DNA of 61,203 bases from Parvibaculum sp. Its GTDB lineage: Bacteria > Pseudomonadota > Alphaproteobacteria > Parvibaculales > Parvibaculaceae. Both the position numbers and the translations under genes were made by a program. Shown in pieces: positions 1-61,203 of this stretch. The stretch covers positions 1 to 61,203 of the forward strand of contig JAHBYL010000015.1 in NCBI GenBank assembly GCA_019635955.1. The letters run 5' to 3'. Every line of letters starts with the position of its first letter. The first letter of the stretch is position 1. The notes under the pieces were generated by a model. That model was not told where the DNA came from and made no database searches. It worked only from the letters and a program-made list of their open reading frames with translations.

Positions 1-486
1 TTCGCCGGAAACGGGGTTGCAGTCGATGCCGCCGACCTGCTGAAAGTAGGTGAATTGCGAGACTTCCATGCCGTCGCACCAGACTTCCCAGCCAAGGCCC
101 CAGGCGCCGAGCGTCGGGCTCTCCCAGTCGTCCTCAACGAAGCGGATGTCGTGGTTCGCGGCGTCGATGCCGAGCACCTTCAGGCTTTCGAGATAAAGCG
201 CCTGAATGTCCTCCGGGCTCGGCTTCAGGATCACCTGAAACTGGTAATAGTGCTGGAAGCGGTTCGGGTTTTCGCCGTAGCGCCCGTCGGTCGGGCGGCG
301 CGAGGGCTGCACATAGGCGGCCTTCCAAGGCTTCGGTCCGAGCGCGCGCAGCGTGGTCGCCGGATGAAAGGTGCCCGCGCCCATCGCCATGTCGTAGGGC
401 TGAAGGATGACGCAGCCCTGCGCGGCCCAGAACGCCTGCAGTTTCAGGATCAGGGACTGGAAGGAATTGTCGGGCTTCGCCGTCAT
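1..486 (-). CDS. glyQ: Glycine-tRNA ligase alpha subunit, N-terminal part (cut by window edge)
   Basis: Charges tRNA-Gly as the alpha subunit of the bacterial alpha2beta2 glycyl-tRNA synthetase in the cytoplasm. The 162 visible codons begin at an ATG (486-484) and contain the conserved GCVILQPYD stretch and the [17 protein letters not shown] block typical of GlyQ, followed by [13 protein letters not shown]. The family is usually about 290-310 residues, so roughly the C-terminal half lies beyond position 1. glyS normally follows glyQ in the same direction and would lie outside the window. The 172 bases upstream (487-658) show no gene and probably hold the promoter or a read-through spacer. Confidence 0.96.
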
Positions 487-658
487 GTGGGGAGGCGCTT
501 TCAAGCGAAATCGGCCAGCGGAATCAGCACCCGCGAACGCGCTGCCCCGGGCGCGCGCAAACTAGCCGCCGCCCCGGACAGGGTCAAGTTCATGGCAGGA
601 AAAGGGATTTGCGCCCGCGCGGGGTCTGCCGCCGGACGCTGAACCAGTTGCAGCCCGA

Positions 659-856
659 TCAATCGCGGCGGCTGTGCTCCGGCACATAGATGCCGTCGCC
701 GCTGTCGCGGAGCGTACCGAGATCGCGGGGCTCCATGCGGTGCTGCGGCCGGGCGCGGGCAAAGGCCTCGCGCTGGCGCTGGGCCGCGCGCTGGACGGCC
801 TGCCATGCGGCATAGAAGGCCAGCACGAAAACGGCGGCAAAGACGATCTTCGTCAT
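659..856 (-). CDS. Small single-pass membrane protein, unknown function
   Basis: A 65-residue protein starting MTKIVFAAVFVLAFYAAW: one hydrophobic N-terminal helix (about residues 3-18) followed by a basic, Gln/Arg-rich stretch and an acidic tail ending PEHSRRD, so it probably sits in the inner membrane with a cytoplasmic tail. I chose the ATG at 856 because AAAGGA lies 7 bases upstream; the longer frame would need a TTG start at 874. It lies between sppA and glyQ on the same strand. I do not recognise the family. Confidence 0.6.
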   Translation of the reverse strand: MTKIVFAAVFVLAFYAAWQAVQRAAQRQREAFARARPQHRMEPRDLGTLRDSGDGIYVPEHSRRD

Positions 857-904
857 CTCATCGTCCTTTCTCAAGGTTCCGGGGTCAGCGCCCCGAAGGC
901 CCCA

Positions 905-1813
905 TTAAAGGCCAAAACGGCTCCAAAGGGAACGCCTCTCGGCTGCGGCAATGAGCCCGTCGCCAAGTTCGGCCGCAAATCCGGCACCGAGACGGTGAAA
1001 AAGCCCCTCGGCCCGGCTGGAGCCGATGCCCCCGCCGCCGGAAGGCCGCCACCAGGGCGCCCGGGAGGTGACGAGCTTCAGCTTCACCTCGCTGCCGAAC
1101 AGCTCGCGCATCTTGCTCCGCAGATCGGCAATGCCGTCGGCCAGACCACGCTCGACCGCGCCCGCGCCCGCCCAGAAAGCGCCCGAGAAGATTTCAGGGT
1201 CGTCCGCCTTCAGCCTGGTGCCGCGCGCTTCCGATACGAGCTTCTTGAAATAGGCATGTACATCGCGCTGCAGCGCCTCGAGACGGGCGACCTCTTCCGG
1301 CTTTTCCGGCTGGAACGGATCGAGCATGGCCTTGCTCTCGCCCGCCGTATGCACACGGCGTTCGACGCCCAGTTTCTCGATCAGGCCGGTAAAGCCGAAC
1401 CCCGCCGAGACGACGCCGATCGAACCGAGGATCGAACTTTCATCGGCATAAATCTCGTCCGCGGCGCAGGCGATCATGTAGCCACCCGACGCCGCCACAT
1501 CTTCCGCGAAGGCATAGACCGGCAGGCTCTTCTCTTCCGCAAGCACGCGAATGCGCTTGTAGATCAGCGAGGATTGAACGGGCGAGCCGCCCGGCGAATT
1601 GATGAGCAGCGCCACCGCGCGGACGCCGCGCATGGAAAAGGCGGCTTCCAATGCCGGGGCTACGCCCGCGAGATTGAGCCCGCCGCGCAGCGGCTGCGAT
1701 GGGCCGATGGTGCCGCTGAGGCGGACGACGGCGACAACGGGCTTTGGCTGCCAGCCGGGGGCGATACGCGACCTGAGCGGGGCGGGAAGGAAGGGCGCTA
1801 TGCGGTTTCTCAT
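905..1813 (-). CDS. sppA: Signal peptide peptidase SppA-type serine protease (S49 family)
   Basis: Short-form S49 peptidase (302 residues) that would cleave remnant signal peptides or other membrane-associated peptides. The likely catalytic dyad is Ser109 in AASGGYM and Lys147 in LIEKLGV, as in single-domain SppA proteins; the oxyanion-type SPGG motif is at about 73-76. The start MRNRIAPF at 1813 is preferred because the longer open frame runs into the upstream methyltransferase gene. There is little N-terminal hydrophobicity, so membrane anchoring is uncertain. It follows the methyltransferase by 43 bases on the same strand, and may be co-transcribed. Confidence 0.88.
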   Translation of the reverse strand: MRNRIAPFLPAPLRSRIAPGWQPKPVVAVVRLSGTIGPSQPLRGGLNLAGVAPALEAAFSMRGVRAVALLINSPGGSPVQSSLIYKRIRVLAEEKSLPVYAFAEDVAASGGYMIACAADEIYADESSILGSIGVVSAGFGFTGLIEKLGVERRVHTAGESKAMLDPFQPEKPEEVARLEALQRDVHAYFKKLVSEARGTRLKADDPEIFSGAFWAGAGAVERGLADGIADLRSKMRELFGSEVKLKLVTSRAPWWRPSGGGGIGSSRAEGLFHRLGAGFAAELGDGLIAAAERRSLWSRFGL

Positions 1814-1856
1814 GGAACCATAGATAGGTTCAGGCAGCGCCGGCGGCAAGCGGGGC

Positions 1857-2648
1857 TCATGCCGGGAGGTCGAAATGGAGCGTCGCACCCTCGCGCAGCA
1901 GGGCTTCGGCGCGCTCGGTAAAACGGCCATCCTGCCCATGGAGGACGAGGCCCGGCCGGATGGTGAGCGGGGCGCGGGAATCGCGCTGGCCCCGCACGAT
2001 GATGCGGGAGGCGGGCTTGCCCGCGGAGGGCCAGAGCGGGAAGACCTCGATGCCGCCCAGATGCCCCGACATGGCCGCGAGGAGGTTTGCCAGCGCGTCC
2101 GCCCGGTGGATGAAGGTGACCGTGCCCTTGGGCCGCGCCATGACGCAGCAGAAGCGCACCCAGTCGTCGATGTCCGAGCCGAGGGTCAAGTGGTGAGCCT
2201 GCGCCTTGCCTGCGTGGGGCGGCACAGGGCTTGCCGCCGGATCGTGAAAGGGCGGATTGGCGAAAACGTGGTGCCAGCTGTTGGGCTCGAACCCGGCTGC
2301 GGCGAGATCCCGCACCGGCAGGCCGATGTCGCCCTCGACGATCGAGACCCGCTCCGAAAGGCCGTTGCGATCGATATTGCGCCCGGCAAGCGCCACCAGC
2401 TCCGGCTGCACCTCGAGACCCGCCACATCAAGTCCACTCACGCGGGAGGCGAGGCAGAGCGATGCGACGCCTACGCCCGCACCCGCCTCGAGCACGCGCT
2501 CACCTGAGCGCGCCGGCACGGAGGCCGCCAGCAACACCGCATCGAGCCCTGCCCGGTAGCCTTTCACGGGCTGCAGAATCTTCAGCCTGCTGCCAAGGAA
2601 TCCGTCATCCGTGACGTCTTCAGGAATGTCCGCCGCCGTGCCGTTCAT
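1857..2648 (-). CDS. tRNA1(Val) (adenine37-N6)-methyltransferase-like protein (TrmN6/YfiC family)
   Basis: Class I SAM-dependent methyltransferase of 263 residues. It has the SAM-binding motif I EAGAGVG (about 54-60), an acidic motif II region, and the NPPF catalytic motif (131-134) that marks N6-adenine or N5-glutamine methyltransferases; the KGYRAGLDAVLL segment before motif I is characteristic of the TrmN6/YfiC group. Its target is therefore probably an adenine in tRNA, though rRNA or protein cannot be excluded. Start MNGTAADIP at 2648. The start overlaps the DUF2007 gene by 29 bases, suggesting translational coupling. Confidence 0.82.
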   Translation of the reverse strand: MNGTAADIPEDVTDDGFLGSRLKILQPVKGYRAGLDAVLLAASVPARSGERVLEAGAGVGVASLCLASRVSGLDVAGLEVQPELVALAGRNIDRNGLSERVSIVEGDIGLPVRDLAAAGFEPNSWHHVFANPPFHDPAASPVPPHAGKAQAHHLTLGSDIDDWVRFCCVMARPKGTVTFIHRADALANLLAAMSGHLGGIEVFPLWPSAGKPASRIIVRGQRDSRAPLTIRPGLVLHGQDGRFTERAEALLREGATLHFDLPA

Positions 2649-2859
2649 CGGCCTCGCTCCTCTGAACTTCGTCGAGAATTTTCCGGGCGTCCTCATAGTC
2701 GGTGTCCACGACCATGATACGCTTCGGCAGGATGCCGAGCGAGCCCTCCGTGAGCGCCATATGCGCATCGAGCTCAAAGGGCTCAATCCCCTCCTCGCGC
2801 AGACGATGCGTGAGAAAGGACACGAAGACGGGATCGTTCGTTCGAATCAACTCCTTCAT
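2620..2859 (-). CDS. DUF2007 family small protein
   Basis: A 79-residue protein beginning MKELIRTNDPVFVSFL with the DUF2007 pattern: a strand carrying 'ELIRTNDPV', a helix (LTHRLREEGIEPFELD), and the segment RIMVVDTDYEDARKIL near the C terminus. The family resembles a ferredoxin-like fold and is called a putative signal-transducing protein, but no biochemical role is settled. It is the first gene of the minus-strand group that includes the TrmN6-like methyltransferase, and sits opposite the polyprenyl synthase gene. The 187-base gap 2860-3046 must contain both divergent promoters; I see no strong operator there. Confidence 0.8.
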   Translation of the reverse strand: MKELIRTNDPVFVSFLTHRLREEGIEPFELDAHMALTEGSLGILPKRIMVVDTDYEDARKILDEVQRSEADERHGGGHS

Positions 2860-3046
2860 GCGTGTTCTCTCCCTTCGCATCGGCAGCCTGCGGCGAAACG
2901 CACCGCGCCGATCAAATGATCTAGGGCCGGCGGGCCTTGCCGCACAGGGGGTGTCAACCTATGCTCCCTCATGATGGCATTATTACACATGCCGAAGATG
3001 GACAATTCGGGCCGCTGCGCGGCTCTTCCCGGAGCAGGAGTGACGA

Positions 3047-4066
3047 GTGGGCGTTGTTGTTCCTCTTGATGAAGATCGCGGACGCGGGCAGAACGCGGTC
3101 GCCGAGTTGCAGGCGCTGGTCCGCAAGGAGATGGAAACGGTAGACGATTTCATCCGTGAACGGATGGCATCGGACGTACCGATGATCCCCGATCTTGCCA
3201 GCCATCTCATCAATTCCGGCGGCAAGCGGCTCCGTCCCATGCTCACCATCGCCGCCTCCAAGATGTGCGGTTACAACGGCAAGGACCATATCAAGCTTGC
3301 GGCGACGGTGGAATTCCTCCACACGGCGACGCTCCTCCATGACGATGTGGTAGATGAAAGCGACCTCCGGCGCGGCAAGGAAACCGCGCGCATGGTCTGG
3401 GGCAACCAGGCCAGCGTTCTCGTCGGCGACTTCCTGCTCGGCCGCGCCTTCAAGCTCATGGTCGAGACGAAATCGCTGCGCGCCCTCGAAATCATCGCCG
3501 ATGCCGCCTCGATCATCGCGGAAGGCGAGGTCATGCAGCTTGCCGCCGCAAAGGACACGGGCACGACTGAAGATGCCTATCTGCGCGTGATCTCCGCCAA
3601 GACGGCGGCGCTCTTCGCCGCTGCGTCTGAAATCGGCGCCGTCATCTCGCAGCGCGAGGGCACAGAGGCCGCGGCCCTTCATTCCTATGGGCGCAATCTC
3701 GGCATCGCCTTTCAACTCGTCGACGATGCGCTCGATTATGGCGGACGCGCGGCCGCGCTCGGCAAGAATACGGGCGACGATTTCCGCGAAGGCAAGATCA
3801 CGCTGCCTGTCGTCCTCGCCTTCCGGCGCGGCAATGCGGAAGAGCGCGCCTTCTGGCAGCGTACGTTGCAGGACGGCGACCGCAAGGAAGGCGACCTCGA
3901 ACATGCGGTCGAACTGATGCACCGCCATTCGGCGCTCGAAGACACGATTGCGCGGGCGAAGCATTACGGCGCCATCGCCATCGACGCGCTGGCGATCTTC
4001 CCGGAAAGCCCCTATCGCGATGCGCTGACGAAACTCGTCGAGTTCTGCATCAGCCGTAATCACTGA
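3047..4066 (+). CDS. ispB: Polyprenyl (octaprenyl/decaprenyl) diphosphate synthase
   Basis: Elongates farnesyl diphosphate with isopentenyl diphosphate to make the ubiquinone side chain. The 339-residue protein has the first Asp-rich motif DDVVD (99-103) and the second, DDALD (226-230), plus the GGKRLRP substrate-binding segment (58-64). Chain length (C40, C45, C50) cannot be read safely; alphaproteobacteria often make the decaprenyl form. The start is GTG at 3047, the first codon of an N-terminal extension ahead of the conserved core. Its 3' end overlaps the 3' end of ispE by 17 bases, tail to tail. Confidence 0.93.
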   Translation: MGVVVPLDEDRGRGQNAVAELQALVRKEMETVDDFIRERMASDVPMIPDLASHLINSGGKRLRPMLTIAASKMCGYNGKDHIKLAATVEFLHTATLLHDDVVDESDLRRGKETARMVWGNQASVLVGDFLLGRAFKLMVETKSLRALEIIADAASIIAEGEVMQLAAAKDTGTTEDAYLRVISAKTAALFAAASEIGAVISQREGTEAAALHSYGRNLGIAFQLVDDALDYGGRAAALGKNTGDDFREGKITLPVVLAFRRGNAEERAFWQRTLQDGDRKEGDLEHAVELMHRHSALEDTIARAKHYGAIAIDALAIFPESPYRDALTKLVEFCISRNH

Positions 4067-4925
4067 CCGGCGACGCGGCAACCCACCAGGCGGGCCTTGA
4101 GCTCGCCAATGCCGCCGCAGCTATGCGCGCTTCTTCTAGCGTCTCGTACAGCCCGAAGCAGGTTGCGCCCGAGCCCGACATGCGGGCAAGGCGGCAGCCA
4201 GCGGTCGCTGCGATTTCCCCGATCACGTCGCCGATCAGCGGCTCGAGTTTCCGCGCGGCCGGCTCCAGATCGTTCGGCTCCGTATGGAGCCACCGGACGA
4301 GTTCATCGAAAGATTTGAATTCCGGCACGGCGGGCGGCGCGAGCGATGTTGCGAGCGACGGGGCGGCGAGCGCGCGGAACACATCCGCCGTCGAAACCGG
4401 TGCACCCGGATTCACCAGCAGCATTGAAAATTTCGGCAAGTGGCCAATGCGCTCGATCCGCTCGCCGGTCCCGCACATGAGCGCCGGGGCCGCATCGAGG
4501 CAGACCGGCACATCCGCGCCAAGCGAGGCGGCGAGGCGGACCAGCGCACCATTCTCCGGCGCCACATCCCATAGCCGCATCAGCGCCCGGAGCGTGGCAG
4601 CCGCATCGGCCGATCCACCGCCAATACCGGAGGCGACGGGAAGGTTCTTTTGAAGTCCGATACGCGCGCCCGCCTTGACGCCGCAAAGATCGCGCAGGCC
4701 ACGCGCTGCGCGCAGCACGAGATTGTCCGTTTCGCCCGACAGCGCGTCCGCGAAAGGTCCGCCGATATCGAGCGTCAAATCGGCGGCGGGATGCACTTCG
4801 ATCCGGTCGCCGATTGCGGCGAAGACCACGAGGCTCTGCAATTCGTGATAACCATCAGCACGGCGGCCCAGCACGCGCAGGCTGAGATTGACCTTGGCGC
4901 GCGCCTCTTCCACGGCCCGTGTCAC
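4050..4925 (-). CDS. ispE: 4-diphosphocytidyl-2-C-methyl-D-erythritol kinase
   Basis: GHMP-family kinase of the non-mevalonate (MEP) isoprenoid pathway, phosphorylating CDP-methylerythritol. The N terminus EARAKVNLSLRVLGRRADGYH carries the conserved Lys11, and the glycine-rich ATP loop is ASGIGGGSADAA (98-109); a third GHMP motif, MSGSGATCFGL, lies near the C terminus. Length 291 is normal. I place the start at GTG 4925, which gives a 4-base GTGA overlap with the stop of the upstream TPR lipoprotein gene and fits the family N terminus; the longer frame lies inside that gene. Confidence 0.93.
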   Translation of the reverse strand: MTRAVEEARAKVNLSLRVLGRRADGYHELQSLVVFAAIGDRIEVHPAADLTLDIGGPFADALSGETDNLVLRAARGLRDLCGVKAGARIGLQKNLPVASGIGGGSADAAATLRALMRLWDVAPENGALVRLAASLGADVPVCLDAAPALMCGTGERIERIGHLPKFSMLLVNPGAPVSTADVFRALAAPSLATSLAPPAVPEFKSFDELVRWLHTEPNDLEPAARKLEPLIGDVIGEIAATAGCRLARMSGSGATCFGLYETLEEARIAAAALASSRPAWWVAASPVSDYG

Positions 4926-6694
4926 GATCCGGCCTGGGGTGCGGCCTTTGCCCGCTGCTCGGCGCCCTCGCCCGCCTCGAGGCCGAAATCGAGCTTGGTG
5001 CGCAGTACGTCCGCGCGGCCCGGTTCGGGATCCATCGACAATGCGTGACGCCACTGAAAACGCGCCTCGATGCGGCGGCCGACTTTCCAATAGGCATCGC
5101 CCAGATGCTCGTTGATCGTCGGATCGCCCGGCTGCAGCTCCACCGCGCGTTCAAGATACTTCACGGCAAGATCGTATTGCCCGAGGCGATAGCGTGCCCA
5201 GCCCAGGCTGTCGACGATATAGCCGTCATTCGGGCGCCGCTCGACCGCCTTCTCGATCATGTCGAGCGCTTCATCGAGCCGGTGGTGCTGCTCGATCCAT
5301 GAATAGCCGAGATAGTTCAGCACCAGAGGGTGTTCGTCGGAGAGAGCGAGCGCGAGTTTCAGGTCCTTTTCCGCCTCCTCCCACTTGCCCATGCGCTCGA
5401 AACAGATGCCGCGGGCATAATAGAGCGTCCAGTCGCGCTCGGTCGGCTCGCCTGCAAGTTCGATGGCGCGCTGATACTCGGCGGCGGCTTGCGGATAATT
5501 TTCCTTGCCGCGATGAATATCGCCAAGCGCCACATAAGGCTCGATCCGGTCGGGAAGATCGCGCGCGAGGCGCCGTAGCATCGCGACTGCTTCGGCCTCG
5601 CGGTCGAGCTTGTCGAGCGCCATGGCGGACTGGATGCGCGCATTGAGATAGAGCGGCGACTCCTTGCCGATCTTGTCATAGGCATTGACGGCATCCTGCC
5701 AGCGCTTTTGCGCTTCATAGGCGCCGCCCAGCAGCGAGCGCGCAATGTCGAAATCGGGGCGCATGAAAAGGGCGAGGTGGAGATAGAGCTCGGCGAGATT
5801 GCTGGATGTGTCACCGGCAAGCGCGCTGCCGAGCCCGTACAGCGCCTCGGCGACACCCTCCTGTGCATTGGCGACGAGCGGCGGCAACGTCTCGCCCTGC
5901 GCGAGGCGGCGAAGTTCATATTCGGCCAGCGGGTGGGCGCCTGCCATCTCGAGGAAGGCGGCGAGCGTTGCGGCGGATTCCTCCGTCCGGCCATGGCGGG
6001 ACAGATAGCTTGCATAGGCCTGCACGACGCGGATCGAACTGCCGCCGCTTGCTTCCATGGCACTGTCGTACGCGGCGCCGGCGCCTTCGCTGTCGCCCAG
6101 CACATCGAGCATGAGCGCCTCGTGATAGGCGCGGAAGAGCGCAAAGGCAGCCCGGCCCTCGAAGGCCGAAAGTTTCTCGATCGCAAGATCGCGGTTGCCG
6201 CTGCCGGCGGCCGCCCATGCCCGCGCCAGCGTGCCGACCAGAGCGGTGAAGGGGCCGGGCGCTGCCGCGTCCATCTCCTCCGATGCCGCTGCATAGCGGC
6301 CGTCGCGCAGGGCGGCGAGCGCAAGCGTCAACCGCGCCATGCGCTCGGAGGGTTCGATCGTGGAAAGGCGTTTCGCAAGAGGGATCGCCCGTTCCATGTC
6401 TCCCGCCGTCAGCGCCGCCGTGAAGGCGCGTTCGAGGATGACCGGGTCGTCCGGCTGGTCGCGCAGCGCGCGCTCGTAGAAGATCGCGGCCTGCCTGGCG
6501 TCATTCTCCGAGGCGGCGTGGCGGGCTGCCAGATAGGCGCCGAAGGGCGTATCGCTCTGCTTTTTGGAAAAGACGGAAAATCCATCCGTCCCGGCGCAGG
6601 CGCCGAGGGACGAGACGAGAAGGCCCACGGCGAGGGCCCTCGCCAGATGCCACAACGGCGCCCTGCCGCTTCGCGCCGCTCCGGAACTCTTCAT
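4922..6694 (-). CDS. TPR-repeat lipoprotein
   Basis: A 590-residue protein with a lipoprotein signal: a basic N terminus, hydrophobic ALAVGLLVSSLGAC, then the lipobox cysteine of LGAC, so it is probably anchored on the periplasmic side. The rest is built of tetratricopeptide repeats, clearest in the C-terminal half (for example IEPYVALGDIHRGKENYPQA and DGYIVDSLGWARYRLGQYD), which usually form scaffolds for protein complexes. Start MKSSGAARSG at 6694, since the upstream extension lies over the etfQO terminator region. It is coupled to ispE by a GTGA overlap. The exact partner is unknown. Confidence 0.82.
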   Translation of the reverse strand: MKSSGAARSGRAPLWHLARALAVGLLVSSLGACAGTDGFSVFSKKQSDTPFGAYLAARHAASENDARQAAIFYERALRDQPDDPVILERAFTAALTAGDMERAIPLAKRLSTIEPSERMARLTLALAALRDGRYAAASEEMDAAAPGPFTALVGTLARAWAAAGSGNRDLAIEKLSAFEGRAAFALFRAYHEALMLDVLGDSEGAGAAYDSAMEASGGSSIRVVQAYASYLSRHGRTEESAATLAAFLEMAGAHPLAEYELRRLAQGETLPPLVANAQEGVAEALYGLGSALAGDTSSNLAELYLHLALFMRPDFDIARSLLGGAYEAQKRWQDAVNAYDKIGKESPLYLNARIQSAMALDKLDREAEAVAMLRRLARDLPDRIEPYVALGDIHRGKENYPQAAAEYQRAIELAGEPTERDWTLYYARGICFERMGKWEEAEKDLKLALALSDEHPLVLNYLGYSWIEQHHRLDEALDMIEKAVERRPNDGYIVDSLGWARYRLGQYDLAVKYLERAVELQPGDPTINEHLGDAYWKVGRRIEARFQWRHALSMDPEPGRADVLRTKLDFGLEAGEGAEQRAKAAPQAGS

Positions 6695-6763
6695 ATCGGG
6701 GCCTGCCTTCACGCCTTCGGATTCCGCCGCACCACGGGCGGCACAAGATACGGATATAAAAGC

Positions 6764-6796
6764 AAAAAAAACGGGGGCCGGATACAGCCCCCGTTT
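6764..6796 (-). terminator. Intrinsic terminator after ETF-QO gene
   Basis: Perfect 10-bp stem (6769-6778 with 6787-6796, core CGGGGGC/GCCCCCG) with an 8-base loop. On the minus strand it is followed by a run of T (complement of A at 6764-6771). It lies 31 bases after the etfQO stop and just before the TPR lipoprotein start, so it separates those two transcription units. Confidence 0.88.
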
Positions 6797-6826
6797 CGTC
6801 GACAAGCCGGTAACGCGGGAACCGCG

Positions 6827-8494
6827 TTACATATTCGGGTAATTTGGCCCCCCGCCGCCTTCGGGCACCGTCCAGTTGATGTTCTGGGCGGGGTCCTTGA
6901 TGTCGCAGGTCTTGCAGTGGACGCAGTTCTGCGCGTTGATCTGGAATCGAGGATTCGAGCCGTCCTCGTCGCGCACCACCTCGTAGACCCCGGCCGGGCA
7001 GTACCGCTGGGCCGGCTCGGCATATTTCGGCAGGTTGTAGGCAATCGGAATCGCCGGATCTTTCAGCTTCAGATGGACCGGCTGGTCCTCCTCGTGGTTC
7101 GTCGCGGAGATGAACACAGAGGAGAGCTTATCGAAGGAAATCTTGCCGTCTGGCTTGGGATAGTCGATCGGCTTGCAGTCCTTCGCTTCCTTGATCGACT
7201 CGTAGTCAGCCTTCTTGTGGCGGAGCGTGAAGGGCAGACCGATGCCCAGATTGTTCATCCACATATCGACGGCGCCGAGGCCGATGCCGATGAAGGTGCC
7301 GAGCTTCGACCAGAGCGGCTTCACGTTGCGGACGCGCTTCAGGTCCTTGTAGACCGGGCTCTTCTCATAGGCTTCCGGATAGGCGGTGAGTTCGTCGCCC
7401 TGCCGGCCATCCTTCACGGCCTCGAAGGCCGCTTCCGCACCCATGATGCCGGTAAGGACCGCGTTGTGGCTGCCCTTGATGCGCGGCACGTTGACGAAGC
7501 CGGCCGAGCAGCCGATCAGCGCGCCACCCGGGAAAACAAGCTTCGGCACGGACTGGAATCCGCCTTCGGTGATGGCGCGCGCACCATAGGCGATGCGCTT
7601 GCCGCCCTCGAAGGTTTCCGCGACCGCCGGATGATGCTTGAAGCGCTGGAACTCGTCGAAGGGCGAGAGATAGGGGTTCTTGTAGTTCAGGTGAACCACG
7701 AAGCCGACCGAAACCAGATTGTCGCCGAAGTGATAGAGGAAGGAGCCGCCGCCGGTCGAGTTGTCGAGCGGCCAGCCCATCGTGTGCTGAACCAGACCCT
7801 TGCGGTGCTTCGACGGATCGATTTCCCAGAGCTCCTTGAGGCCGATGCCAAACTTCTGCGGCTCGGAACCTTCATCGAGCTTGTACTTGCGGATGAGTTC
7901 CTTCGACAGCGAGCCGCGCACGCCTTCGGCGAAGAGCGTATATTTGCCGCGCAGCTCCATGCCCGGCGTGTAGCTGTCCTTGTGCTCGCCCTGGCGGCCG
8001 ACACCCATGTCGCCGGTCACGACGCCGCGCACCGAGCCATCCTCGCCATAGAGCACTTCGGCGCCCGCGAAGCCCGGATAGATTTCGACGCCGAGGGCTT
8101 CCGCCTGTTCGGCGAGCCAGCGGCAGAGATTGCCGAGGCTGCCGATATAGTTGCCGTGATTGTTCATCAGCGGCGGGAAGAGGAAATTCGGAATGCGGAG
8201 GCTGCCGGCCGGGCCGAGGAAGAGGAAATGGTCCGCCGTGACTTCGGTGTCGAGCGGTGCGCCCTTTTCGCGCCAGTCGGGCATCAGCGTGTCGAGGCCG
8301 ATCGGATCGATCACCGCGCCGGAGAGAATATGCGCGCCGACTTCCGACCCCTTTTCGATCACGCAGACCGAAATGTCGAAATCCTGTTCAGCCGCGAGCT
8401 GGCGCAGGCGGATCGCCGCAGACAGGCCCGCAGGACCGCCGCCGACGATTACGACGTCATACTCCATATATTCGCGTTCGGCCGCGTCGCTCAT
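6827..8494 (-). CDS. Electron transfer flavoprotein-ubiquinone oxidoreductase
   Basis: Passes electrons from reduced ETF (fed by acyl-CoA and other flavin dehydrogenases) to the membrane ubiquinone pool. The 555-residue protein starts with a dinucleotide-binding VVIVGGGPAGLSAAI motif (about 14-28) for FAD. Its C-terminal ferredoxin-like segment holds the four 4Fe-4S cysteines, one in RYCPAGVYEV and three in NCVHCKTCDIKDP. Length and order match the family closely. It is flanked by its own terminator downstream and a promoter candidate upstream, so it appears monocistronic; the ETF alpha and beta genes are not in this window. Confidence 0.97.
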   Translation of the reverse strand: MSDAAEREYMEYDVVIVGGGPAGLSAAIRLRQLAAEQDFDISVCVIEKGSEVGAHILSGAVIDPIGLDTLMPDWREKGAPLDTEVTADHFLFLGPAGSLRIPNFLFPPLMNNHGNYIGSLGNLCRWLAEQAEALGVEIYPGFAGAEVLYGEDGSVRGVVTGDMGVGRQGEHKDSYTPGMELRGKYTLFAEGVRGSLSKELIRKYKLDEGSEPQKFGIGLKELWEIDPSKHRKGLVQHTMGWPLDNSTGGGSFLYHFGDNLVSVGFVVHLNYKNPYLSPFDEFQRFKHHPAVAETFEGGKRIAYGARAITEGGFQSVPKLVFPGGALIGCSAGFVNVPRIKGSHNAVLTGIMGAEAAFEAVKDGRQGDELTAYPEAYEKSPVYKDLKRVRNVKPLWSKLGTFIGIGLGAVDMWMNNLGIGLPFTLRHKKADYESIKEAKDCKPIDYPKPDGKISFDKLSSVFISATNHEEDQPVHLKLKDPAIPIAYNLPKYAEPAQRYCPAGVYEVVRDEDGSNPRFQINAQNCVHCKTCDIKDPAQNINWTVPEGGGGPNYPNM

Positions 8495-8564
8495 TTTCCA
8501 TCTCCCTTGGCCGGCATTGCGGGACAGATTTGCCGTGCCGGACCGCCGCTAAAATCAGGGCTTC

Positions 8565-8593
8565 CTTATGGTGCGAATGCCCTTGATGGTCAA
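8565..8593 (-). promoter_or_regulatory. Candidate sigma70 promoter of ETF-QO gene
   Basis: On the minus strand, TTGACC (8593-8588) and CATAAG (8570-8565) are separated by 17 bases, matching 5 of 6 and 4 of 6 consensus positions. Transcription would begin near 8558, about 64 bases before the etfQO ATG at 8494. Seen by eye only. Confidence 0.45.
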
Positions 8594-8749
8594 TATATTG
8601 GGCCGCACTCCTTCGGCGGGCCAGTTGCATGTTATTCTCAACAAGATGCGCATGGCCCTGTATGAGCGACGAGTGTAGGGTCGCGCATGTGACCGTCAAC
8701 GCGACGGCGGCGGCGATTTCACACCATCGACAGGAACTTCCGGCCCCGC

Positions 8750-9625
8750 ATGAGCCCGTCAGGCAACGAACAGTCCAGCTTGTCGCGCGAACAAGCAGCC
8801 GCACTGCTCGCCTTCTATCTGGAAGCGGGCGTCAGCGATGCGCTGGGCGAAGAGCCTGTGGACCGCTATGCGCTTGCCGATGCCGCATCTGCCGCCGCAT
8901 CGCCGCGCGAGACCGCCCGGCCCGAGGCTCAGCGCGGTGCACGGCCCGATCCGCGGGGCGAGGCCGCGCCGGATCCCGCGCCCGCGCCGCGCGCCGCCGC
9001 GCCCTCCTCCATTCCGCTCGAGGACGCACAGGCCGCAGAGAGCGCGCGCGAAATCGCCACGCGCTGCAGCACGCTCGACGAATTGAAACAGGCGCTTGGC
9101 ACGTTCGAGGGCTGCCCGCTGCGCTACACGGCGAAGAACCTCGTCTTTGCCGATGGCAATCCGCAGGCGCGGATCATGCTGATCGGCGAGGCGCCGGGGC
9201 GCGACGAGGATCTGCAGGGCCGCCCCTTTGTCGGCCGGGCCGGCCAATTGCTCGACCGGATGCTGGCCGCGATCGGGCTCGACCGGACAGGCGTCTATAT
9301 CGTCAACACCCTGCCCTGGCGCCCCCCCGGCAACCGGACACCGACCCCGGCCGAACATGCCGTCTGCATGCCCTTCGTGGAGCGGCATGTGGAACTTGTG
9401 AACCCGGACATTCTGGTGCTGCTGGGCGGCGTCTCCGCAAAGCAGATGCTCCAGACCGATACCGGCATCATGCGGCTCCGGGGAAAATGGGCCAGTGTGG
9501 AGGTTAACGGACGCTCCGTTCCGGCGCTGCCGACGCTCCATCCGGCCTATCTGCTCCGGCAACCCGCCCAGAAGCAGCTCGCCTGGCGGGACCTGCTTTC
9601 GCTCAAGGCCAGGCTGCAGGGTTAA
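8750..9625 (+). CDS. Family-4-like uracil-DNA glycosylase lacking the full Fe-S cysteine set
   Basis: Removes uracil from DNA in base-excision repair. The 291-residue protein has the motif GEAPGRDE (146-153), GRAGQLLD (162-169) and the C-terminal HPAYLLR (264-270) of type-4 glycosylases. Residues 45-90 are a Pro/Ala-rich, probably disordered linker, preceded by a short helix. Classical type-4 enzymes hold a 4Fe-4S cluster with four cysteines; here only Cys122 (EGCPLR) and Cys206 (HAVCMPF) remain, the first CxxC partner is gone, and Trp190 stands in the third position (TLPWRPP). It therefore resembles the Fe-S-free alphaproteobacterial branch typified by the Bradyrhizobium enzyme BdiUNG (recalled, not checked). 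Start MSPSGNEQ. Confidence 0.85.
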
Positions 9626-9700
9626 CCTCGCCGTCCGAATTCGGCACGATTCAACCTATACGGGCTTGTGAGCCCCGGTTCGCCCGCTAAGATGGCCGCC

Positions 9701-11494
9701 ATGAAACGGGGGGCTTTTCACCTTTCCGCCGCGCGCGCGGCGGGCCGGCTGGTTTGTGCGGCTGCGATGGCAGCGGCGGTTCTGGCTGCATCTCCCCTTC
9801 CCGCCTCAGCGGACACCTTCTCGCCGCAGGTTACCGGGCGCGTCTGGAGCCCCGAAGTCCTCGACGGCAACGACCGCGAAACCTACCGCAAGCTCTTTAC
9901 GGCTGTAGAACGAGGCCGTTTCGCCGACGCAGACAAGCTCGCCGCGCAGCTCCGCGACAAGCGGCTGATGGGCTATGTGCTGCACGCCAAATATCTCGGT
10001 CCTCATTATCGCACGAGCTATGCCGAGCTTCGGGACTGGCTTGCCAAATATAACGACCAGCCCGGCGCGGCCGACATCTACAAGCTCGCGATGAAGCGCC
10101 GGCCGGCTTCCGCAGCTGCGCCCATGCGGCCCGAACCGCGCCGTTGGCGCCAGCCCGTGCACACGACCTACGCCGTAGACGACGGCATCATCGAAGCGAC
10201 GTCGCAGCGTTTCCGCGACATGGACGATGAAGTGCGCAAGATGCTGCGCACGGAGAGCGCAGTTCACGCGGAAGCCTATCTCCGCCGGAAGAATGCGCGC
10301 AACGCGCTCAACAGCGCGGAATTCAGCAAGGTCCGCGAGCGCATCGTCGCCTCCTATTTTCTCGAAGGCGAAGACGAGCGGGCCTACAAGCTCGCATCCG
10401 AAATCCTGAGCACCCATGCGCGCGATGTTCCACTCGCAGACTGGTATGCGGGTCTCGCCTCATGGCGTATGGGACATTATGCGAGTGCCGCTCGCCATTT
10501 CGAATCCCTCTCGAACAGCCAGCGCATCTCGCCCTGGACGAAAGCAGCGGGCAGCTTCTGGGCGGCGCGTGCCTATCTCGCGGAAGGAAAGCCCGAGAAG
10601 GTGGCGCCCCTGCTCGAGACGGCAGCCGATACGGGCGCGACCTTCTATGGCATTCTGGCGACGCGCCAGCTCGGCCGCGATCTCCGGATCGAATGGGCGG
10701 AGCCGCGGCTTGATGAAGCCTCCTTCCGGGCTCTCATCGCGACGCCGTCCGTCGGCCGCGCCGTTGCGCTGACGCAGACCGGCAGACACGACCTTGCGCG
10801 CGAAGAGTTGCTGCGCGCCCATGCGCTGATCGATCCCTCTCTCGATCAGGCCATGATCGCCCTTGCAATCGCCTATGACCTTCCCGCGGTTCAGCTGCAG
10901 GTGGCAAATGCCGCACATCTTCCAGCCACCGCCGCGAAAGGCGGACGGATTGCACTCAATGCCGGGCTTTTCCCGCTCGCGGACTACAAGCCGAGCAATG
11001 GCTACAAGGTGGATCGTGCCCTTCTCCTCGCCTTCATGCGGCAGGAAAGCGGCTTCAAGCCCGACGCAATGTCATGGGCCGGTGCGCGCGGGCTGATGCA
11101 GATCATGCCGGCGACGGCGACCCACATCACGCAGGACCGCTCGCTTGCGGGTGACAATCGCGACCGGCTGCTCGACCCGACTTTCAACGTCACGCTCGGG
11201 CAGGAATATATCGCCGAGCTGATGGGCTCGGGCGGGCCCAACGATAATCTCTTCATGCTGACCACCGCCTATAATGGCGGGCCCGGCAATCTTTCGCGCT
11301 GGCTTTCGAGCATCGACTTCCGCGGCGATCCTTTTCTCTTCATCGAGAGTATCCCCGCCGCCGAAACACGCGGCTATATCGAGCGCGTCGTCACCAATTA
11401 CTGGATTTATCGCGAACGGCTGGGACAACCCGTCGGCTCGCTCGACGCGACCGCGTCCGGCACCTGGCCGGTCTATGACGGTATCGGCCGCTAA
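9701..11494 (+). CDS. Soluble lytic murein transglycosylase (Slt family)
   Basis: Cleaves peptidoglycan glycan strands in the periplasm, forming 1,6-anhydro-muropeptides. I start at ATG 9701 (MKRGAFHL), which gives a clear Sec signal peptide ending PLPASA before DTFSP; an upstream GTG at 9668 would only add 11 residues. A long alpha-helical superhelical region precedes the C-terminal SLT domain, whose catalytic Glu449 lies in FMRQESGF, followed by ARGLMQIMPATA and the AYNGGPGN motif. Length 597 is within the Slt70-type range. It follows the glycosylase gene by 75 bases on the same strand. Confidence 0.93.
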   Translation: MKRGAFHLSAARAAGRLVCAAAMAAAVLAASPLPASADTFSPQVTGRVWSPEVLDGNDRETYRKLFTAVERGRFADADKLAAQLRDKRLMGYVLHAKYLGPHYRTSYAELRDWLAKYNDQPGAADIYKLAMKRRPASAAAPMRPEPRRWRQPVHTTYAVDDGIIEATSQRFRDMDDEVRKMLRTESAVHAEAYLRRKNARNALNSAEFSKVRERIVASYFLEGEDERAYKLASEILSTHARDVPLADWYAGLASWRMGHYASAARHFESLSNSQRISPWTKAAGSFWAARAYLAEGKPEKVAPLLETAADTGATFYGILATRQLGRDLRIEWAEPRLDEASFRALIATPSVGRAVALTQTGRHDLAREELLRAHALIDPSLDQAMIALAIAYDLPAVQLQVANAAHLPATAAKGGRIALNAGLFPLADYKPSNGYKVDRALLLAFMRQESGFKPDAMSWAGARGLMQIMPATATHITQDRSLAGDNRDRLLDPTFNVTLGQEYIAELMGSGGPNDNLFMLTTAYNGGPGNLSRWLSSIDFRGDPFLFIESIPAAETRGYIERVVTNYWIYRERLGQPVGSLDATASGTWPVYDGIGR

Positions 11495-11503
11495 GGCCCG
11501 GCT

Positions 11504-12091
11504 TCAATCAGGCCAGACCTTCATCGCCATTTCAGCGACCTGCTTCAGTTCCCTGGCCGTGGCGCCGCCCGCTGCCTGCACCGACATGCCGCGCAAGACG
11601 GTGGTCACATAACGCGCGAGAGCGGCGGGGTTCGCGGTCTTCGGCAGGTCGCCTTCGCGCTTTGCCCGTTCCAGCCGCTTTCTGATGTCGTCTTCACCCG
11701 CCTTCCGGCGCGCGGCTAGCTCCTCGCGGATGGCGCTCGATTCCTCGTCGCCGGAAAGCCCCGCCGTCACCAGCATGCAGCCTTGCGGGTGGCCTTCCTC
11801 GCAATGCTTCGAGGCGGCGTTGCAGAGTAATCGCTCGACCGCCTCTCGCGCCGTCGGCGCCGCGAGCGCCTCATCGATGAAACAGCCTTGCTGTTCCTCA
11901 TAGCGGTCGAGGGCGCGGCGGAACAGCCGCTCCTTGTTCCCGAAGGCGGCATAAAGGCTTGGTGGATTGATCCCCATTGCAGAGGTCAATTCAGCCAACG
12001 ACGCGCCGTCATATCCCTTCCTCCAGAAAACGACGAGCGCCTTGTCGAGCGCCTCGTCGGCATCAAACGCGCGGGGACGTCCCACGGCCAT
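11504..12091 (-). CDS. TetR-family transcriptional repressor of the adjacent RND pump
   Basis: A 195-residue regulator with an N-terminal TetR helix-turn-helix (ASLAELTSAMGINPPSLYAAFGNKERLF split over about residues 30-57) and a ligand-binding C-terminal domain with three cysteines (CFIDE, LLCNA, HCEEGHPQGC region). It is transcribed away from the RND adaptor and pump across a 199-base gap with inverted repeats, the standard arrangement for a local repressor that releases on binding a pump substrate. Its stop lies 9 bases from the stop of the lytic transglycosylase gene. The effector is unknown. Confidence 0.9.
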   Translation of the reverse strand: MAVGRPRAFDADEALDKALVVFWRKGYDGASLAELTSAMGINPPSLYAAFGNKERLFRRALDRYEEQQGCFIDEALAAPTAREAVERLLCNAASKHCEEGHPQGCMLVTAGLSGDEESSAIREELAARRKAGEDDIRKRLERAKREGDLPKTANPAALARYVTTVLRGMSVQAAGGATARELKQVAEMAMKVWPD

Positions 12092-12135
12092 GGCGGTATC
12101 CTCCGTGAATTTTTTTAGTTTCCGTTACATAAGCA

Positions 12136-12157
12136 CCTTGAAGGGTGGCCTTCAAGG
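12136..12157. promoter_or_regulatory. Inverted repeat, candidate TetR operator
   Basis: Perfect 9-4-9 inverted repeat (CCTTGAAGG, spacer GTGG, CCTTCAAGG) in the divergent tetR/RND gap. A second, smaller repeat GTAGC-CTTC-GCTAC lies at 12167-12180. Position and symmetry suit binding of the TetR dimer controlling both directions. Confidence 0.55.
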
Positions 12158-12290
12158 CCCATATGCGTAGCCTTCGCTACAGAATCCACTACAAAATTAC
12201 CCCTCAAAGCTCGTCACCCGCCGGCCCCTCCCCGCCCCTTTCGTGCCGGTTTTCTTGTTTCAGTTCAGGGCCTTGGCCCAGGAGTTCGCC

Positions 12291-13517
12291 ATGTCACGCT
12301 TTGCCCCCCAGACACTTCGCGGCCGCCTCGCCGCCGCCGGCCTCGCCGCATCCGTCCTCGCGCTCGCCACCGGGCTGAGCGCCGCCGTTTCGGGCGCGGA
12401 GCCCGAAGCTCAAGCCGAACTGCCGCAAGCAGCCGTGGTTTCGGTCGCGACAGTCGAACCTCTCGACCTCACCTCCTGGAATGAATTCTCGGGCCGCCTT
12501 GAAGCGGTGGGCCGGGCCGACATCCGGCCGCGGGTGGCCGGCCTCATCGAAGAGGTTCATTTCCGCGAAGGCGCGCTCGTCCAGAAGGGTGACCTGCTTT
12601 TCACCATCGACAGGGAGCCCTATGCGGCAGAGGTTGCCCGCGCCGAAGCGGAGCTTGCCTCCGCGACCTCGCGCTACGGCTTCGCTCGCACCGATCTCGC
12701 GCGCGCACGACAGCTTGTCGAGAAGGGTACGATCTCGAGGCGGACCCTCGACGAGCGCGCCAATGCCTTTGGCGAAGCGGAAGCCGCGCTCAATGCGGCG
12801 CAGGCGGCGCTGAAGACCACGAAGCTCAATCTCGAATATACGGAAGTGCGTGCGCCGATTGCAGGACGGGTGGGCAAGGCGGAAATCACGGCGGGCAACC
12901 TCGTCTCCGCCGGGCCGAATGCTCCGATCCTGACGACACTGGTTTCCGTGAGCCCCATTTATGCAAGTTTCAACGCCGATGAACGTGTCGTCACGGAGGC
13001 GCTGCAGGGGCTCAAGGGAACGGATGCCCATGCCGAGGTCAACCGCATCCCGGTTCGCATGGGGACATCTTCGTCCGAGGGAACGCCGATCGAAGGCCGC
13101 CTGCAGCTGATCGACAACCAGGTCGACATACAGAGCGGGACGATCCGGGTCCGCGCCGTTTTCGACAATGAAGACGGCAGCCTCATTCCCGGCCAGTTCG
13201 CCCGGCTCCGCATGGGCACCGCCACGTCGCGCCTCGTCCTTGCGATATCCGAGCGCGCTGTCGGTGCGGATCAGGACAAGCAGTTCGTTCTGGTTGTCGA
13301 TGGCGAGGACAAGGTGGTCTGGCGGGAGGTAAAGCTCGGCGCGAAGGTCCAGAATCTTCGTGAGGTCACGAGCGGACTTTCCGCGGGCGAGCGGATCATC
13401 GTCAACGGCCTGCAGCGCGTCCGGCCGGGCGATATTGTCGAGCCGCAGCTCGTATCGATGACACCGCCTTCGCAGTTCGCCTCGGCGGGCGACAGCACAG
13501 CACGCCAGGCGCAGTAA
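12291..13517 (+). CDS. RND efflux system periplasmic adaptor (membrane fusion protein)
   Basis: Links the inner-membrane pump to an outer-membrane TolC-type channel. The 408-residue protein has an N-terminal signal segment (LRGRLAAAGLAASVLALATG), the HlyD/biotinyl-lipoyl halves (ADIRPRVAGLIEEVHF and LEYTEVRAPIAGRVGK), a coiled-coil hairpin between them (about 100-175), and a C-terminal beta-barrel (RNRIP, GQFARLRMG). Start MSRFAPQT at 12291, preceded by CAGGAG about 7 bases away. It is followed by the pump gene after 99 bases containing a hairpin. No outer-membrane channel gene is present nearby. Confidence 0.94.
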   Translation: MSRFAPQTLRGRLAAAGLAASVLALATGLSAAVSGAEPEAQAELPQAAVVSVATVEPLDLTSWNEFSGRLEAVGRADIRPRVAGLIEEVHFREGALVQKGDLLFTIDREPYAAEVARAEAELASATSRYGFARTDLARARQLVEKGTISRRTLDERANAFGEAEAALNAAQAALKTTKLNLEYTEVRAPIAGRVGKAEITAGNLVSAGPNAPILTTLVSVSPIYASFNADERVVTEALQGLKGTDAHAEVNRIPVRMGTSSSEGTPIEGRLQLIDNQVDIQSGTIRVRAVFDNEDGSLIPGQFARLRMGTATSRLVLAISERAVGADQDKQFVLVVDGEDKVVWREVKLGAKVQNLREVTSGLSAGERIIVNGLQRVRPGDIVEPQLVSMTPPSQFASAGDSTARQAQ

Positions 13518-13523
13518 ACGAAA

Positions 13524-13551
13524 CGGCGGGCCGGATCAGGACGGCCCGCCG
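13524..13551 (+). terminator. Intercistronic hairpin between adaptor and pump
   Basis: Perfect 9-bp stem (13524-13532 with 13543-13551, CGGCGGGCC/GGCCCGCCG) and a 10-base loop, 6 bases after the adaptor stop. No T run follows, so it is more likely an attenuating or mRNA-stabilising hairpin than a full terminator. Confidence 0.5.
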
Positions 13552-13616
13552 GACACGCCCTTTCCCATCAGCGAACGAACCGGGCAGCACGCTGCCTGCG
13601 AATGAGAGATGCTGCC

Positions 13617-16600
13617 ATGAACATTTCGCGCTTTTTCATCGACAGACCGATCTTTGCCGGCGTGCTGTCGATCCTGATCTTCCTCGCGGGGCTGCTCTCG
13701 CTCCCCAATCTTCCCATCTCCGAATATCCCGAAGTCGTGCCGCCGACCGTCGTGGTGCGGGCGCAGTATCCCGGCGCCAATCCCAAGGTGATCGCCGAAA
13801 CCGTGGCGACCCCCATCGAGGAAGCTGTGAACGGCGTCGAGGACATGCTCTACATGTCGAGCCAGGCGACCACCGACGGGCTGATGACGCTCACCGTGAC
13901 GTTTGCGCTCGGCACCGACCCCGACAAGGCGCAGCAGCTCGTCCAGAACCGCGTCGCCCAGGCCGAGCCGCGCCTGCCTGAAGAAGTACGCCGTCTCGGC
14001 ATCACCACGGTGAAGAGTTCGCCCGACCTTACGATGGTCGTGCATCTCACATCGCCGAACGGCCGCTACGACATGACCTATCTGCGCAATTATGCGGTGC
14101 TCAATGTGAAGGACCGTCTCGCGCGGCTGCCGGGCGTGGGCGAGGTGAGCCTGTTCGGGTCTGGCGACTATTCCATGCGCATCTGGCTCGACCCGCAAAA
14201 GATCGCGGAGCGAGGGCTGTCGGCAAGCGACGTGGTGCAGGAGATTCGGGCGCAGAACGTGCAGGCGGCCGCCGGCGTCATCGGCGCCTCGCCGATGCTG
14301 CCCGGCATCGACCTGCAGCTTCCCGTCAATGCGCAGGGACGTCTGCAATCTCCCGACGAATTTGCCGAGATCATCGTGAAGACCGGCGAGAATGGCGAGG
14401 TAACGCGGCTCAGCGACATCTCGCGGATCGAGCTCGGCGCGGCCGAATATGCGCTGCGCTCGCTGCTCAACAATGACAGCGCCGTCGCCATTCCGATCTT
14501 CCAGGCACCCGGCTCCAATGCCATCGAGATTTCCGACAATGTCCGCGCGACGATGGCGGAACTGAAGGAAATGATGCCGGAAGGCGTCGATTACGACATC
14601 GTCTACGACCCGACGCAGTTCGTGCGCGCTTCCATCGATGCCGTCATCACCACGCTACTCGAGGCGGTGGCGCTCGTCGTTCTCGTCGTCATCATCTTCC
14701 TGCAGACGTGGCGGGCCTCGATCATTCCGCTTCTTGCGGTGCCGGTATCCATCGTCGGCACCTTTGCCGTGATGTATCTTTTCGGCTTCTCGGTGAATGC
14801 GCTCAGCCTGTTCGGCCTTGTGCTTGCCATCGGCATTGTCGTGGACGACGCCATCGTCGTCGTCGAGAACGTCGAACGGAATATCGAGCGAGGGCTGACG
14901 CCGCTCGAAGCGAGCTACCGCGCGATGCGCGAGGTCTCGGGTCCCATCATCGCCATTGCGCTCGTGCTGGTTGCCGTCTTCGTTCCGCTTGCCATGAGCT
15001 CCGGTCTCACCGGGCAGTTCTACCGGCAGTTCGCCCTCACCATCGCGATCTCGACGGTGATTTCAGCCATCAATTCGCTGACGCTTTCGCCGGCACTCGC
15101 GGCGCTGCTGCTCAAGGGTCATGATGAACCGAAGGACCAGCTGACGCGCGGCATCGACTTCGCCTTTGGCTGGTTCTTCCGCCGGTTCAATGCCTTTTTC
15201 GGCGCAAGCTCCGAGGCCTACGGGCAGGGTGTGGCGCGCATCGTTTCGCGCAAGGCCATCACGATGGGCGTCTATCTGGCGCTGATCAGCCTTACTTGGG
15301 GCGTCTTTCAGGCGGTACCGAGCGGCTTTGTGCCCGCGCAGGACAAGCAGTATCTCGTCGGTTTTGCTCAGCTTCCCGACGGGGCGACGCTCGACCGTAC
15401 GGAAGATGTGATCCGCCGCATGGGCGACATCTCGCTCGGCGAGGCCGGCGTAAAGAACGCTATCGCTTTCCCGGGTCTGTCGATCAACGGCTTCACCAAC
15501 AGCGCCAATGCCGGCATCGTATTCCTGGGTCTGGACGAATTCGGCGACCGCAAGGACGCCTCCCTCAGCGGCTTTGCCATTGCCGAACGACTGAACGAAA
15601 AGTTTGGCCAGATCCAGGATGCCTATATCGCGATCTTTCCGCCGCCGCCCGTTCAGGGCCTCGGCACGATCGGCGGATTCAAGCTGCAGATTCAGGATCG
15701 CGCGGGCCTTGGCTACGCGGAACTGGACCGGGTTCTGAAGGAGTTTCTTGCCGCGGCCGAGCAGGCGCCCGAACTCACCGGCCTTTTCACCAGCTATCAG
15801 GTGAATGTGCCGCAACTCTATGTCGATCTCGACCGGACCCGCGCGCGCCAGCTTGGCGTGCCCGTGACCAGCGTGTTCGAGACGATGCAGATCTATCTCG
15901 GTTCGCTCTATGTGAACGACTTCAACCGCTTCGGCCGGACCTATTCGGTTCGCGTCCAGGCGGATGCACCGTTCCGTGCGCGCGCCGAGGATATCGGCCA
16001 GTTGCGCGTTCGCTCGACGAGCGGCGAGATGGTTCCGCTGTCTGCGCTTGTCAATGTTCAGCCAAGCGCGGGGCCGGAGCGCGCCATGCGCTATAACGGC
16101 TTTCTCTCGGCGGACGTGAACGGCGACGCGGCGCCCGGCTATTCCTCGGGCGAGGCGCGCGCCGCCGTGGAGCGCATCGCGGCAGAGACCTTGCCCAAGG
16201 GCTTCTCCTTCGAATGGACGGAGCTCACCTATCAGGAAATCCTTGCCGGGAATTCGGCGCTCATCATTTTCCCGGTGGCGATCCTGCTCGTCTTCCTCGT
16301 GCTTGCGGCACAGTATGAGAGCCTCGCGCTCCCACTCTCGATCATCATGATCGTACCCATGAGCCTGCTGGCGGCGATGACCGGCGTCTGGATGACAGGC
16401 GGCGACAGCAACATCTTCACCCAGATCGGCCTGATGGTCCTCGTCGGATTGTCGGCGAAGAACGCCATCCTGATCGTCGAATTCGCGCGTGAACTTGAAT
16501 TCGCAGGCCGTACGCCCGTTCAGGCGGCGATCGAGGCGAGCCGGCTGCGGCTCCGCCCGATCCTGATGACCTCCATCGCCTTCATCATGGGGGTGTTGCC

Positions 16601-16841
16601 GCTGGCGATCTCGAGCGGCGCGGGCGCCGAAATGCGCAATGCCATGGGCATCGCCGTGCTTTTCGGCATGCTCGGCGTGACCGCCTTCGGCATTTTCTTC
16701 ACGCCCGTCTTCTATGTGCTGCTGCGCAAGCTGACAGGCAACCGGCCTCTCCGCCAGCATGGGGAAACGCTCACCTTCGACGAGCCGATCCCCGATACGG
16801 CGCATGGCAAGACGCCGGTCCCGGCGCCGGCGGCGTCCTGA
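13617..16841 (+). CDS. RND multidrug efflux pump, inner-membrane transporter (HAE1/AcrB type)
   Basis: Proton-driven exporter of 1074 residues that should form a trimer with the preceding adaptor. It has the N-terminal NISRFFIDRPIFAGVLS segment, twelve predicted membrane helices in two groups separated by large periplasmic loops, and the proton-relay Asp pair in helix 4 (GIVVDDAIVVVENV). The start MNISRFF at 13617 is preferred over MRDAAM 15 bases earlier because it matches the family N terminus. The pair resembles the alphaproteobacterial MexAB/Bep-type pumps under a divergent TetR repressor; the substrate range cannot be read from sequence. Confidence 0.96.
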   Translation: MNISRFFIDRPIFAGVLSILIFLAGLLSLPNLPISEYPEVVPPTVVVRAQYPGANPKVIAETVATPIEEAVNGVEDMLYMSSQATTDGLMTLTVTFALGTDPDKAQQLVQNRVAQAEPRLPEEVRRLGITTVKSSPDLTMVVHLTSPNGRYDMTYLRNYAVLNVKDRLARLPGVGEVSLFGSGDYSMRIWLDPQKIAERGLSASDVVQEIRAQNVQAAAGVIGASPMLPGIDLQLPVNAQGRLQSPDEFAEIIVKTGENGEVTRLSDISRIELGAAEYALRSLLNNDSAVAIPIFQAPGSNAIEISDNVRATMAELKEMMPEGVDYDIVYDPTQFVRASIDAVITTLLEAVALVVLVVIIFLQTWRASIIPLLAVPVSIVGTFAVMYLFGFSVNALSLFGLVLAIGIVVDDAIVVVENVERNIERGLTPLEASYRAMREVSGPIIAIALVLVAVFVPLAMSSGLTGQFYRQFALTIAISTVISAINSLTLSPALAALLLKGHDEPKDQLTRGIDFAFGWFFRRFNAFFGASSEAYGQGVARIVSRKAITMGVYLALISLTWGVFQAVPSGFVPAQDKQYLVGFAQLPDGATLDRTEDVIRRMGDISLGEAGVKNAIAFPGLSINGFTNSANAGIVFLGLDEFGDRKDASLSGFAIAERLNEKFGQIQDAYIAIFPPPPVQGLGTIGGFKLQIQDRAGLGYAELDRVLKEFLAAAEQAPELTGLFTSYQVNVPQLYVDLDRTRARQLGVPVTSVFETMQIYLGSLYVNDFNRFGRTYSVRVQADAPFRARAEDIGQLRVRSTSGEMVPLSALVNVQPSAGPERAMRYNGFLSADVNGDAAPGYSSGEARAAVERIAAETLPKGFSFEWTELTYQEILAGNSALIIFPVAILLVFLVLAAQYESLALPLSIIMIVPMSLLAAMTGVWMTGGDSNIFTQIGLMVLVGLSAKNAILIVEFARELEFAGRTPVQAAIEASRLRLRPILMTSIAFIMGVLPLAISSGAGAEMRNAMGIAVLFGMLGVTAFGIFFTPVFYVLLRKLTGNRPLRQHGETLTFDEPIPDTAHGKTPVPAPAAS

Positions 16842-16860
16842 TCCCGCCGGTGTGCCTGAG

Positions 16861-16895
16861 CCGCCGCGCCGTCTTCATGGCTGACGGCGCGGCGG
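16861..16895 (+). terminator. Strong hairpin after RND pump gene
   Basis: Perfect 13-bp stem (16861-16873 with 16883-16895, CCGCCGCGCCGTC/GACGGCGCGGCGG) with a 9-base loop, 20 bases after the pump stop. The following bases are only moderately T-rich (GCTTTGCTTTAC), so termination is likely but not textbook. Confidence 0.6.
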
Positions 16896-16977
16896 CGATG
16901 GCGCTTTGCTTTACGCCGGGACACCCTGACCGATTTCCGCTATATGATGCGGCCATCTCCCCGCGAAAGGTATTTTC

Positions 16978-17520
16978 ATGCCCGGCATCGACGAGACACG
17001 CGACTTCATCCCCCTCAATATCGCCGTGCTGACTGTCTCCGACACGCGCACAGCCGAGGACGACAAGTCGGGCGATACGCTGGCCGAGCGTATCGAGAAG
17101 GCGGGACATCATATCGCTGCGCGCCGCATCGTGCCGGACGACACGTCGCTCATTCGCAGCACGCTCAAGACCTGGATCGCGGACGACAAGGTGGACGTGG
17201 TGATCTCGACCGGCGGCACCGGGCTCACCGGGCGCGACGTGACGCCGGAGGCTTTCAAGTCGGTCTACGACAAGGAGATCGACGGGTTCTCGGCCCTCTT
17301 CCACCGCGTCTCCTACGACAAGATCGGCACATCGACGATCCAGTCGCGAGCGACAGCGGGTGTCGCAGGCGGCACTTTCCTCTTCGCGCTGCCGGGCTCG
17401 CCCGGCGCCTGCAAGGACGGCTGGGACGAAATCCTCGTCCACCAGCTTGATTTCCGCTACCGCCCCTGCAATTTCGTCGAGATCATGCCGCGCCTTGAGG
17501 AGCACAAGCAGCGCAAGTGA
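16978..17520 (+). CDS. moaB: Molybdenum cofactor biosynthesis protein MoaB
   Basis: MoaB/Mog-family protein of 180 residues, which adenylylates molybdopterin before metal insertion (in some organisms the role is taken by Mog). The conserved molybdopterin-binding signature [16 protein letters not shown] and the [12 protein letters not shown] motif near the C terminus are both present, as is the N-terminal [10 protein letters not shown]. Start [10 protein letters not shown] with AAAGG 10 bases upstream. It follows the pump terminator and faces the alcohol dehydrogenase gene tail to tail with only 6 bases between stops; no other moa genes are in view. Confidence 0.93.
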
Positions 17521-17526
17521 ACGCCT

Positions 17527-18696
17527 TCAGCCTGCGATCGCCTGCTCGAAAAGAACGGCATACTCGCCCCGGTTGACACTCCGCGGATTGGTGAAGGTGC
17601 AAACATCCTTCACGGCGTGCTCCGAGAGATAGGGGATCATGTCGGCGGTAACGCCCATCGCGCCGAGGCTTTGGGGAAGGCCGAGCCGGATATTCAGCGC
17701 TTCGATCTCGTCGGAAACATCTGCGCCCTGCGGCAGTCCCATTGCCGAAGAGATGCCCTGCAGGGCTTCCCCGATCTTTTCGTGATTGTAGCGCAATATA
17801 CAGGGAAGACAGACGGCGTTCAACGTGCCGTGATGGAGACGCAGGCCCGGCAGGGAGCCGCAGGCATGGCTCATCGAGTGAACCGCGCCGAGGCCCTTGG
17901 TAAAGGCCATGGCGCCTTCGGTCGAAGCCATCATCATGTTCCAGCGCGCCTGCGCATCGGCACCGTCGGCGACGGCACGCTCAAGATTGCCCAGGCCGAG
18001 CGCGCGGCGAATACCGTCGAGCCCCACTGCATCGGCCGGCGGATTGATCTGGCGTGAACATACGGCCTCTATGCAATGGGCAACGGCGTCCATGCCCGTC
18101 GCGGCGGTGAGGAGCGGCGGCAGGCCAAGCGTCAGATCGGGATCGCAGATCGCGATGCGCGGCACCAGGTGTTTGCTCGCGAGAATAAGCTTTTCGCCAT
18201 TCGACATGATGACGACGGCACCGGTCGAGACCTCGCTGCCCGTGCCGGCGGTCGTCGGGACGGCGACGAGGGGCGCCACAGGACCGATTTTCTGCGCACC
18301 GCCGACACCGGCCGTGAATGAGATCATATCGCCTTGATGCGTAACCGTGAGGGCTACGGCCTTGCCGAGGTCCATGGAGGAGCCGCCGCCAAGCGCAATG
18401 ATCCCGTCGCAATCAGCCTCGCGATAGAGGGCGGCGGCGGCGAGGACTGCCTCTTCTGTCGGATTCTCCGGCGTGTCGTGGAAAATCGTCGCCTGAAACT
18501 CGTTCGACATGGCGCCGCGCACCTTGTCGACGACACCCGCACGCACAAGCCCCATATCGGTGCAGATGAGCGGGCGAGAAATGCCCTGCCCCTTCAGGGC
18601 GGAACCGAGCTGGTTGATTGCACCGTGATCGAAAACGACCGTCGTACAGAATGTAAGCGTTGCCACCTTAGTTTTCCCGTTCAGTTGCTGCCCCAT
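17527..18696 (-). CDS. Iron-containing (group III) alcohol dehydrogenase
   Basis: NAD(P)-dependent dehydrogenase of 389 residues. The nucleotide-binding GGGSSMD motif (103-109) and the metal ligands Asp203, His207 (GMDAVAHCIEA), His273 (AVHSMSHACG) and His289 (LHHGTLN) are all present, so it should bind Fe2+ rather than the catalytic zinc of medium-chain enzymes. The substrate is unknown; relatives act on ethanol, butanol, propanediol or lactaldehyde. It is the last gene of a tight minus-strand operon behind a Zur box and its start overlaps the preceding 65-codon gene by 16 bases. That placement suggests induction during zinc shortage (inference). Confidence 0.93.
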   Translation of the reverse strand: MGQQLNGKTKVATLTFCTTVVFDHGAINQLGSALKGQGISRPLICTDMGLVRAGVVDKVRGAMSNEFQATIFHDTPENPTEEAVLAAAALYREADCDGIIALGGGSSMDLGKAVALTVTHQGDMISFTAGVGGAQKIGPVAPLVAVPTTAGTGSEVSTGAVVIMSNGEKLILASKHLVPRIAICDPDLTLGLPPLLTAATGMDAVAHCIEAVCSRQINPPADAVGLDGIRRALGLGNLERAVADGADAQARWNMMMASTEGAMAFTKGLGAVHSMSHACGSLPGLRLHHGTLNAVCLPCILRYNHEKIGEALQGISSAMGLPQGADVSDEIEALNIRLGLPQSLGAMGVTADMIPYLSEHAVKDVCTFTNPRSVNRGEYAVLFEQAIAG

Positions 18697-18878
18697 GCAT
18701 CTTCGTCTGCATGATCGAAGCGCGTGAGGAAGAGTTCCCAGAGTTGTTCGTTCCCGCCTTGGTCGAGCAGCTTCAAGCGTCCGCGCAGGGAACGCCGTGT
18801 AAGCTCCCCCTTTCGGAAGCTCTCGATGAGATCGAGGAACTGCGATGCCTGATCGCGCGACAGACGGACAAACTGCAT
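18681..18878 (-). CDS. Small orphan protein in the Zur-controlled operon
   Basis: A 65-residue charged protein (MQFVRLSRDQASQFLDLIESF...) with two predicted helices, many Arg/Lys and acidic residues, no membrane segment, no cysteine and a single histidine (HADEDAW), so it is unlikely to be a zinc-binding metallochaperone by itself. It begins 9 bases after the DUF1826 stop and overlaps the dehydrogenase start by 16 bases, which supports real translation and coupling. I do not recognise a family. A role as a regulator or partner of the dehydrogenase is only a guess. Confidence 0.6.
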   Translation of the reverse strand: MQFVRLSRDQASQFLDLIESFRKGELTRRSLRGRLKLLDQGGNEQLWELFLTRFDHADEDAWGSN

Positions 18879-18887
18879 TTTGCTTTC

Positions 18888-19457
18888 CTAGTGATCCGCC
18901 GGGCAGCCGCAGATTTCACCCGCCGGGGTCAGGCAGAGAAGAAGCCGGGTCATGCCGGTGCCGAGGATCGGCGGCGAACGGTGCAGAACGCCGCCAGAGG
19001 CGCAATTCCGCCCTTCGAATATGCCGACCGCGAAACGCGGCAGCTCATTGACCGTGCCGCGAAACCCATGCTGCTCGCGCAACGCCTGTTCCGCTTCGTC
19101 ACCGGGGACCCACTGCGTGCCGGGGCCGCGATAGGCGCAGAGCAGCCGAAGCGACACATGATCGCGATGGAAGCGGCTGCAGGCATCGTCATCGATGCGA
19201 TCGAGCCGCACCTCCAGTTCGCGGCAGCCTGCCCGCACGGCAAAGCTGCGAGCCAGATTCGCAATGTCCATGCGCAGCCAGGGCGCGCATTCCCCGGGGA
19301 GCAAACCGGCCACATCTTCCGCGCGCGCGACGAAACGGGCCGACGGGAGGTCGTCCGGCGCCAGGGCGTCGAGCCATTGCAGAACGGATTCCGGCACCTG
19401 CCGTATCAGGATTTCAGGCGCAGCGAGGTGCGGCGCAGGTTTCGCGAGGGCTTTCAT
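18888..19457 (-). CDS. DUF1826 family protein
   Basis: A 189-residue protein of the DUF1826 family, which repeatedly occurs beside CobW-type GTPases. Near the middle are RFHRDHVSLRLLCAYRG and GTQWVP, and near the end GVLHRSPPI, so several histidines (RFHRDH, LHRSP) are placed as possible metal ligands; the shape recalls a 2-oxoglutarate/Fe dioxygenase-like pattern but this is a guess. Start MKALAKPAP at 19457, because the longer frame lies inside the CobW gene; it is separated from the CobW stop by one base. Its biochemical function is not established. Confidence 0.82.
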   Translation of the reverse strand: MKALAKPAPHLAAPEILIRQVPESVLQWLDALAPDDLPSARFVARAEDVAGLLPGECAPWLRMDIANLARSFAVRAGCRELEVRLDRIDDDACSRFHRDHVSLRLLCAYRGPGTQWVPGDEAEQALREQHGFRGTVNELPRFAVGIFEGRNCASGGVLHRSPPILGTGMTRLLLCLTPAGEICGCPADH

Positions 19458-19458
19458 C

Positions 19459-20682
19459 TCAGGCTGCCGCGTCTCTGCTCCAGACCGGGAAAGGATCGCG
19501 GAGCTTGTCCCACGCCTTCCAGTCGAATTTCGGCCTTGCGTCCGAACCGAGAAGGCAGGCGTCGAGTTCACGCCTTATCCACGCTTCGTCCATTTCACGA
19601 GCGATGCCGATGAAGACGATTTCCTGGCGGCGGTCGCCCCAGACCTCGTGCCAGTTCTTGTCCAGTTGCGCGCGCCATTCGGGATTGTCGGGCCAGCGGT
19701 CGCGCGGCAGCACATCCCACCAATAGCCGATCGCCTCGTTGCGGACGAGCGCGCCTGCCTGGCTTACCTCACCGACCCATTCCGGCCGTGTGGCCAGCCA
19801 GAAGTGCCCCTTAGCGCGGATGACGCCCGGCCAGTTCGAATTCAGAAAACGGTGGAACTTCTCAGGGTGAAAGGGACGCCTCGCACGGTAGACAAAGCTG
19901 CGAATGCCGTATTCTTCGGTCTCGGGCGTGTGATCGGCAAAGCCGAAGAGTTCCTTGTACCAGAGGGGGTGGCGCTGGGCCTCCTCAAAGTCGAAAAGGC
20001 CCGTATCCAGCACCTCCGCGAGCGGCAGGCGCGCGAAATTCGTTTCCACGATCCTCGCATCCGCATTGAGCGAGCGGATGATGCTCCGGGCGAGCTCGAG
20101 TTCCTGCGGGCTCGCCTCGTCCACCTTGTTCAGGACGATCACATTGGCAAACTCGATCTGCTCGACGAGCAAACTCACCAATGAGCGCGTGTCGTCCTCG
20201 CCAAGGCTTTCTCCGCGATCGGCAAGAAAGTCGCTCGATGAATAATCCTTGAGGAGGTTCGCCGCATCGACCACCGTCACCATCGTGTCCAGTTCTGCGA
20301 CATCGCCAAGACACTCGCCCGCCTCATCGCGAAAGTCGAAGGTCGCCGCGACGGGCAGTGGCTCCGATATGCCGGTCGATTCGATAACCAGGTAGTCGAA
20401 GCGCCCTTCCTCCGCCAGCATGCGGACTTCCTTCAGCAAGTCGTCGCGCAAGGTGCAGCAAATGCAGCCATTGGTCATCTCGACGAGCTGCTCCTCAGAG
20501 CGGGTGAAGGCGGCATCACCCGCCCGGACGAGATCGGCGTCGATATTCACCTCGCTCATATCGTTGACGATGACGGCGACGCGGCGCCCCTCCCGATTGT
20601 TCAGGATGTGATTGAGCAGGGTCGTCTTTCCCGCACCGAGAAAGCCGGACAGGACAGTCACAGGGAGTTTCCGCTCAGACAT
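19459..20682 (-). CDS. CobW/COG0523 GTPase, probable zinc metallochaperone (ZigA/YciC type)
   Basis: GTP-dependent metallochaperone of 407 residues thought to deliver zinc to client enzymes when zinc is scarce. It has the P-loop GFLGAGKTT (13-21), the metal-binding CICC (73-76, in the GCICCTLRD context), the IESTGISEP switch region, NKVD (186-189), and a C-terminal CobW domain with histidine-containing segments ([11 protein letters not shown]). The ATG at 20682 has GAGG 6 bases upstream. A near-perfect Zur palindrome lies 19 bases before the start, so transcription should rise when zinc falls. It heads an operon with DUF1826, a small protein and an iron dehydrogenase. Confidence 0.94.
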
Positions 20683-20701
20683 GGGATACCTCGAATATCG
20701 G

Positions 20702-20720
20702 AATGTTATAATATAACATT
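20702..20720. promoter_or_regulatory. Zur box (zinc uptake regulator operator)
   Basis: AATGTTATA-A-TATAACATT is a perfect 9-1-9 palindrome matching the proteobacterial Zur consensus (ATGTTATANTATAACAT core). It lies 19 bases upstream of the CobW gene start and 116 bases from mscL, and its AT-rich centre probably overlaps the -10 region of the minus-strand promoter (a weak TTGCGC -35 is at 20741-20736). Confidence 0.9.
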
Positions 20721-20835
20721 ACATTTCAGGCCGATGCGCAAGGCCGCCTTCCGGTTTCTTTCCCGTTGTGCCTTTCTCCGGCGCGCGGCACGATTCCTGC
20801 CTCAGAAGGAATCACCGGGACGGAGGTCAGCCCAA

Positions 20836-21264
20836 ATGCTCAAGGAATTTCGCGAATTTGCCCTGAAGGGCAATGTGCTCGACATGGCGGTCGGCATCAT
20901 CATCGGCGCGGCTTTCACGACCATCGTGCAGTCGCTCGTCAATGACGTCATCATGCCGCCGATCGGCGCGATCATGGGCGGGGTCGATTTCAGCGATTAT
21001 TTCATCGCGCTCACACTGGCGGAGACTGCACCTGCTTCCGTGGATGCAGCGAAGGCGGCGGGTGTCCCGGTTCTCGCCTATGGGCGCTTCATCAACGCCA
21101 TCATCCAGTTCACCATCGTCGCCTTTGCGCTATTCCTCGTCATCAAGCAGATGAATGCGCTGAAGGCCCGCATCGCAAAGGGCGAGGCGCCCGCACCTTC
21201 CGCGCCGCCACGCCAGGAAGTGCTGCTCGAGGAAATTCGCGACGCGATCAAGGCGCGCGGCTAG
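20836..21264 (+). CDS. mscL: Large-conductance mechanosensitive channel
   Basis: Forms a pentameric emergency valve in the inner membrane that opens under hypo-osmotic shock. The 142-residue protein starts [20 protein letters not shown], followed by the first helix ([23 protein letters not shown] split across about 15-42), a periplasmic loop, the second helix ([19 protein letters not shown]), and a charged C-terminal bundle. Start at 20836 fits the family N terminus; the frame open upstream runs back over the Zur box. The last 4 bases overlap the stop of the opposing methyltransferase gene. Confidence 0.96.
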
Positions 21265-22016
21265 CCCTTCAGCCGCATTACATAGAAGACATAGGAATAC
21301 TGGCCGGGATTGTTCTCGAAGAGGGCAATCTCGGCCTCCGCTTCGGCGAGAACGGGTTCGACTTCATCGCCATATGTCTCGCGCATGTCCGCAATCTTCC
21401 GCCGCATGGGCACATAGTAACCGGTCCGCCAGTCTTCCGGTGGCAGCACCTGCGTGCCGATCACCTCATAGCCTGCGCGCTCCGCCGCCGCGGCATTCGA
21501 CGCGATCGTGCCCATTGCCGGATAGGCCGCGTCCCAGAAGGTGCGAGCCTCGTCCGAGGGATTGCCTGTGAGCCAGGTACATTCCGTGACGGCGACATGG
21601 CCTTCCGGTTTCAGAAAACGCCGCCAGAGTTTCAGCCCTTTGGCGAAACCGATGAGATAGATGGCGCCTTCCGACCAGATGAGGTCGAACTCGCCTTCAT
21701 GGAAAGGCAGTGCCTCCATGTCGGCGCGCTTGATGACGAGGCGGTCGTCGCCGATACCTTCGCGCGTGGCGCGAGCGTTCATCTTTTCGAGGAAAGGCTC
21801 ATAGAGATCGATGGCGGTAACGCGCGCATTCGTCAGCCGCAGCAGATCGAAGGTAGAAGCCCCCTGCCCGCAGCCGATATCGAGAATTTGCGCGTTTTCA
21901 TCGAGCGGCGGCACAAGCGCAAAGGCGGCCTCCGTTGCGCGGCTACTCCCCGGCCCGTTGCGCGGCAGGGCGAGCTGCAGCTCGAGAAATATCTTGAACG
22001 GATCGAGATCGCTCAT
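21261..22016 (-). CDS. Class I SAM-dependent methyltransferase, substrate unknown
   Basis: A 251-residue methyltransferase with motif [11 protein letters not shown], motif II-like [10 protein letters not shown], and [15 protein letters not shown] (motif IV region), of the SmtA/UbiE-like small-molecule type. It lacks the conserved cysteines of the arsenite methyltransferase ArsM, so an arsenic role is not supported. Start [10 protein letters not shown] at 22016, giving a 4-base ATGA overlap with the stop of the upstream DUF2064 gene. It is the last gene of the cupin/glycosyltransferase cluster, and its acceptor may be the product of those proteins. Confidence 0.83.
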
Positions 22017-22615
22017 CTCCCTCGCCGCCATTTTCTGAAGTCGTCGCCGGTGTCGATATCGGCGAGCGTGCCGATGACCGCAAGGCTCAACGCCTGACTG
22101 CGGATGTTTTCTGCCGTGTCGCCGAATGTGTGTTCGCTCGACCAACGGACATTCCCGAAGATTTCCGCGACACGCGGGCGGCGGCGCAGCCCCACCAGCC
22201 AATAGCCGCCATCGTCGGCCGGACCGAGCACGGCATCCCGATTGCCGAGTGCGGCGAAGGCACATGCGACATGCGCACGCGTGATGCCCGGGATATCCGC
22301 GCCGATGATGACCACAGGGCCCGGAGGCAATTCGCGGAAAAGGCGGCCCATGCGTGCACCGAGATCGCCGCCCCCTTGCGGCACGCGCGGAATATCTGCC
22401 GGCCAGATGCCTCGATCATGCGTCGCTTCGTCTGGAGCTACGGCAATCACGGTCTGCCAGCGGGGATCGCGCGCCACGCGGCGAATGAGCGAGGCGCTCG
22501 CGCTCCTGAAGAAGCGCAGTGCTTCCGCCGCGCCGATGTCGCTCGCCAAGCGCGTCTTCACACGGCCGATCTGCGGCCGCTTCGCCATGATGACGAGTTG
22601 TGGATCGAGCTGCAT
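22013..22615 (-). CDS. GT-A fold nucleotidyltransferase/glycosyltransferase-like protein (DUF2064, TIGR04282)
   Basis: A 200-residue GT-A superfamily protein: N-terminal LVIMAKRPQIGRVKTRLA resembles the nucleotide-binding GRVKTRLA motif, the GADIPGIT segment is the DxD-equivalent region, and GPADDGGYWLVGL is typical of DUF2064. Members are labelled arsenosugar biosynthesis glycosyltransferase by automated annotation, but the chemistry is untested for most. It begins 11 bases after the GT2 gene stop and overlaps the methyltransferase by 4 bases, so the three should be co-translated. Confidence 0.83.
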   Translation of the reverse strand: MQLDPQLVIMAKRPQIGRVKTRLASDIGAAEALRFFRSASASLIRRVARDPRWQTVIAVAPDEATHDRGIWPADIPRVPQGGGDLGARMGRLFRELPPGPVVIIGADIPGITRAHVACAFAALGNRDAVLGPADDGGYWLVGLRRRPRVAEIFGNVRWSSEHTFGDTAENIRSQALSLAVIGTLADIDTGDDFRKWRRGR

Positions 22616-22626
22616 GGGAACGGCGC

Positions 22627-23331
22627 TCAGCCGTACATCCGCGCAATAAAGCGGGGCGGCACGCGAAGATAATAGAGCGTGAGGCAGAAAGCGTTGCGGA
22701 GTGAACGTGCGAGGAACCCATCGCGAATATAGCGATGCGGACTCGTGAGGGCGGCCGTTCGCAGCATGACGAGCTTGCGGCGCGGGATGCGGCGCACGAG
22801 GTCCACATCCTCCATCAGCGGAATGTCGCGGAAGCCGCCCACTCGTTCATAGAGCCTGCGGTTTACAAGCAGCCCCTGATCGCCATAGGGCAGGCGGAAC
22901 AGCGCGCAGCGCATTGCCACCATGCGCTCGAGCAAACGTGCCCAGCCAGAAAAGTCGTCCAGCGCAAAGCGGAAGGCCGCCGCCATTTCTCCATCGCGGA
23001 AGCGGCCCTTCTCGATCTGCTCGAAGAATTTTTCGACTTCCGGTATCCAGCCAGGCTCCAGCACCGTGTCGGCATGAAGAAAGAGAAGCCAGTTACCCTT
23101 CGCGACGCGCGCGCCTGCCGCCAGCTGCTGGCCTCGGCCCCTTGGCGCCTGGACAAGCTTCGCGCCCGCCGCTTCGACGATTTCCAACGTCTCGTCGATC
23201 GAGCCGCCATCGACCACGATCACCTCCTGAAGAAGTCCGCGCACGGCTGCAGGCACCAGCGGCGCCAACGTCCGCGTCAAGGTCTCTTCGGCATTCAGGG
23301 TCGGAATGATGACACTCAGCATGGCGCGCAA
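22627..23331 (-). CDS. Family 2 glycosyltransferase (TIGR04283 type)
   Basis: A 234-residue GT2 enzyme starting with LSVIIPTLNAEETL, with the VVDGGSIDET nucleotide-sugar segment, LLFLHADTVLEPG (DxD-like HAD) and the acceptor-side PLMEDVDLVRRI motif. A C-terminal hydrophobic stretch (AFCLTLYYLRVPPRFIARMYG) may lie on the membrane. The start could be either the ATG at 23331 or the one at 23322 (MLSVIIPT). It pairs with the DUF2064 gene, as in many genomes. The product and acceptor are unknown; automated names invoking arsenosugars are not confirmed by an arsM or arsS neighbour here. Confidence 0.85.
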   Translation of the reverse strand: MRAMLSVIIPTLNAEETLTRTLAPLVPAAVRGLLQEVIVVDGGSIDETLEIVEAAGAKLVQAPRGRGQQLAAGARVAKGNWLLFLHADTVLEPGWIPEVEKFFEQIEKGRFRDGEMAAAFRFALDDFSGWARLLERMVAMRCALFRLPYGDQGLLVNRRLYERVGGFRDIPLMEDVDLVRRIPRRKLVMLRTAALTSPHRYIRDGFLARSLRNAFCLTLYYLRVPPRFIARMYG

Positions 23332-23373
23332 GATAGCGGCGGCACGGGAAATCTCAAAATTCGGCCGGCTCCG

Positions 23374-23769
23374 TCATCTCGGCCGATGCTCGGTGCCAAG
23401 GCCCGTCGTGATGAAGACGGCGGTCGCCGTTCCTTCTATATCGGCCGTATGCCAGACGCCGGGCGGATTGACCGCATATTGGCCGGGCTCAAGCGCGACC
23501 TTCCTCACGCCTTCCGGCAATTCCTGATGCAGCACCATGCGCCCTGAAACGCAGAGAACGACCTCCGCTCCCGCCGGGTGCATTTCCCAGCTTTCCCAGG
23601 GCGCGGTGAAAGTGAACATCGAGACGAGCCTTCCCTCAACGCCATCTTCGTCATGGCGCTCGCCATAGGCCATGTACCAGTCCATGCCGCCCGTGAACTC
23701 AGGCTGCACCGCGGCTTTGCCGCCTGGTCCCAGGTGAACCGGGTTTTTCGACATATCGAGGACGCTCAT
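23374..23769 (-). CDS. Cupin-domain protein
   Basis: A 131-residue single-cupin protein. The cupin core reads SWEMHPAGAEVVLCVSGRMVL (about 59-79) and PGVWHTADI (about 103-111); the usual motif 1 metal histidine pair is reduced to one His (MHPAGAE), so metal binding is uncertain. It precedes the GT2 gene by 42 bases on the same strand and may be the first gene of that operon. Its promoter lies in the 106-base gap shared with the divergent radical SAM gene. Function cannot be assigned. Confidence 0.75.
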   Translation of the reverse strand: MSVLDMSKNPVHLGPGGKAAVQPEFTGGMDWYMAYGERHDEDGVEGRLVSMFTFTAPWESWEMHPAGAEVVLCVSGRMVLHQELPEGVRKVALEPGQYAVNPPGVWHTADIEGTATAVFITTGLGTEHRPR

Positions 23770-23837
23770 TCCTACCTCCCTCGGAAACGCTCATTTCAGC
23801 CGCAGTCAGTCTAGGACGCATGAGGAACAAGAACAAT

Positions 23838-23869
23838 GTTCTTGTTATGTTCTCATTGTTCGCTATACT
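23838..23869 (+). promoter_or_regulatory. LexA (SOS) box and -10 of the radical SAM gene
   Basis: GTTC-N7-GTTC at 23838-23852 is the alphaproteobacterial LexA direct repeat. TTGTTA within it (23842-23847) can serve as -35 for the TATACT -10 at 23864-23869 (16-base spacing). Transcription would start near 23876, the A of the ATG, so the message may be leaderless. A perfect 21-bp palindrome (23826-23846) overlaps the box. Confidence 0.75.
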
Positions 23870-23875
23870 TCTCTC

Positions 23876-25105
23876 ATGACGACGAGTCGCGAAACAGCGC
23901 CCCCCGGCCACCCCGCGCCCCAAGCCAATTCCCCGGTTGGCAACCGCGCGGCCAAGCGGCCCTACGGGCTCACGGACCATCGCCCTGTCCCCCGCAGGGC
24001 GCCCCTCGTACCCCCGAGCGTCCGCGAGCCTCATTTGCCCGAGAGCGGCCGCCGTGGCCGGGGCGCGCTGACCAACCGGAGCGGACGCTACGAACCGCAA
24101 TCCCGCGAGCTTGTCGATGACGGCTGGGACAACCTCGAAGACGTACCGGCGCTCAAGACGCAGGTGACGGAAGAAGCCGCGCGCCACATCATCACGCGCA
24201 ATTCCTCGCCCGACATCCCATTCGACCGTTCGGTCAATGCCTATCGCGGTTGCGAGCATGGCTGCGTTTATTGTTTCGCGCGGCCGACCCATGCCTATAT
24301 GGGGCTCTCGCCCGGTCTCGATTTCGAAAGCAAGCTCTTTGCAAAGCCGAATGCGGCGCAGCTTCTGGAAAAGGAGCTGGCGAAGCCCGGCTATGAAGTC
24401 GCGCCCATCGCCATGGGTACGAATACCGATCCCTATCAACCGATCGAGCAGCGCTACCGCATCACGCGAAGCCTGCTCGAGGTGCTGTCGGCCTATAACC
24501 ACCCCGTCACGATCCTCACCAAGTCGGCACGGATCGTGCGCGATATCGACATTCTCTCCTCGCTCGCGGAACGCAATCTCGTTCGCGTGGCGCTTTCCGT
24601 GACGACGCTCGATCCGAAGCTTGCCCGGGCGCTCGAACCGCGCGCCTCCACGCCGTCGCGACGCATGGAGGCGATCAGGCTTCTGTCGGATGCAGGCATT
24701 CCTACCGGCGCAATGATCGCGCCCGTCATTCCGGCGCTCAACGACATGGAGATCGAGAAAATCCTGACCGGGCTTTCCCATGCCGGCGCGCGGGAGGCGA
24801 ATTTCGTCATCCTTCGCCTGCCGCTCGAGATCCGGGATATTTTCGTCGAATGGCTCAACGAGCATGTGCCGGACCGTGCCGCGCATGTTCTCTCGCTCAT
24901 CCGCCAGATGCGCGGCGGCAAGGATTACGATGCGAAATGGGGCGAGCGGCAATCCGGCACCGGACCTTACGCCTGGCAGATCGCGCGGCGCTTCGAAATC
25001 GCAACGAAAAAGCTTGGCATCGGCTATGGCCGCGGCGAGTTCCGCTCGCTCGACTGTTCGCAGTTCCGCGTGCCGGGACGAGGCAAGCAGCTGGATTTAT
25101 TGTGA
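23876..25105 (+). CDS. Radical SAM protein of the PA0069/SplB-like family (probable DNA-lesion repair)
   Basis: A 409-residue radical SAM enzyme with the cluster motif RGCEHGCVYCFARP (CxxxCxxC) in the family form, followed by GLDFESKLFAK. It is related to spore photoproduct lyase, and members are often labelled DNA repair photolyase, though the substrate is unproven. The first 60 or so residues are Pro/Arg-rich and look disordered; no in-frame ATG/GTG follows until the core (a TTG near 24035 is possible), so ATG 23876 is used. It is preceded by a LexA box, suggesting induction by DNA damage, and followed by rnhB and ccrM. Confidence 0.88.
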   Translation: MTTSRETAPPGHPAPQANSPVGNRAAKRPYGLTDHRPVPRRAPLVPPSVREPHLPESGRRGRGALTNRSGRYEPQSRELVDDGWDNLEDVPALKTQVTEEAARHIITRNSSPDIPFDRSVNAYRGCEHGCVYCFARPTHAYMGLSPGLDFESKLFAKPNAAQLLEKELAKPGYEVAPIAMGTNTDPYQPIEQRYRITRSLLEVLSAYNHPVTILTKSARIVRDIDILSSLAERNLVRVALSVTTLDPKLARALEPRASTPSRRMEAIRLLSDAGIPTGAMIAPVIPALNDMEIEKILTGLSHAGAREANFVILRLPLEIRDIFVEWLNEHVPDRAAHVLSLIRQMRGGKDYDAKWGERQSGTGPYAWQIARRFEIATKKLGIGYGRGEFRSLDCSQFRVPGRGKQLDLL

Positions 25106-25178
25106 CGGCAGTGCGGCGCGGCTAATTCGCAGTAAATCGGCCTAGCTCTCGCTGCGGACTCGCGGCACACTCGCGGCC

Positions 25179-25919
25179 ATGCCGCCCGTAAAGAAGAATG
25201 CTGCGAAGAAGAAGAAGCCCGCGCCGAGTCCTGCGCCTCGCCTCCTGCGGCCGGACTATGCCCTCGAAATGGAAGCGGGCGCGCCTGCGCATCTCGTTTG
25301 CGGCGTGGACGAGGCCGGGCGTGGGCCGCTTGCCGGGCCGGTCGTTGCAGCGGCGGTCATCATCGACTTTTCGAACTGTCCGGATGGTCTCGACGATTCC
25401 AAGAAGCTCGACGCGATGCGCCGCGAGGAACTTTTCGCGGCGCTCGCAAGCTGCGCCGAAATCGGCATCGGCGTCGCGAGCGTCGAGGAAATAGACGAGG
25501 TCAATATTCTCCAGGCGACCATGCTCGCGATGACGCGCGCTGTCGCCGCATTGCCGCGCGCGCCGCAATTCGCGCTGATCGACGGCAATCGCTGCCCGCC
25601 CGACCTCGCCTGTACTTCACGCGCGGTGATCGGCGGCGACGGCTGCGCCCTGTCGATCGCGGCGGCCTCGATCGCCGCCAAGGTCACGCGCGACCGCATG
25701 ATGGCCGAACTTGCCTTTGCCCATCCTGGCTACGGCTTCGAGCGTCACATGGGTTATGGCACACCTGCGCATCTGGAGGCGATTTCGCGGCTCGGCCCAT
25801 GCGCGCATCACCGCCGCAGCTTCGCGCCGATACGCAACATATTGAGTCCGGCCGCCGCAGGGGGACTCGATCTTGTGTCCGCCGAATCCGTTAACTTATT
25901 GATTCAAAAAGATTATTGA
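25179..25919 (+). CDS. rnhB: Ribonuclease HII
   Basis: Nicks RNA-DNA hybrids at single ribonucleotides and removes primers. The 246-residue protein has [16 protein letters not shown] with the catalytic Asp-Glu pair, DSKKLD, the ALIDGN segment, and [13 protein letters not shown] plus [14 protein letters not shown] near the C terminus, all of the RNase HII pattern. The first 25 residues form a Lys-rich ([12 protein letters not shown]) tail absent from shorter family members, which may help nucleic-acid binding. Its last codons carry three GANTC sites that are part of the cluster ahead of ccrM. The window also encodes RNase HI at 45.7 kb. Confidence 0.95.
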
Positions 25920-25939
25920 CCGCGAATCCGCACTGACTC
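25864..25939 (+). promoter_or_regulatory. Cluster of five GANTC methylation sites before ccrM
   Basis: GANTC sites at 25864, 25884, 25901, 25924 and 25935 (GACTC, GAATC, GATTC, GAATC, GACTC), within 76 bases that end 37 bases before the ccrM GTG. CcrM methylates this motif; in Caulobacter, GANTC sites in the ccrM leader mediate methylation-dependent shut-off. A TTAAC half-site resembling CtrA binding lies at 25891-25895, but its partner is poor. Confidence 0.7.
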
Positions 25940-25943
25940 ATGA

Positions 25944-27092
<1,149 letters not shown>

Positions 27093-28196
27093 TCACCGCT
27101 TCGCGAAAAGCGGCCCCGCATCGGGCATGGCGTGGGCCGCGACCTTCCGCATCACGGTCGGAAGGGCTTCGCCGGCGAGACGGTCGAGCGGCACCCATTC
27201 ACCGCCGCCGGGCACGGATTTCTTTCGTGTCGTCGCGGTGTAGACGTCAAGCATCAGATGGAAGTGGGTGAAGGTGTGCTCGACCTTTCCGGGCACGCGC
27301 TTCCACCCGGCATCGAGCGGCGCGTGATCAAGACCGGGCTTCGCGCCTTCCGCCTCGCGGCTGTCCCAAGGCGAGCCCGGCACTTCCATCATGCCGCCGA
27401 GGAGTCCCACTTCCGGGCGGCGGCGAAGCCAGACATGATCGCCCTTCATCAGCCAGAAGCAGGCGCCGCGCCGCACCGGCCTTTCCTTCTTCGGCGCCCG
27501 GGCGGGCAGCAGCGCCGCAATGCCTTCCGCCTTTGCGTCGCACAGGGCTTCGATCGGGCAGCGGTTGCAGGCCGGGCTTTTCGGCGTGCAGATGGTGGCG
27601 CCGAGATCCATCATCGCCTGGGCGAAGTCGCCTGCACGTTTCAATGGCGTCAGCGTCGCCGCCTTTTCCCTGATTTCGGGCTTCACTTGCGGCAAGGGAT
27701 CGCGCAGCGCGAAAAGCCTTGCCACCACGCGCTCGACATTGCCGTCCACAACCGTCGCGGGCTTGCCGAAGGCGATGGCGGCGATCGCGGCCGCCGTATA
27801 GGGGCCGATGCCCGGCAGTTTCGAGAGGTCTTCCAGGTTTTCCGGGAACTTCCCGCCATGCTCCGCGGCGACCGCTCTCGCGCAGGCATGGAGGTTCCGC
27901 GCGCGGCTGTAGTAGCCGAGCCCCGCCCATTCCTTCATCACCTCTTCCACCGGCGCGGCGGCAAGCGCCGCGACATTCGGCCAGCGGGCAAGGAAGCGCA
28001 TAAAATAAGGCCCGACCGTTGCAACCGTCGTCTGCTGCAGCATGATTTCGGAGAGCCAGACTGCATAAGGGTCGGACCATTCGCCCTTGCGGGCGCGCCA
28101 AGGCAGCACGCGGGCGTGTCTGTCATACCACGCGAGCAGCGGCGCGGCGGCGGGCTTGCTCCCGGTTTCGGGCGGGTTTTCGAGGCTCTTTCCCAT
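27093..28196 (-). CDS. mutY: A/G-specific adenine glycosylase
   Basis: Removes adenine mispaired with 8-oxoguanine. The 367-residue protein has SEIMLQQTTVATV (catalytic Glu in the helix), the helix-hairpin-helix LPGIGPYTAAAI, catalytic Asp in VVDGNVERV, and a 4Fe-4S loop with C-X6-C-X2-C-X5-C spacing ending CNRCPIEALC. The C-terminal domain is MutT/Nudix-like and recognises 8-oxoG. Start MGKSLENPPE at 28196; an upstream start at 28232 would add 12 residues. It runs tail to tail with ccrM with zero spacing and head to head with the DciA gene across 77 bases. Confidence 0.96.
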   Translation of the reverse strand: MGKSLENPPETGSKPAAAPLLAWYDRHARVLPWRARKGEWSDPYAVWLSEIMLQQTTVATVGPYFMRFLARWPNVAALAAAPVEEVMKEWAGLGYYSRARNLHACARAVAAEHGGKFPENLEDLSKLPGIGPYTAAAIAAIAFGKPATVVDGNVERVVARLFALRDPLPQVKPEIREKAATLTPLKRAGDFAQAMMDLGATICTPKSPACNRCPIEALCDAKAEGIAALLPARAPKKERPVRRGACFWLMKGDHVWLRRRPEVGLLGGMMEVPGSPWDSREAEGAKPGLDHAPLDAGWKRVPGKVEHTFTHFHLMLDVYTATTRKKSVPGGGEWVPLDRLAGEALPTVMRKVAAHAMPDAGPLFAKR

Positions 28197-28273
28197 AGGC
28201 CGGTTGTCACCCGCCCTGCCCCGGCTAGTCAATTCGCCTTGGCAATTCGCGCTTGGGCTGATTTCGAGTCAGA

Positions 28274-28804
28274 ATGCGCCCCATGACAGGATATGGCCGC
28301 CCCGTTGCCTCAATGCGCTACCGCCCTGCCCCCATCGGCGCGCGGGTACTCGGCGTTGCGCGCTCGGCCTTTACCAAGCGCGGCTTCAGCGAGGCCCATA
28401 TCCTCGCGCGTTGGGCAGAGATTGTAGGAACCGGGCTTGCCGAGTATTCCTCGCCTGAAAAGCTAGTCTTTCCAAGAGCTTCGGGCGAAGACACGCGGAT
28501 GCGGCAGGGCGCCGTGCTGACCGTGCGCGTCGATGGGCCCGTGGCGGTCGAAATCCGCCATCTTGAGCCGCAGATCGTCGAGCGCATCAATTCCTATTAC
28601 GGCTATGCTGCCGTCGCCAGGCTGAAGCTTGTGCAGGGGCCGCTGCCGCCCAAACCCCGGCCGCGCTACCGCCGCATCCGGGCGCTTGCGCCCGAAGAGC
28701 GGCAGGTGCTCTCCCAAGAGCTTGAAAATATTGAGGAACCGGCGCTGAAACGGGCTCTCGAGAAGCTCGGCGAAAATGTGCTCGGCGCAGCCCGGAAGAA
28801 ATAG
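28274..28804 (+). CDS. DUF721/DciA-family replicative helicase operator
   Basis: A 176-residue protein whose N-terminal half (GVARSAFTKRGFSEAHILARWAEIVG, split across about 25-52) matches the DUF721 domain of DciA, which helps load the replicative helicase DnaB in bacteria lacking DnaC/DnaI. The C-terminal half is basic then acidic (KPRPRYRRIRAL, EELENIEEPALKRALEKLG). Alphaproteobacterial DciA proteins often have this extended tail. The start is ATG 28274 (MRPMTGYG) or 28283. One GANTC site lies 3 bases before the start. It begins a plus-strand run with the DsbA-like gene and smc, a gene order I recall from related genomes. Confidence 0.82.
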   Translation: MRPMTGYGRPVASMRYRPAPIGARVLGVARSAFTKRGFSEAHILARWAEIVGTGLAEYSSPEKLVFPRASGEDTRMRQGAVLTVRVDGPVAVEIRHLEPQIVERINSYYGYAAVARLKLVQGPLPPKPRPRYRRIRALAPEERQVLSQELENIEEPALKRALEKLGENVLGAARKK

Positions 28805-28907
28805 CCCCGCGAGTCCCGATTCTCGTGCCAAGGCAACAGAAAGGTTTGGTTGAGGGCTCCTGCCCTCGCCGCCATAATGCCCCAACATCTGGTAGGAAGC
28901 TGTTCCC

Positions 28908-29609
28908 GTGAATCAAAATAAAGCAGTCATTGCAGGCGCCGCCGCCATTCTCGCCGTCGTGCTCGGCGTGCTCGCCTATCTCTTCATCGGCTCCAACGGC
29001 GCCCCGGAAGGCCGCGCCGGGGCCACCGCCTTCGAGCGGGAACTGCTGGTGCCCGGTCCGCTGGGCGACATGACGAAGGGCGACCCCAACGCGCCGGTGA
29101 CCGTGATCGAATATGCCTCGCTGACCTGCAACCACTGCGCGAGCTTTGCGGTCCACACGTTGCCGCTCCTCGTGGAGAATTATGTCGAGACGGGGCAGGT
29201 CTATTACATTCTGCGCGACTTCCCCTATGACCCGGTTGCGACGGCGGGCTTCATGCTCTCGCATTGCGCGGGCGAGGAGCGCTATTTCGGCTTTGTGGAC
29301 ACGCTGTTCGAGCGGCAGACGCAATGGGCTTTCACCCAGACGCCGCTTGAGGACCTCAAGGCCATTGCGCGGCAGGGCGGCTTCTCCGAAGAACGCTTCG
29401 ACCAGTGCATGCAGGACCAGAACATCTTCAACCATGTCCGCGACGTGGCAATGCGTGGCCGCGATACCTTCGGGGTCCGCTCCACGCCCACTTTCTTCGT
29501 CAATGGGGAGAAGGTCGAAGGCGCGCTGCCCTGGGATGAGTTCGAGCCGATCATCAAGAAGGCGTTGGCAAACCGCGGCGCGCCCGCATCCGGCGCCGCA
29601 CAGGAATAA
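28908..29609 (+). CDS. DsbA-family thiol-disulfide oxidoreductase
   Basis: A 233-residue protein with an N-terminal membrane anchor (AVIAGAAAILAVVLGVLAYLF, about 6-26), then a thioredoxin fold with the active-site CNHC (in SLTCNHCASF) and the cis-Pro loop RSTPTFFVNG. Topology places the domain in the periplasm, where it would oxidise or isomerise cysteines. Two more cysteines (LSHCAGE, FDQCMQD) may form a structural bond. The start is GTG at 28908. A hairpin separates it from smc by 57 bases, so partial read-through is likely. Its specific partner is unknown. Confidence 0.9.
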   Translation: MNQNKAVIAGAAAILAVVLGVLAYLFIGSNGAPEGRAGATAFERELLVPGPLGDMTKGDPNAPVTVIEYASLTCNHCASFAVHTLPLLVENYVETGQVYYILRDFPYDPVATAGFMLSHCAGEERYFGFVDTLFERQTQWAFTQTPLEDLKAIARQGGFSEERFDQCMQDQNIFNHVRDVAMRGRDTFGVRSTPTFFVNGEKVEGALPWDEFEPIIKKALANRGAPASGAAQE

Positions 29610-29618
29610 CCGCAGAGT

Positions 29619-29638
29619 GGCGGGGCGCTTGCCCCGCC
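29619..29638 (+). terminator. Hairpin between DsbA-like gene and smc
   Basis: Perfect 8-bp stem (GGCGGGGC/GCCCCGCC, 29619-29626 with 29631-29638) and GCTT loop, 9 bases after the DsbA-like stop. No T run follows, so it is a weak terminator, attenuator or mRNA-stabilising element. Confidence 0.45.
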
Positions 29639-29666
29639 TCCGCAACACAGAAGATCGAGACAGACA

Positions 29667-32600
29667 GTGAAGTTCAACCGCCTCCGGCTTTCAGGATTCA
29701 AATCCTTCGTCGACCCGACCGATCTCATCATCGAGCCGGGCCTGACCGGCATTGTCGGGCCGAATGGCTGTGGCAAGTCGAACCTGCTCGAAGCCATGCG
29801 CTGGGTGATGGGCGAAAACTCGTTCAAGAACATGCGCGGCTCGGGCATGGAGGATGTGATCTTCGCCGGCACCACGGGCCGGCCCGCGCGCAACCATGCG
29901 GAAGTGGTGCTCTATATCGACAATTCGGACCGCTCTGCGCCGGCCGCCTATAATGAATTCGATGTGATCGAGGTATCGCGCAAGATCGAACGCGATCAAG
30001 GCTCGACCTATCGCATCAACGGGCGCGAGGTGCGTGCGCGCGACGTACAGCTTCTCTTCGCAGACGCGTCGACGGGCGCCCATTCGCCGGCGCTGGTGCG
30101 GCAGGGCCAGATCGCCCAGCTCATTTCCTCGAAGCCGATCAACCGCCGCCGCATCCTGGAAGAAGCGGCGGGCATTACCGGCCTCTATACGCGCCGCCAC
30201 GAAGCGGAACTTCGCCTCAAGGCCGCCGAGACCAATCTCACGCGCCTCGACGACGTTGTTGCGCAGATCGAATCGCAGCTTGCTAGCCTCAAGCGGCAGG
30301 CGCGGCAGGCTGTGCGCTACCGCAATCTGTCGGGCCAGATCCGCGAAACGGAGGCGATCCTTCTTCATTTGCGCTGGACGCATGCCGTCACATCACTGAA
30401 GCAGTCGGAAGAAAAGCTCGCGGATACGGATCGGCGTGTTGCCGAACTCACGCGTGAAGCGGCCGCCGCGACGACGCTTGAGGCAGAAGCCGCCGACAGG
30501 TTGCCGCCGCTCCGCGAGAAGGAAGCGGAAGCCGCGGCGCGGCTCCACCGCCTCACGGTCGCGCGCGAAAATCTCGATGCGGAAGAAGCCCGCGCCCGCG
30601 AACAGGCGGCGCGGCTGACCGCGCGCCTCGACCAGATCGGGCAGGACCTCGGCCGCGAGCGCCACCTGATCGAGGACACGCAAGGTGCGATGTCGCGCCT
30701 CGATGCGGAAGCCCAGGAGCTCCGCGCAGCGGAAGAAGGACAAGGCCAGGCGCAGGAAAAAGCGCAGGCGCGCGTCGAGGAAACGCGCGTGACGCTGGAA
30801 ACGGCCGAAAGCGAGCTCGATCGCATCAACCAGGAAATTGCCGCGCTTCATGCCGAGCGCACGAGCCTTGTCCGCCATGTTGAGCAGGGGCGGCAGCGCA
30901 TCGAGAAGCTTGAGCGCCAGCTTGCCGAGATCGAGCGCGAGCGCGAAACGCTCTCGGATGCGGAGGAGAAAAAGGCGCAGATCGCGCTGCAATCCGCCGA
31001 ACTCGACACTGCGGCAGCGCAGGTGGCCGAAGCGGAACGCCACGCACTTGAATCGGAAGAATCTCGGCGCAACGCACAAGACGCCGAGAAGGCGGCGCGA
31101 GAGCCGATGCAGGCAGCCGAGCGCGCCGCCGGCGACCTCGCAGCCGAGGCGAAGACACTTGCCGATCTTCTCGCCGTCAGCGAAAGCGACCTCTGGCCGC
31201 CGGTGATCGATGCGATCACTGTCGAGCATGGCTATGAAACCGCACTCGGTGCAGCGCTTGGCGACGATCTGTCGGTGCCGGAAGATCACGCTGCACCCAT
31301 TCACTGGGGCACACTGGCGCCTTTCGCGACGCCCCCCGCCCTTCCCGAAGGTTCGACACCGCTTTCCTATTTCGTGAAGGCACCGGCCTCGCTGGCGCGG
31401 CGTCTGTCGCAGATCGGTATCGTCGTTTCGGTCGAGGACGGCCAGCGCCTGCAGGCTTCGCTTGCCCCCGGCCAGCGGCTTGTCACACAGGGCGGCGCGC
31501 TCTGGCGCTGGGACGGCTACACGGCGGCCGCCGATGCACCGACTGCGTCCGCACGCCGGCTCGAACAGCGCAACCGCCTTACCGATCTCGAGATGGAACT
31601 CGCGGATGCGCGAGCAAGGGCCGCCGAAGTGCGCGCCGCCTTCGATGCGGCCCATGTCGCCGCCGAAGAAGCGATGCAGCAGGAGCAGGCCCGGCGAGCG
31701 GCGCTCCGCGAGGCGCAAGGCAATCACAACCGGATTCGCGAAGCGCTGGCCGCTGCCGAGCGCGCGGCCTCCGCGCAGCTGTCGCGGCTCGCGGCGCTCA
31801 CCGAGTCCCATGAGCGGCTTTCGGGCGACAAGGTAGAAGCCGCCCGCGCGCTTGAGGAAGCCGAAGTTGCGCTGCAGAACCTGAAGCCCGACGAGGAACC
31901 CCGCGCCAAGGCCGCGGAACTGCGTGACCGCGTGGCCGCGCTCCGCCTTGAGCTTTCCGAAGCGCGTGCCGAGCATGAAGGTCTGCGCCGCGAGGCCGAT
32001 CAGCGCGCGCGGCGTCTGTCCGCCATCGCGCAGGAGCGCGACGCCTGGCAGCTTCGCGCCACCAATGCCGAGCGCCAGATTGCGACGCTCGAAGAGCGCA
32101 AGACGGAAGCCGAGGCGGAGCTCAAGACGCTTGAAGGCGTGCCGGCGGAGATCGAGGAAAAGCGCCGCGCCCTGCTCACCCATATCGCGGAAGCGGAAAC
32201 CGGCCGCAGCGAAGCGGCAGACGCGCTTGCAGAAGCCGAGAAGCATCTCGCCGAAGCGGTGAAGCATGCGAAGGACGTCCAGCAACTGCTTGGCGAGACG
32301 CGCGAGGAACGCGCCCGCGTGGACGGGCTCGTCGAAGGCGCGCGCGAGCGGCGGGCCGAAGCCGAGGAACGCATACGCGAGGTGCTCGAATGCGAGCCGG
32401 AAGCAGCCATCGCACAGGCCAATCTGGAGGAAGGCGCCGAACTTCCCGAACTCGAGCAGATCGATGCGAAGCTCGAGCGGCTGAAGCGCGAGCGCGAAAG
32501 CCTCGGCGGCGTGAACCTGCGCGCGGAAGAAGAATCGCGCGAGCTTGCCGAGCAGCTGGAAACCATGACGAGCGAGCGCGAGGATCTCGTCAGCGCGATC

Positions 32601-33128
32601 GCCAAGCTCCGTCAGGGCATCGGCAGCCTCAACCGCGAGGGACGCGAGCGCATGCTCGAAGCCTTCGAGAAAGTGAACGCGAATTTCTCGCGCCTCTTCA
32701 CTCATCTCTTCGGCGGCGGCGAGGCACATCTGAAGCTCACCGAATCGGACGATCCGCTGGAAGCGGGCCTCGAGATCATGGCGCGCCCGCCGGGCAAGCG
32801 GCTCCAGGTCATGTCGCTGCTTTCGGGCGGCGAGCAGGCGCTCACCGCCATGTCGCTCATCTTCGCGGTGTTTCTCACGAACCCCTCGCCCATCTGCGTG
32901 CTGGACGAAGTGGACGCGCCGCTCGACGATGCCAATGTGGAGCGTTTCTGCGACCTGATGGACGAGATGACCCGGACGACGGAAACCCGCTTCCTCATCA
33001 TCACCCACCACGCGCTGACCATGGCGCGCATGAACCGTCTTTTCGGCGTGACCATGCAGGAGCGCGGTGTTTCGACGCTCGTTTCGGTCGATCTCGATGT
33101 GGCCGAGACGCTTCGCGAGGCATCGTAA
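29667..33128 (+). CDS. smc: Chromosome segregation ATPase SMC
   Basis: Structural maintenance of chromosomes protein (1153 residues), which organises and helps segregate the nucleoid together with ScpA and ScpB (not in view). The N-terminal Walker A is GPNGCGKSN (31-39); long coiled coils flank a hinge at about 500-630; the C-terminal part has the ABC signature LLSGGEQALTAMSL, Walker B ICVLDEVDAPLD and a His-switch region LIITHHALTMARMNRLFGVTMQE split over the end. Length fits bacterial SMC. The start ATG has no competing in-frame upstream start. It follows the DsbA-like gene in a plus-strand run. Confidence 0.97.
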   Translation: MKFNRLRLSGFKSFVDPTDLIIEPGLTGIVGPNGCGKSNLLEAMRWVMGENSFKNMRGSGMEDVIFAGTTGRPARNHAEVVLYIDNSDRSAPAAYNEFDVIEVSRKIERDQGSTYRINGREVRARDVQLLFADASTGAHSPALVRQGQIAQLISSKPINRRRILEEAAGITGLYTRRHEAELRLKAAETNLTRLDDVVAQIESQLASLKRQARQAVRYRNLSGQIRETEAILLHLRWTHAVTSLKQSEEKLADTDRRVAELTREAAAATTLEAEAADRLPPLREKEAEAAARLHRLTVARENLDAEEARAREQAARLTARLDQIGQDLGRERHLIEDTQGAMSRLDAEAQELRAAEEGQGQAQEKAQARVEETRVTLETAESELDRINQEIAALHAERTSLVRHVEQGRQRIEKLERQLAEIERERETLSDAEEKKAQIALQSAELDTAAAQVAEAERHALESEESRRNAQDAEKAAREPMQAAERAAGDLAAEAKTLADLLAVSESDLWPPVIDAITVEHGYETALGAALGDDLSVPEDHAAPIHWGTLAPFATPPALPEGSTPLSYFVKAPASLARRLSQIGIVVSVEDGQRLQASLAPGQRLVTQGGALWRWDGYTAAADAPTASARRLEQRNRLTDLEMELADARARAAEVRAAFDAAHVAAEEAMQQEQARRAALREAQGNHNRIREALAAAERAASAQLSRLAALTESHERLSGDKVEAARALEEAEVALQNLKPDEEPRAKAAELRDRVAALRLELSEARAEHEGLRREADQRARRLSAIAQERDAWQLRATNAERQIATLEERKTEAEAELKTLEGVPAEIEEKRRALLTHIAEAETGRSEAADALAEAEKHLAEAVKHAKDVQQLLGETREERARVDGLVEGARERRAEAEERIREVLECEPEAAIAQANLEEGAELPELEQIDAKLERLKRERESLGGVNLRAEEESRELAEQLETMTSEREDLVSAIAKLRQGIGSLNREGRERMLEAFEKVNANFSRLFTHLFGGGEAHLKLTESDDPLEAGLEIMARPPGKRLQVMSLLSGGEQALTAMSLIFAVFLTNPSPICVLDEVDAPLDDANVERFCDLMDEMTRTTETRFLIITHHALTMARMNRLFGVTMQERGVSTLVSVDLDVAETLREAS

Positions 33129-33154
33129 AGCTTGGCCCTCCATAACGAGCACAG

Positions 33155-33601
33155 ATGAAGCCTTGGGCAATCAAAACCAGCAGAATTGCTCAGAACCTCT
33201 GCGGCTGGTTGCTCGTCTATCTCAGCGTCGGGGCGGTAATCGGAATTCTGTTGGAACGTCCCTACACCGATGCCCCAACTTGCCTCCCATTCGTGTCCGT
33301 GTTCGGCATTCTGGAGAGCCGCTGCCCCAGTGAAGCGGTAAACTTCCTCTGGGCGGTCGTCGGCGGCGTTCCCAGACTGGCGATTCTTCCGCTCGTCCTG
33401 TCATTTTCTCTTTTTCTGGCGAGCATTTCGCAGGGCGGCCACTGGTGGCTCAATGCGATGGTCTGGCTACTCATGTCGGCGCCTCTGCTTCTTGTGGCCT
33501 ATGCCGGTTTTCTCTACTGGCGACGCCGGTCCGTCTGGCTGGCGCTATCTCCCTTGGCCGTTTTGGGTGTCGCAATCGTCTATCTCGGGACGCGGATGTA
33601 A
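33155..33601 (+). CDS. Multi-pass membrane protein, unknown function
   Basis: A 148-residue protein with four predicted membrane helices (LVYLSVGAVIGILL; ILPLVLSFSLFLASI; LNAMVWLLMSAPLLLVAYAG; LALSPLAVLGVAIVYLG). It has several cysteines (LCGW, TCLPF, SRCPS). Its codon choice looks less GC-extreme than the neighbours. It begins 26 bases after smc on the same strand. I recognise no family. Confidence 0.6.
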   Translation: MKPWAIKTSRIAQNLCGWLLVYLSVGAVIGILLERPYTDAPTCLPFVSVFGILESRCPSEAVNFLWAVVGGVPRLAILPLVLSFSLFLASISQGGHWWLNAMVWLLMSAPLLLVAYAGFLYWRRRSVWLALSPLAVLGVAIVYLGTRM

Positions 33602-33661
33602 GGCCGCCCGCCCCCCTGCTCCGTTTGCGGCCATGCGCCGCGAGGCAAGCTTACGCAAGGG

Positions 33662-33688
33662 AAAGGCCACCGCTTCCGGGGCCTTTTT
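33662..33688 (+). terminator. Intrinsic terminator upstream of atp operon
   Basis: Seven-bp stem AAAGGCC/GGCCTTT (33662-33668 with 33680-33686), an 11-base loop, and a run of five T at 33684-33688. It would end transcripts from the smc/membrane-protein side before the Fo operon. Confidence 0.7.
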
Positions 33689-33810
33689 CATGCCCTCGGG
33701 AGAGCGCAAAAGAGACTCGTGCGCGGCCGCTAGCGAGGCCGAATGACGCAGGCGCGAAAGGTGCTCGAAAAGGTTTTTATTTCAATGACTTAAACCCCTG
33801 TCTGCGGTCC

Positions 33811-33839
33811 TTGACAGCGTATGACCGTGACAGTAGGGT
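33811..33839 (+). promoter_or_regulatory. Candidate sigma70 promoter of the atp operon
   Basis: TTGACA (33811-33816, full match) with a 17-base spacer and a weak TAGGGT -10 (33834-33839). The start would lie near 33846, about 54 bases before the atpI GTG, and fits the direction and position of the operon. Confidence 0.5.
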
Positions 33840-33899
33840 GCGCGCGGTTTCGGTCCGGGGCGGGCTCCGAAAAAGCATGTCTGACGGCAGGGCTTCGCT

Positions 33900-34322
33900 G
33901 TGAAACGGAACGAGGACGCCGGCACTCCCACGGATGGCGAGAAGGCCGCCCAGAAGAGAGAACTCGATCTCCTGGACAGCCGCATCGCGGCCGCGCGCGC
34001 GGCCCGGAAAGATATCCGGGCGGGCAGCACGAGGCCGGCGCCGACGGGCAAGATGTCCGATATGGGGGTCGCCATGCGGCTTTCCTCGGAACTCGTGGCC
34101 GGAGTGCTCCTCGGAGCCGGTCTCGGCTGGTTCGTGGACTGGCTCATCGGCACGCTGCCAATCTTCCTGGTGATCTTCACCGGGCTTGGAACGGTGGCAG
34201 GCGTAAAGAATGTGCTTCGCACGACGCAGGCGATGAACGCGACGGCGAAGACGACAACGGAATCATCCGGGCAAGCGCCCGGCGACGCAACGGCCGGGCA
34301 AAAATCCGGCGACAAGAACTGA
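33900..34322 (+). CDS. atpI: ATP synthase protein I
   Basis: A 140-residue AtpI/AtpZ-type protein, which assists assembly of the c-ring and may carry Mg2+. It has a charged N-terminal region, then two helices (LVAGVLLGAGLGWFVDWLIG and FLVIFTGLGTVAGVKNVL) and a Ser/Thr/Ala-rich tail. The start is GTG at 33900. It is the first gene of the Fo operon, 15 bases before atpB, and sits after a good -35. Confidence 0.88.
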   Translation: MKRNEDAGTPTDGEKAAQKRELDLLDSRIAAARAARKDIRAGSTRPAPTGKMSDMGVAMRLSSELVAGVLLGAGLGWFVDWLIGTLPIFLVIFTGLGTVAGVKNVLRTTQAMNATAKTTTESSGQAPGDATAGQKSGDKN

Positions 34323-34337
34323 GGCTGAGGCAATACC

Positions 34338-35117
34338 GTGGCAACAGGCGCCGAACAAGCTGGCGGTTTTCCCGTCGATCCCCTGCACCAGTTCGTTGTG
34401 CAGCCCCTCATCCCCCTGAACATTGGCGGCCTCGATGCCTCCTTCACCAATGCCAGCCTCTGGATGGTGGTGACGGTCGTGGCCATCACCCTCTTCACCA
34501 CGCTTGGCATGGGCAAGGGCTCGATGGTGCCGGGCCGGATGCAGTCGGTGGTCGAGGGCTTCTATACCTTCCTCGCCGACATGGTGCGCGACAATGCCGG
34601 CCATGACGCGATGCGCTTCTTCCCCTTCATCTTCTCGCTCTTCATGTTCATCTTCTTTGCGAACATGCTGGGGATGCTGCCCATCGCCTTCACGGTGACG
34701 AGCCATATCGTCGTCACCTTCACGCTCGCCATCACCGTTTTCGTCGGCGTCACGCTGACCGGCTTCATCCTGCACGGTCCGCGCTTCCTCAAGGTATTCG
34801 TGCCGAGCGGCGTGCCCATCGCGCTTCTGCCGCTCGTCGTCGCCATCGAGGTGATTTCCTATTTCTCCCGCCCCATCAGCCACTCGGTCCGTCTTTTCGC
34901 CAACATGCTGGCGGGCCACATCATGCTGAAGGTGTTTGCGGGTTTCGTTCTGACCTTCATGGCCATGGGCGCGGTCGGCTTTGTCGGCATGATCCTGCCG
35001 CTCTTCATGATCGTCGCGCTGACGGCGCTCGAGTTCCTCGTCGCCGCCCTGCAAGCCTATGTCTTCACCATTCTGACCTGCATGTACCTTCACGACGCAC
35101 TGCATCCGGGCCACTAA
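34338..35117 (+). CDS. atpB: ATP synthase Fo subunit a
   Basis: Membrane stator subunit (259 residues) carrying the half-channels for protons. Several long helices are seen; the essential Arg lies in the helix with PISHSVRLFANMLAGHI (R in SVRLF), and QAYVFTILTCMYL ends the last helix. The start is GTG at 34338 (MATGAEQAGG). Fo and F1 genes are split in alphaproteobacteria, so no F1 genes follow here. Confidence 0.96.
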   Translation: MATGAEQAGGFPVDPLHQFVVQPLIPLNIGGLDASFTNASLWMVVTVVAITLFTTLGMGKGSMVPGRMQSVVEGFYTFLADMVRDNAGHDAMRFFPFIFSLFMFIFFANMLGMLPIAFTVTSHIVVTFTLAITVFVGVTLTGFILHGPRFLKVFVPSGVPIALLPLVVAIEVISYFSRPISHSVRLFANMLAGHIMLKVFAGFVLTFMAMGAVGFVGMILPLFMIVALTALEFLVAALQAYVFTILTCMYLHDALHPGH

Positions 35118-35212
35118 GGCGCGGGCGCGGGGCGCCAGGCTAAACAACGAAATGGTTGCGGCTCCTTGGCCGTTCCCTAACCTTCCAAACGTCCTAACAG
35201 GAGCACCTGATC

Positions 35213-35437
35213 ATGGAAGCAGAAGCAGCAAAGTTCATCGGCGCCGGTATCGCCTGTCTCGGCATGGGTGGCGCAGCCATCGGCGTGGGCAACATCTTCG
35301 GCAACTACCTCGCCGGCGCCCTCCGCAACCCCTCGGCCGCCGACGGCCAGTTCGCCCGTCTCATCTTCGGCTTCGCCGTGACGGAAGCGCTCGGCATCTT
35401 CTCGCTGCTCGTCGCGCTGATCCTGCTCTTCGTCTGA
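35213..35437 (+). CDS. atpE: ATP synthase Fo subunit c
   Basis: Hairpin rotor subunit of 74 residues ([20 protein letters not shown]...) with two helices joined by the conserved polar loop GALRNPSA; the proton-binding carboxylate is Glu58 in [10 protein letters not shown]. The residues around it are of the proton, not sodium, type. The start ATG has AGGAG about 8 bases upstream. A stable hairpin follows the gene at 35456-35483, which may protect the abundant atpE message. Confidence 0.97.
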
Positions 35438-35455
35438 TCCATCGCGGTTCGGCCG

Positions 35456-35483
35456 GCCGGCTGTTCCTTGAGGGGCAGCCGGC
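35456..35483 (+). terminator. Stabilising hairpin after atpE
   Basis: Perfect 8-bp stem GCCGGCTG/CAGCCGGC (35456-35463 with 35476-35483); the loop CCTTGAGG can also fold on itself. No T run, so a stabiliser or partial terminator is more likely than a stop. Confidence 0.45.
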
Positions 35484-35513
35484 GGCAGGCCGCCAGACCG
35501 ACCGGAGTTTCCA

Positions 35514-36074
35514 ATGATCGACGAAGCCATGGCGCAGGAAGCGGGCGAGCTGACGACCGGAACGGAAGTTCCGGCGGACGCACATTCGAGCACGTTCCCG
35601 CCTTTCGATTCCGCCACCTTCGAATCCCAGATCGTCTGGCTGGTTCTGAGCTTCGTTGCTCTTTACCTGCTCATGTCGCGCGTGGCGCTGCCTCGCATCG
35701 CCACCGTGCTGGAAGAGCGCCGCGACCGGATCGCGGACGATCTCGACCAGGCTGCCCAGTTCAAGCGGCAGACGGACGAGGCGATCGAAGCCTATGAAAA
35801 GGCCCTAGCCGAAGCCCGCGCCAAGGCCCAGGGCATCGCGCAGGAAACACGCGACCGACTGAAGGACGAAACGGAGCGCCAGCGCCTCGAGATCGAGGCC
35901 CGGCTTGCCGAAAAGATCGCCGATGCGGAAAAGAAGATCGCGGCGACGCGTGATTCCGCTCTGCAGAATGTCCGCACGGTTGCCGTGGATGTGGCCGATG
36001 CCATTGTCGGCCGGCTTCTCGGCGATAACGATCGCGGCGCAGCCGAACGCGCCGTCGACCGCGAACTCGCCTGA
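35514..36074 (+). CDS. atpF': ATP synthase Fo subunit b' (b-like)
   Basis: A 186-residue peripheral-stalk subunit with one N-terminal helix (QIVWLVLSFVALYLLMSRVAL) and a long charged coiled coil with AEARAKAQGIAQETRDR, ending NDRGAAERAVDRELA. This b' type, paired with b, is typical of alphaproteobacteria. A slightly longer N-terminal sequence (MIDEAMAQEAGELTTG) precedes the helix. It lies between atpE and atpF, 17 bases before atpF. Confidence 0.93.
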   Translation: MIDEAMAQEAGELTTGTEVPADAHSSTFPPFDSATFESQIVWLVLSFVALYLLMSRVALPRIATVLEERRDRIADDLDQAAQFKRQTDEAIEAYEKALAEARAKAQGIAQETRDRLKDETERQRLEIEARLAEKIADAEKKIAATRDSALQNVRTVAVDVADAIVGRLLGDNDRGAAERAVDRELA

Positions 36075-36091
36075 ACGAAGGAGAGAGACAC

Positions 36092-36577
36092 ATGTTCGCC
36101 TCTGCTGAATTCTGGATCTTTCTCTGCCTCTTCGCCTTCTTCGGCATCCTTGCCTATTTCAAGGTCCACCGCACCGTGGCAGCCACGCTCGACAAGCGCG
36201 CGGCGGACATCGCGGCGGAGCTCGACGAGGCGCGCCGCCTTCGCGAGGAAGCGCAGCAGCTTCTCGCCTCCTATCAGCGCAAGCAGCGCGAAGCGATGAA
36301 GGAAGCCGAGGACATCGTCGCTCAGGCGAAGTCCGAGGCCGAGAATCTCGCCAAGGAGACCCGCGCGAACATGGAAGCGCAGGTTGCCCGCCGCACCAAG
36401 ATCGCGGAGGACAAGATCGCCCAGGCCGAAGCCCAGGCGCTCAACGATGTCCGTTCGGTCGCGGCCGAGGTTGCCATCGGCGCGGCGCAGCGCATCATCG
36501 CCGAGAAGGTCGATGCAGGCGCCGATGCAAAGCTGATCGAGAAGTCGATCGCCGATCTCGCGGCGAAGCTTCACTGA
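36092..36577 (+). CDS. atpF: ATP synthase Fo subunit b
   Basis: A 161-residue peripheral-stalk subunit with an N-terminal helix (MFASAEFWIFLCLFAFFGIL) and a coiled-coil body (SYQRKQREAMKEAEDIVAQA), ending DADAKLIEKSIADLAAKLH with the typical delta-binding tail. It is the last gene of the Fo operon, and a terminator follows within 30 bases. The start ATG has GGAGAGAG about 6 bases upstream. Confidence 0.95.
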   Translation: MFASAEFWIFLCLFAFFGILAYFKVHRTVAATLDKRAADIAAELDEARRLREEAQQLLASYQRKQREAMKEAEDIVAQAKSEAENLAKETRANMEAQVARRTKIAEDKIAQAEAQALNDVRSVAAEVAIGAAQRIIAEKVDAGADAKLIEKSIADLAAKLH

Positions 36578-36603
36578 CACGACAAGGACCTTCGGGTTCG
36601 ACC

Positions 36604-36637
36604 AAACCCGCCCCGGCGAAAGCCCGGGCGGGTTTTT
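36604..36637 (+). terminator. Intrinsic terminator of the atp operon
   Basis: Ten-bp stem AAACCCGCCC/GGGCGGGTTT (36604-36613 with 36626-36635) with an inner GGC-GAAA-GCC mini-hairpin capped by a GNRA-type loop, followed by T at 36633-36637. Confidence 0.88.
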
Positions 36638-36695
36638 GTTTGCCTTTTGCCGGCGGTCTCCGTTTCAATGACCGGGGCAAAACGGGGAGCGGAAC

Positions 36696-37475
36696 ATGCT
36701 GGAGCGATATCGGGCGACGTCCTTCACGCATGAAGGCGAGACAAAACCGGTCTATACCCGCGGCAGCGGGCCTGCGGTCATCGTGATCCATGAGATACCG
36801 GGCATCACCCCGGAGGTGATCCGCTTCGCGGACTGGGTGGCGGATGCCGGTTTCCGGGTCTATATGCCCCTTCTCCTTGGCGAGGCCGGACGGCCCCTGA
36901 CGCCGCTCTATGTGGCAAAATCCATCGCCCAGCTCTGCATCCGCCGCGAATTCCACATCCTTGCCTCGAACCGCTCGAGCCCCGTCACCGGCTGGCTTCG
37001 GGCGCTTGCGCGCCATGCCCATGAGGAAGCGGGCGGCAAGGGCGTCGGCGCCATCGGCATGTGCTTCTCTGGCAATTTCGCCCTGTCGATGATGATGGAG
37101 CCAGCGCTCATGGCGCCTGTCCTGTCGCAGCCTTCGATGCCCTTCCCCGCCGGCGCCGCGCGACGGGCGGCGCTCCATGTCTCGCCGGAGGAGTTGGCCT
37201 GTGTGAAGGCCCGCTGCGCGAAAGGCGACAAGGTGCTGGGACTCCGCTTCAAGGGCGACCCGATGTGCCCGCCGGAGAAATTCGCGTCCCTCCGCCGCGA
37301 ACTCGGGGATGGTTTCGAGGGGATCGAACTCGACGACGATACAGCCAACCCTGACTCGCCTGCGCCAAAGCCGCACAGCGTGCTCACGGTCGATCTTATC
37401 GACCGTGATGGCGAGCCGACGAAGGAAGCGGCAAAGCGCGTCATTTCCTTCCTGCGCGAGCGGCTTGCCACCTAG
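36696..37475 (+). CDS. Dienelactone hydrolase family protein
   Basis: Alpha/beta hydrolase of 259 residues. The nucleophile is Cys123 in GMCFSGN, the acid Asp lies in LRFKGDPMCPP and the base His in KPHSVLT; the early HEIPG (32-36) supplies the Glu that activates the cysteine in this family. The substrate is not known. It follows the atp terminator, and its stop overlaps that of the opposing nucleotidyltransferase gene (CTAG). Confidence 0.82.
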   Translation: MLERYRATSFTHEGETKPVYTRGSGPAVIVIHEIPGITPEVIRFADWVADAGFRVYMPLLLGEAGRPLTPLYVAKSIAQLCIRREFHILASNRSSPVTGWLRALARHAHEEAGGKGVGAIGMCFSGNFALSMMMEPALMAPVLSQPSMPFPAGAARRAALHVSPEELACVKARCAKGDKVLGLRFKGDPMCPPEKFASLRRELGDGFEGIELDDDTANPDSPAPKPHSVLTVDLIDRDGEPTKEAAKRVISFLRERLAT

Positions 37476-38026
37476 GCGGGTAACACGGTCAGCTCCGGCC
37501 ACATGGCCTTCCAACGCGTCGCTTTTTCGACGTAGCGCTCCGCGCTGAAATTCGGCGCGCGGTTGGGGCGGATGGTCACGGTCTCGATGTCATCGAAACC
37601 ATGAGGCGCGTAGACGCTCATGTCCGGCGCTATGCCGACCATACAGGCCGGCGCAAGAAAGCGGTCGATACCTTCGCAGGAGGAGCGGAGCGGCGGATAG
37701 GCCGTGCCGAACTTCGCCTCATACCAGAGATGGACGCGCGCCTGATTGCGCAGCTCCACCTCGATCCCGAGCGGCGCGAATAGCGCATGGGCGCGCGTAA
37801 TGGCGCGGTCCTCCGCCTCGAAGCTCGTGTCCGCATCGAAATAGAAGACATCGTAATCCTTGATGCCATATTCCGGGTCGCGGCCCGAGAGCCCGTTCCA
37901 GACCGACTGAAAGAGCGAGCCCGAGACGAGCCAGCAATCTTCAAGGCCGAGCTCGGGCAGGCGCCCGACGATCTCGCGGTTCCTCTCATTGGCGAGCGCC
38001 AGCGAGAGGAACCGCGTCTCGTTCAT
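37472..38026 (-). CDS. Nucleotidyltransferase-like protein (DUF925 family)
   Basis: A 184-residue protein of the DUF925 nucleotidyltransferase-fold group: SGSLFQSVWNGL and YGIKDYDVFYFD resemble the GS...DxD pattern, with VELRNQARVHLWYE following. Members are usually called nucleotidyltransferase family protein; the substrate is not established. Start MNETRFLSL at 38026 overlaps the gcvPB stop by one base (TAATG), which indicates translational coupling to the glycine cleavage operon. Why it is linked is unknown. Confidence 0.8.
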   Translation of the reverse strand: MNETRFLSLALANERNREIVGRLPELGLEDCWLVSGSLFQSVWNGLSGRDPEYGIKDYDVFYFDADTSFEAEDRAITRAHALFAPLGIEVELRNQARVHLWYEAKFGTAYPPLRSSCEGIDRFLAPACMVGIAPDMSVYAPHGFDDIETVTIRPNRAPNFSAERYVEKATRWKAMWPELTVLPA

Positions 38027-39609
38027 TACTCCGCGGCCTGCGCCGGAGCGGGCGGCGACCACTTCAGCACGGGCTTGCGGGCGGCCCCCGTCTCGTCGAG
38101 GCGGCGGCGCGGCGCCATTTGGGGTGCCCCGGTGAAGCGGGCCTTGTCGTTCGATTTTGCCGCGCGGGCGAGGTCCTTCAGCGTCGCGATGAAAAGATCG
38201 ACCGACTGCTTCGATTCCGTTTCCGTCGGCTCGATAAGCAGCGCGCCATGGACGACCAGCGGAAAATACATGGTCATCGGATGGTAGCCCTCATCGATCA
38301 TCGCCTTGGCAAAATCGAGCGTCTCGACGCCCGTGCCCTTCAGGAAGCGGTCATCGAACAGCGCCTCATGCATGCACGGCCCTTCAAAGGACGGCGAGAG
38401 GTCGTCCTTCAGCGAAGCGAGCACATAATTCGCGTTCAGCACGGAGTCTTCCGCCACCTGGCGCAACCCGTCGCTCCCATGGCTCAGCATGTAGGAGAGA
38501 GCGCGGGTGAACATACCCATCTGGCCGTGGAAGGCTGTCATGCGGCCGAAGGGTGTCGTGCCATCGGCCTTTGCATCCGCTTCCGACTCGACGAGGCGGA
38601 AGCTGCCATCCTTCTCCTTCACCACATAGGGCAGCGGCGCGAAGGGCGCGAGCGCCTCGGAGAAGACCACCGGGCCCGCGCCCGGACCGCCGCCGCCATG
38701 CGGCGTCGAGAAGGTCTTGTGGAGATTGATGTGCATGGCGTCGATGCCGAGATCGCCCGGCCGTACCCGGCCGACGATCGCGTTGAAGTTCGCGCCATCG
38801 CAGTAGAAATAGGCGCCCGCTTCATGCACCGCCTTGGCGATTTCCACGATATCGCGTTCGAACAGGCCGCAAGTGTTCGGATTTGTCAGCATGATCGCCG
38901 CAACATCCGGCCCGAGCTTCGCCTTGAAGGCTTCGAGATCGACGCGGCCCTCGGCATTTGCCGGGATGGCATCCACCTTGTAGCCGAGAAGGGCCGCCGT
39001 CGCCGGGTTCGTGCCATGGGCCGATTCCGGCACCAGTACGCGCGAACGGCTCTCGTCCTCACCACGCGCAATGAGCGCAGCGCGGATCGCCATCATGCCG
39101 CACAGCTCGCCATGCGCGCCCGCTTTCGGCGAAAGCGTTACGCCGGGCATCCCCGTCAGTTCCTTCAGCCAGTGGCCAAGTTCATACATGAGTTCGAGCG
39201 CGCCCTGCACCGTCTTCTGCGGCTGCAGCGGATGCACGTCGCCGAAGCCCGGTAGCCGCGCCATCTTCTCGTTGAGGCGCGGATTATGCTTCATGGTGCA
39301 GGAGCCGAGCGGATAGAGCCCCGCATCGATCGAATAATTCTTCGACGAGAGCCGCACAAAATGGCGCACCACTTCCGGCTCCGATACGCTCGGCAGGCCG
39401 ATACGGCCCTGCCGCGCAAGGTTGCCGAGACGCGAGGTATAACCCTCCGGCTCGTCGAGATCGACGCCGCAGGCACCCGGATTGTCGATCTCGAAGAGCA
39501 GCGCCTCTTCAAGTTCCAGCGCCTTGTTGCCGGTGAAGGTATTATGCGTTCCGCCATGCGCGGTATTCGCGATGGAGGTCGGACGGCCTTGCCTGTTCAT
39601 GCCGGACAT
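38026..39609 (-). CDS. gcvPB: Glycine dehydrogenase (decarboxylating) subunit 2
   Basis: Catalytic PLP half of the split P-protein of the glycine cleavage system (527 residues). The PLP Lys is in NLHKTFSTPHGG, with AHGTNPATAALLGYKV and the DGANFNAI segment ahead of it. The start ATG at 39609 shares one base with the gcvPA stop (TGATG); a GTG at 39612 is also possible. The two-subunit P-protein contrasts with the single GcvP of many relatives. Confidence 0.96.
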   Translation of the reverse strand: MSGMNRQGRPTSIANTAHGGTHNTFTGNKALELEEALLFEIDNPGACGVDLDEPEGYTSRLGNLARQGRIGLPSVSEPEVVRHFVRLSSKNYSIDAGLYPLGSCTMKHNPRLNEKMARLPGFGDVHPLQPQKTVQGALELMYELGHWLKELTGMPGVTLSPKAGAHGELCGMMAIRAALIARGEDESRSRVLVPESAHGTNPATAALLGYKVDAIPANAEGRVDLEAFKAKLGPDVAAIMLTNPNTCGLFERDIVEIAKAVHEAGAYFYCDGANFNAIVGRVRPGDLGIDAMHINLHKTFSTPHGGGGPGAGPVVFSEALAPFAPLPYVVKEKDGSFRLVESEADAKADGTTPFGRMTAFHGQMGMFTRALSYMLSHGSDGLRQVAEDSVLNANYVLASLKDDLSPSFEGPCMHEALFDDRFLKGTGVETLDFAKAMIDEGYHPMTMYFPLVVHGALLIEPTETESKQSVDLFIATLKDLARAAKSNDKARFTGAPQMAPRRRLDETGAARKPVLKWSPPAPAQAAE

Positions 39610-40955
39610 CACAGCACCTCCCTCAGCGCAGCTTCATAGGCGGCGCGGTCTTCTTCCGTGTTGATTTCGGTCGAGGCGACGATCAGCAGATCCTCTACCT
39701 CCTTCACCCCCGGCAGCAGGCGCGAGGCGCGCACGCCTCCGATCACGCCCTTGTCCGCCAGCGCGTCCACGACTTCCACAGCCGGCTTCGGCGTGCGGAG
39801 CGTGAATTCGTTGAAGAAATTGCGATTGAGGATTTCGACGCCCGGCACTTTGGCAAGTCTGTCTGCAAGGTTCGAGGCCGCCGCATGATTGATGCGCGCG
39901 AGGCGCTTATAGCCCTCCTCACCCAGGAGCGACATATGGATCGTGAAGGCGAGGCAGCAAAGACCGGAATTGGTGCAGATATTCGAGGTCGCCTTCTCGC
40001 GGCGGATGTGCTGTTCGCGCGTCGAGAGCGTCAGCACGAAGCCGCGATTGCCATCCGCGTCCACCGTCTCGCCGCAGAGGCGGCCCGGCATCTGACGAAC
40101 ATATTTTTCGCGTGTGGCGAAGAGACCCACATAGGGCCCACCGAAATTGAGGCCGTTGCCGATCGACTGGCCCTCGCCCACCACGATGTCGGCGCCCATC
40201 TCGCCGGGCGGCGTCACCGCGCCGAGCGAGAGAATTTCCGGCACCACCGCAATCAGAAGCGCGCCCCTGGCATGAGCCGCTTCGGCGATGGCGCGCAAAT
40301 CATGCAACTCGCCGAAGAAGTCTGGCGTCTGGATGACGACACAGCTTGTCTTGTCGCAGATGCGCGAGGCAATATCCTCGGCCTTGCCCGGCAGCGCCGG
40401 CGGCATGATTTCGAGTTCGTAGTCGGCGAAGTCCGAAAGATTCTTCACCACTTCGGCATATTGCGGGTGAAGCGAGCCGGACAGCACCGCCTTACGCCGC
40501 TTCGTCACACGATGCGCCATGAGCACCGCCTCGCCGCAGCCCGTCGAGCCGTCATACATGGAGGCATTCGCCACATCCATGCCAGTGATCATCGCCACCA
40601 TGGTCTGGAACTCGAAAAGATATTGCAGCGTGCCCTGCGTGATCTCCGGCTGATAAGGCGTGTAGGAGGTGAGGAACTCCGAACGCTGGATCAGGTGATC
40701 GACCGAGGCGGGAACATGATGGCGATAGGCGCCTGCACCCACGAAGAAGGGCACGGAGCCGGCGGCGACGTTCTTCCCCGCCATGCGGCCGAGAATGCGC
40801 TCCACCTCCAGTTCGCCCTTTCGGCGCGGCAGATCGACGAGCCCGTCGCGCCGCGCGCTTTCCGGCACGTCGCGGAACAGATCGTCGACGCTTTTGACAC
40901 CGATAACGCCGAGCATGTCGCGCCGGTCGGTTTCGGTCAGAGGCAGATAACGCAT
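39609..40955 (-). CDS. gcvPA: Glycine dehydrogenase (decarboxylating) subunit 1
   Basis: N-terminal half of the split P-protein (448 residues) that, with GcvPB, decarboxylates glycine and loads the aminomethyl group on lipoyl-GcvH. The N terminus [38 protein letters not shown] and [20 protein letters not shown] motifs are family-typical. The pair together has the size of a full GcvP. It follows gcvH by 37 bases and is coupled to gcvPB. Confidence 0.96.
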
Positions 40956-40992
40956 GGTGCAGTTGTCCTTTCGCCCGTCAGGCGGTTACCGA

Positions 40993-41370
40993 CTATTCGA
41001 GGCTGGCGACGAATTCGGCATAGGCCGCTTCGTCCATGAGCTTGTCGAGTTCAGAAGCGTCGCTGAGGCGGAGCTTCACGAACCAGCCATCGCCCATCGC
41101 ATCTTCGTTGACGCCGGCGGGAGTTGCCTCGATCTCGCCATTCACGTCGACCACTTCACCGCTCACCGGCGAATAGACCTCGCTTGCCGCCTTCACACTT
41201 TCGACAACCGCCGCTTCATCACCCGCGGCAAGCTCCTTGCCGACTTCCGGCAGCTCCACGAAAACGACGTCGCCAAGCTGTTCCTGCGCGTAGTCGGTGA
41301 TGCCGATGGTCGCGATGTCGCCGTCGACTCGTACCCATTCATGCTGATCCGTAAAACGAATATCGCTCAT
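40993..41370 (-). CDS. gcvH: Glycine cleavage system H protein
   Basis: Lipoyl carrier of 125 residues. The lipoylated Lys60 lies in [19 protein letters not shown], and the beta-barrel segment [19 protein letters not shown] precedes it. It shuttles the aminomethyl group between the P- and T-proteins. It lies 27 bases after gcvT and 37 bases before gcvPA, in the usual T-H-P order. Confidence 0.97.
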
Positions 41371-41397
41371 GACTTCCCCTGATCCTCTTTGCCGGCG

Positions 41398-42537
41398 CTA
41401 CTTCGCCGGTTTGTGAAAACGCTTCTGCACGAAGGGCATGGCGGCGACTTTTGCCGGCCGCCCCTTGCCGCGCACCATCAGTTCGACCGCCGTATCGGTC
41501 TTCGCGAGGGCGGCCTCGATATAACCCATCGCAATGGGTCCGCCGACGCTCGGCCCATAGCCGCCGCTCGTGATCTTTCCGATCACGCGGCCCGTGCCAT
41601 CGGTGATCTCCGTGCCCTCGCGGGCCGGTGCCTTGCCCTCCGGCAGCAGGCCCACGCGTTTGCGCGCCGCGCCGCCCGCGATCTGCTCGAGAATGATCTT
41701 CGCACCGGGGAAGTTCGCTTCCTCCCTGCGGCGCTTGCCGATGGTCCAAGTGAGAGCGCCTTCGACCGGCGTCGTCGTCTCGTCGATATCATGCCCGTAG
41801 AGGCAGAGCCCGGCTTCGAGGCGGAGCGAGTCCCGCGCGCCAAGCCCGATGGGCTTCACTTCCGGTTCCGCGAGCAATTTCGTGGTAAGCGAAACGGCCT
41901 CCGCCTCCGGTACCGAAATCTCGTAGCCGTCTTCGCCCGTATAGCCGGAGCGGCTCACGATGCAGGGAATGCCGGCCACATCCATTTCCACACCGGTCAT
42001 GAAGGCCTGATCTGCGGCCTGCGGCGCCAGCCGGGCGAATACCTCCGCCGCCTTCGGCCCCTGCAGCGCGATCAGCGCGCGTTCGGGCAGACGTTGAAGC
42101 GACACGCCGGCAGGCAGATGCTTTTCGATATGGGCAAAATCCGCATCCTTGCAGGCAGCGTTCACGACGAGAAAGAGCACACCGTCCTTCGCCGTACGCG
42201 TCACCATCAGATCGTCGAGAATGCCGCCCTGCTCATTCAGCAGCAGCGTGTAGCGGATGGCGCCGAGCGTGAGATCGCGGATATCGCCGGGCACCAGTGC
42301 CTCGAGGGCAGCGGAGACGGTGGCGTGGTCCGGCCCCTGCAGAAAAGCCTGGCCCATATGCGACACGTCGAAAAGGCCGGCTGCCTCGCGCGTGTGGAGA
42401 TGCTCGGTGAGAACGCCTGCCGGGTATTGCACCGGCATGTCATAGCCCGCAAAAGGAACCATCTTGGCACCAAGCTCGATATGGAGCGCATGGAGCGGCG
42501 TGGTCTTGAGCGGTTCCGCGTTCGGGCTGTCCGTCAT
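41398..42537 (-). CDS. gcvT: Glycine cleavage system T protein (aminomethyltransferase)
   Basis: Transfers the methylene group from GcvH to tetrahydrofolate, releasing ammonia (379 residues). Family motifs are KMVPFAGYDMPVQY, LFDVSHMGQ, LLNEQGGILDDLMV and GYTGEDGYEI (folate-binding region). It is the first gene of the gcv operon, about 100 bases after the second riboswitch aptamer. Start MTDSPNAEPL at 42537, with GGAAAG 5 bases upstream. Confidence 0.96.
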   Translation of the reverse strand: MTDSPNAEPLKTTPLHALHIELGAKMVPFAGYDMPVQYPAGVLTEHLHTREAAGLFDVSHMGQAFLQGPDHATVSAALEALVPGDIRDLTLGAIRYTLLLNEQGGILDDLMVTRTAKDGVLFLVVNAACKDADFAHIEKHLPAGVSLQRLPERALIALQGPKAAEVFARLAPQAADQAFMTGVEMDVAGIPCIVSRSGYTGEDGYEISVPEAEAVSLTTKLLAEPEVKPIGLGARDSLRLEAGLCLYGHDIDETTTPVEGALTWTIGKRRREEANFPGAKIILEQIAGGAARKRVGLLPEGKAPAREGTEITDGTGRVIGKITSGGYGPSVGGPIAMGYIEAALAKTDTAVELMVRGKGRPAKVAAMPFVQKRFHKPAK

Positions 42538-42635
42538 CGGGCTTTCCAGGTTCCGTTCCGAGGGGTTTGCCCGTTGGAACTTTGCGAATCGAGTTGGCGG
42601 CCACCCGGCGGATTCCTCCGCCTGCGGCGCGCCCC

Positions 42636-42838
42636 ACTCTGTCGCTGAAACCTGAGAGATTTCGTGCCGGGAAAGAGCCCGTCACTTACGCCCTTCGGTG
42701 AGGCCGGACAGTCGGGTCCGGCCTGCTTTCCAGAGATTCATCCCCCTGCGGTCCTTTTGCCTGAGAGTTTCCGGGGCGGTTGCTCCTTCGGCGCCGGATA
42801 TGGCCCAAAAGGGCCGGGTTCCGGTCTCTCCCGCAGAG
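42636..42838 (-). ncRNA. Tandem glycine riboswitch
   Basis: On the minus strand two aptamers follow each other. The first has GGGAGAGACC, GCGCCGAAGGAGCAA and ACTCTCAGGCAAAAGGAC; the second has AATCTCTGG, CACCGAAGGGCG and ATCTCTCAGGTTTCAGCGAC. These are the conserved core blocks of the glycine (gcvT) riboswitch. Glycine binding should turn the operon on. The expression platform between 42538 and 42635 is not resolved. Confidence 0.93.
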
Positions 42839-42856
42839 TTCATCTGTGTAGAGGGG

Positions 42857-42884
42857 ATAATATGGCCCGGCCTGCCAGAGTCAA
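42857..42884 (-). promoter_or_regulatory. Promoter of the gcv operon
   Basis: TTGACT (42884-42879) and TATTAT (42862-42857) with a 16-base spacer on the minus strand, each 5 of 6 consensus matches. The start would be near 42850, about 12 bases before the first aptamer. A GANTC site (42878-42882) overlaps the -35. Confidence 0.75.
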
Positions 42885-42937
42885 ACGCGATGGCCCCGGG
42901 ATGGCCGAAAATACGCCGATTTCCGGGGATAAATCCC

Positions 42938-43534
42938 TCACCGGATGGGGGTATAGGGAACCGTCCGGTTATATTCGAGCTGCTGGGCGGTGAGCTGGAA
43001 GCCGATCAGGATCTGGTAGATGCGTCCATCGGCCTGACCGCCATAGGGAAGCACCGTTCCGTCGATATTCTGGACGAATCGGACGCGGTTCTGGCCCGGC
43101 TCGAAGGTGACCGGCACCTGATAGACCTTCTTGTTGTCGAACGCATCGAAGCGCCGGGTGACGGCGACGAAAGTGTCCAGAACCATGGAGCGCGATGTGG
43201 CGGCCGGCCCGAGTTCCGCGATACCCTCGAAGGCAATATCGACCGTGATGGTCGAATCGCTGGTGTTGTATTCGCATTTCGAGACGACCCGGCCGAGTTC
43301 GGCTTTGGCCATCACATCGGTGAGGTCGGCGCCCGCACCCCTGAGCAGGGTGATGTGATCCGTGCCCTGGAGCACGCCGACCGACGGACAGGGATATTGC
43401 GTGGTGCCGCCCTGCTGCGTGTCGCTGCCGAACATGCTGCAGCCAGCAAGGGCGAGCGCGGCAAGGGCCGCTGCGGCGACAGGCAGGCGGGAGCGGAAAT
43501 TCGGCAGGCGGCGAAGCGCGGTCGGAAGCGGCAT
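42938..43534 (-). CDS. Lipoprotein of unknown function
   Basis: A 198-residue protein with a lipoprotein signal: LPVAAAALAALALAGC, lipobox LAGC, mature Cys followed by SMFG. The rest is a beta-rich periplasmic domain with two further cysteines (YPCPS, SKCEY) that may form a bond. The start at ATG 43534 is preferred; a GTG at 43543 would add three residues. It is not co-directional with ispH, whose gene begins 254 bases away. I recognise no family. Confidence 0.72.
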   Translation of the reverse strand: MPLPTALRRLPNFRSRLPVAAAALAALALAGCSMFGSDTQQGGTTQYPCPSVGVLQGTDHITLLRGAGADLTDVMAKAELGRVVSKCEYNTSDSTITVDIAFEGIAELGPAATSRSMVLDTFVAVTRRFDAFDNKKVYQVPVTFEPGQNRVRFVQNIDGTVLPYGGQADGRIYQILIGFQLTAQQLEYNRTVPYTPIR

Positions 43535-43787
43535 ATGGATCACTCGATCTGTTGGCTGGACGGGGCCCGAAGCGGCGGCAGGCTTTCTTGACTTTCCTTC
43601 GGCAGACCCCTCTATTACCCGGCGTGGACAGCCCTAAAGCCTTGCATTTCATAGGGTTAGGCAAGGCCGGGTCCGAGCGGGCGGCGCCGAAACTCTATCG
43701 GAGCGGACCGGAACTCACAAGCTGGACGCTGGGCCTCCGAATCACGAAATTCTGCGGGCTTTCTTTTGCGCCCCGCGAGCGAAAGAC

Positions 43788-44756
43788 ATGAGCGAGACAA
43801 AGGCCCATATGCGGGCAAAGCCCCCTCTGACGCTGCTGCTGGCGAGCCCTCGCGGTTTTTGCGCCGGTGTGGACCGGGCTATCCAGATCGTGGAGCTTGC
43901 AATCGAGAAATTCGGTCCGCCCGTCTATGTCCGCCACGAGATCGTGCACAACCGCTACGTGGTGGAAGAGCTGGAGCGGAAGGGCGCCATCTTCGTCGAG
44001 GAACTGGACGAGGTGCCGGAGGGCGCGAAGGTGATCTTCTCGGCCCATGGCGTGCCGAAATCCGTGCCCGAGGCGGCGAAGGCCCGCGAGCTCTTCTATC
44101 TCGATGCGACCTGTCCGCTCGTTTCCAAGGTTCACGTGGAAGCGGAGCGGCTGCATGCGCGCGGTCTGGAAATCCTGCTGATCGGTCATGCCGGGCACCC
44201 GGAAGTCATCGGCACGATGGGCCAGTTGCCAGACGGTGCGGTGAAGCTCATCGAGACGGTGGCGGATGCCGAAGCCTTCCTGCCCGCCGATCCGGAGAAA
44301 CTCGCCTTCGTGACGCAGACCACGCTTTCGGTGGACGATACAGCGGAGATCGTGTCCGTCCTGCGCCGCCGCTTCCCTTCCATTGCGGGCCCGCACAAGG
44401 AAGACATCTGCTACGCGACAACGAACCGGCAGGAAGCGGTGAAGGCCATTGCACCGCGCGCCGAAGCCATGCTCGTCATCGGCGCGCCGAATTCGTCGAA
44501 CTCGATGCGGCTTGTCGAAGTGGCTGAACGCGCCGGCTGCCGCTATGCAGCGCTGGTGCAGCGTGCAAACGATATCGACTGGGCGGCAATCGGCGATGCG
44601 AGATGCGTCGGCCTCACTGCCGGTGCAAGCGCGCCCGACGTGCTGGTGGAAGAGGTCATCGCCGCTTTCCGCGAACGTTTCGATGTGACGGTGGAAGAAA
44701 CGTCCGCCGCCCGCGAATCCGTGCAGTTCAAGCTGCCGCGCGCGCTCGCAGGCTGA
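43788..44756 (+). CDS. ispH: 4-hydroxy-3-methylbut-2-enyl diphosphate reductase
   Basis: Last enzyme of the MEP isoprenoid pathway (322 residues), releasing IPP and DMAPP. The 4Fe-4S cysteines lie in [26 protein letters not shown] and [10 protein letters not shown]. The conserved HEIVHN, AHGVP and GHAGHPE active-site histidines and the acidic segment are in place. The window also encodes ispE at 4 kb, but the genes are far apart. thrB begins 10 bases after the stop. Confidence 0.97.
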
Positions 44757-44766
44757 CGGGGGACAG

Positions 44767-45732
44767 ATGGCCGTCTACACGGAAGTGCCCGACGAGGAGC
44801 TGGAAGCATTCCTCGCCAATTACGAGATTGGCGCGCTGCTTTCCTACAAGGGGATTGCGGAAGGCGTCGAAAATTCCAACTACATGCTGCATACGGACAA
44901 GGGCGTCTATTTCCTCACCCTTTATGAAAAGCGTGTAGCCGCGGGCGACCTGCCCTTTTTTCTCGGGCTCATGGACCATCTGGCTGAAAACGGCATCAAT
45001 TGCCCGACACCGATCCGTAATCTGAAAGGCGAGATGCTGGGCGAGCTGGCGGGGCGACCAGCGGCCATCATCAGCTTCCTCGAAGGCGTGCATGTGCGAC
45101 GGCCGCAACCGCGCCATTGCGTAGAGGTGGGGCGCGCGCTGGCGCAGATGCATCTCGCCGGCGAGGGCTTCGGGCTCGCGCGTCCGAATGCCCTCAATGT
45201 CGACGGATGGGGACCGCTGTTCGATTCATGCCGGGCGGGCATCGACGGCTATATGCCGGGGCTCGCGCCGGAGCTCGATCGCGAACTCGGCATCCTGATG
45301 CGCGACTGGCCGCGCGATCTTCCCTCCGGCATCATTCATGCCGATCTCTTTCCCGACAATGTGTTCTTCATCGGCGACCGGCTGTCCGGCCTCATCGATT
45401 TCTATTTCGCGTGCAACGACGCCTTCGCCTACGACTTGGCCATCTGTCTCAACGCATGGTGCTTCGAGATCGACGGCTCGTTCAACATCACCAAAGCGCG
45501 CGGCCTTCTCCAGGCCTATACGCAGGTCCGCCCTCTCAACGCTGAGGAACTTGCGGCACTGCCGCTTCTCGCGCGCGGCTCCGCCATGCGTTTCCTGCTG
45601 ACGCGGCTCTACGACTGGATCAACCATCCGCCGGGGGCCTTTGTGCGGCCCAAGAACCCAAAGGAATATCTGATCCGCCTGCGCTTTCATCGCAGCGTCA
45701 CCTCGCCCGCGGGCTATGGGCTCGACGCATGA
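44767..45732 (+). CDS. thrB: Homoserine kinase
   Basis: Homoserine kinase of the ThrB2 (aminoglycoside-phosphotransferase-like) kind, 321 residues, in the threonine pathway; thrC lies at 54 kb. The APH-type [12 protein letters not shown] (with catalytic Asp) and [18 protein letters not shown] (DFG-like) motifs are present. Start [10 protein letters not shown] at 44767 has GGGGGA upstream. Its stop overlaps the rnhA start (ATGA). Confidence 0.94.
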
Positions 45733-46175
45733 GCGATGCCGTCGATCTCTATACGGATGGCGCCTGTTCGGGCAATCCCGGGCCGGGCGGCTGGGGCGTT
45801 CTCATGCTCTACAAAGACAATGAGCGCGAGCTTTGCGGCGGCGAGGCGGCCACGACCAACAACCGGATGGAGCTGATGGCCGCCATTCAGGGCCTTGAGG
45901 CACTGAAGCGCGGCGTGAAGGTGCGGATTCACACGGACTCGACTTACGTGAAGGACGGCATCACCAAGTGGATTCACGGCTGGAAGAAGAACGGCTGGAA
46001 GACCGCCGCGAAAAAGCCGGTGAAGAATGCCGAACTCTGGCAGCGCCTCGAACTCGCGATCGAGCGGCATGACGTGTCATGGCATTGGGTGAAGGGCCAT
46101 TCCGATCATCCGGAAAACGACCGCGCCGATGCCCTGGCGCGTCAAGGCATGGCACCTTACCTCGCCGCCAAATGA
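45729..46175 (+). CDS. rnhA: Ribonuclease HI
   Basis: Degrades RNA in RNA-DNA hybrids (148 residues). The catalytic carboxylates lie in [17 protein letters not shown] (Asp), [10 protein letters not shown] (Glu), [12 protein letters not shown] (Asp) and [11 protein letters not shown] (Asp). It ends the ispH-thrB-rnhA run and is followed by a bidirectional hairpin terminator. RNase HII is also in this window. Confidence 0.97.
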
Positions 46176-46201
46176 AAAGGGCCTCGCAAGCGAGGCCCTT
46201 T
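46176..46201. terminator. Bidirectional terminator between rnhA and peroxiredoxin
   Basis: Perfect 11-bp stem AAAGGGCCTCG/CGAGGCCCTTT (46176-46186 with 46191-46201) and CAAG loop. It lies between converging stops; on the minus strand it is followed by TTTT. Confidence 0.8.
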
Positions 46202-46220
46202 CCCGGTTCCGCACCCAGCT

Positions 46221-46706
46221 TCAAAGCTGGCTCAGGATGTTTTCCGCACCGGAGATTTTCGCTTCGCCCGGGTTCTGTTCCTTGTTGAGGCTCTTCACCA
46301 CGCCGTCATCGACCAGCATCGAATAGCGCAGCGAACGCGTGCCCATGCCGAAGCCCGATCCGTCGAAGTCGAGGCCGAGGGCCTTTGTGAAGTCGCCGTT
46401 GCCGTCGCCCAGCATGGTCACCTTGCCGTCCGCGCCCTGTTGCTTGCCCCAGGCGCCCATGACGAAGGCATCGTTCACGGAGAGGCAGACGATCTCGTCC
46501 ACGCCCTTCGCCTTGATCGCATCCGAGCTGCCAATGAAGCCCGGCAGGTGCTGGTTCGAGCAGGTGGGCGTGAAGGCGCCGGGCAGCGCAAAGACCACGA
46601 CCTTGCGGCCCTTGAAGAACTCGCCGGTCTTCACGGGGGCGGGGCCCTTGTCCGTCATCTGCATCAGGGTTGTGTCCGGAATCCGGTCGCCGACATTGAT
46701 AGCCAT
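46221..46706 (-). CDS. Peroxiredoxin (Prx5 type)
   Basis: Thiol peroxidase of 161 residues that reduces H2O2 and organic peroxides. The peroxidatic Cys49 is in FALPGAFTPTCSNQHLPGF; no second conserved resolving cysteine is obvious, so it may be a 1-Cys or glutaredoxin-dependent enzyme. Start MAINVGDRIPD at 46706, because GAGGAGG lies upstream and the longer frame has no good site. Confidence 0.94.
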   Translation of the reverse strand: MAINVGDRIPDTTLMQMTDKGPAPVKTGEFFKGRKVVVFALPGAFTPTCSNQHLPGFIGSSDAIKAKGVDEIVCLSVNDAFVMGAWGKQQGADGKVTMLGDGNGDFTKALGLDFDGSGFGMGTRSLRYSMLVDDGVVKSLNKEQNPGEAKISGAENILSQL

Positions 46707-46817
46707 TCGAGCCTCCTCATGTTTGCCAGGCACGCCCTCATGGAAAAAGGGACGCGATATTGGCCGGCATTAAAGCCCCAATCGCCATGCCGTTCCAGCC
46801 CGGCCTTGGCGGCCCCG

Positions 46818-47621
46818 TCACAATTTCTTGTGGACCTCGAAGGCGCCGCCGGGCCCCGAAAAGATGAGCAGGATGTCCTCGCCCTCGACCATGGCCGGCG
46901 ACAGCACTTCTGCCTCCATCGCATAGCGGATCGTATCGCCCTCGCGCGAAACCGAAGGCGTTCCGAACCAGACATTGCGCGGGCCATCGAGAATGAGAAC
47001 CGGCGGCGTGCAATTCCGACTGCAATCTTTGAGCCGCACCTCCAGCACCGGCGCCGAATTTTCGCGCCAGGCCAATTCGACCCGATCCGTCTCCTCAAGC
47101 GCCACGGGAACGCGAGCAAGCGCAGCGCGCAACATGGCGGCCTCTGGAGTTTCCGCACTCTCCTCGCCCGCGAGCACAGCAAGAGCGAGGGTTCCCTCTC
47201 GCGGAATGCACATATCGGCGCAGATGCCGTAGCTCATTGCAAGGCGCAGGACCACCGGCTTACCCGCCTCCTCCGGTATGACGCGCAGCGGCCAGACGAC
47301 GCCCTGCTTGTATCCGAATGTAATATCGCCCGCCTCGTCGAAGCGCTCCGGCGCGGGCCAGCGCAGCTCTACCAGCGCGACATTTTCCGATGCCGACCAG
47401 TCGAATTCCGGCGCGAGGCCCGAATCGCCCGGCCGCCGCCAATATGTCTTCCAGCCGGGCGCCAGGCCGACTTCGACGCCCGCCAGAAAGTCTGTCCCGT
47501 CATGTTTCTCAACCGAGGAGATCAGACGCAGTTCCGTCACCGGCTCTGCAGCAGCAGGTGCGGCTTGGAAGACAAGAAACACCGCCGCCAAAAGCGCAGC
47601 GCGCCTTATAAAATCCGTCAT
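46818..47621 (-). CDS. DsbD N-terminal-domain-like periplasmic protein
   Basis: A 267-residue secreted protein with signal MTDFIRRAALLAAVFLVFQ ending PAAAE, then a domain like the periplasmic alpha domain of DsbD, with CxxxC in YGICADMCIP and a second pair in LKDCSRNCTP. The membrane and thioredoxin parts of DsbD are absent. It could carry reducing power from a separate DsbD/CcdA-type protein, but this is inferred. Start at 47621 (MTDFIRR). Tandem decamers lie just upstream. Confidence 0.8.
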   Translation of the reverse strand: MTDFIRRAALLAAVFLVFQAAPAAAEPVTELRLISSVEKHDGTDFLAGVEVGLAPGWKTYWRRPGDSGLAPEFDWSASENVALVELRWPAPERFDEAGDITFGYKQGVVWPLRVIPEEAGKPVVLRLAMSYGICADMCIPREGTLALAVLAGEESAETPEAAMLRAALARVPVALEETDRVELAWRENSAPVLEVRLKDCSRNCTPPVLILDGPRNVWFGTPSVSREGDTIRYAMEAEVLSPAMVEGEDILLIFSGPGGAFEVHKKL

Positions 47622-47630
47622 ATCCGTTCC

Positions 47631-47667
47631 GTCGCACGAGCGCGCACGAGCGCGCACAAGCGCGCAT
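47631..47667. repeat. Tandem decamer repeat upstream of the DsbD-like gene
   Basis: About 3.5 copies of a 10-base unit CGCGCACRAG (47631-47667), ending 10 bases before the start codon. The unit length is not a multiple of three, so copy number would shift any frame reading through it. Could be Z-DNA-prone alternating purine-pyrimidine. Confidence 0.6.
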
Positions 47668-47811
47668 CCCGCCTTATTTACAATCCCATTATTCTAGCAC
47701 GACAGGCACAGCCCGCTCACCCTCCCACGGGGCGTGACATAGAGCGCGCAAGAGTGCAGAATTTTCATCGGGGCGCCTGTTGCACCCATCGACGCGGAGG
47801 CAGCGAAAGCC

Positions 47812-48423
47812 ATGAGCCTTATGTCGACCGATTTGAGTTACCGGCCTGACGAGGACGGATTCCTCGAGGGCAAAATGCTGATTGCGATGCCGGGCATCGG
47901 CGATCCGCGGTTCGAACGTACGGTCATTTATATGTGCGTTCACAATCCGGACGGCGCCATGGGGATCGTCGTCAACAAGCCGGCTGACAACATCACCTTT
48001 CCCGATCTGCTCGACCGGCTGTCAATCCGCGCGCCGGGGGCGCGGTTGCCATCCGAAGTCAATTGTCCGGTACTCGCGGGCGGCCCCGTGGAAATGGGAC
48101 GCGGCTTCGTGCTCCATACGCAGGATTATTTCTCCGAGGATTCGACCCTGCCAGTCGATGAGAATGTGGGGCTCACGGCGAGCGTCGAAATTCTCCGCGC
48201 CATGGCGACCGGATGCGGACCGAGCCGCGCGCTGCTCGCGCTTGGCTATGCGGGTTGGGCGCCCGGCCAACTCGATGCCGAAATGCAGGCAAATGGCTGG
48301 CTGCATTGCGACCCCGATCCGGAGCTACTTTTCGGTCTCGATCTCGAAGCAAAATATCACGATGCTATGGCGAAGCTCGGCATCAACATTTCGCTGCTGT
48401 CACCCGAGGCCGGACACGCCTGA
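47812..48423 (+). CDS. YqgE/AlgH family protein
   Basis: A 203-residue protein with GKMLIAMPGIGDPRFERTV and VNKPADN, the conserved UPF0301/AlgH segments, and NPDGAMGIVV. Function is not settled; AlgH affects alginate expression in Pseudomonas. It is divergent from the DsbD-like gene (190-base gap) and ends 9 bases from the EAL gene stop. Confidence 0.9.
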   Translation: MSLMSTDLSYRPDEDGFLEGKMLIAMPGIGDPRFERTVIYMCVHNPDGAMGIVVNKPADNITFPDLLDRLSIRAPGARLPSEVNCPVLAGGPVEMGRGFVLHTQDYFSEDSTLPVDENVGLTASVEILRAMATGCGPSRALLALGYAGWAPGQLDAEMQANGWLHCDPDPELLFGLDLEAKYHDAMAKLGINISLLSPEAGHA

Positions 48424-48431
48424 GCGAGCGT

Positions 48432-51392
48432 TTAGCGCTGCCAGTAATGCGCGATGAAATCGAGCGCCTCTGCCGCGCGCATGGGCTGGCCGAAATAGTA
48501 TCCTTGCCCATAGTCGCAGCCCATGGCAGCGAGATCCGCTGCCTGCGTTTCGCTTTCCGTTCCCTCGGCGACCACTTCCATGCCGAGATCATGCGCAAGC
48601 GTCACCATGGAGCGGATGATGAGCGGCGTCTCACGATCCGCCGACATGCCCGCCACAAAGGTCCGGTCCACCTTCAAAGTGTCGAAAGGAAAGCGTTGCA
48701 GATAGGACAGGCTTGAATAGCCGGTGCCGAAATCGTCGAGCGAGAGGCCGGCGCCCAATTCCTTCAGGCGCTTCAGCATCGAAGCCGCAAATTCAGGGTT
48801 CTCCATGACGAGGGATTCGGTCACCTCGAGTTTCAGCGAGCCGCGCTCGATGTCGATACGATTGAGCACGCGCTTCACATCATCGATGAGATCGTGGCGG
48901 AGCAGCTGGCGGCTCGACACATTCACGCTCGCGAAAAGCGGCCGTTCCATGGGGAAAAGCTTTTGCCAGGTGGCAAGCTCCTCGCTTGCCGCGCGCAGGG
49001 CAAAACGGCCGATCTCGGTGATAACGCCCAGTTCCTCGGCCAGCGGCACGAAACTGTCCGGCGTCATCAGGCCCTGTTTGGGGTGGTTCCAGCGGATCAG
49101 TGCCTCGAATCCGCGCACGGCTCCATCATGCAGTGACATGATGGGCTGGTAGTAGACTTCCATCTCCTTGCGTTCGATCGCGTGGCGGAGGTCGGTTTCG
49201 AGGGAAAGGCTGTCTTCCGCCTCGCTGCGCATGCCCGGTTCGAAAAGCTCGATCCTTGCCTTGCCACTCCGCTTCGCACGGTACATGGCGATTTCGGCTT
49301 CGGTCAGCAATTCGACCGGATGCTCATGTGCATCCTCGCAGATCGCCACGCCGACCGAACAGGTCGGATAGACTTCATGTCCTGCCACTTCGATCGGCTG
49401 GCGCAGGAACTCACTCGCCTGTTCGGCGAAGGCAAGTGCGTCCTCGCGTTCCGTGCGTGTGGTCAGCAGCACCGCAAAGGCATCGCCGTCGATCCGCGCC
49501 ACCGTATCGTCCATGGTGACGAGGCTTTCAAGGCGACGTGCAATCGCGATCAGCAACGCATCGCCGCCGGAATGTCCGAGACTGTCGTTCACCGTCTTGA
49601 ATCGGTCGAGGTCTATCAGCAGAAGCGCGGCGCGCGGACGCTCCAGCAGACCGCGGCGGCGGATTGCGCGTTCCATGCGGTCCATGAAGAGGGCGCGGTT
49701 CGGCAATCCGGTCAGGCTGTCGTGAACGCTGTCATGCATCAGCCGATCTTCGGCGAGCTTCTGCGCCGAGACGTCGCGCACCGTGCCGATGCAGCGCGTG
49801 GCATAGTTTTCCGGGCCCGCCACGCAGCTTGCGCTGAGCGCCACCCAGCGATAGACGCCATCCGAATGGCGCATGCGGAATTCCAGCGCGAAGGAGACGT
49901 TGCCGCGCTCGATATAGGCGTTGAGCGCGTTGCGATAGGTTTCGCGGTCGGCCGGGTGCATATGTTCGCGCCACGAGACTTCCGTACCATCCAGCGTGCC
50001 CGCATCGAGCCCGAGCATGGCCTCGACCGAGGGCGACACATAAAGCCTATCGCCTGAAATATCCCAGTCCCAGACACCCATGCGCGCGCCTGTCAGCGCG
50101 AAGGCATGGCGCTGTTCGCTGCGCAGCGTGCCGATATCGGCGCGACGGCGACCGCCCTGCGCGTGATAGGCGGCGGCAAAGGCAAAGAGCGTCAGCGCAG
50201 TAGTGAAGACGCCGGCGTTGAAGGCCGTCGCGGTAAAGGTGCCGGGAAGCCATCCCGCCGAATGGAAGAGCGCCAGAAGGCCTGCCACGACGAAAAGCGC
50301 AGCGCCGGGAATGAGAAGCTGGGCAGGCCGCACGCCCCGCAAGGCGGCGGAAATGACAAGCGGCGCACCCGCGACAAGCGCCACCGCAAGAAAGATCCGC
50401 ACATAAAGCGCTGCCGCAGACACCGAGAGAAATGCCAGCGGGATAGCGGCGAGCACGGCGTAGCCCATCAACCGGGACACCTGCGCGAGCGTTGTCGAGT
50501 GGCGTTCGCTTTCGAGGAAAAAGCGCTCCAGCATGAAGACCGCCGAGGCAAAGAGCGCAAGCGCAATCGTACGCGCCACAAGGTCGCCCCATGGCGCCAG
50601 AGAAAGGGCCGCGGCGAGATAGCCGAACTCTGCAAGGAGAACCAGAAAACCCGCGCCGAGCAGCAGCGCGGTCGCGCGCGCCGCCGCCACCAGGGTCAGA
50701 ATACCGAGAGCCGCCATGTAAATGGCGAAGGCAGCGATGACGGCGAGCATGCCCCCTTCGACAAGGGCGAGGCGCTGCGCATATCCGGTCCAGGCCCCTT
50801 CGTGCCAGAGATAGAAGCCCGGCTCGCCACTCCTGTCCGCGTGAAGCGCGACTGTCATGCTGTTCAGCGGATCGCCATAGAGGCTATAGACCGCGAAGCC
50901 CGCGCGGTCGCGTTCCGGCAGGGGCATCGGATTCTCGCCGCCCGCCGTCAGCGCCTTGTCGAAACTTACATGCGGCATCGGCCAGAAGAAGGCACCGAGC
51001 CCTTCGCCGCGCCGGTCGGCGACCAGAAGCCTGATGACGGGATCCTCGCTCCGATTGCGCAGTGCGACGGCATGCCAGATGCCTCCGTTTTTTGCCTCGC
51101 TTTCCTCGAGCACGATGGTGCCGTCTTCCATGGCGCTTTCATCGAACTCCCCGGCTTCGGTTGCGTCCTCGCTTTCGATGGAGGCCTGGCCGTTCGCGGG
51201 CGGCTCGATGGTCAGCCGGCGGCCATCGGCTTCATAGCTCTCGACAAAGGGCGAGAGATCGATCACGGCATGGGGATCGTCCATCGCCACGGCATCGAGC
51301 GCTCGCGCCGCGCCGGCGCCAAGCCCGAATGTCAGCAGCAATGCCGCGATCGCGCATTTCATGCGCGCCGGTCCCTGGCCCCCTAGCCGCAT
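48432..51392 (-). CDS. Membrane c-di-GMP phosphodiesterase with degenerate GGDEF domain
   Basis: A 986-residue sensor: signal peptide, periplasmic 7TMR-DISM-like domain (about 40-190), about seven membrane helices (200-425), PAS (about 440-550), GGDEF (about 560-720) and EAL (about 730-986). The cyclase signature is DGDAF (635-639) instead of GGDEF, so synthesis is probably lost. The EAL domain keeps EAL (763-765), [24 protein letters not shown] and AEGTES, so c-di-GMP hydrolysis is likely. The start ATG at 51392 has GAGGAG 10 bases upstream; a GTG at 51413 or ATG at 51362 are alternatives. Signal sensed is unknown. Confidence 0.9.
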
Positions 51393-51416
51393 CCCCTCAA
51401 AACTCCTCTTCACATC

Positions 51417-52004
51417 TCATCGGCGCGGATCGTCTCGCAGGATCGCGTAGACGACATGGTCGCGCCAGGCCCCGTTGATCCGGAGAAAGCCCCGTGCAAT
51501 CCCCTCTTCCGTAAAACCGCATTTGCGCAGTACGGCGCGGGACTGCTCGTTCTCCGGGAGGCAGGCCGCCTGCAGCCGGTGCAGTTTCAATTCCTCAAAC
51601 ACGAAAGGAATGAGCGCACGAACCGCCGCCGTCACATGGCCGCGGCCCGCGTGATCTTCCCCTGCCCAGTAACCAAGGGTGCAACTTTGCTGCACGCCCC
51701 GTTGCACGCCGGACAGCGTGCATCCCCCAAGCAGAGCATCATCTTCCTCACGAAAGATGAAGAAGGGGTAGGCCTGATCCTCGCGGATTTCGCGCTGATA
51801 GCGGCGCAGGCGGCGGCGGAAAGAGGGCTTCGTCAGGTCGTCCGGACCCCAGGTCGGCTCCCAGGGCGTCAGGAAGGCCCGGCTCCGCTCCCGAAGCTCC
51901 GACCATTGCGGGAAATCGGTGAGCTGCGGCGCTCGCAGATAGAGGCCGCGGCCGAGGATCATCGGCGCTGTGTCCGGCTTCGATATCGAGCGCAGAAATG
52001 CCAT
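51417..52004 (-). CDS. GNAT acetyltransferase (RimJ/RimL-like)
   Basis: A 195-residue GNAT protein with N-terminal LRAPQLTDFPQW, the acetyl-CoA loop AGRGHVTAAVRAL and the C-terminal LRKCGFTEEGIARGFLRINGAWRDH, as in RimJ/RimL-type N-acetyltransferases that modify ribosomal proteins or antibiotics. The substrate is unknown. It precedes the EAL gene and follows the M16 gene by 67 bases on the same strand. Confidence 0.88.
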   Translation of the reverse strand: MAFLRSISKPDTAPMILGRGLYLRAPQLTDFPQWSELRERSRAFLTPWEPTWGPDDLTKPSFRRRLRRYQREIREDQAYPFFIFREEDDALLGGCTLSGVQRGVQQSCTLGYWAGEDHAGRGHVTAAVRALIPFVFEELKLHRLQAACLPENEQSRAVLRKCGFTEEGIARGFLRINGAWRDHVVYAILRDDPRR

Positions 52005-52071
52005 GAGCCGGATTGCCCCGCCTGAGCCGGGCGGTGCCCGGCCTCTCCGTCAGATCGCGCCTTTCGCGATG

Positions 52072-53346
52072 TTAATGCGCGAATCTTGCCGCGATACGGT
52101 CATAGGATTCAAGTCCGCCATCCCGGCCATCGAGCGGGCCGATAGCAGAAAGGGCAAGGCCCGGCCCCTTCAGCAGGCGATCGGCGTAGCGGCGCACGGC
52201 GGCAGCATCCACGGCGTCGACCCTTTCGATCAATTCCTCGATGGGCAGCACGCGGCCATGGATCATGTATTGGCGGGCCACCTGCTCGGCGCGAGAGGAA
52301 GAGCTTTCCAGCCCCATCATCAGTCCCGCCTTGATCTGCGCGCGGGCGCGGGCGACTTCTTCCTCGCTCGCATCATGGCCGAGACGGCCAAGCTCACCGG
52401 ATAGAACTGGCATCAATTCGGCCACATCATCCGGCGAGGTGCCGGCATAGATGCCGAAGACGCCGGTATCCGCGAAAGACCAGGAAAAGGCAAAGACGGA
52501 ATAGCAAAGGCCGCGCTTCTCGCGCACTTCCTGGAAGAGACGGGAGGACATGCCGCCGCCCAGCACGCCGGAGAAGACCTGCGCGGTGTAGTAGTCGGGG
52601 TCGCCATAGGTCGGGCCCTCGAAGGCGAGCGCGAGATGCGCCTGCTCGAGATCGCGTTCCACGCGCCTTTCGCCCGGGCGGAAGGCCGCGGGCTCCGCGC
52701 CGTTCGTCTTGCGGTTCGGCAGCGCGCCAAAGCGGTCGCCGGCGAGCTTCACAAGTTCCTCGTGATCGACGCCGCCAGCCGCCGCGAGCACCATGCCGGG
52801 CGCGAGATAGCGCTGTCCCATATAGGACTGGAGCTCATCGCGGCCGAAACCCGACACCGTGTCCACCGTGCCGAGGATCGAACGGCCGAGCGGCTGGTCG
52901 TCATAGGCTGCTTCCAGCAGGTGGTCGAAAACCATGTCGTCCGGCGTGTCATGCGCCTGGCCGATCTCGGAAATGATGACGCCGCGCTCGCGCTCCACCT
53001 CTTCGGGATCGAAAACCGAGTTCTGCAGAATGTCGCTCAGAATATCGACGGCAAGGCCTGTATCCTGCTTCAGCACGCGGGCGTAATAGGCCGTCGCCTC
53101 ATGCGTCGTATGGGCGTTCAGATGGCCGCCCACCGTTTCGATTTCCTCAGCGATGGCAAGCGCCGAGCGGCGTTCCGTGCCCTTGAAGGCCATGTGCTCC
53201 AGCATGTGGGACACACCGTGCTCGCGGGCGGTCTCATGGCGCGCGCCGGTATTCACCCAGACGCCGACAGAGGCGGTCTGGAGATGGGGCATGCTGTCGG
53301 TCACGACGGTGAGACCGTTTTCGAGGCGGGTCACTTCAACGGACAT
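52072..53346 (-). CDS. M16 family zinc metallopeptidase (mitochondrial processing peptidase-like)
   Basis: A 424-residue insulinase-family peptidase. The inverted zinc site is HxxEH at His47-His51 (SHMLEHMAF), with Glu127 (VIISEIGQ) as third ligand, matching the HxxEHx76E spacing of active subunits. Alphaproteobacterial members are close to the mitochondrial processing peptidase beta chain. Start ATG 53346 has AAGGAG 7 bases upstream; a GTG at 53352 is less likely. It follows thrC by 34 bases. Confidence 0.94.
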   Translation of the reverse strand: MSVEVTRLENGLTVVTDSMPHLQTASVGVWVNTGARHETAREHGVSHMLEHMAFKGTERRSALAIAEEIETVGGHLNAHTTHEATAYYARVLKQDTGLAVDILSDILQNSVFDPEEVERERGVIISEIGQAHDTPDDMVFDHLLEAAYDDQPLGRSILGTVDTVSGFGRDELQSYMGQRYLAPGMVLAAAGGVDHEELVKLAGDRFGALPNRKTNGAEPAAFRPGERRVERDLEQAHLALAFEGPTYGDPDYYTAQVFSGVLGGGMSSRLFQEVREKRGLCYSVFAFSWSFADTGVFGIYAGTSPDDVAELMPVLSGELGRLGHDASEEEVARARAQIKAGLMMGLESSSSRAEQVARQYMIHGRVLPIEELIERVDAVDAAAVRRYADRLLKGPGLALSAIGPLDGRDGGLESYDRIAARFAH

Positions 53347-53380
53347 GGGCACACTCCTTCAAAATACTCGTTTACAAACC

Positions 53381-54787
53381 TCAGGCCGCGACCGAACGGG
53401 CGCGCTCGCGGATGAAGGCTTCGATTGCGCCGAGATCGTTCGGCAGCACGTCGAGGCGCTCCTCGCGCGCGAAAATGTCCCGCATGGCCGGCGGCAGATC
53501 GGGGTGGATGCCCGTTGCCTGCTTTACCGCGTCCGGAAACTTGGCCGGATGAGCGGTCGCCAGCGTCACCATCGGCACCGTCACGTCACCGCGCAGCCTT
53601 GCCGCACCGGCAAGACCAACCGCGGAATGAGGATCGACGAGTTCGCCGGTCTCCTCGCGCAGCCGCGCAATCGTTGCCTTCGTCTCCGCCTCGTCCACCC
53701 GCGCGGCGCCGAACTGGGCACGGATCGCATCGAGCCGCAGCGTGTCGATCTCGAAGGCGCCAGACTGGGAGAGGCCCTGCATGAGCCGCGTAACCGCCGC
53801 GCCATCGCGCCCGTATGTGTCGTAGAGCAGACGCTCGAAATTGGACGAGACCTGAATATCCATGCTGGGGCTGATGGTGGGGATAACTTTTCCCACTTCG
53901 TAGCGCCCGGTCTCGATGGTGCGCGCCAGAATGTCGTTCACATTCGTCGCGACGATGAGCTTCGCGACCGGCAATCCCATCCGCGCGGCTGCATATCCGG
54001 CAAAAATATCGCCGAAATTGCCCGTGGGGACCGAGAAGGCCACGGGGCGCGACGGCGCGCCGAGCGCCACGGCACTCGTGAAGAAATAGACGATCTGGGC
54101 CATGACACGGCCCCAGTTGATCGAGTTCACGCCGGCAAGGCTCACCTCGTCGCGGAAGGCGTGGTCGTTGAACATCGCCTTCACCAGGGCCTGGCAATCG
54201 TCGAAGGAGCCTTCGACGGCGATGTTGTGCACATTGGCGTCGAGCACCGTCGTCATCTGGCGGCGCTGCACCTCGGAGACGCGGCCCTTCGGATGCAGGA
54301 TGAAAATGTCCGTCGTGTCGCGGCCGCGGAAGGCCTCGATGGCGGCCGAGCCGGTATCGCCGGAGGTCGCACCCACTACCGTGATGCGCCTGCCCCGCTT
54401 TGCGAGCACATGGTCGAAAAGGCGGGCGAGGATTTGCATCGCCACGTCCTTGAAGGCGAGCGTGGGTCCATGGAAGAGCTCTAGCAGCCAGTCGTTAGAG
54501 GCGGTTTGCCGCAGCGGCACAATCGTGCGGTGGCGGAAGGTCGCGTAGGCCGCACCGATCATTTCCTGCAGGTCGGCGTCGGCGATACTTTCGCCGATAT
54601 AGGGCCGCATGATACGGAATGCCGTTTCTTCATAGGTGAGGCCCGCCAGCGCCTTGATCTTGCGCTCGCTCATCTGCGGCCATTCCGCCGGCACATAAAG
54701 GCCGCCATCGCGGGCAAGGCCCGTGAGCAATGCGTCCTCGAATTCAAGCTCCGGGGCGAGGCCCCGCGTGCTGACGTATTTCACCAT
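53381..54787 (-). CDS. thrC: Threonine synthase
   Basis: PLP enzyme (468 residues) making threonine from O-phosphohomoserine, the product of ThrB at 44.8 kb. The PLP Lys113 is in GPTLAFKDVAMQ, and the phosphate-binding GATSGDTGSAAIEAF follows; the N terminus MVKYVSTRG is typical. It is followed by the M16 peptidase gene, a common alphaproteobacterial pair. It starts 118 bases after the M32 carboxypeptidase stop (54905). Confidence 0.97.
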   Translation of the reverse strand: MVKYVSTRGLAPELEFEDALLTGLARDGGLYVPAEWPQMSERKIKALAGLTYEETAFRIMRPYIGESIADADLQEMIGAAYATFRHRTIVPLRQTASNDWLLELFHGPTLAFKDVAMQILARLFDHVLAKRGRRITVVGATSGDTGSAAIEAFRGRDTTDIFILHPKGRVSEVQRRQMTTVLDANVHNIAVEGSFDDCQALVKAMFNDHAFRDEVSLAGVNSINWGRVMAQIVYFFTSAVALGAPSRPVAFSVPTGNFGDIFAGYAAARMGLPVAKLIVATNVNDILARTIETGRYEVGKVIPTISPSMDIQVSSNFERLLYDTYGRDGAAVTRLMQGLSQSGAFEIDTLRLDAIRAQFGAARVDEAETKATIARLREETGELVDPHSAVGLAGAARLRGDVTVPMVTLATAHPAKFPDAVKQATGIHPDLPPAMRDIFAREERLDVLPNDLGAIEAFIRERARSVAA

Positions 54788-54904
54788 AATCTCCAGGATA
54801 GCCTACCGCCGGAAGAGACCGCGGCCGGACGCGCGTAACCTAGCCGGGCCCGGCAGGGCTTGCAAACCACTTCGGCGCTACGCGGAAATATCGTTTATTT
54901 TCAG

Positions 54905-56416
54905 CTATTTGCCGAGGTATCTCGCCTCGATATGGCGGCGGAATGCCACCGTACCCAAGGGCGCGCCCGTGGCGCCTTGGATGATCTCGTCGGGTGTCAG
55001 GCGCGAGCCTTGGCCGTGCACCTTTTCGCGCATGAAGCGCGTCAGCGGCATGAAATCGCCTTCGCCCAATGCCGCTTCAAGTTCCGGCACGGCCGCCTTC
55101 GCCGCGGCGAAGAGCTGCGCGGCGGCGAGCGCGCCCAGCGTATAGGTCGGGAAATACCCGAAGGAACCGGAGGGCCAATGGATATCCTGCATGCAGCCCT
55201 GCGCGTCGTCGGGAGGAACGACGCCGAGCAGCTTTTCCATGCCCTCGTTCCAGGCGGCAGGAAGCCCTGCCGCCTCAAGCTCGCCCGCAATCATGGCGCG
55301 TTCCAGCCGGTAGCGCAGCATCACATGCAGCGGATAGGTCACCTCGTCCGCCTGCACGCGGATGAGGCTCGGGCGGACCCGCCGGTAGTGCCGGAGAATG
55401 TTCGCGGTCTCCCAGGCAGCCCCCTCGCCGCCGAAAGCCGCTTTCAGGCGCGGCGCAAGGAAGGCGATGAAGGCTTCGGTCCGGCCCGCCTGCATCTCAA
55501 ACAGCAGGGACTGGCTTTCGTGGATCGTCATGCCGCGCGAGCGGCCGACGGGTTGGCCGCGCCAGTCTTGCGGCAGGCCCCGCTCGTAAAGCGAATGTCC
55601 AGTCTCGTGGACGACCGCCATCAGGCTTTCGGTGAAGTCGCTCTCGTCGTACCGCGTGGTGATGCGGCTGTCGTCCGGCACGCCGCCGGTGAAGGGATGA
55701 TGGCTCACATCGAGGCGGCCATGGGCGAAGTCGAAGCCCATGAAGCCCATCACCTCCCGGCCCATTTTCTCCTGCAGCGTGACGGAGAACGGTCCTTCAG
55801 GCGCTATCGCCGGACGGCCTTTTGCCTGATGCTCCATCACCTCCTGGAGCAGGCCGGGCAGGAAACCTTCCAGTTCAGCAAAAAGACGGTCGATATCCGC
55901 GGCACGGCGGCCGGGATCGTAGCCGTCGAGCAGCGCATCGTAGGGATCGAGACCGAGTGCCTCCGCCTTCGCCGCCGCCTGTTCGCGGATGAGCGCAATG
56001 AGCTCGGCAAGCGCGGGGGCGAGCGATGCATAGTCGTTCGCGGCACGGGCTTTCCGCCAGATCATTTCCGTGCGGGACTTCGCGCGGGAGAGCTGCATCA
56101 CAAGGTCTGTGGGCGTCGCGGTTGCATGAGCGTGGATGCGCGCCATTTCACGCAGGTTCGCGCGGTCCCATTCGTCCAGCGCATCGGCGGCTTCCGCCGC
56201 GCCTTCGAGGAGGTCGCCGGTTTCAGGCGCGGTCAGCGTCTCATGCGCAATGAGCGAAAGCACGGCCTGCTGCTCGGCGCGCGCCTCGGCCCCGCCTTCC
56301 GGCATCATGGTGGCGCGGTCCCAATGCAGCACGGCCTGCGCGCCGCCAAGCGCCGACAGGCGGGCGAAGCGGTCCTTCAAGGCCTCATAGGCGGCAGTCG
56401 AATTGCGCGCGGTCAT
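54905..56416 (-). CDS. M32 carboxypeptidase (Taq type)
   Basis: Zinc carboxypeptidase of 503 residues with the HEXXH motif HETGH (270-274) in AVVHETGHSLYERG and the downstream HESQSL motif with the third ligand Glu. Length and DPYDALLDGYDPG segment match M32 enzymes, which trim C-terminal residues from peptides. Start MTARNSTAAY at 56416, because the frame open upstream belongs to surf1. It overlaps the surf1 stop by 4 bases. Confidence 0.95.
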   Translation of the reverse strand: MTARNSTAAYEALKDRFARLSALGGAQAVLHWDRATMMPEGGAEARAEQQAVLSLIAHETLTAPETGDLLEGAAEAADALDEWDRANLREMARIHAHATATPTDLVMQLSRAKSRTEMIWRKARAANDYASLAPALAELIALIREQAAAKAEALGLDPYDALLDGYDPGRRAADIDRLFAELEGFLPGLLQEVMEHQAKGRPAIAPEGPFSVTLQEKMGREVMGFMGFDFAHGRLDVSHHPFTGGVPDDSRITTRYDESDFTESLMAVVHETGHSLYERGLPQDWRGQPVGRSRGMTIHESQSLLFEMQAGRTEAFIAFLAPRLKAAFGGEGAAWETANILRHYRRVRPSLIRVQADEVTYPLHVMLRYRLERAMIAGELEAAGLPAAWNEGMEKLLGVVPPDDAQGCMQDIHWPSGSFGYFPTYTLGALAAAQLFAAAKAAVPELEAALGEGDFMPLTRFMREKVHGQGSRLTPDEIIQGATGAPLGTVAFRRHIEARYLGK

Positions 56417-57141
56417 ATCTTCTCCCTGCCGATGCGGCCGTTGGCACGGTGCCAGGCGAAATAGATCACCACGAGCACCAGAGCGAGACCATACCAGGTC
56501 AGCGCATAGTCGAGATGATTGTTCGGAATGTCGATGCGCGTGCGCCCGGCTTTCGGCCATTCGCCGGGGAAGGCGCCCTCCTCCGCCTCAACGATGAAAG
56601 GCGCAACGTCAATGCCTCGCAGTGCTGCGCCCATCACCGAGGGATCGCGCACCATCCAGATATTTTTCGCCGGGTCGTCCGCGCCGTCGAAGGCTCCGCG
56701 TTGGGAGGGCGCGCGCAGGATGCCGATAAAACGCTGTTCGCCTACCGGTATACCGCCGCGCAATCCCGCATCTTTCAGCGCAACGGGAACGAAGCCACGA
56801 TCGACCAGCACCACCGCCCCTTCCGCCACTTCGATTGGCGAAATCACGGCGTAACCCGGCGCACCATTCGCACCTTGCGTGAAATAATGGAATTCCTCCG
56901 GCAGAAAGCGGCCTTGCAATTCAACCCGCGTATATTCCCTTTCACGCGCATCATAGGCCGGCCAATCTTCGAGAGGAGGCAGCGGCGAAGGCGCCGCATC
57001 GATCCGGGCCGCGATCTTCGCCAGAAGTTCTTCCTTCCATTGCAGTCGCTCGACCTGCCATGTGCCGAGGCCGATCAACACCGGCAGAGCCAGCAGCGTC
57101 AGCACTGTCGGCCAGAACATGGGGCGGAAAAAGCGGGTCAT
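56413..57141 (-). CDS. SURF1 family cytochrome oxidase assembly protein
   Basis: A 242-residue protein with a helix at each end (MFWPTVLTLLALPVLIGLG and LTWYGLALVLVVIYFAWHR) and the periplasmic SURF1 motifs VLVDRGFVP and GEQRFIGILR between them. It helps insert heme a into the aa3-type oxidase. It overlaps DUF983 by 4 bases and M32 by 4 bases. Confidence 0.93.
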   Translation of the reverse strand: MTRFFRPMFWPTVLTLLALPVLIGLGTWQVERLQWKEELLAKIAARIDAAPSPLPPLEDWPAYDAREREYTRVELQGRFLPEEFHYFTQGANGAPGYAVISPIEVAEGAVVLVDRGFVPVALKDAGLRGGIPVGEQRFIGILRAPSQRGAFDGADDPAKNIWMVRDPSVMGAALRGIDVAPFIVEAEEGAFPGEWPKAGRTRIDIPNNHLDYALTWYGLALVLVVIYFAWHRANGRIGREKI

Positions 57142-57509
57142 CCTTCGAGCCTGCCTTCAGCGGCCTTGTGCCGGTACTGCTGGGCGACGAGCCAGCCTTT
57201 CAGCGGGCGGATGAGACCGAGCGTGAGGATGAGCGTCAGCGGCAGCCAGAGGACGATATGCACCCAATAGGGCGGGGACCAGGTGAACTCCACCCAGAGC
57301 ACGAGGCCGACGATGAGAAAGCCTGCGATCATCATGATGAAGACGGCAGGTCCGTCGCCCGAATCCGCGAAGCCATAGTCGAGGCCGCAGCTTTCGCATT
57401 TCGGCGCTAGGTCGATGAAGCCGGCAAAAAGCTTTCCCTCGCCGCAGCGCGGGCAGCAACCGCGCAATCCCACTTCGAGGGAGGAAGGTGTTTCCCGTGC
57501 TTCCGTCAT
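57138..57509 (-). CDS. DUF983 membrane protein
   Basis: A 123-residue protein with a zinc-ribbon-like pair of motifs (CCPRCGEGK and PKCESCGLDY) followed by two helices (FIMMIAGFLIVGLVLWV and VLWLPLTLILTLGLI). DUF983 occurs regularly between ctaE and surf1; its role is unproven. Start at 57509 has GGGAG 7 bases upstream; an ATG at 57515 is also in frame. Confidence 0.9.
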   Translation of the reverse strand: MTEARETPSSLEVGLRGCCPRCGEGKLFAGFIDLAPKCESCGLDYGFADSGDGPAVFIMMIAGFLIVGLVLWVEFTWSPPYWVHIVLWLPLTLILTLGLIRPLKGWLVAQQYRHKAAEGRLEG

Positions 57510-57531
57510 TTTCATACTCCCGAAATCACGA

Positions 57532-57558
57532 GGGCGGACCGCTTGCTGCGGCCCGCCC
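57532..57558 (-). terminator. Hairpin between ctaE and DUF983
   Basis: Stem GGGCGG-A-CCGC / GCGG-C-CCGCCC (57532-57542 with 57548-57558) interrupted by one A-C mismatch, loop TTGCT. Lacks a T run, so a processing or attenuating element is more likely. Confidence 0.4.
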
Positions 57559-57588
57559 CCATTCTGCGTCCTTTATGGACTTCCGTCC

Positions 57589-58428
57589 TCAGTGCGCGGC
57601 GATCGGCGCGCCGTGACCGCCCCAGACATAGATGGCGAAGAACAGGAAGATCCAGACCACGTCCACGAAGTGCCAGTACCAGGCGGCGGCTTCGAAGCCG
57701 AAATGGGCCTTCGGCGTGAAATCGCCCTTCATCGCACGCAGCAGGCAGACGATCAGGAAGATCGTGCCGACGATGACGTGGAAACCGTGGAAGCCGGTCG
57801 CCATGAAGAAGGTTGCGCCATATATGCTGCCGCCGAAGGAGAAGGCCGCGTGGGCATATTCATAGGCCTGCACGCCCGTGAAGATGAGGCCGAGCACGAC
57901 GGTGAAGGTAAGCCCCTGCACCAGACCCTTGCGGTCATTATGAAGAAGCGCGTGGTGCGCCCAGGTGACCGTGGTGCCCGAGGTGAGCAGGATCAACGTG
58001 TTGATGAGCGGCAGGTGCCAGGGGTCGAAAACCTCCACGCCCTGGGGCGGCCACTGACCGCCTGTGAACTCGGCACGCGCTTCCTGGATCGCTTCGCCCG
58101 GGAAAAGGCTCGCATCGAAGAATGCCCAGAACCAGGCGGCGAAGAACATCACTTCCGAGGCGATGAACAGGATCATGCCGTAGCGAAGGTGAAGCTGCAC
58201 GACCGGCGTGTGATCGCCCTTGCGGCCTTCGCGGATCACATCCCGCCACCAGCCGAACATGGTGTAGAAGACGATCGCAAAGCCGAGCAGCATCACCCAT
58301 GCGGGCGAGCCATGCATCCAGTTCACGGCGCCGATGGCCAGGATGAAGGCGCCAACCGAGCCGACGAACGGCCAGGGGCTCGGATCTACGAGATGGTAGT
58401 CATGATGTTTGGCGTGGGCGTCTGCCAT
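57589..58428 (-). CDS. ctaE: Cytochrome c oxidase subunit III
   Basis: A 279-residue, seven-helix subunit III of the aa3 oxidase. Typical segments are [42 protein letters not shown] and [13 protein letters not shown]. Start [10 protein letters not shown] at 58428. Directly upstream is an 80-base gap to the small membrane protein, where ctaG usually lies. Confidence 0.96.
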
Positions 58429-58507
58429 GTCCCCTCTACTCCGCTTCAGTGCGCCGCCACTCGGCTGCGCCACCAATCAAAATGCCTTCAGGCCGCCGCT
58501 TCCGGAT

Positions 58508-58687
58508 TCACATGGGCCGGTTCGCGACATTGCCTCCCAGTTTCACAATCGTCACCACGAAGAACAACAGAATGAAGCCAGCCAGCGTCCAGGCAATCGC
58601 AAGGTTGCGCTGACGGCGCTTCCTGATCTGCTCTTCGGTCCAGACCGGCGCCTCGATCTTGTGGCGCTCGTTATCATCGTCCTGCAT
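58508..58687 (-). CDS. Small single-helix protein of the cta operon (CoxF-like)
   Basis: A 59-residue protein (MQDDDNERHKIEAP...) with one helix (LAIAWTLAGFILLFFVVTIVKLGG). A small protein of this kind often lies between ctaB and ctaG/ctaE and is called CoxF or a hypothetical assembly factor. It is 7 bases after ctaB. Its exact role is unknown. Confidence 0.75.
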   Translation of the reverse strand: MQDDDNERHKIEAPVWTEEQIRKRRQRNLAIAWTLAGFILLFFVVTIVKLGGNVANRPM

Positions 58688-58694
58688 CCCGGCC

Positions 58695-59621
58695 TCACAG
58701 ACCCAGCAGCCGCTCAACGAGCAGCAGCGAGAAAACGAGGAAGAGATAAATAATCGAATAGGCAAAAAGCCCCTTCGCGGCCTTGTCCTGCCGGAGGCCA
58801 GGTTCAGCGCGCCAGACACGGTAGGCAAGCGCGAGGAAACCGAACCCCAGCAGCGCCGTTGCGCCGGTATAGAGTGCGCCGGCAAACCCCATCAGGCCCG
58901 GCAGCAGCGTGACCGGCACAAGCAGCACCGAGTAGATCATGATCTGGCGGCGTGTTTCGCGCTCGCCCGCCACAACCGGCATCATCGGGACGCCGACCTT
59001 TTCGTAGTCACCGGAGCGGAACAAAGCCAGCGCCCAGAAGTGCGGCGGCGTCCACATGAAGATGATGAGGAAGAGGACAAGACTTTCAATCGACACCGAG
59101 CCCGTCACCGCGGCCCAGCCGATCATGGGCGGGAACGCGCCGGCGGCACCGCCGATCACGATGTTCTGCGGCGTGCGCCGCTTCAGCCACATCGTGTAGA
59201 TCGCGACATAGAAGAAGATGGTGAAGGCGAGAAGCGCGGCGGCGACCCAGTTCACCAGCACGCCCATGGTCATCACGGAGAAGACCGAGAGGACCGAGCC
59301 GAACACGGCGGCTTCCTGCGGCGCGACGCGACCGGACGGGATCGGGCGATTGGCCGTGCGCGCCATCTTCGCGTCGATGTCGGCGTCGTACCACATGTTG
59401 AGCGCACCGGAAGCGCCGGCGCCGACCGCGATGCAGAGGAGCGCGGTAAAGCCGATAACCGGGTGGATGCCGCCCGGCGCGAGCGCAATGCCGACCAGCG
59501 CGGTGAAGATCACGAGCGACATGACCCGTGGCTTCAACAGCTCGAAAAAATCGCCAGCGCTGCCCTCACCACCCTGGCGAAGGACTTCCGGTCGATCATT
59601 GCTGTAGGCCGTATCCGACAT
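58695..59621 (-). CDS. ctaB: Protoheme IX farnesyltransferase (heme o synthase)
   Basis: UbiA-family prenyltransferase of 308 residues, making heme O, the precursor of heme A. The Asp-rich [20 protein letters not shown] motif and the [17 protein letters not shown] loop are present, with about eight helices. Start MSDTAYSND. It lies after ctaD, separated by a GC-rich hairpin. Confidence 0.96.
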
Positions 59622-59664
59622 CGATGCGCTTTACGTCTCTAATTGTGAGCCTGTGGCGAAAGGG

Positions 59665-59692
59665 CTCCGGCCGGGAATGGACCCGGCCGGAG
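59665..59692 (-). terminator. Hairpin between ctaD and ctaB
   Basis: Perfect 11-bp stem CTCCGGCCGGG/CCCGGCCGGAG (59665-59675 with 59682-59692) and 6-base loop. On the minus strand only a short CCCTTTCG follows, so it may lower ctaB relative to ctaD rather than stop all transcripts. Confidence 0.55.
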
Positions 59693-59699
59693 CGGCTTG

Positions 59700-61203
59700 T
59701 CACTTGATCCGCGGCAGTTCCGAGAACTGGTGGAACGGCGGCGGCGAGGAGAGCGTCCATTCGAGGGTGGTCGCACCTTCGCCCCAGGGATTGTTCGCAG
59801 CCTTTTCCTTCTTGATGAAGGCGTAGGCCACACCCGCGAGGAAGATCAGCACGCCGAAGGCCGAGATGTAGGAACCGAGCGAAGAAATCTGGTTCCAGTA
59901 GGCATAAGCGTCCGGATAGTCGGCGTAGCGGCGCGGCATGCCCTGCAGACCGAGGAAGTGCTGCGGGAAGAAGACCATGTTCACGCCGATGAACGTCACC
60001 CAGAAGTGCAGCTTGCCGATGAATTCGGAGTACATGTAGCCGAACATCTTCGGGAACCAGTAATACCAGCCCGCGAAGATCGCGAAGACGGCGCCCAGCG
60101 ACAGCACGTAGTGGAAATGCGCCACCACGTAATAGGTGTCATGCAGTGCGCGGTCGACACCGGCATTGGCGAGCACGACGCCCGTCACGCCGCCGACCGT
60201 GAAGAGGAAGATGAAGCCGATCGCCCATACCATGGGTGTGCGGAACTCGATCGAACCGCCCCACATCGTCGCGATCCAGGAAAATATCTTCACGCCTGTC
60301 GGCACCGCGATGACCATGGTGGCCGCCACGAAGTATGCCTGCGTGTTGACCGACATGCCGACCGTATACATGTGGTGCGCCCACACGATGAAGCCGACCA
60401 CGCCGATCGCGACCATGGCATAGGCCATGCCGAGATAGCCGAACACGGGCTTGCGCGAGAAGGTGGAGATGATGTGCGAGATCATGCCGAAGCCGGGCAG
60501 GATCAGGATGTAGACTTCCGGATGCCCGAAGAACCAGAAGAGATGCTGGAACAGGATCGGGTCGCCGCCGCCTTCGGGCGAGAAGAAGGTCGTGCCGAAG
60601 TTGCGGTCCGTCAGAAGCATGGTGATCGCGCCGGCGAGAACCGGGAGCGAGAGAAGAAGCAGGAACACCGTCACCAGGATCGACCAGACGAAGAGCGGCA
60701 TCTTGTGCAGGGTCATGCCCGGTGCGCGCATGTTGAAGATCGTGGTGATGAAGTTGATCGCGCCGAGGATCGACGAGGCGCCCGCGATATGCAGCGACAG
60801 GATCGCGAAGTCCATCGCGGGTCCGGGCGTGCCGGTGGTCGAGAGCGGAGCGTAGATCGTCCAGCCGCCGGCAACGCCGTGGCCGCCGGGAACGCCCGGC
60901 ACGAACATGGAGATCACGAGCAGGCCGAGCGCCGGAGGCAGCAGCCAGAACGAGATGTTGTTCATGCGCGGGAAGGCCATGTCGGGCGCGCCGATCATCA
61001 ACGGCACGAACCAGTTGCCGAAGCCGCCGATCATGGCGGGCATCACCATGAAGAAGATCATGATGAGGCCGTGGGCCGTCACAAGCATGTTGAAGAGGTT
61101 GTAGTCGCCGCCGAGGACCTGGTCGCCCGGCAGATGCAGTTCCATGCGCATGACGACGGACATTGCGCCGCCGATGACCCCCGCGATGATCGCGAAGATC
61201 AGG
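59700..61203 (-). CDS. ctaD: Cytochrome c oxidase subunit I (cut by window edge)
   Basis: Catalytic heme-copper subunit; the 5' end lies beyond 61203, about 500 codons are visible. Ligand motifs are [26 protein letters not shown] (CuB His-Tyr), AHHMYTVG and [12 protein letters not shown] (heme His). The K-channel [15 protein letters not shown] is present. The sequence is typical of the aa3 type. Confidence 0.96.

Follow-up and report, generated by a model that had tools for sequence, protein, structure and literature searches.

Does the operon in which a Parvibaculum strain places an iron-type alcohol dehydrogenase (Fe-ADH) gene behind zigA serve to save zinc? An earlier note had read this locus as a four-gene unit run by Zur, in which an iron enzyme takes the place of a zinc-dependent one when zinc is scarce. 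Analysis of the window, that is, the whole stretch of 61,203 nucleotides to which the locus belongs, supported predicted Zur control through matrix scores, genome-wide sites and conservation, whereas the replacement itself is a plausible proposal: the metal ligands are ambiguous between iron and zinc and no reciprocal pattern with PF08240 dehydrogenases was seen. A Zur-repressed zinc-starvation operon with a zinc-saving Fe-ADH is our preferred reading, with a probability of roughly 0.55.

Layout of the operon and its products

The features of the locus are as follows.

20702 to 20720, no strand assigned: Zur-type operator, perfect 9-1-9 palindrome AATGTTATAATATAACATT (matrix score and pattern search)
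19459 to 20682, minus strand: zigA, COG0523 GTPase / zinc metallochaperone, 407 aa (NCBIfam NF038288; Pfam cobW and CobW_C)
18888 to 19457, minus strand: DUF1826 protein, 189 aa (PF08856, 123 bits vs 22)
18681 to 18878, minus strand: 65-codon gene, predicted helical product (alignment in five genomes, dN/dS, AF2)
17527 to 18666 (longest ORF to 18696), minus strand: Fe-ADH family dehydrogenase, 4-hydroxybutyrate-dehydrogenase-like, 379 aa (PF00465/PF25137; NF058672)

On the minus strand, the operator is followed by zigA, the DUF1826 gene, the 65-codon gene and the Fe-ADH gene. The product of zigA scored above the ZigA equivalog cut-off (NF038288, 622 bits vs 600), and profile scores confirmed both members of the proposed succession of a CobW GTPase gene and a DUF1826 gene. 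The 1-base gap described between these two genes is present (stop at 19459, ATG at 19457), as is the 9-base gap between DUF1826 and the 65-codon gene (18879-18887). The DUF1826 protein was scanned as 18888-19445, its ATG start at 19457 being taken from the sequence; no solved relative was found by sequence search, and a fold predicted by AlphaFold2 with 4 sequences was unusable (pLDDT 45). On the other hand, the 16-base overlap claimed for the 65-codon gene and the dehydrogenase is true only for the longest ORF (ATG 18696). Relatives of the Fe-ADH begin with MATLTF or MANLTF, and in loci L011 and L012 the codon corresponding to GTG 18666 is an ATG, so that this junction is probably a 14-base gap with the Fe-ADH starting at that GTG.

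The 65-codon gene looks real. It could be aligned across five Parvibaculum genomes including that of the window, with 62-95% identity to the window copy, and dN/dS values of 0.21 and 0.14 were obtained in two comparisons. The AF2 model of its product reached a pLDDT of 80; no PDB entry matched it at E ≤ 0.001, and the protein had no Pfam or NCBIfam match. In a search of the class, 5 of 372 genomes matched at E 0.01, two of them strongly and both Parvibaculum. The remaining three matches, outside this genus, were partial (E ~0.004), lay within longer frames and look like chance given the number of genomes; among the genomes searched, the gene is restricted to Parvibaculum.

Assignment of the last gene to the iron-type alcohol dehydrogenases was corroborated by its PF00465 domain (155.9 bits vs 31.3). 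The top-scoring named family is the 4-hydroxybutyrate dehydrogenase of Cupriavidus type (NF058672), yet the score of 475.1 bits is 25 bits under the cut-off of 500 and we therefore leave this identity unclaimed; the relative in genome G011 clears the cut-off with 520.9 bits. Four residues that we take to be the metal ligands, D203, H207, H273 and H289 (one Asp and three His, numbered from ATG 18696), are identical in 96 of 96 relatives. The ligand set of this family accommodates iron or zinc, and the predicted ligands of the window enzyme fit both metals alike and fail to separate them.

The operator and other Zur-type sites in the genome

The coordinates given earlier for a perfect 9-1-9 Zur palindrome ahead of the CobW gene proved correct, with 19 bases (20683-20701) between the operator and the zigA ATG (20682). 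Its 13-base core, allowing up to two mismatches, has a single occurrence in the window, where 0.04 would be expected. Scoring with a Zur matrix, one of the checks that had been proposed, gave 27.9 bits, the site being identical to the consensus of a matrix that was derived from 40 other zigA upstream regions, with the window's own left out, and seeded with a consensus resembling the window site; the next-best non-overlapping score within the window was 8.8. The training set takes in zigA loci of two Parvibaculum genomes (G012 and G016) and of G779, and its loci L079, L080 and L109 also contain Fe-ADH. A good site is absent from 10 of the 40 training promoters, so the matrix falls short of covering all families.

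Throughout the genome of the window, four Zur-type sites with up to two mismatches were found, compared with none in the reversed control. The other three precede a ZnuB/ZnuA zinc-uptake operon (PF00950, PF01297), a TonB receptor gene and a Fur-family gene. For the latter, the best NCBIfam model is Zur, at 112.6 bits and below the cut-off of 167, and this gene is probably zur. A chance origin of the operator was ruled out by the scores, the genome-wide counts and control DNA. Altogether, these data make it highly probable that the operon is under Zur control.

Recurrence of the Fe-ADH beside zinc-related genes

Comparison of gene order across relatives, which had also been suggested, revealed the four-gene order of the window in three further genomes (G020, G017 and G026). 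In G034 the row consists of zigA, the 65-codon gene and Fe-ADH, the latter being retained while DUF1826 is missing, and in G011, where the Zur-type site scores 24.6 bits, zigA adjoins Fe-ADH. Genomes G012 and G016 hold a 70%-identical Fe-ADH elsewhere, in a different context and with no Zur site. Among 27 Parvibaculum genomes, zigA and Fe-ADH are present in the same seven. On the tree, where G026 has no marker row, there are only four independent pairs (p 0.125), most of them explained by linkage, and the co-occurrence is not significant once the tree is considered. The nearest sister (G027, 83% complete) has neither gene, which may reflect its incompleteness. At the cut-offs used, the two genes lie far apart in 6 of the 12 genomes of the class that have both.

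Similar rows exist in other families. In G376, a 16.5-bit site is followed on one strand by a hisI-family gene, zigA, Fe-ADH and DUF1826; no matrix site lies within 300 bases before zigA, and the 15-base pattern occurs 0 times in that genome vs 3 for the reversed control, so that the predicted site is less well supported there than in Parvibaculum. A second Fe-ADH clade shows zigA-Fe-ADH rows in two families.

Of the 11 relatives that could be assessed in the gammaproteobacterial family of G779, 8 have a Zur-type site of their own 39-72 bases upstream of Fe-ADH (11.4-19.9 bits, a level that control DNA reached once in 415 kb; the 'shuffle' controls were first-order resamples). Because of these sites, the Fe-ADH appears to belong to Zur regulons by itself. 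No Zur-type site accompanies the Fe-ADH of G792, G824 and G831. Neighbours of the Fe-ADH gene are a Fur-family gene and COG0523 in G800, and these two together with MerC and DUF1826 in G817. The COG0523 genes near Fe-ADH in the gammaproteobacterial stretches read are 29-39% identical, and no zigA is found there. Furthermore, a third, distant Fe-ADH subfamily adjoins COG0523 genes in Zur-type clusters, in G264 together with the cysS and thrS families. Linkage to Zur/COG0523 clusters is seen in three Fe-ADH lineages. The Zur-type site, its regulon context, the identity of the genes and their recurrent linkage are all supported at the level of sequence.

Possible roles of the dehydrogenase when zinc is scarce

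We infer that, when zinc is plentiful, Zn-loaded Zur on 20702-20720 would block transcription in vivo, and that under zinc shortage the zigA, DUF1826, 65-codon and Fe-ADH genes would be co-transcribed, with ZigA distributing the zinc that is left. The Fe-ADH would provide an alcohol or hydroxyacid dehydrogenase activity dependent on NAD, the nearest named one being 4-hydroxybutyrate dehydrogenase, and would run on iron in its active site, or on one metal ion instead of two; a zinc enzyme would be relieved, the activity being kept while zinc is saved. A search with PF08240, which comprises the zinc-type dehydrogenases and their non-zinc kin, gave 13 matches in the genome of the window, none of them tied to the Fe-ADH reaction, and 12-19 in eight other genomes. 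Only two of these eight, Parvibaculum G013 and G015, have no Fe-ADH (19 and 17 matches); the Parvibaculum genomes with it have 13-18, and no reciprocal pattern was seen. The Fe-ADH family is not known to be homologous to the zinc-type dehydrogenases. The window enzyme would thus be no paralogue of them, unlike the published cases discussed below (Haas 2009).

The Fe-ADH might instead be a zinc enzyme and client of ZigA, co-expressed for loading or so that enough active copies are kept at low zinc, with no exchange of iron for zinc. This would agree with the joint operon or adjoining position of zigA and Fe-ADH in two clades, and with a metal site that, on the ligand roles assumed above, suits zinc. 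Haas 2009 gives raised copy number as an alternative for paralogues retaining zinc ligands (PMC2770081), and yeast Adh4p has been reported as zinc-activated (PMC10526403). However, the gammaproteobacterial genes with their own sites and no zigA nearby indicate that a fixed pairing with zigA is not required, and we regard this explanation as rather unlikely. It seems improbable that the enzyme handles a metabolic effect of zinc starvation (accumulation of succinate semialdehyde/4-hydroxybutyrate or of aldehydes, or redox balance) and lacks any zinc counterpart: its nearest family and the PF08240 counts would fit, but its neighbours elsewhere, hisI in G376 and cysS and thrS in G264, are from Zur-linked stand-in families (list in PMC2770081). 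That the Fe-ADH came to lie behind a Zur operon by chance would agree with a second Fe-ADH gene in the genome of the window and with the site-less copies in G012 and G016; the own sites in Gammaproteobacteria, the linkage in three lineages and the persistence of Fe-ADH in G034 despite the missing DUF1826 make it very improbable. In all likelihood, the Fe-ADH is a selected member of the regulon. Zinc sparing as its purpose is plausible, at slightly less than even odds.

Haas 2009 (PMC2770081) describes paralogues of zinc enzymes that are linked to Zur and adjoin COG0523 genes, namely FolE2, PyrC, Cam, HemB, DksA, CysRS, ThrRS, HisI, QueD and AmiA; like the window operon, these clusters combine an enzyme gene with DUF1826, a COG0523 gene and a Zur-type site. 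The word 'dehydrogenase' is absent from the main text of that paper. A zinc-sparing role for a dehydrogenase nevertheless has precedent in yeast ADH4 and in a 2018 review, which counts alcohol dehydrogenase as one of the zinc-free paralogues linked to Zur. ADH4 of S. cerevisiae, a homologue of an iron-activated enzyme according to a reference title in PMC2535606, is induced by Zap1 and listed there under zinc sparing; as predicted for the window Fe-ADH, an iron-type dehydrogenase is tied to a zinc-starvation regulator. The yeast system is eukaryotic and activator-based, and its counterparts ADH1 and ADH3 are known and repressed, whereas the window operon has a predicted repressor and no counterpart was found among the PF08240 matches.

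Dehydrogenases discussed in Zur regulons in PMC6103462 are adhA of Corynebacterium and adhP of Neisseria meningitidis. The former differs from the window Fe-ADH in being a zinc enzyme, and the latter stands in the activation column, that is, in the opposite direction. In C. glutamicum, a passage of PMC2823685 reports that the predicted Zur site of adhA was unbound and that deleting zur left adhA unaffected, a warning about predicted Zur sites. In the open-licence literature, no paper was found linking Zur or a Zur regulon to iron-containing alcohol dehydrogenase, Fe-ADH or lactaldehyde reductase, and none among the matches listed paired an Fe-ADH enzyme name with zinc shortage. One paper in that literature matches Zur together with COG1454, and it concerns Thermoanaerobacter.

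We tentatively propose that Zur regulons of Alpha- and Gammaproteobacteria may have acquired Fe-ADHs on at least three separate occasions, the enzymes taking over a dehydrogenase activity when zinc runs out, in convergence with Zap1/ADH4; they would form a recurrent, so far uncatalogued class of zinc-sparing stand-in, in which stand-in and partner belong to non-homologous enzyme families. If true, iron-type dehydrogenases would join the bacterial zinc-sparing repertoire on sequence evidence from two classes, suggesting convergence with yeast. The operon would offer a clean test of the division of labour among COG0523 chaperones, Zur and iron enzymes at low zinc, and in Gammaproteobacteria the genes that carry a site of their own let the dehydrogenase be studied apart from zigA. 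The pairing of Fe-ADH with zinc-shortage genes, recurring in other bacteria, may be a counterpart of the zinc-saving swap proposed in yeast.

The zigA operon and its predicted Zur operator

In the source genome of the window (201 contigs, 86.81% complete; the window is contig C57), a COG0523 GTPase gene (zigA) heads a row ending in an iron-type alcohol dehydrogenase gene (FeADH), the latter 97% identical to its counterpart in a Parvibaculum MAG, the nearest named record.

Features of the zigA region
20836-21264: mscL, upstream of the operon and divergent
20702-20720: perfect 19-base palindrome
20682-19459, minus: zigA
19457-18888, minus: DUF1826 gene
18878-18681, minus: 65-codon gene
18666-17527, minus: FeADH, start GTG 18666 from relatives
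16978-17520: MoCF_biosynth gene, converging on FeADH

The intergenic gaps are 1, 9 and, counted from GTG 18666, 14 bases. The first two agree with the earlier note; the 16-base overlap that it had assigned to FeADH is probably a 14-base gap, since the ATG of relatives occupies the position homologous to GTG 18666. Divergence of mscL from the operon across the Zur site was also seen in loci L010 and L011 and in genome G034.

The palindrome, described in the earlier note as a perfect Zur site, was identical to the consensus of a symmetric 19-position matrix built from the upstream regions of 40 zigA loci, of which 30 gave sites of at least 14 bits and 10 did not; the window and loci L074, L075 and L076 were left out of it. 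This matrix scored the window site at 27.9 bits, the best non-overlapping position reaching 8.8. With up to two mismatches, the pattern TGTTATANTATAACA occurred four times in the whole genome (reversed control, 0). One occurrence is that of the zigA operon; the others lie upstream of an operon carrying ZnuB and ZnuA genes, of a TonB receptor, and of a Fur-family gene that scored highest with the NCBIfam model for Zur (112.6 bits, under the cut-off of 167). These four sites constitute a conventional predicted Zur regulon. The genome has a second Fe-ADH gene (locus L002, contig C123; 40% identity), and its 4.1-kb locus gave no match to the Zur-type core.

Linkage of FeADH to zigA and Zur-type sites

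At cut-offs of E 1e-100 or better for FeADH and E 1e-130 or better for zigA, these genes were present in 8 and 10 of 40 family genomes, respectively, and both in the same seven of 27 Parvibaculum genomes. Five of these seven have the operon: comparison of gene order showed all four genes in G000 (the source genome), G020, G017 and G026, and zigA, the small gene and FeADH with DUF1826 missing in G034. In G012 and G016, zigA and FeADH are separate, the latter lacking a Zur site. The trait required 5 changes on an SMC tree of 26 genomes (4 when restricted to the 21 with a completeness of 85% or more); as only four independent pairs are present, co-occurrence alone is not significant.

Across 385 genomes of the class, the same cut-offs gave FeADH in 50 and zigA in 49, and comparison of both lists gave 12 genomes with both. 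The two genes are adjacent or in the same operon in four (G000, G034, G011 and G376), 4.2 kb apart in G129, 15 kb apart in G264, and widely separated or on different contigs in the remaining six. G011, from a different genus, shows a Zur-type site followed by zigA and FeADH; G376, from a different family, shows on one strand a 16.5-bit site, a hisI-family gene, zigA, FeADH and DUF1826, with gaps of ~250-330 bases flanking zigA. Between these two genomes, zigA shows 87% identity and so does FeADH, as if the pair had moved jointly.

A distant Fe-ADH subfamily (32-33% identity to the window protein) lies beside COG0523 genes or zigA in Zur-type clusters.

Loci of the distant subfamily
L109, 9422-11705
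L080, 15032-17315
L079, 253-1458

Its member in G161 sits between zigA and a further COG0523 gene; that in G264 adjoins a COG0523 gene in a cluster with cysS, sufE and thrS family genes; that in G129 is 3.3 kb from zigA. Zur-type sites of 20.7-23.6 bits precede the zigA genes of these genomes, but the loci belong to the matrix training set. Besides its cysS, sufE and thrS family genes, L080 contains a zinc-type (MDR) dehydrogenase gene.

In the family of the gammaproteobacterial MAG G779 (locus L013), FeADH was detected at E 1e-100 in 12 of 100 genomes, 11 with assessable upstream DNA (the contig of G873 starts within the gene). Eight of the 11 (G814, G856, G779, G838, G872, G817, G865 and G800) carry a Zur-type site upstream of FeADH that scores 11.4-19.9 bits and lies 39-72 bases from its start, each score being matched by 0-2 of 300 resamples; the matrix scan found none upstream of FeADH in G792, G824 and G831. 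The other FeADH promoters among 98 redundant locus entries reached at most 7.7 bits, and one position in 415 kb of control DNA attained 11.4 bits. In G817, FeADH leads a row that includes a 94-codon gene and DUF1826, and a Fur-family gene, MerC and COG0523 are oriented divergently from this row. In G800, FeADH has a COG0523 gene on one side and, on the other, a Fur-family gene together with a gene judged MerC-like by look. Membrane proteins with a MerC domain or of MerC-like appearance recurrently adjoin zur, COG0523 or FeADH genes and are possible metal transporters of the regulon.

MerC and MerC-like genes
L228, 1097-1558: Pfam
L079, 5977-6366: Pfam
L230, 7606-8037: by look only
L076, 12037-12438: by look only

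In two gammaproteobacterial relatives, an AraC-family regulator gene (L223, 7002-7949; L224, 6662-7609) overlaps the FeADH end and is followed by a TonB-receptor-like gene; the L223 regulator was identified with Pfam, the rest by look.

When 76 FeADH proteins were placed on a tree, those labelled Zur-linked (15 in all) fell into one clade (19 rows, 13 linked; SH-aLRT 98, quick method) and the separate G011/G376 pair. Linkage required 5 changes on this tree, compared with 13.9 on average after shuffling. Together with the distant subfamily, three Fe-ADH lineages therefore occur in or beside Zur/COG0523 clusters.

Properties of the dehydrogenase and DUF1826

The closest named family of the window FeADH was 4-hydroxybutyrate dehydrogenase (475.1 bits, under the cut-off of 500), which the G011 relative exceeded (520.9 bits). 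Residues D203, H207, H273 and H289 (numbered from ATG 18696), which we take to be the metal ligands, were found in 96/96 relatives and align with solved Fe-ADHs; the metal itself is not readable from sequence. PF08240, covering zinc-type dehydrogenases and non-zinc kin, had 13 matches in the source genome and 12-19 in eight others, none of them tied to the FeADH reaction as a zinc counterpart.

In DUF1826, H97, D99, H159 and R171 were invariant in 23/23 sequences, a spacing (HxD...H...R) that resembles the one in Fe(II)/2-oxoglutarate oxygenases. The predicted fold (pLDDT 45) gave no support for this resemblance, and a described link of DUF1826 to predicted, possibly zinc-dependent, succinylglutamate desuccinylases (PMC5786701) counts against it.

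Precedents and probable role in the regulon

Zur-linked COG0523 clusters with stand-ins were described by Haas et al. 2009 (PMC2770081), where DUF1826 is mentioned in a figure legend and "dehydrogenase" has zero occurrences in the main text. A 2018 Zur review (PMC6103462) states that many Zur-regulated enzymes are zinc-free paralogues, e.g. alcohol dehydrogenase, and lists adhA and adhP in a table; the adhA site of C. glutamicum was reported as unbound (PMC2823685). Yeast ADH4 is the clear precedent (PMC2535606, PMC3369956), but Adh4p is reported to be zinc-activated (PMC10526403). Searches of an open-licence library for the Fe-type enzyme by name together with Zur found no paper. Altogether, the operon and its predicted control by Zur are very likely, and the dehydrogenase probably belongs to Zur regulons through selection. 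The likeliest explanation for its presence there, though an unproven one, is zinc sparing, in which the Fe-type enzyme would replace a zinc enzyme when zinc is scarce.
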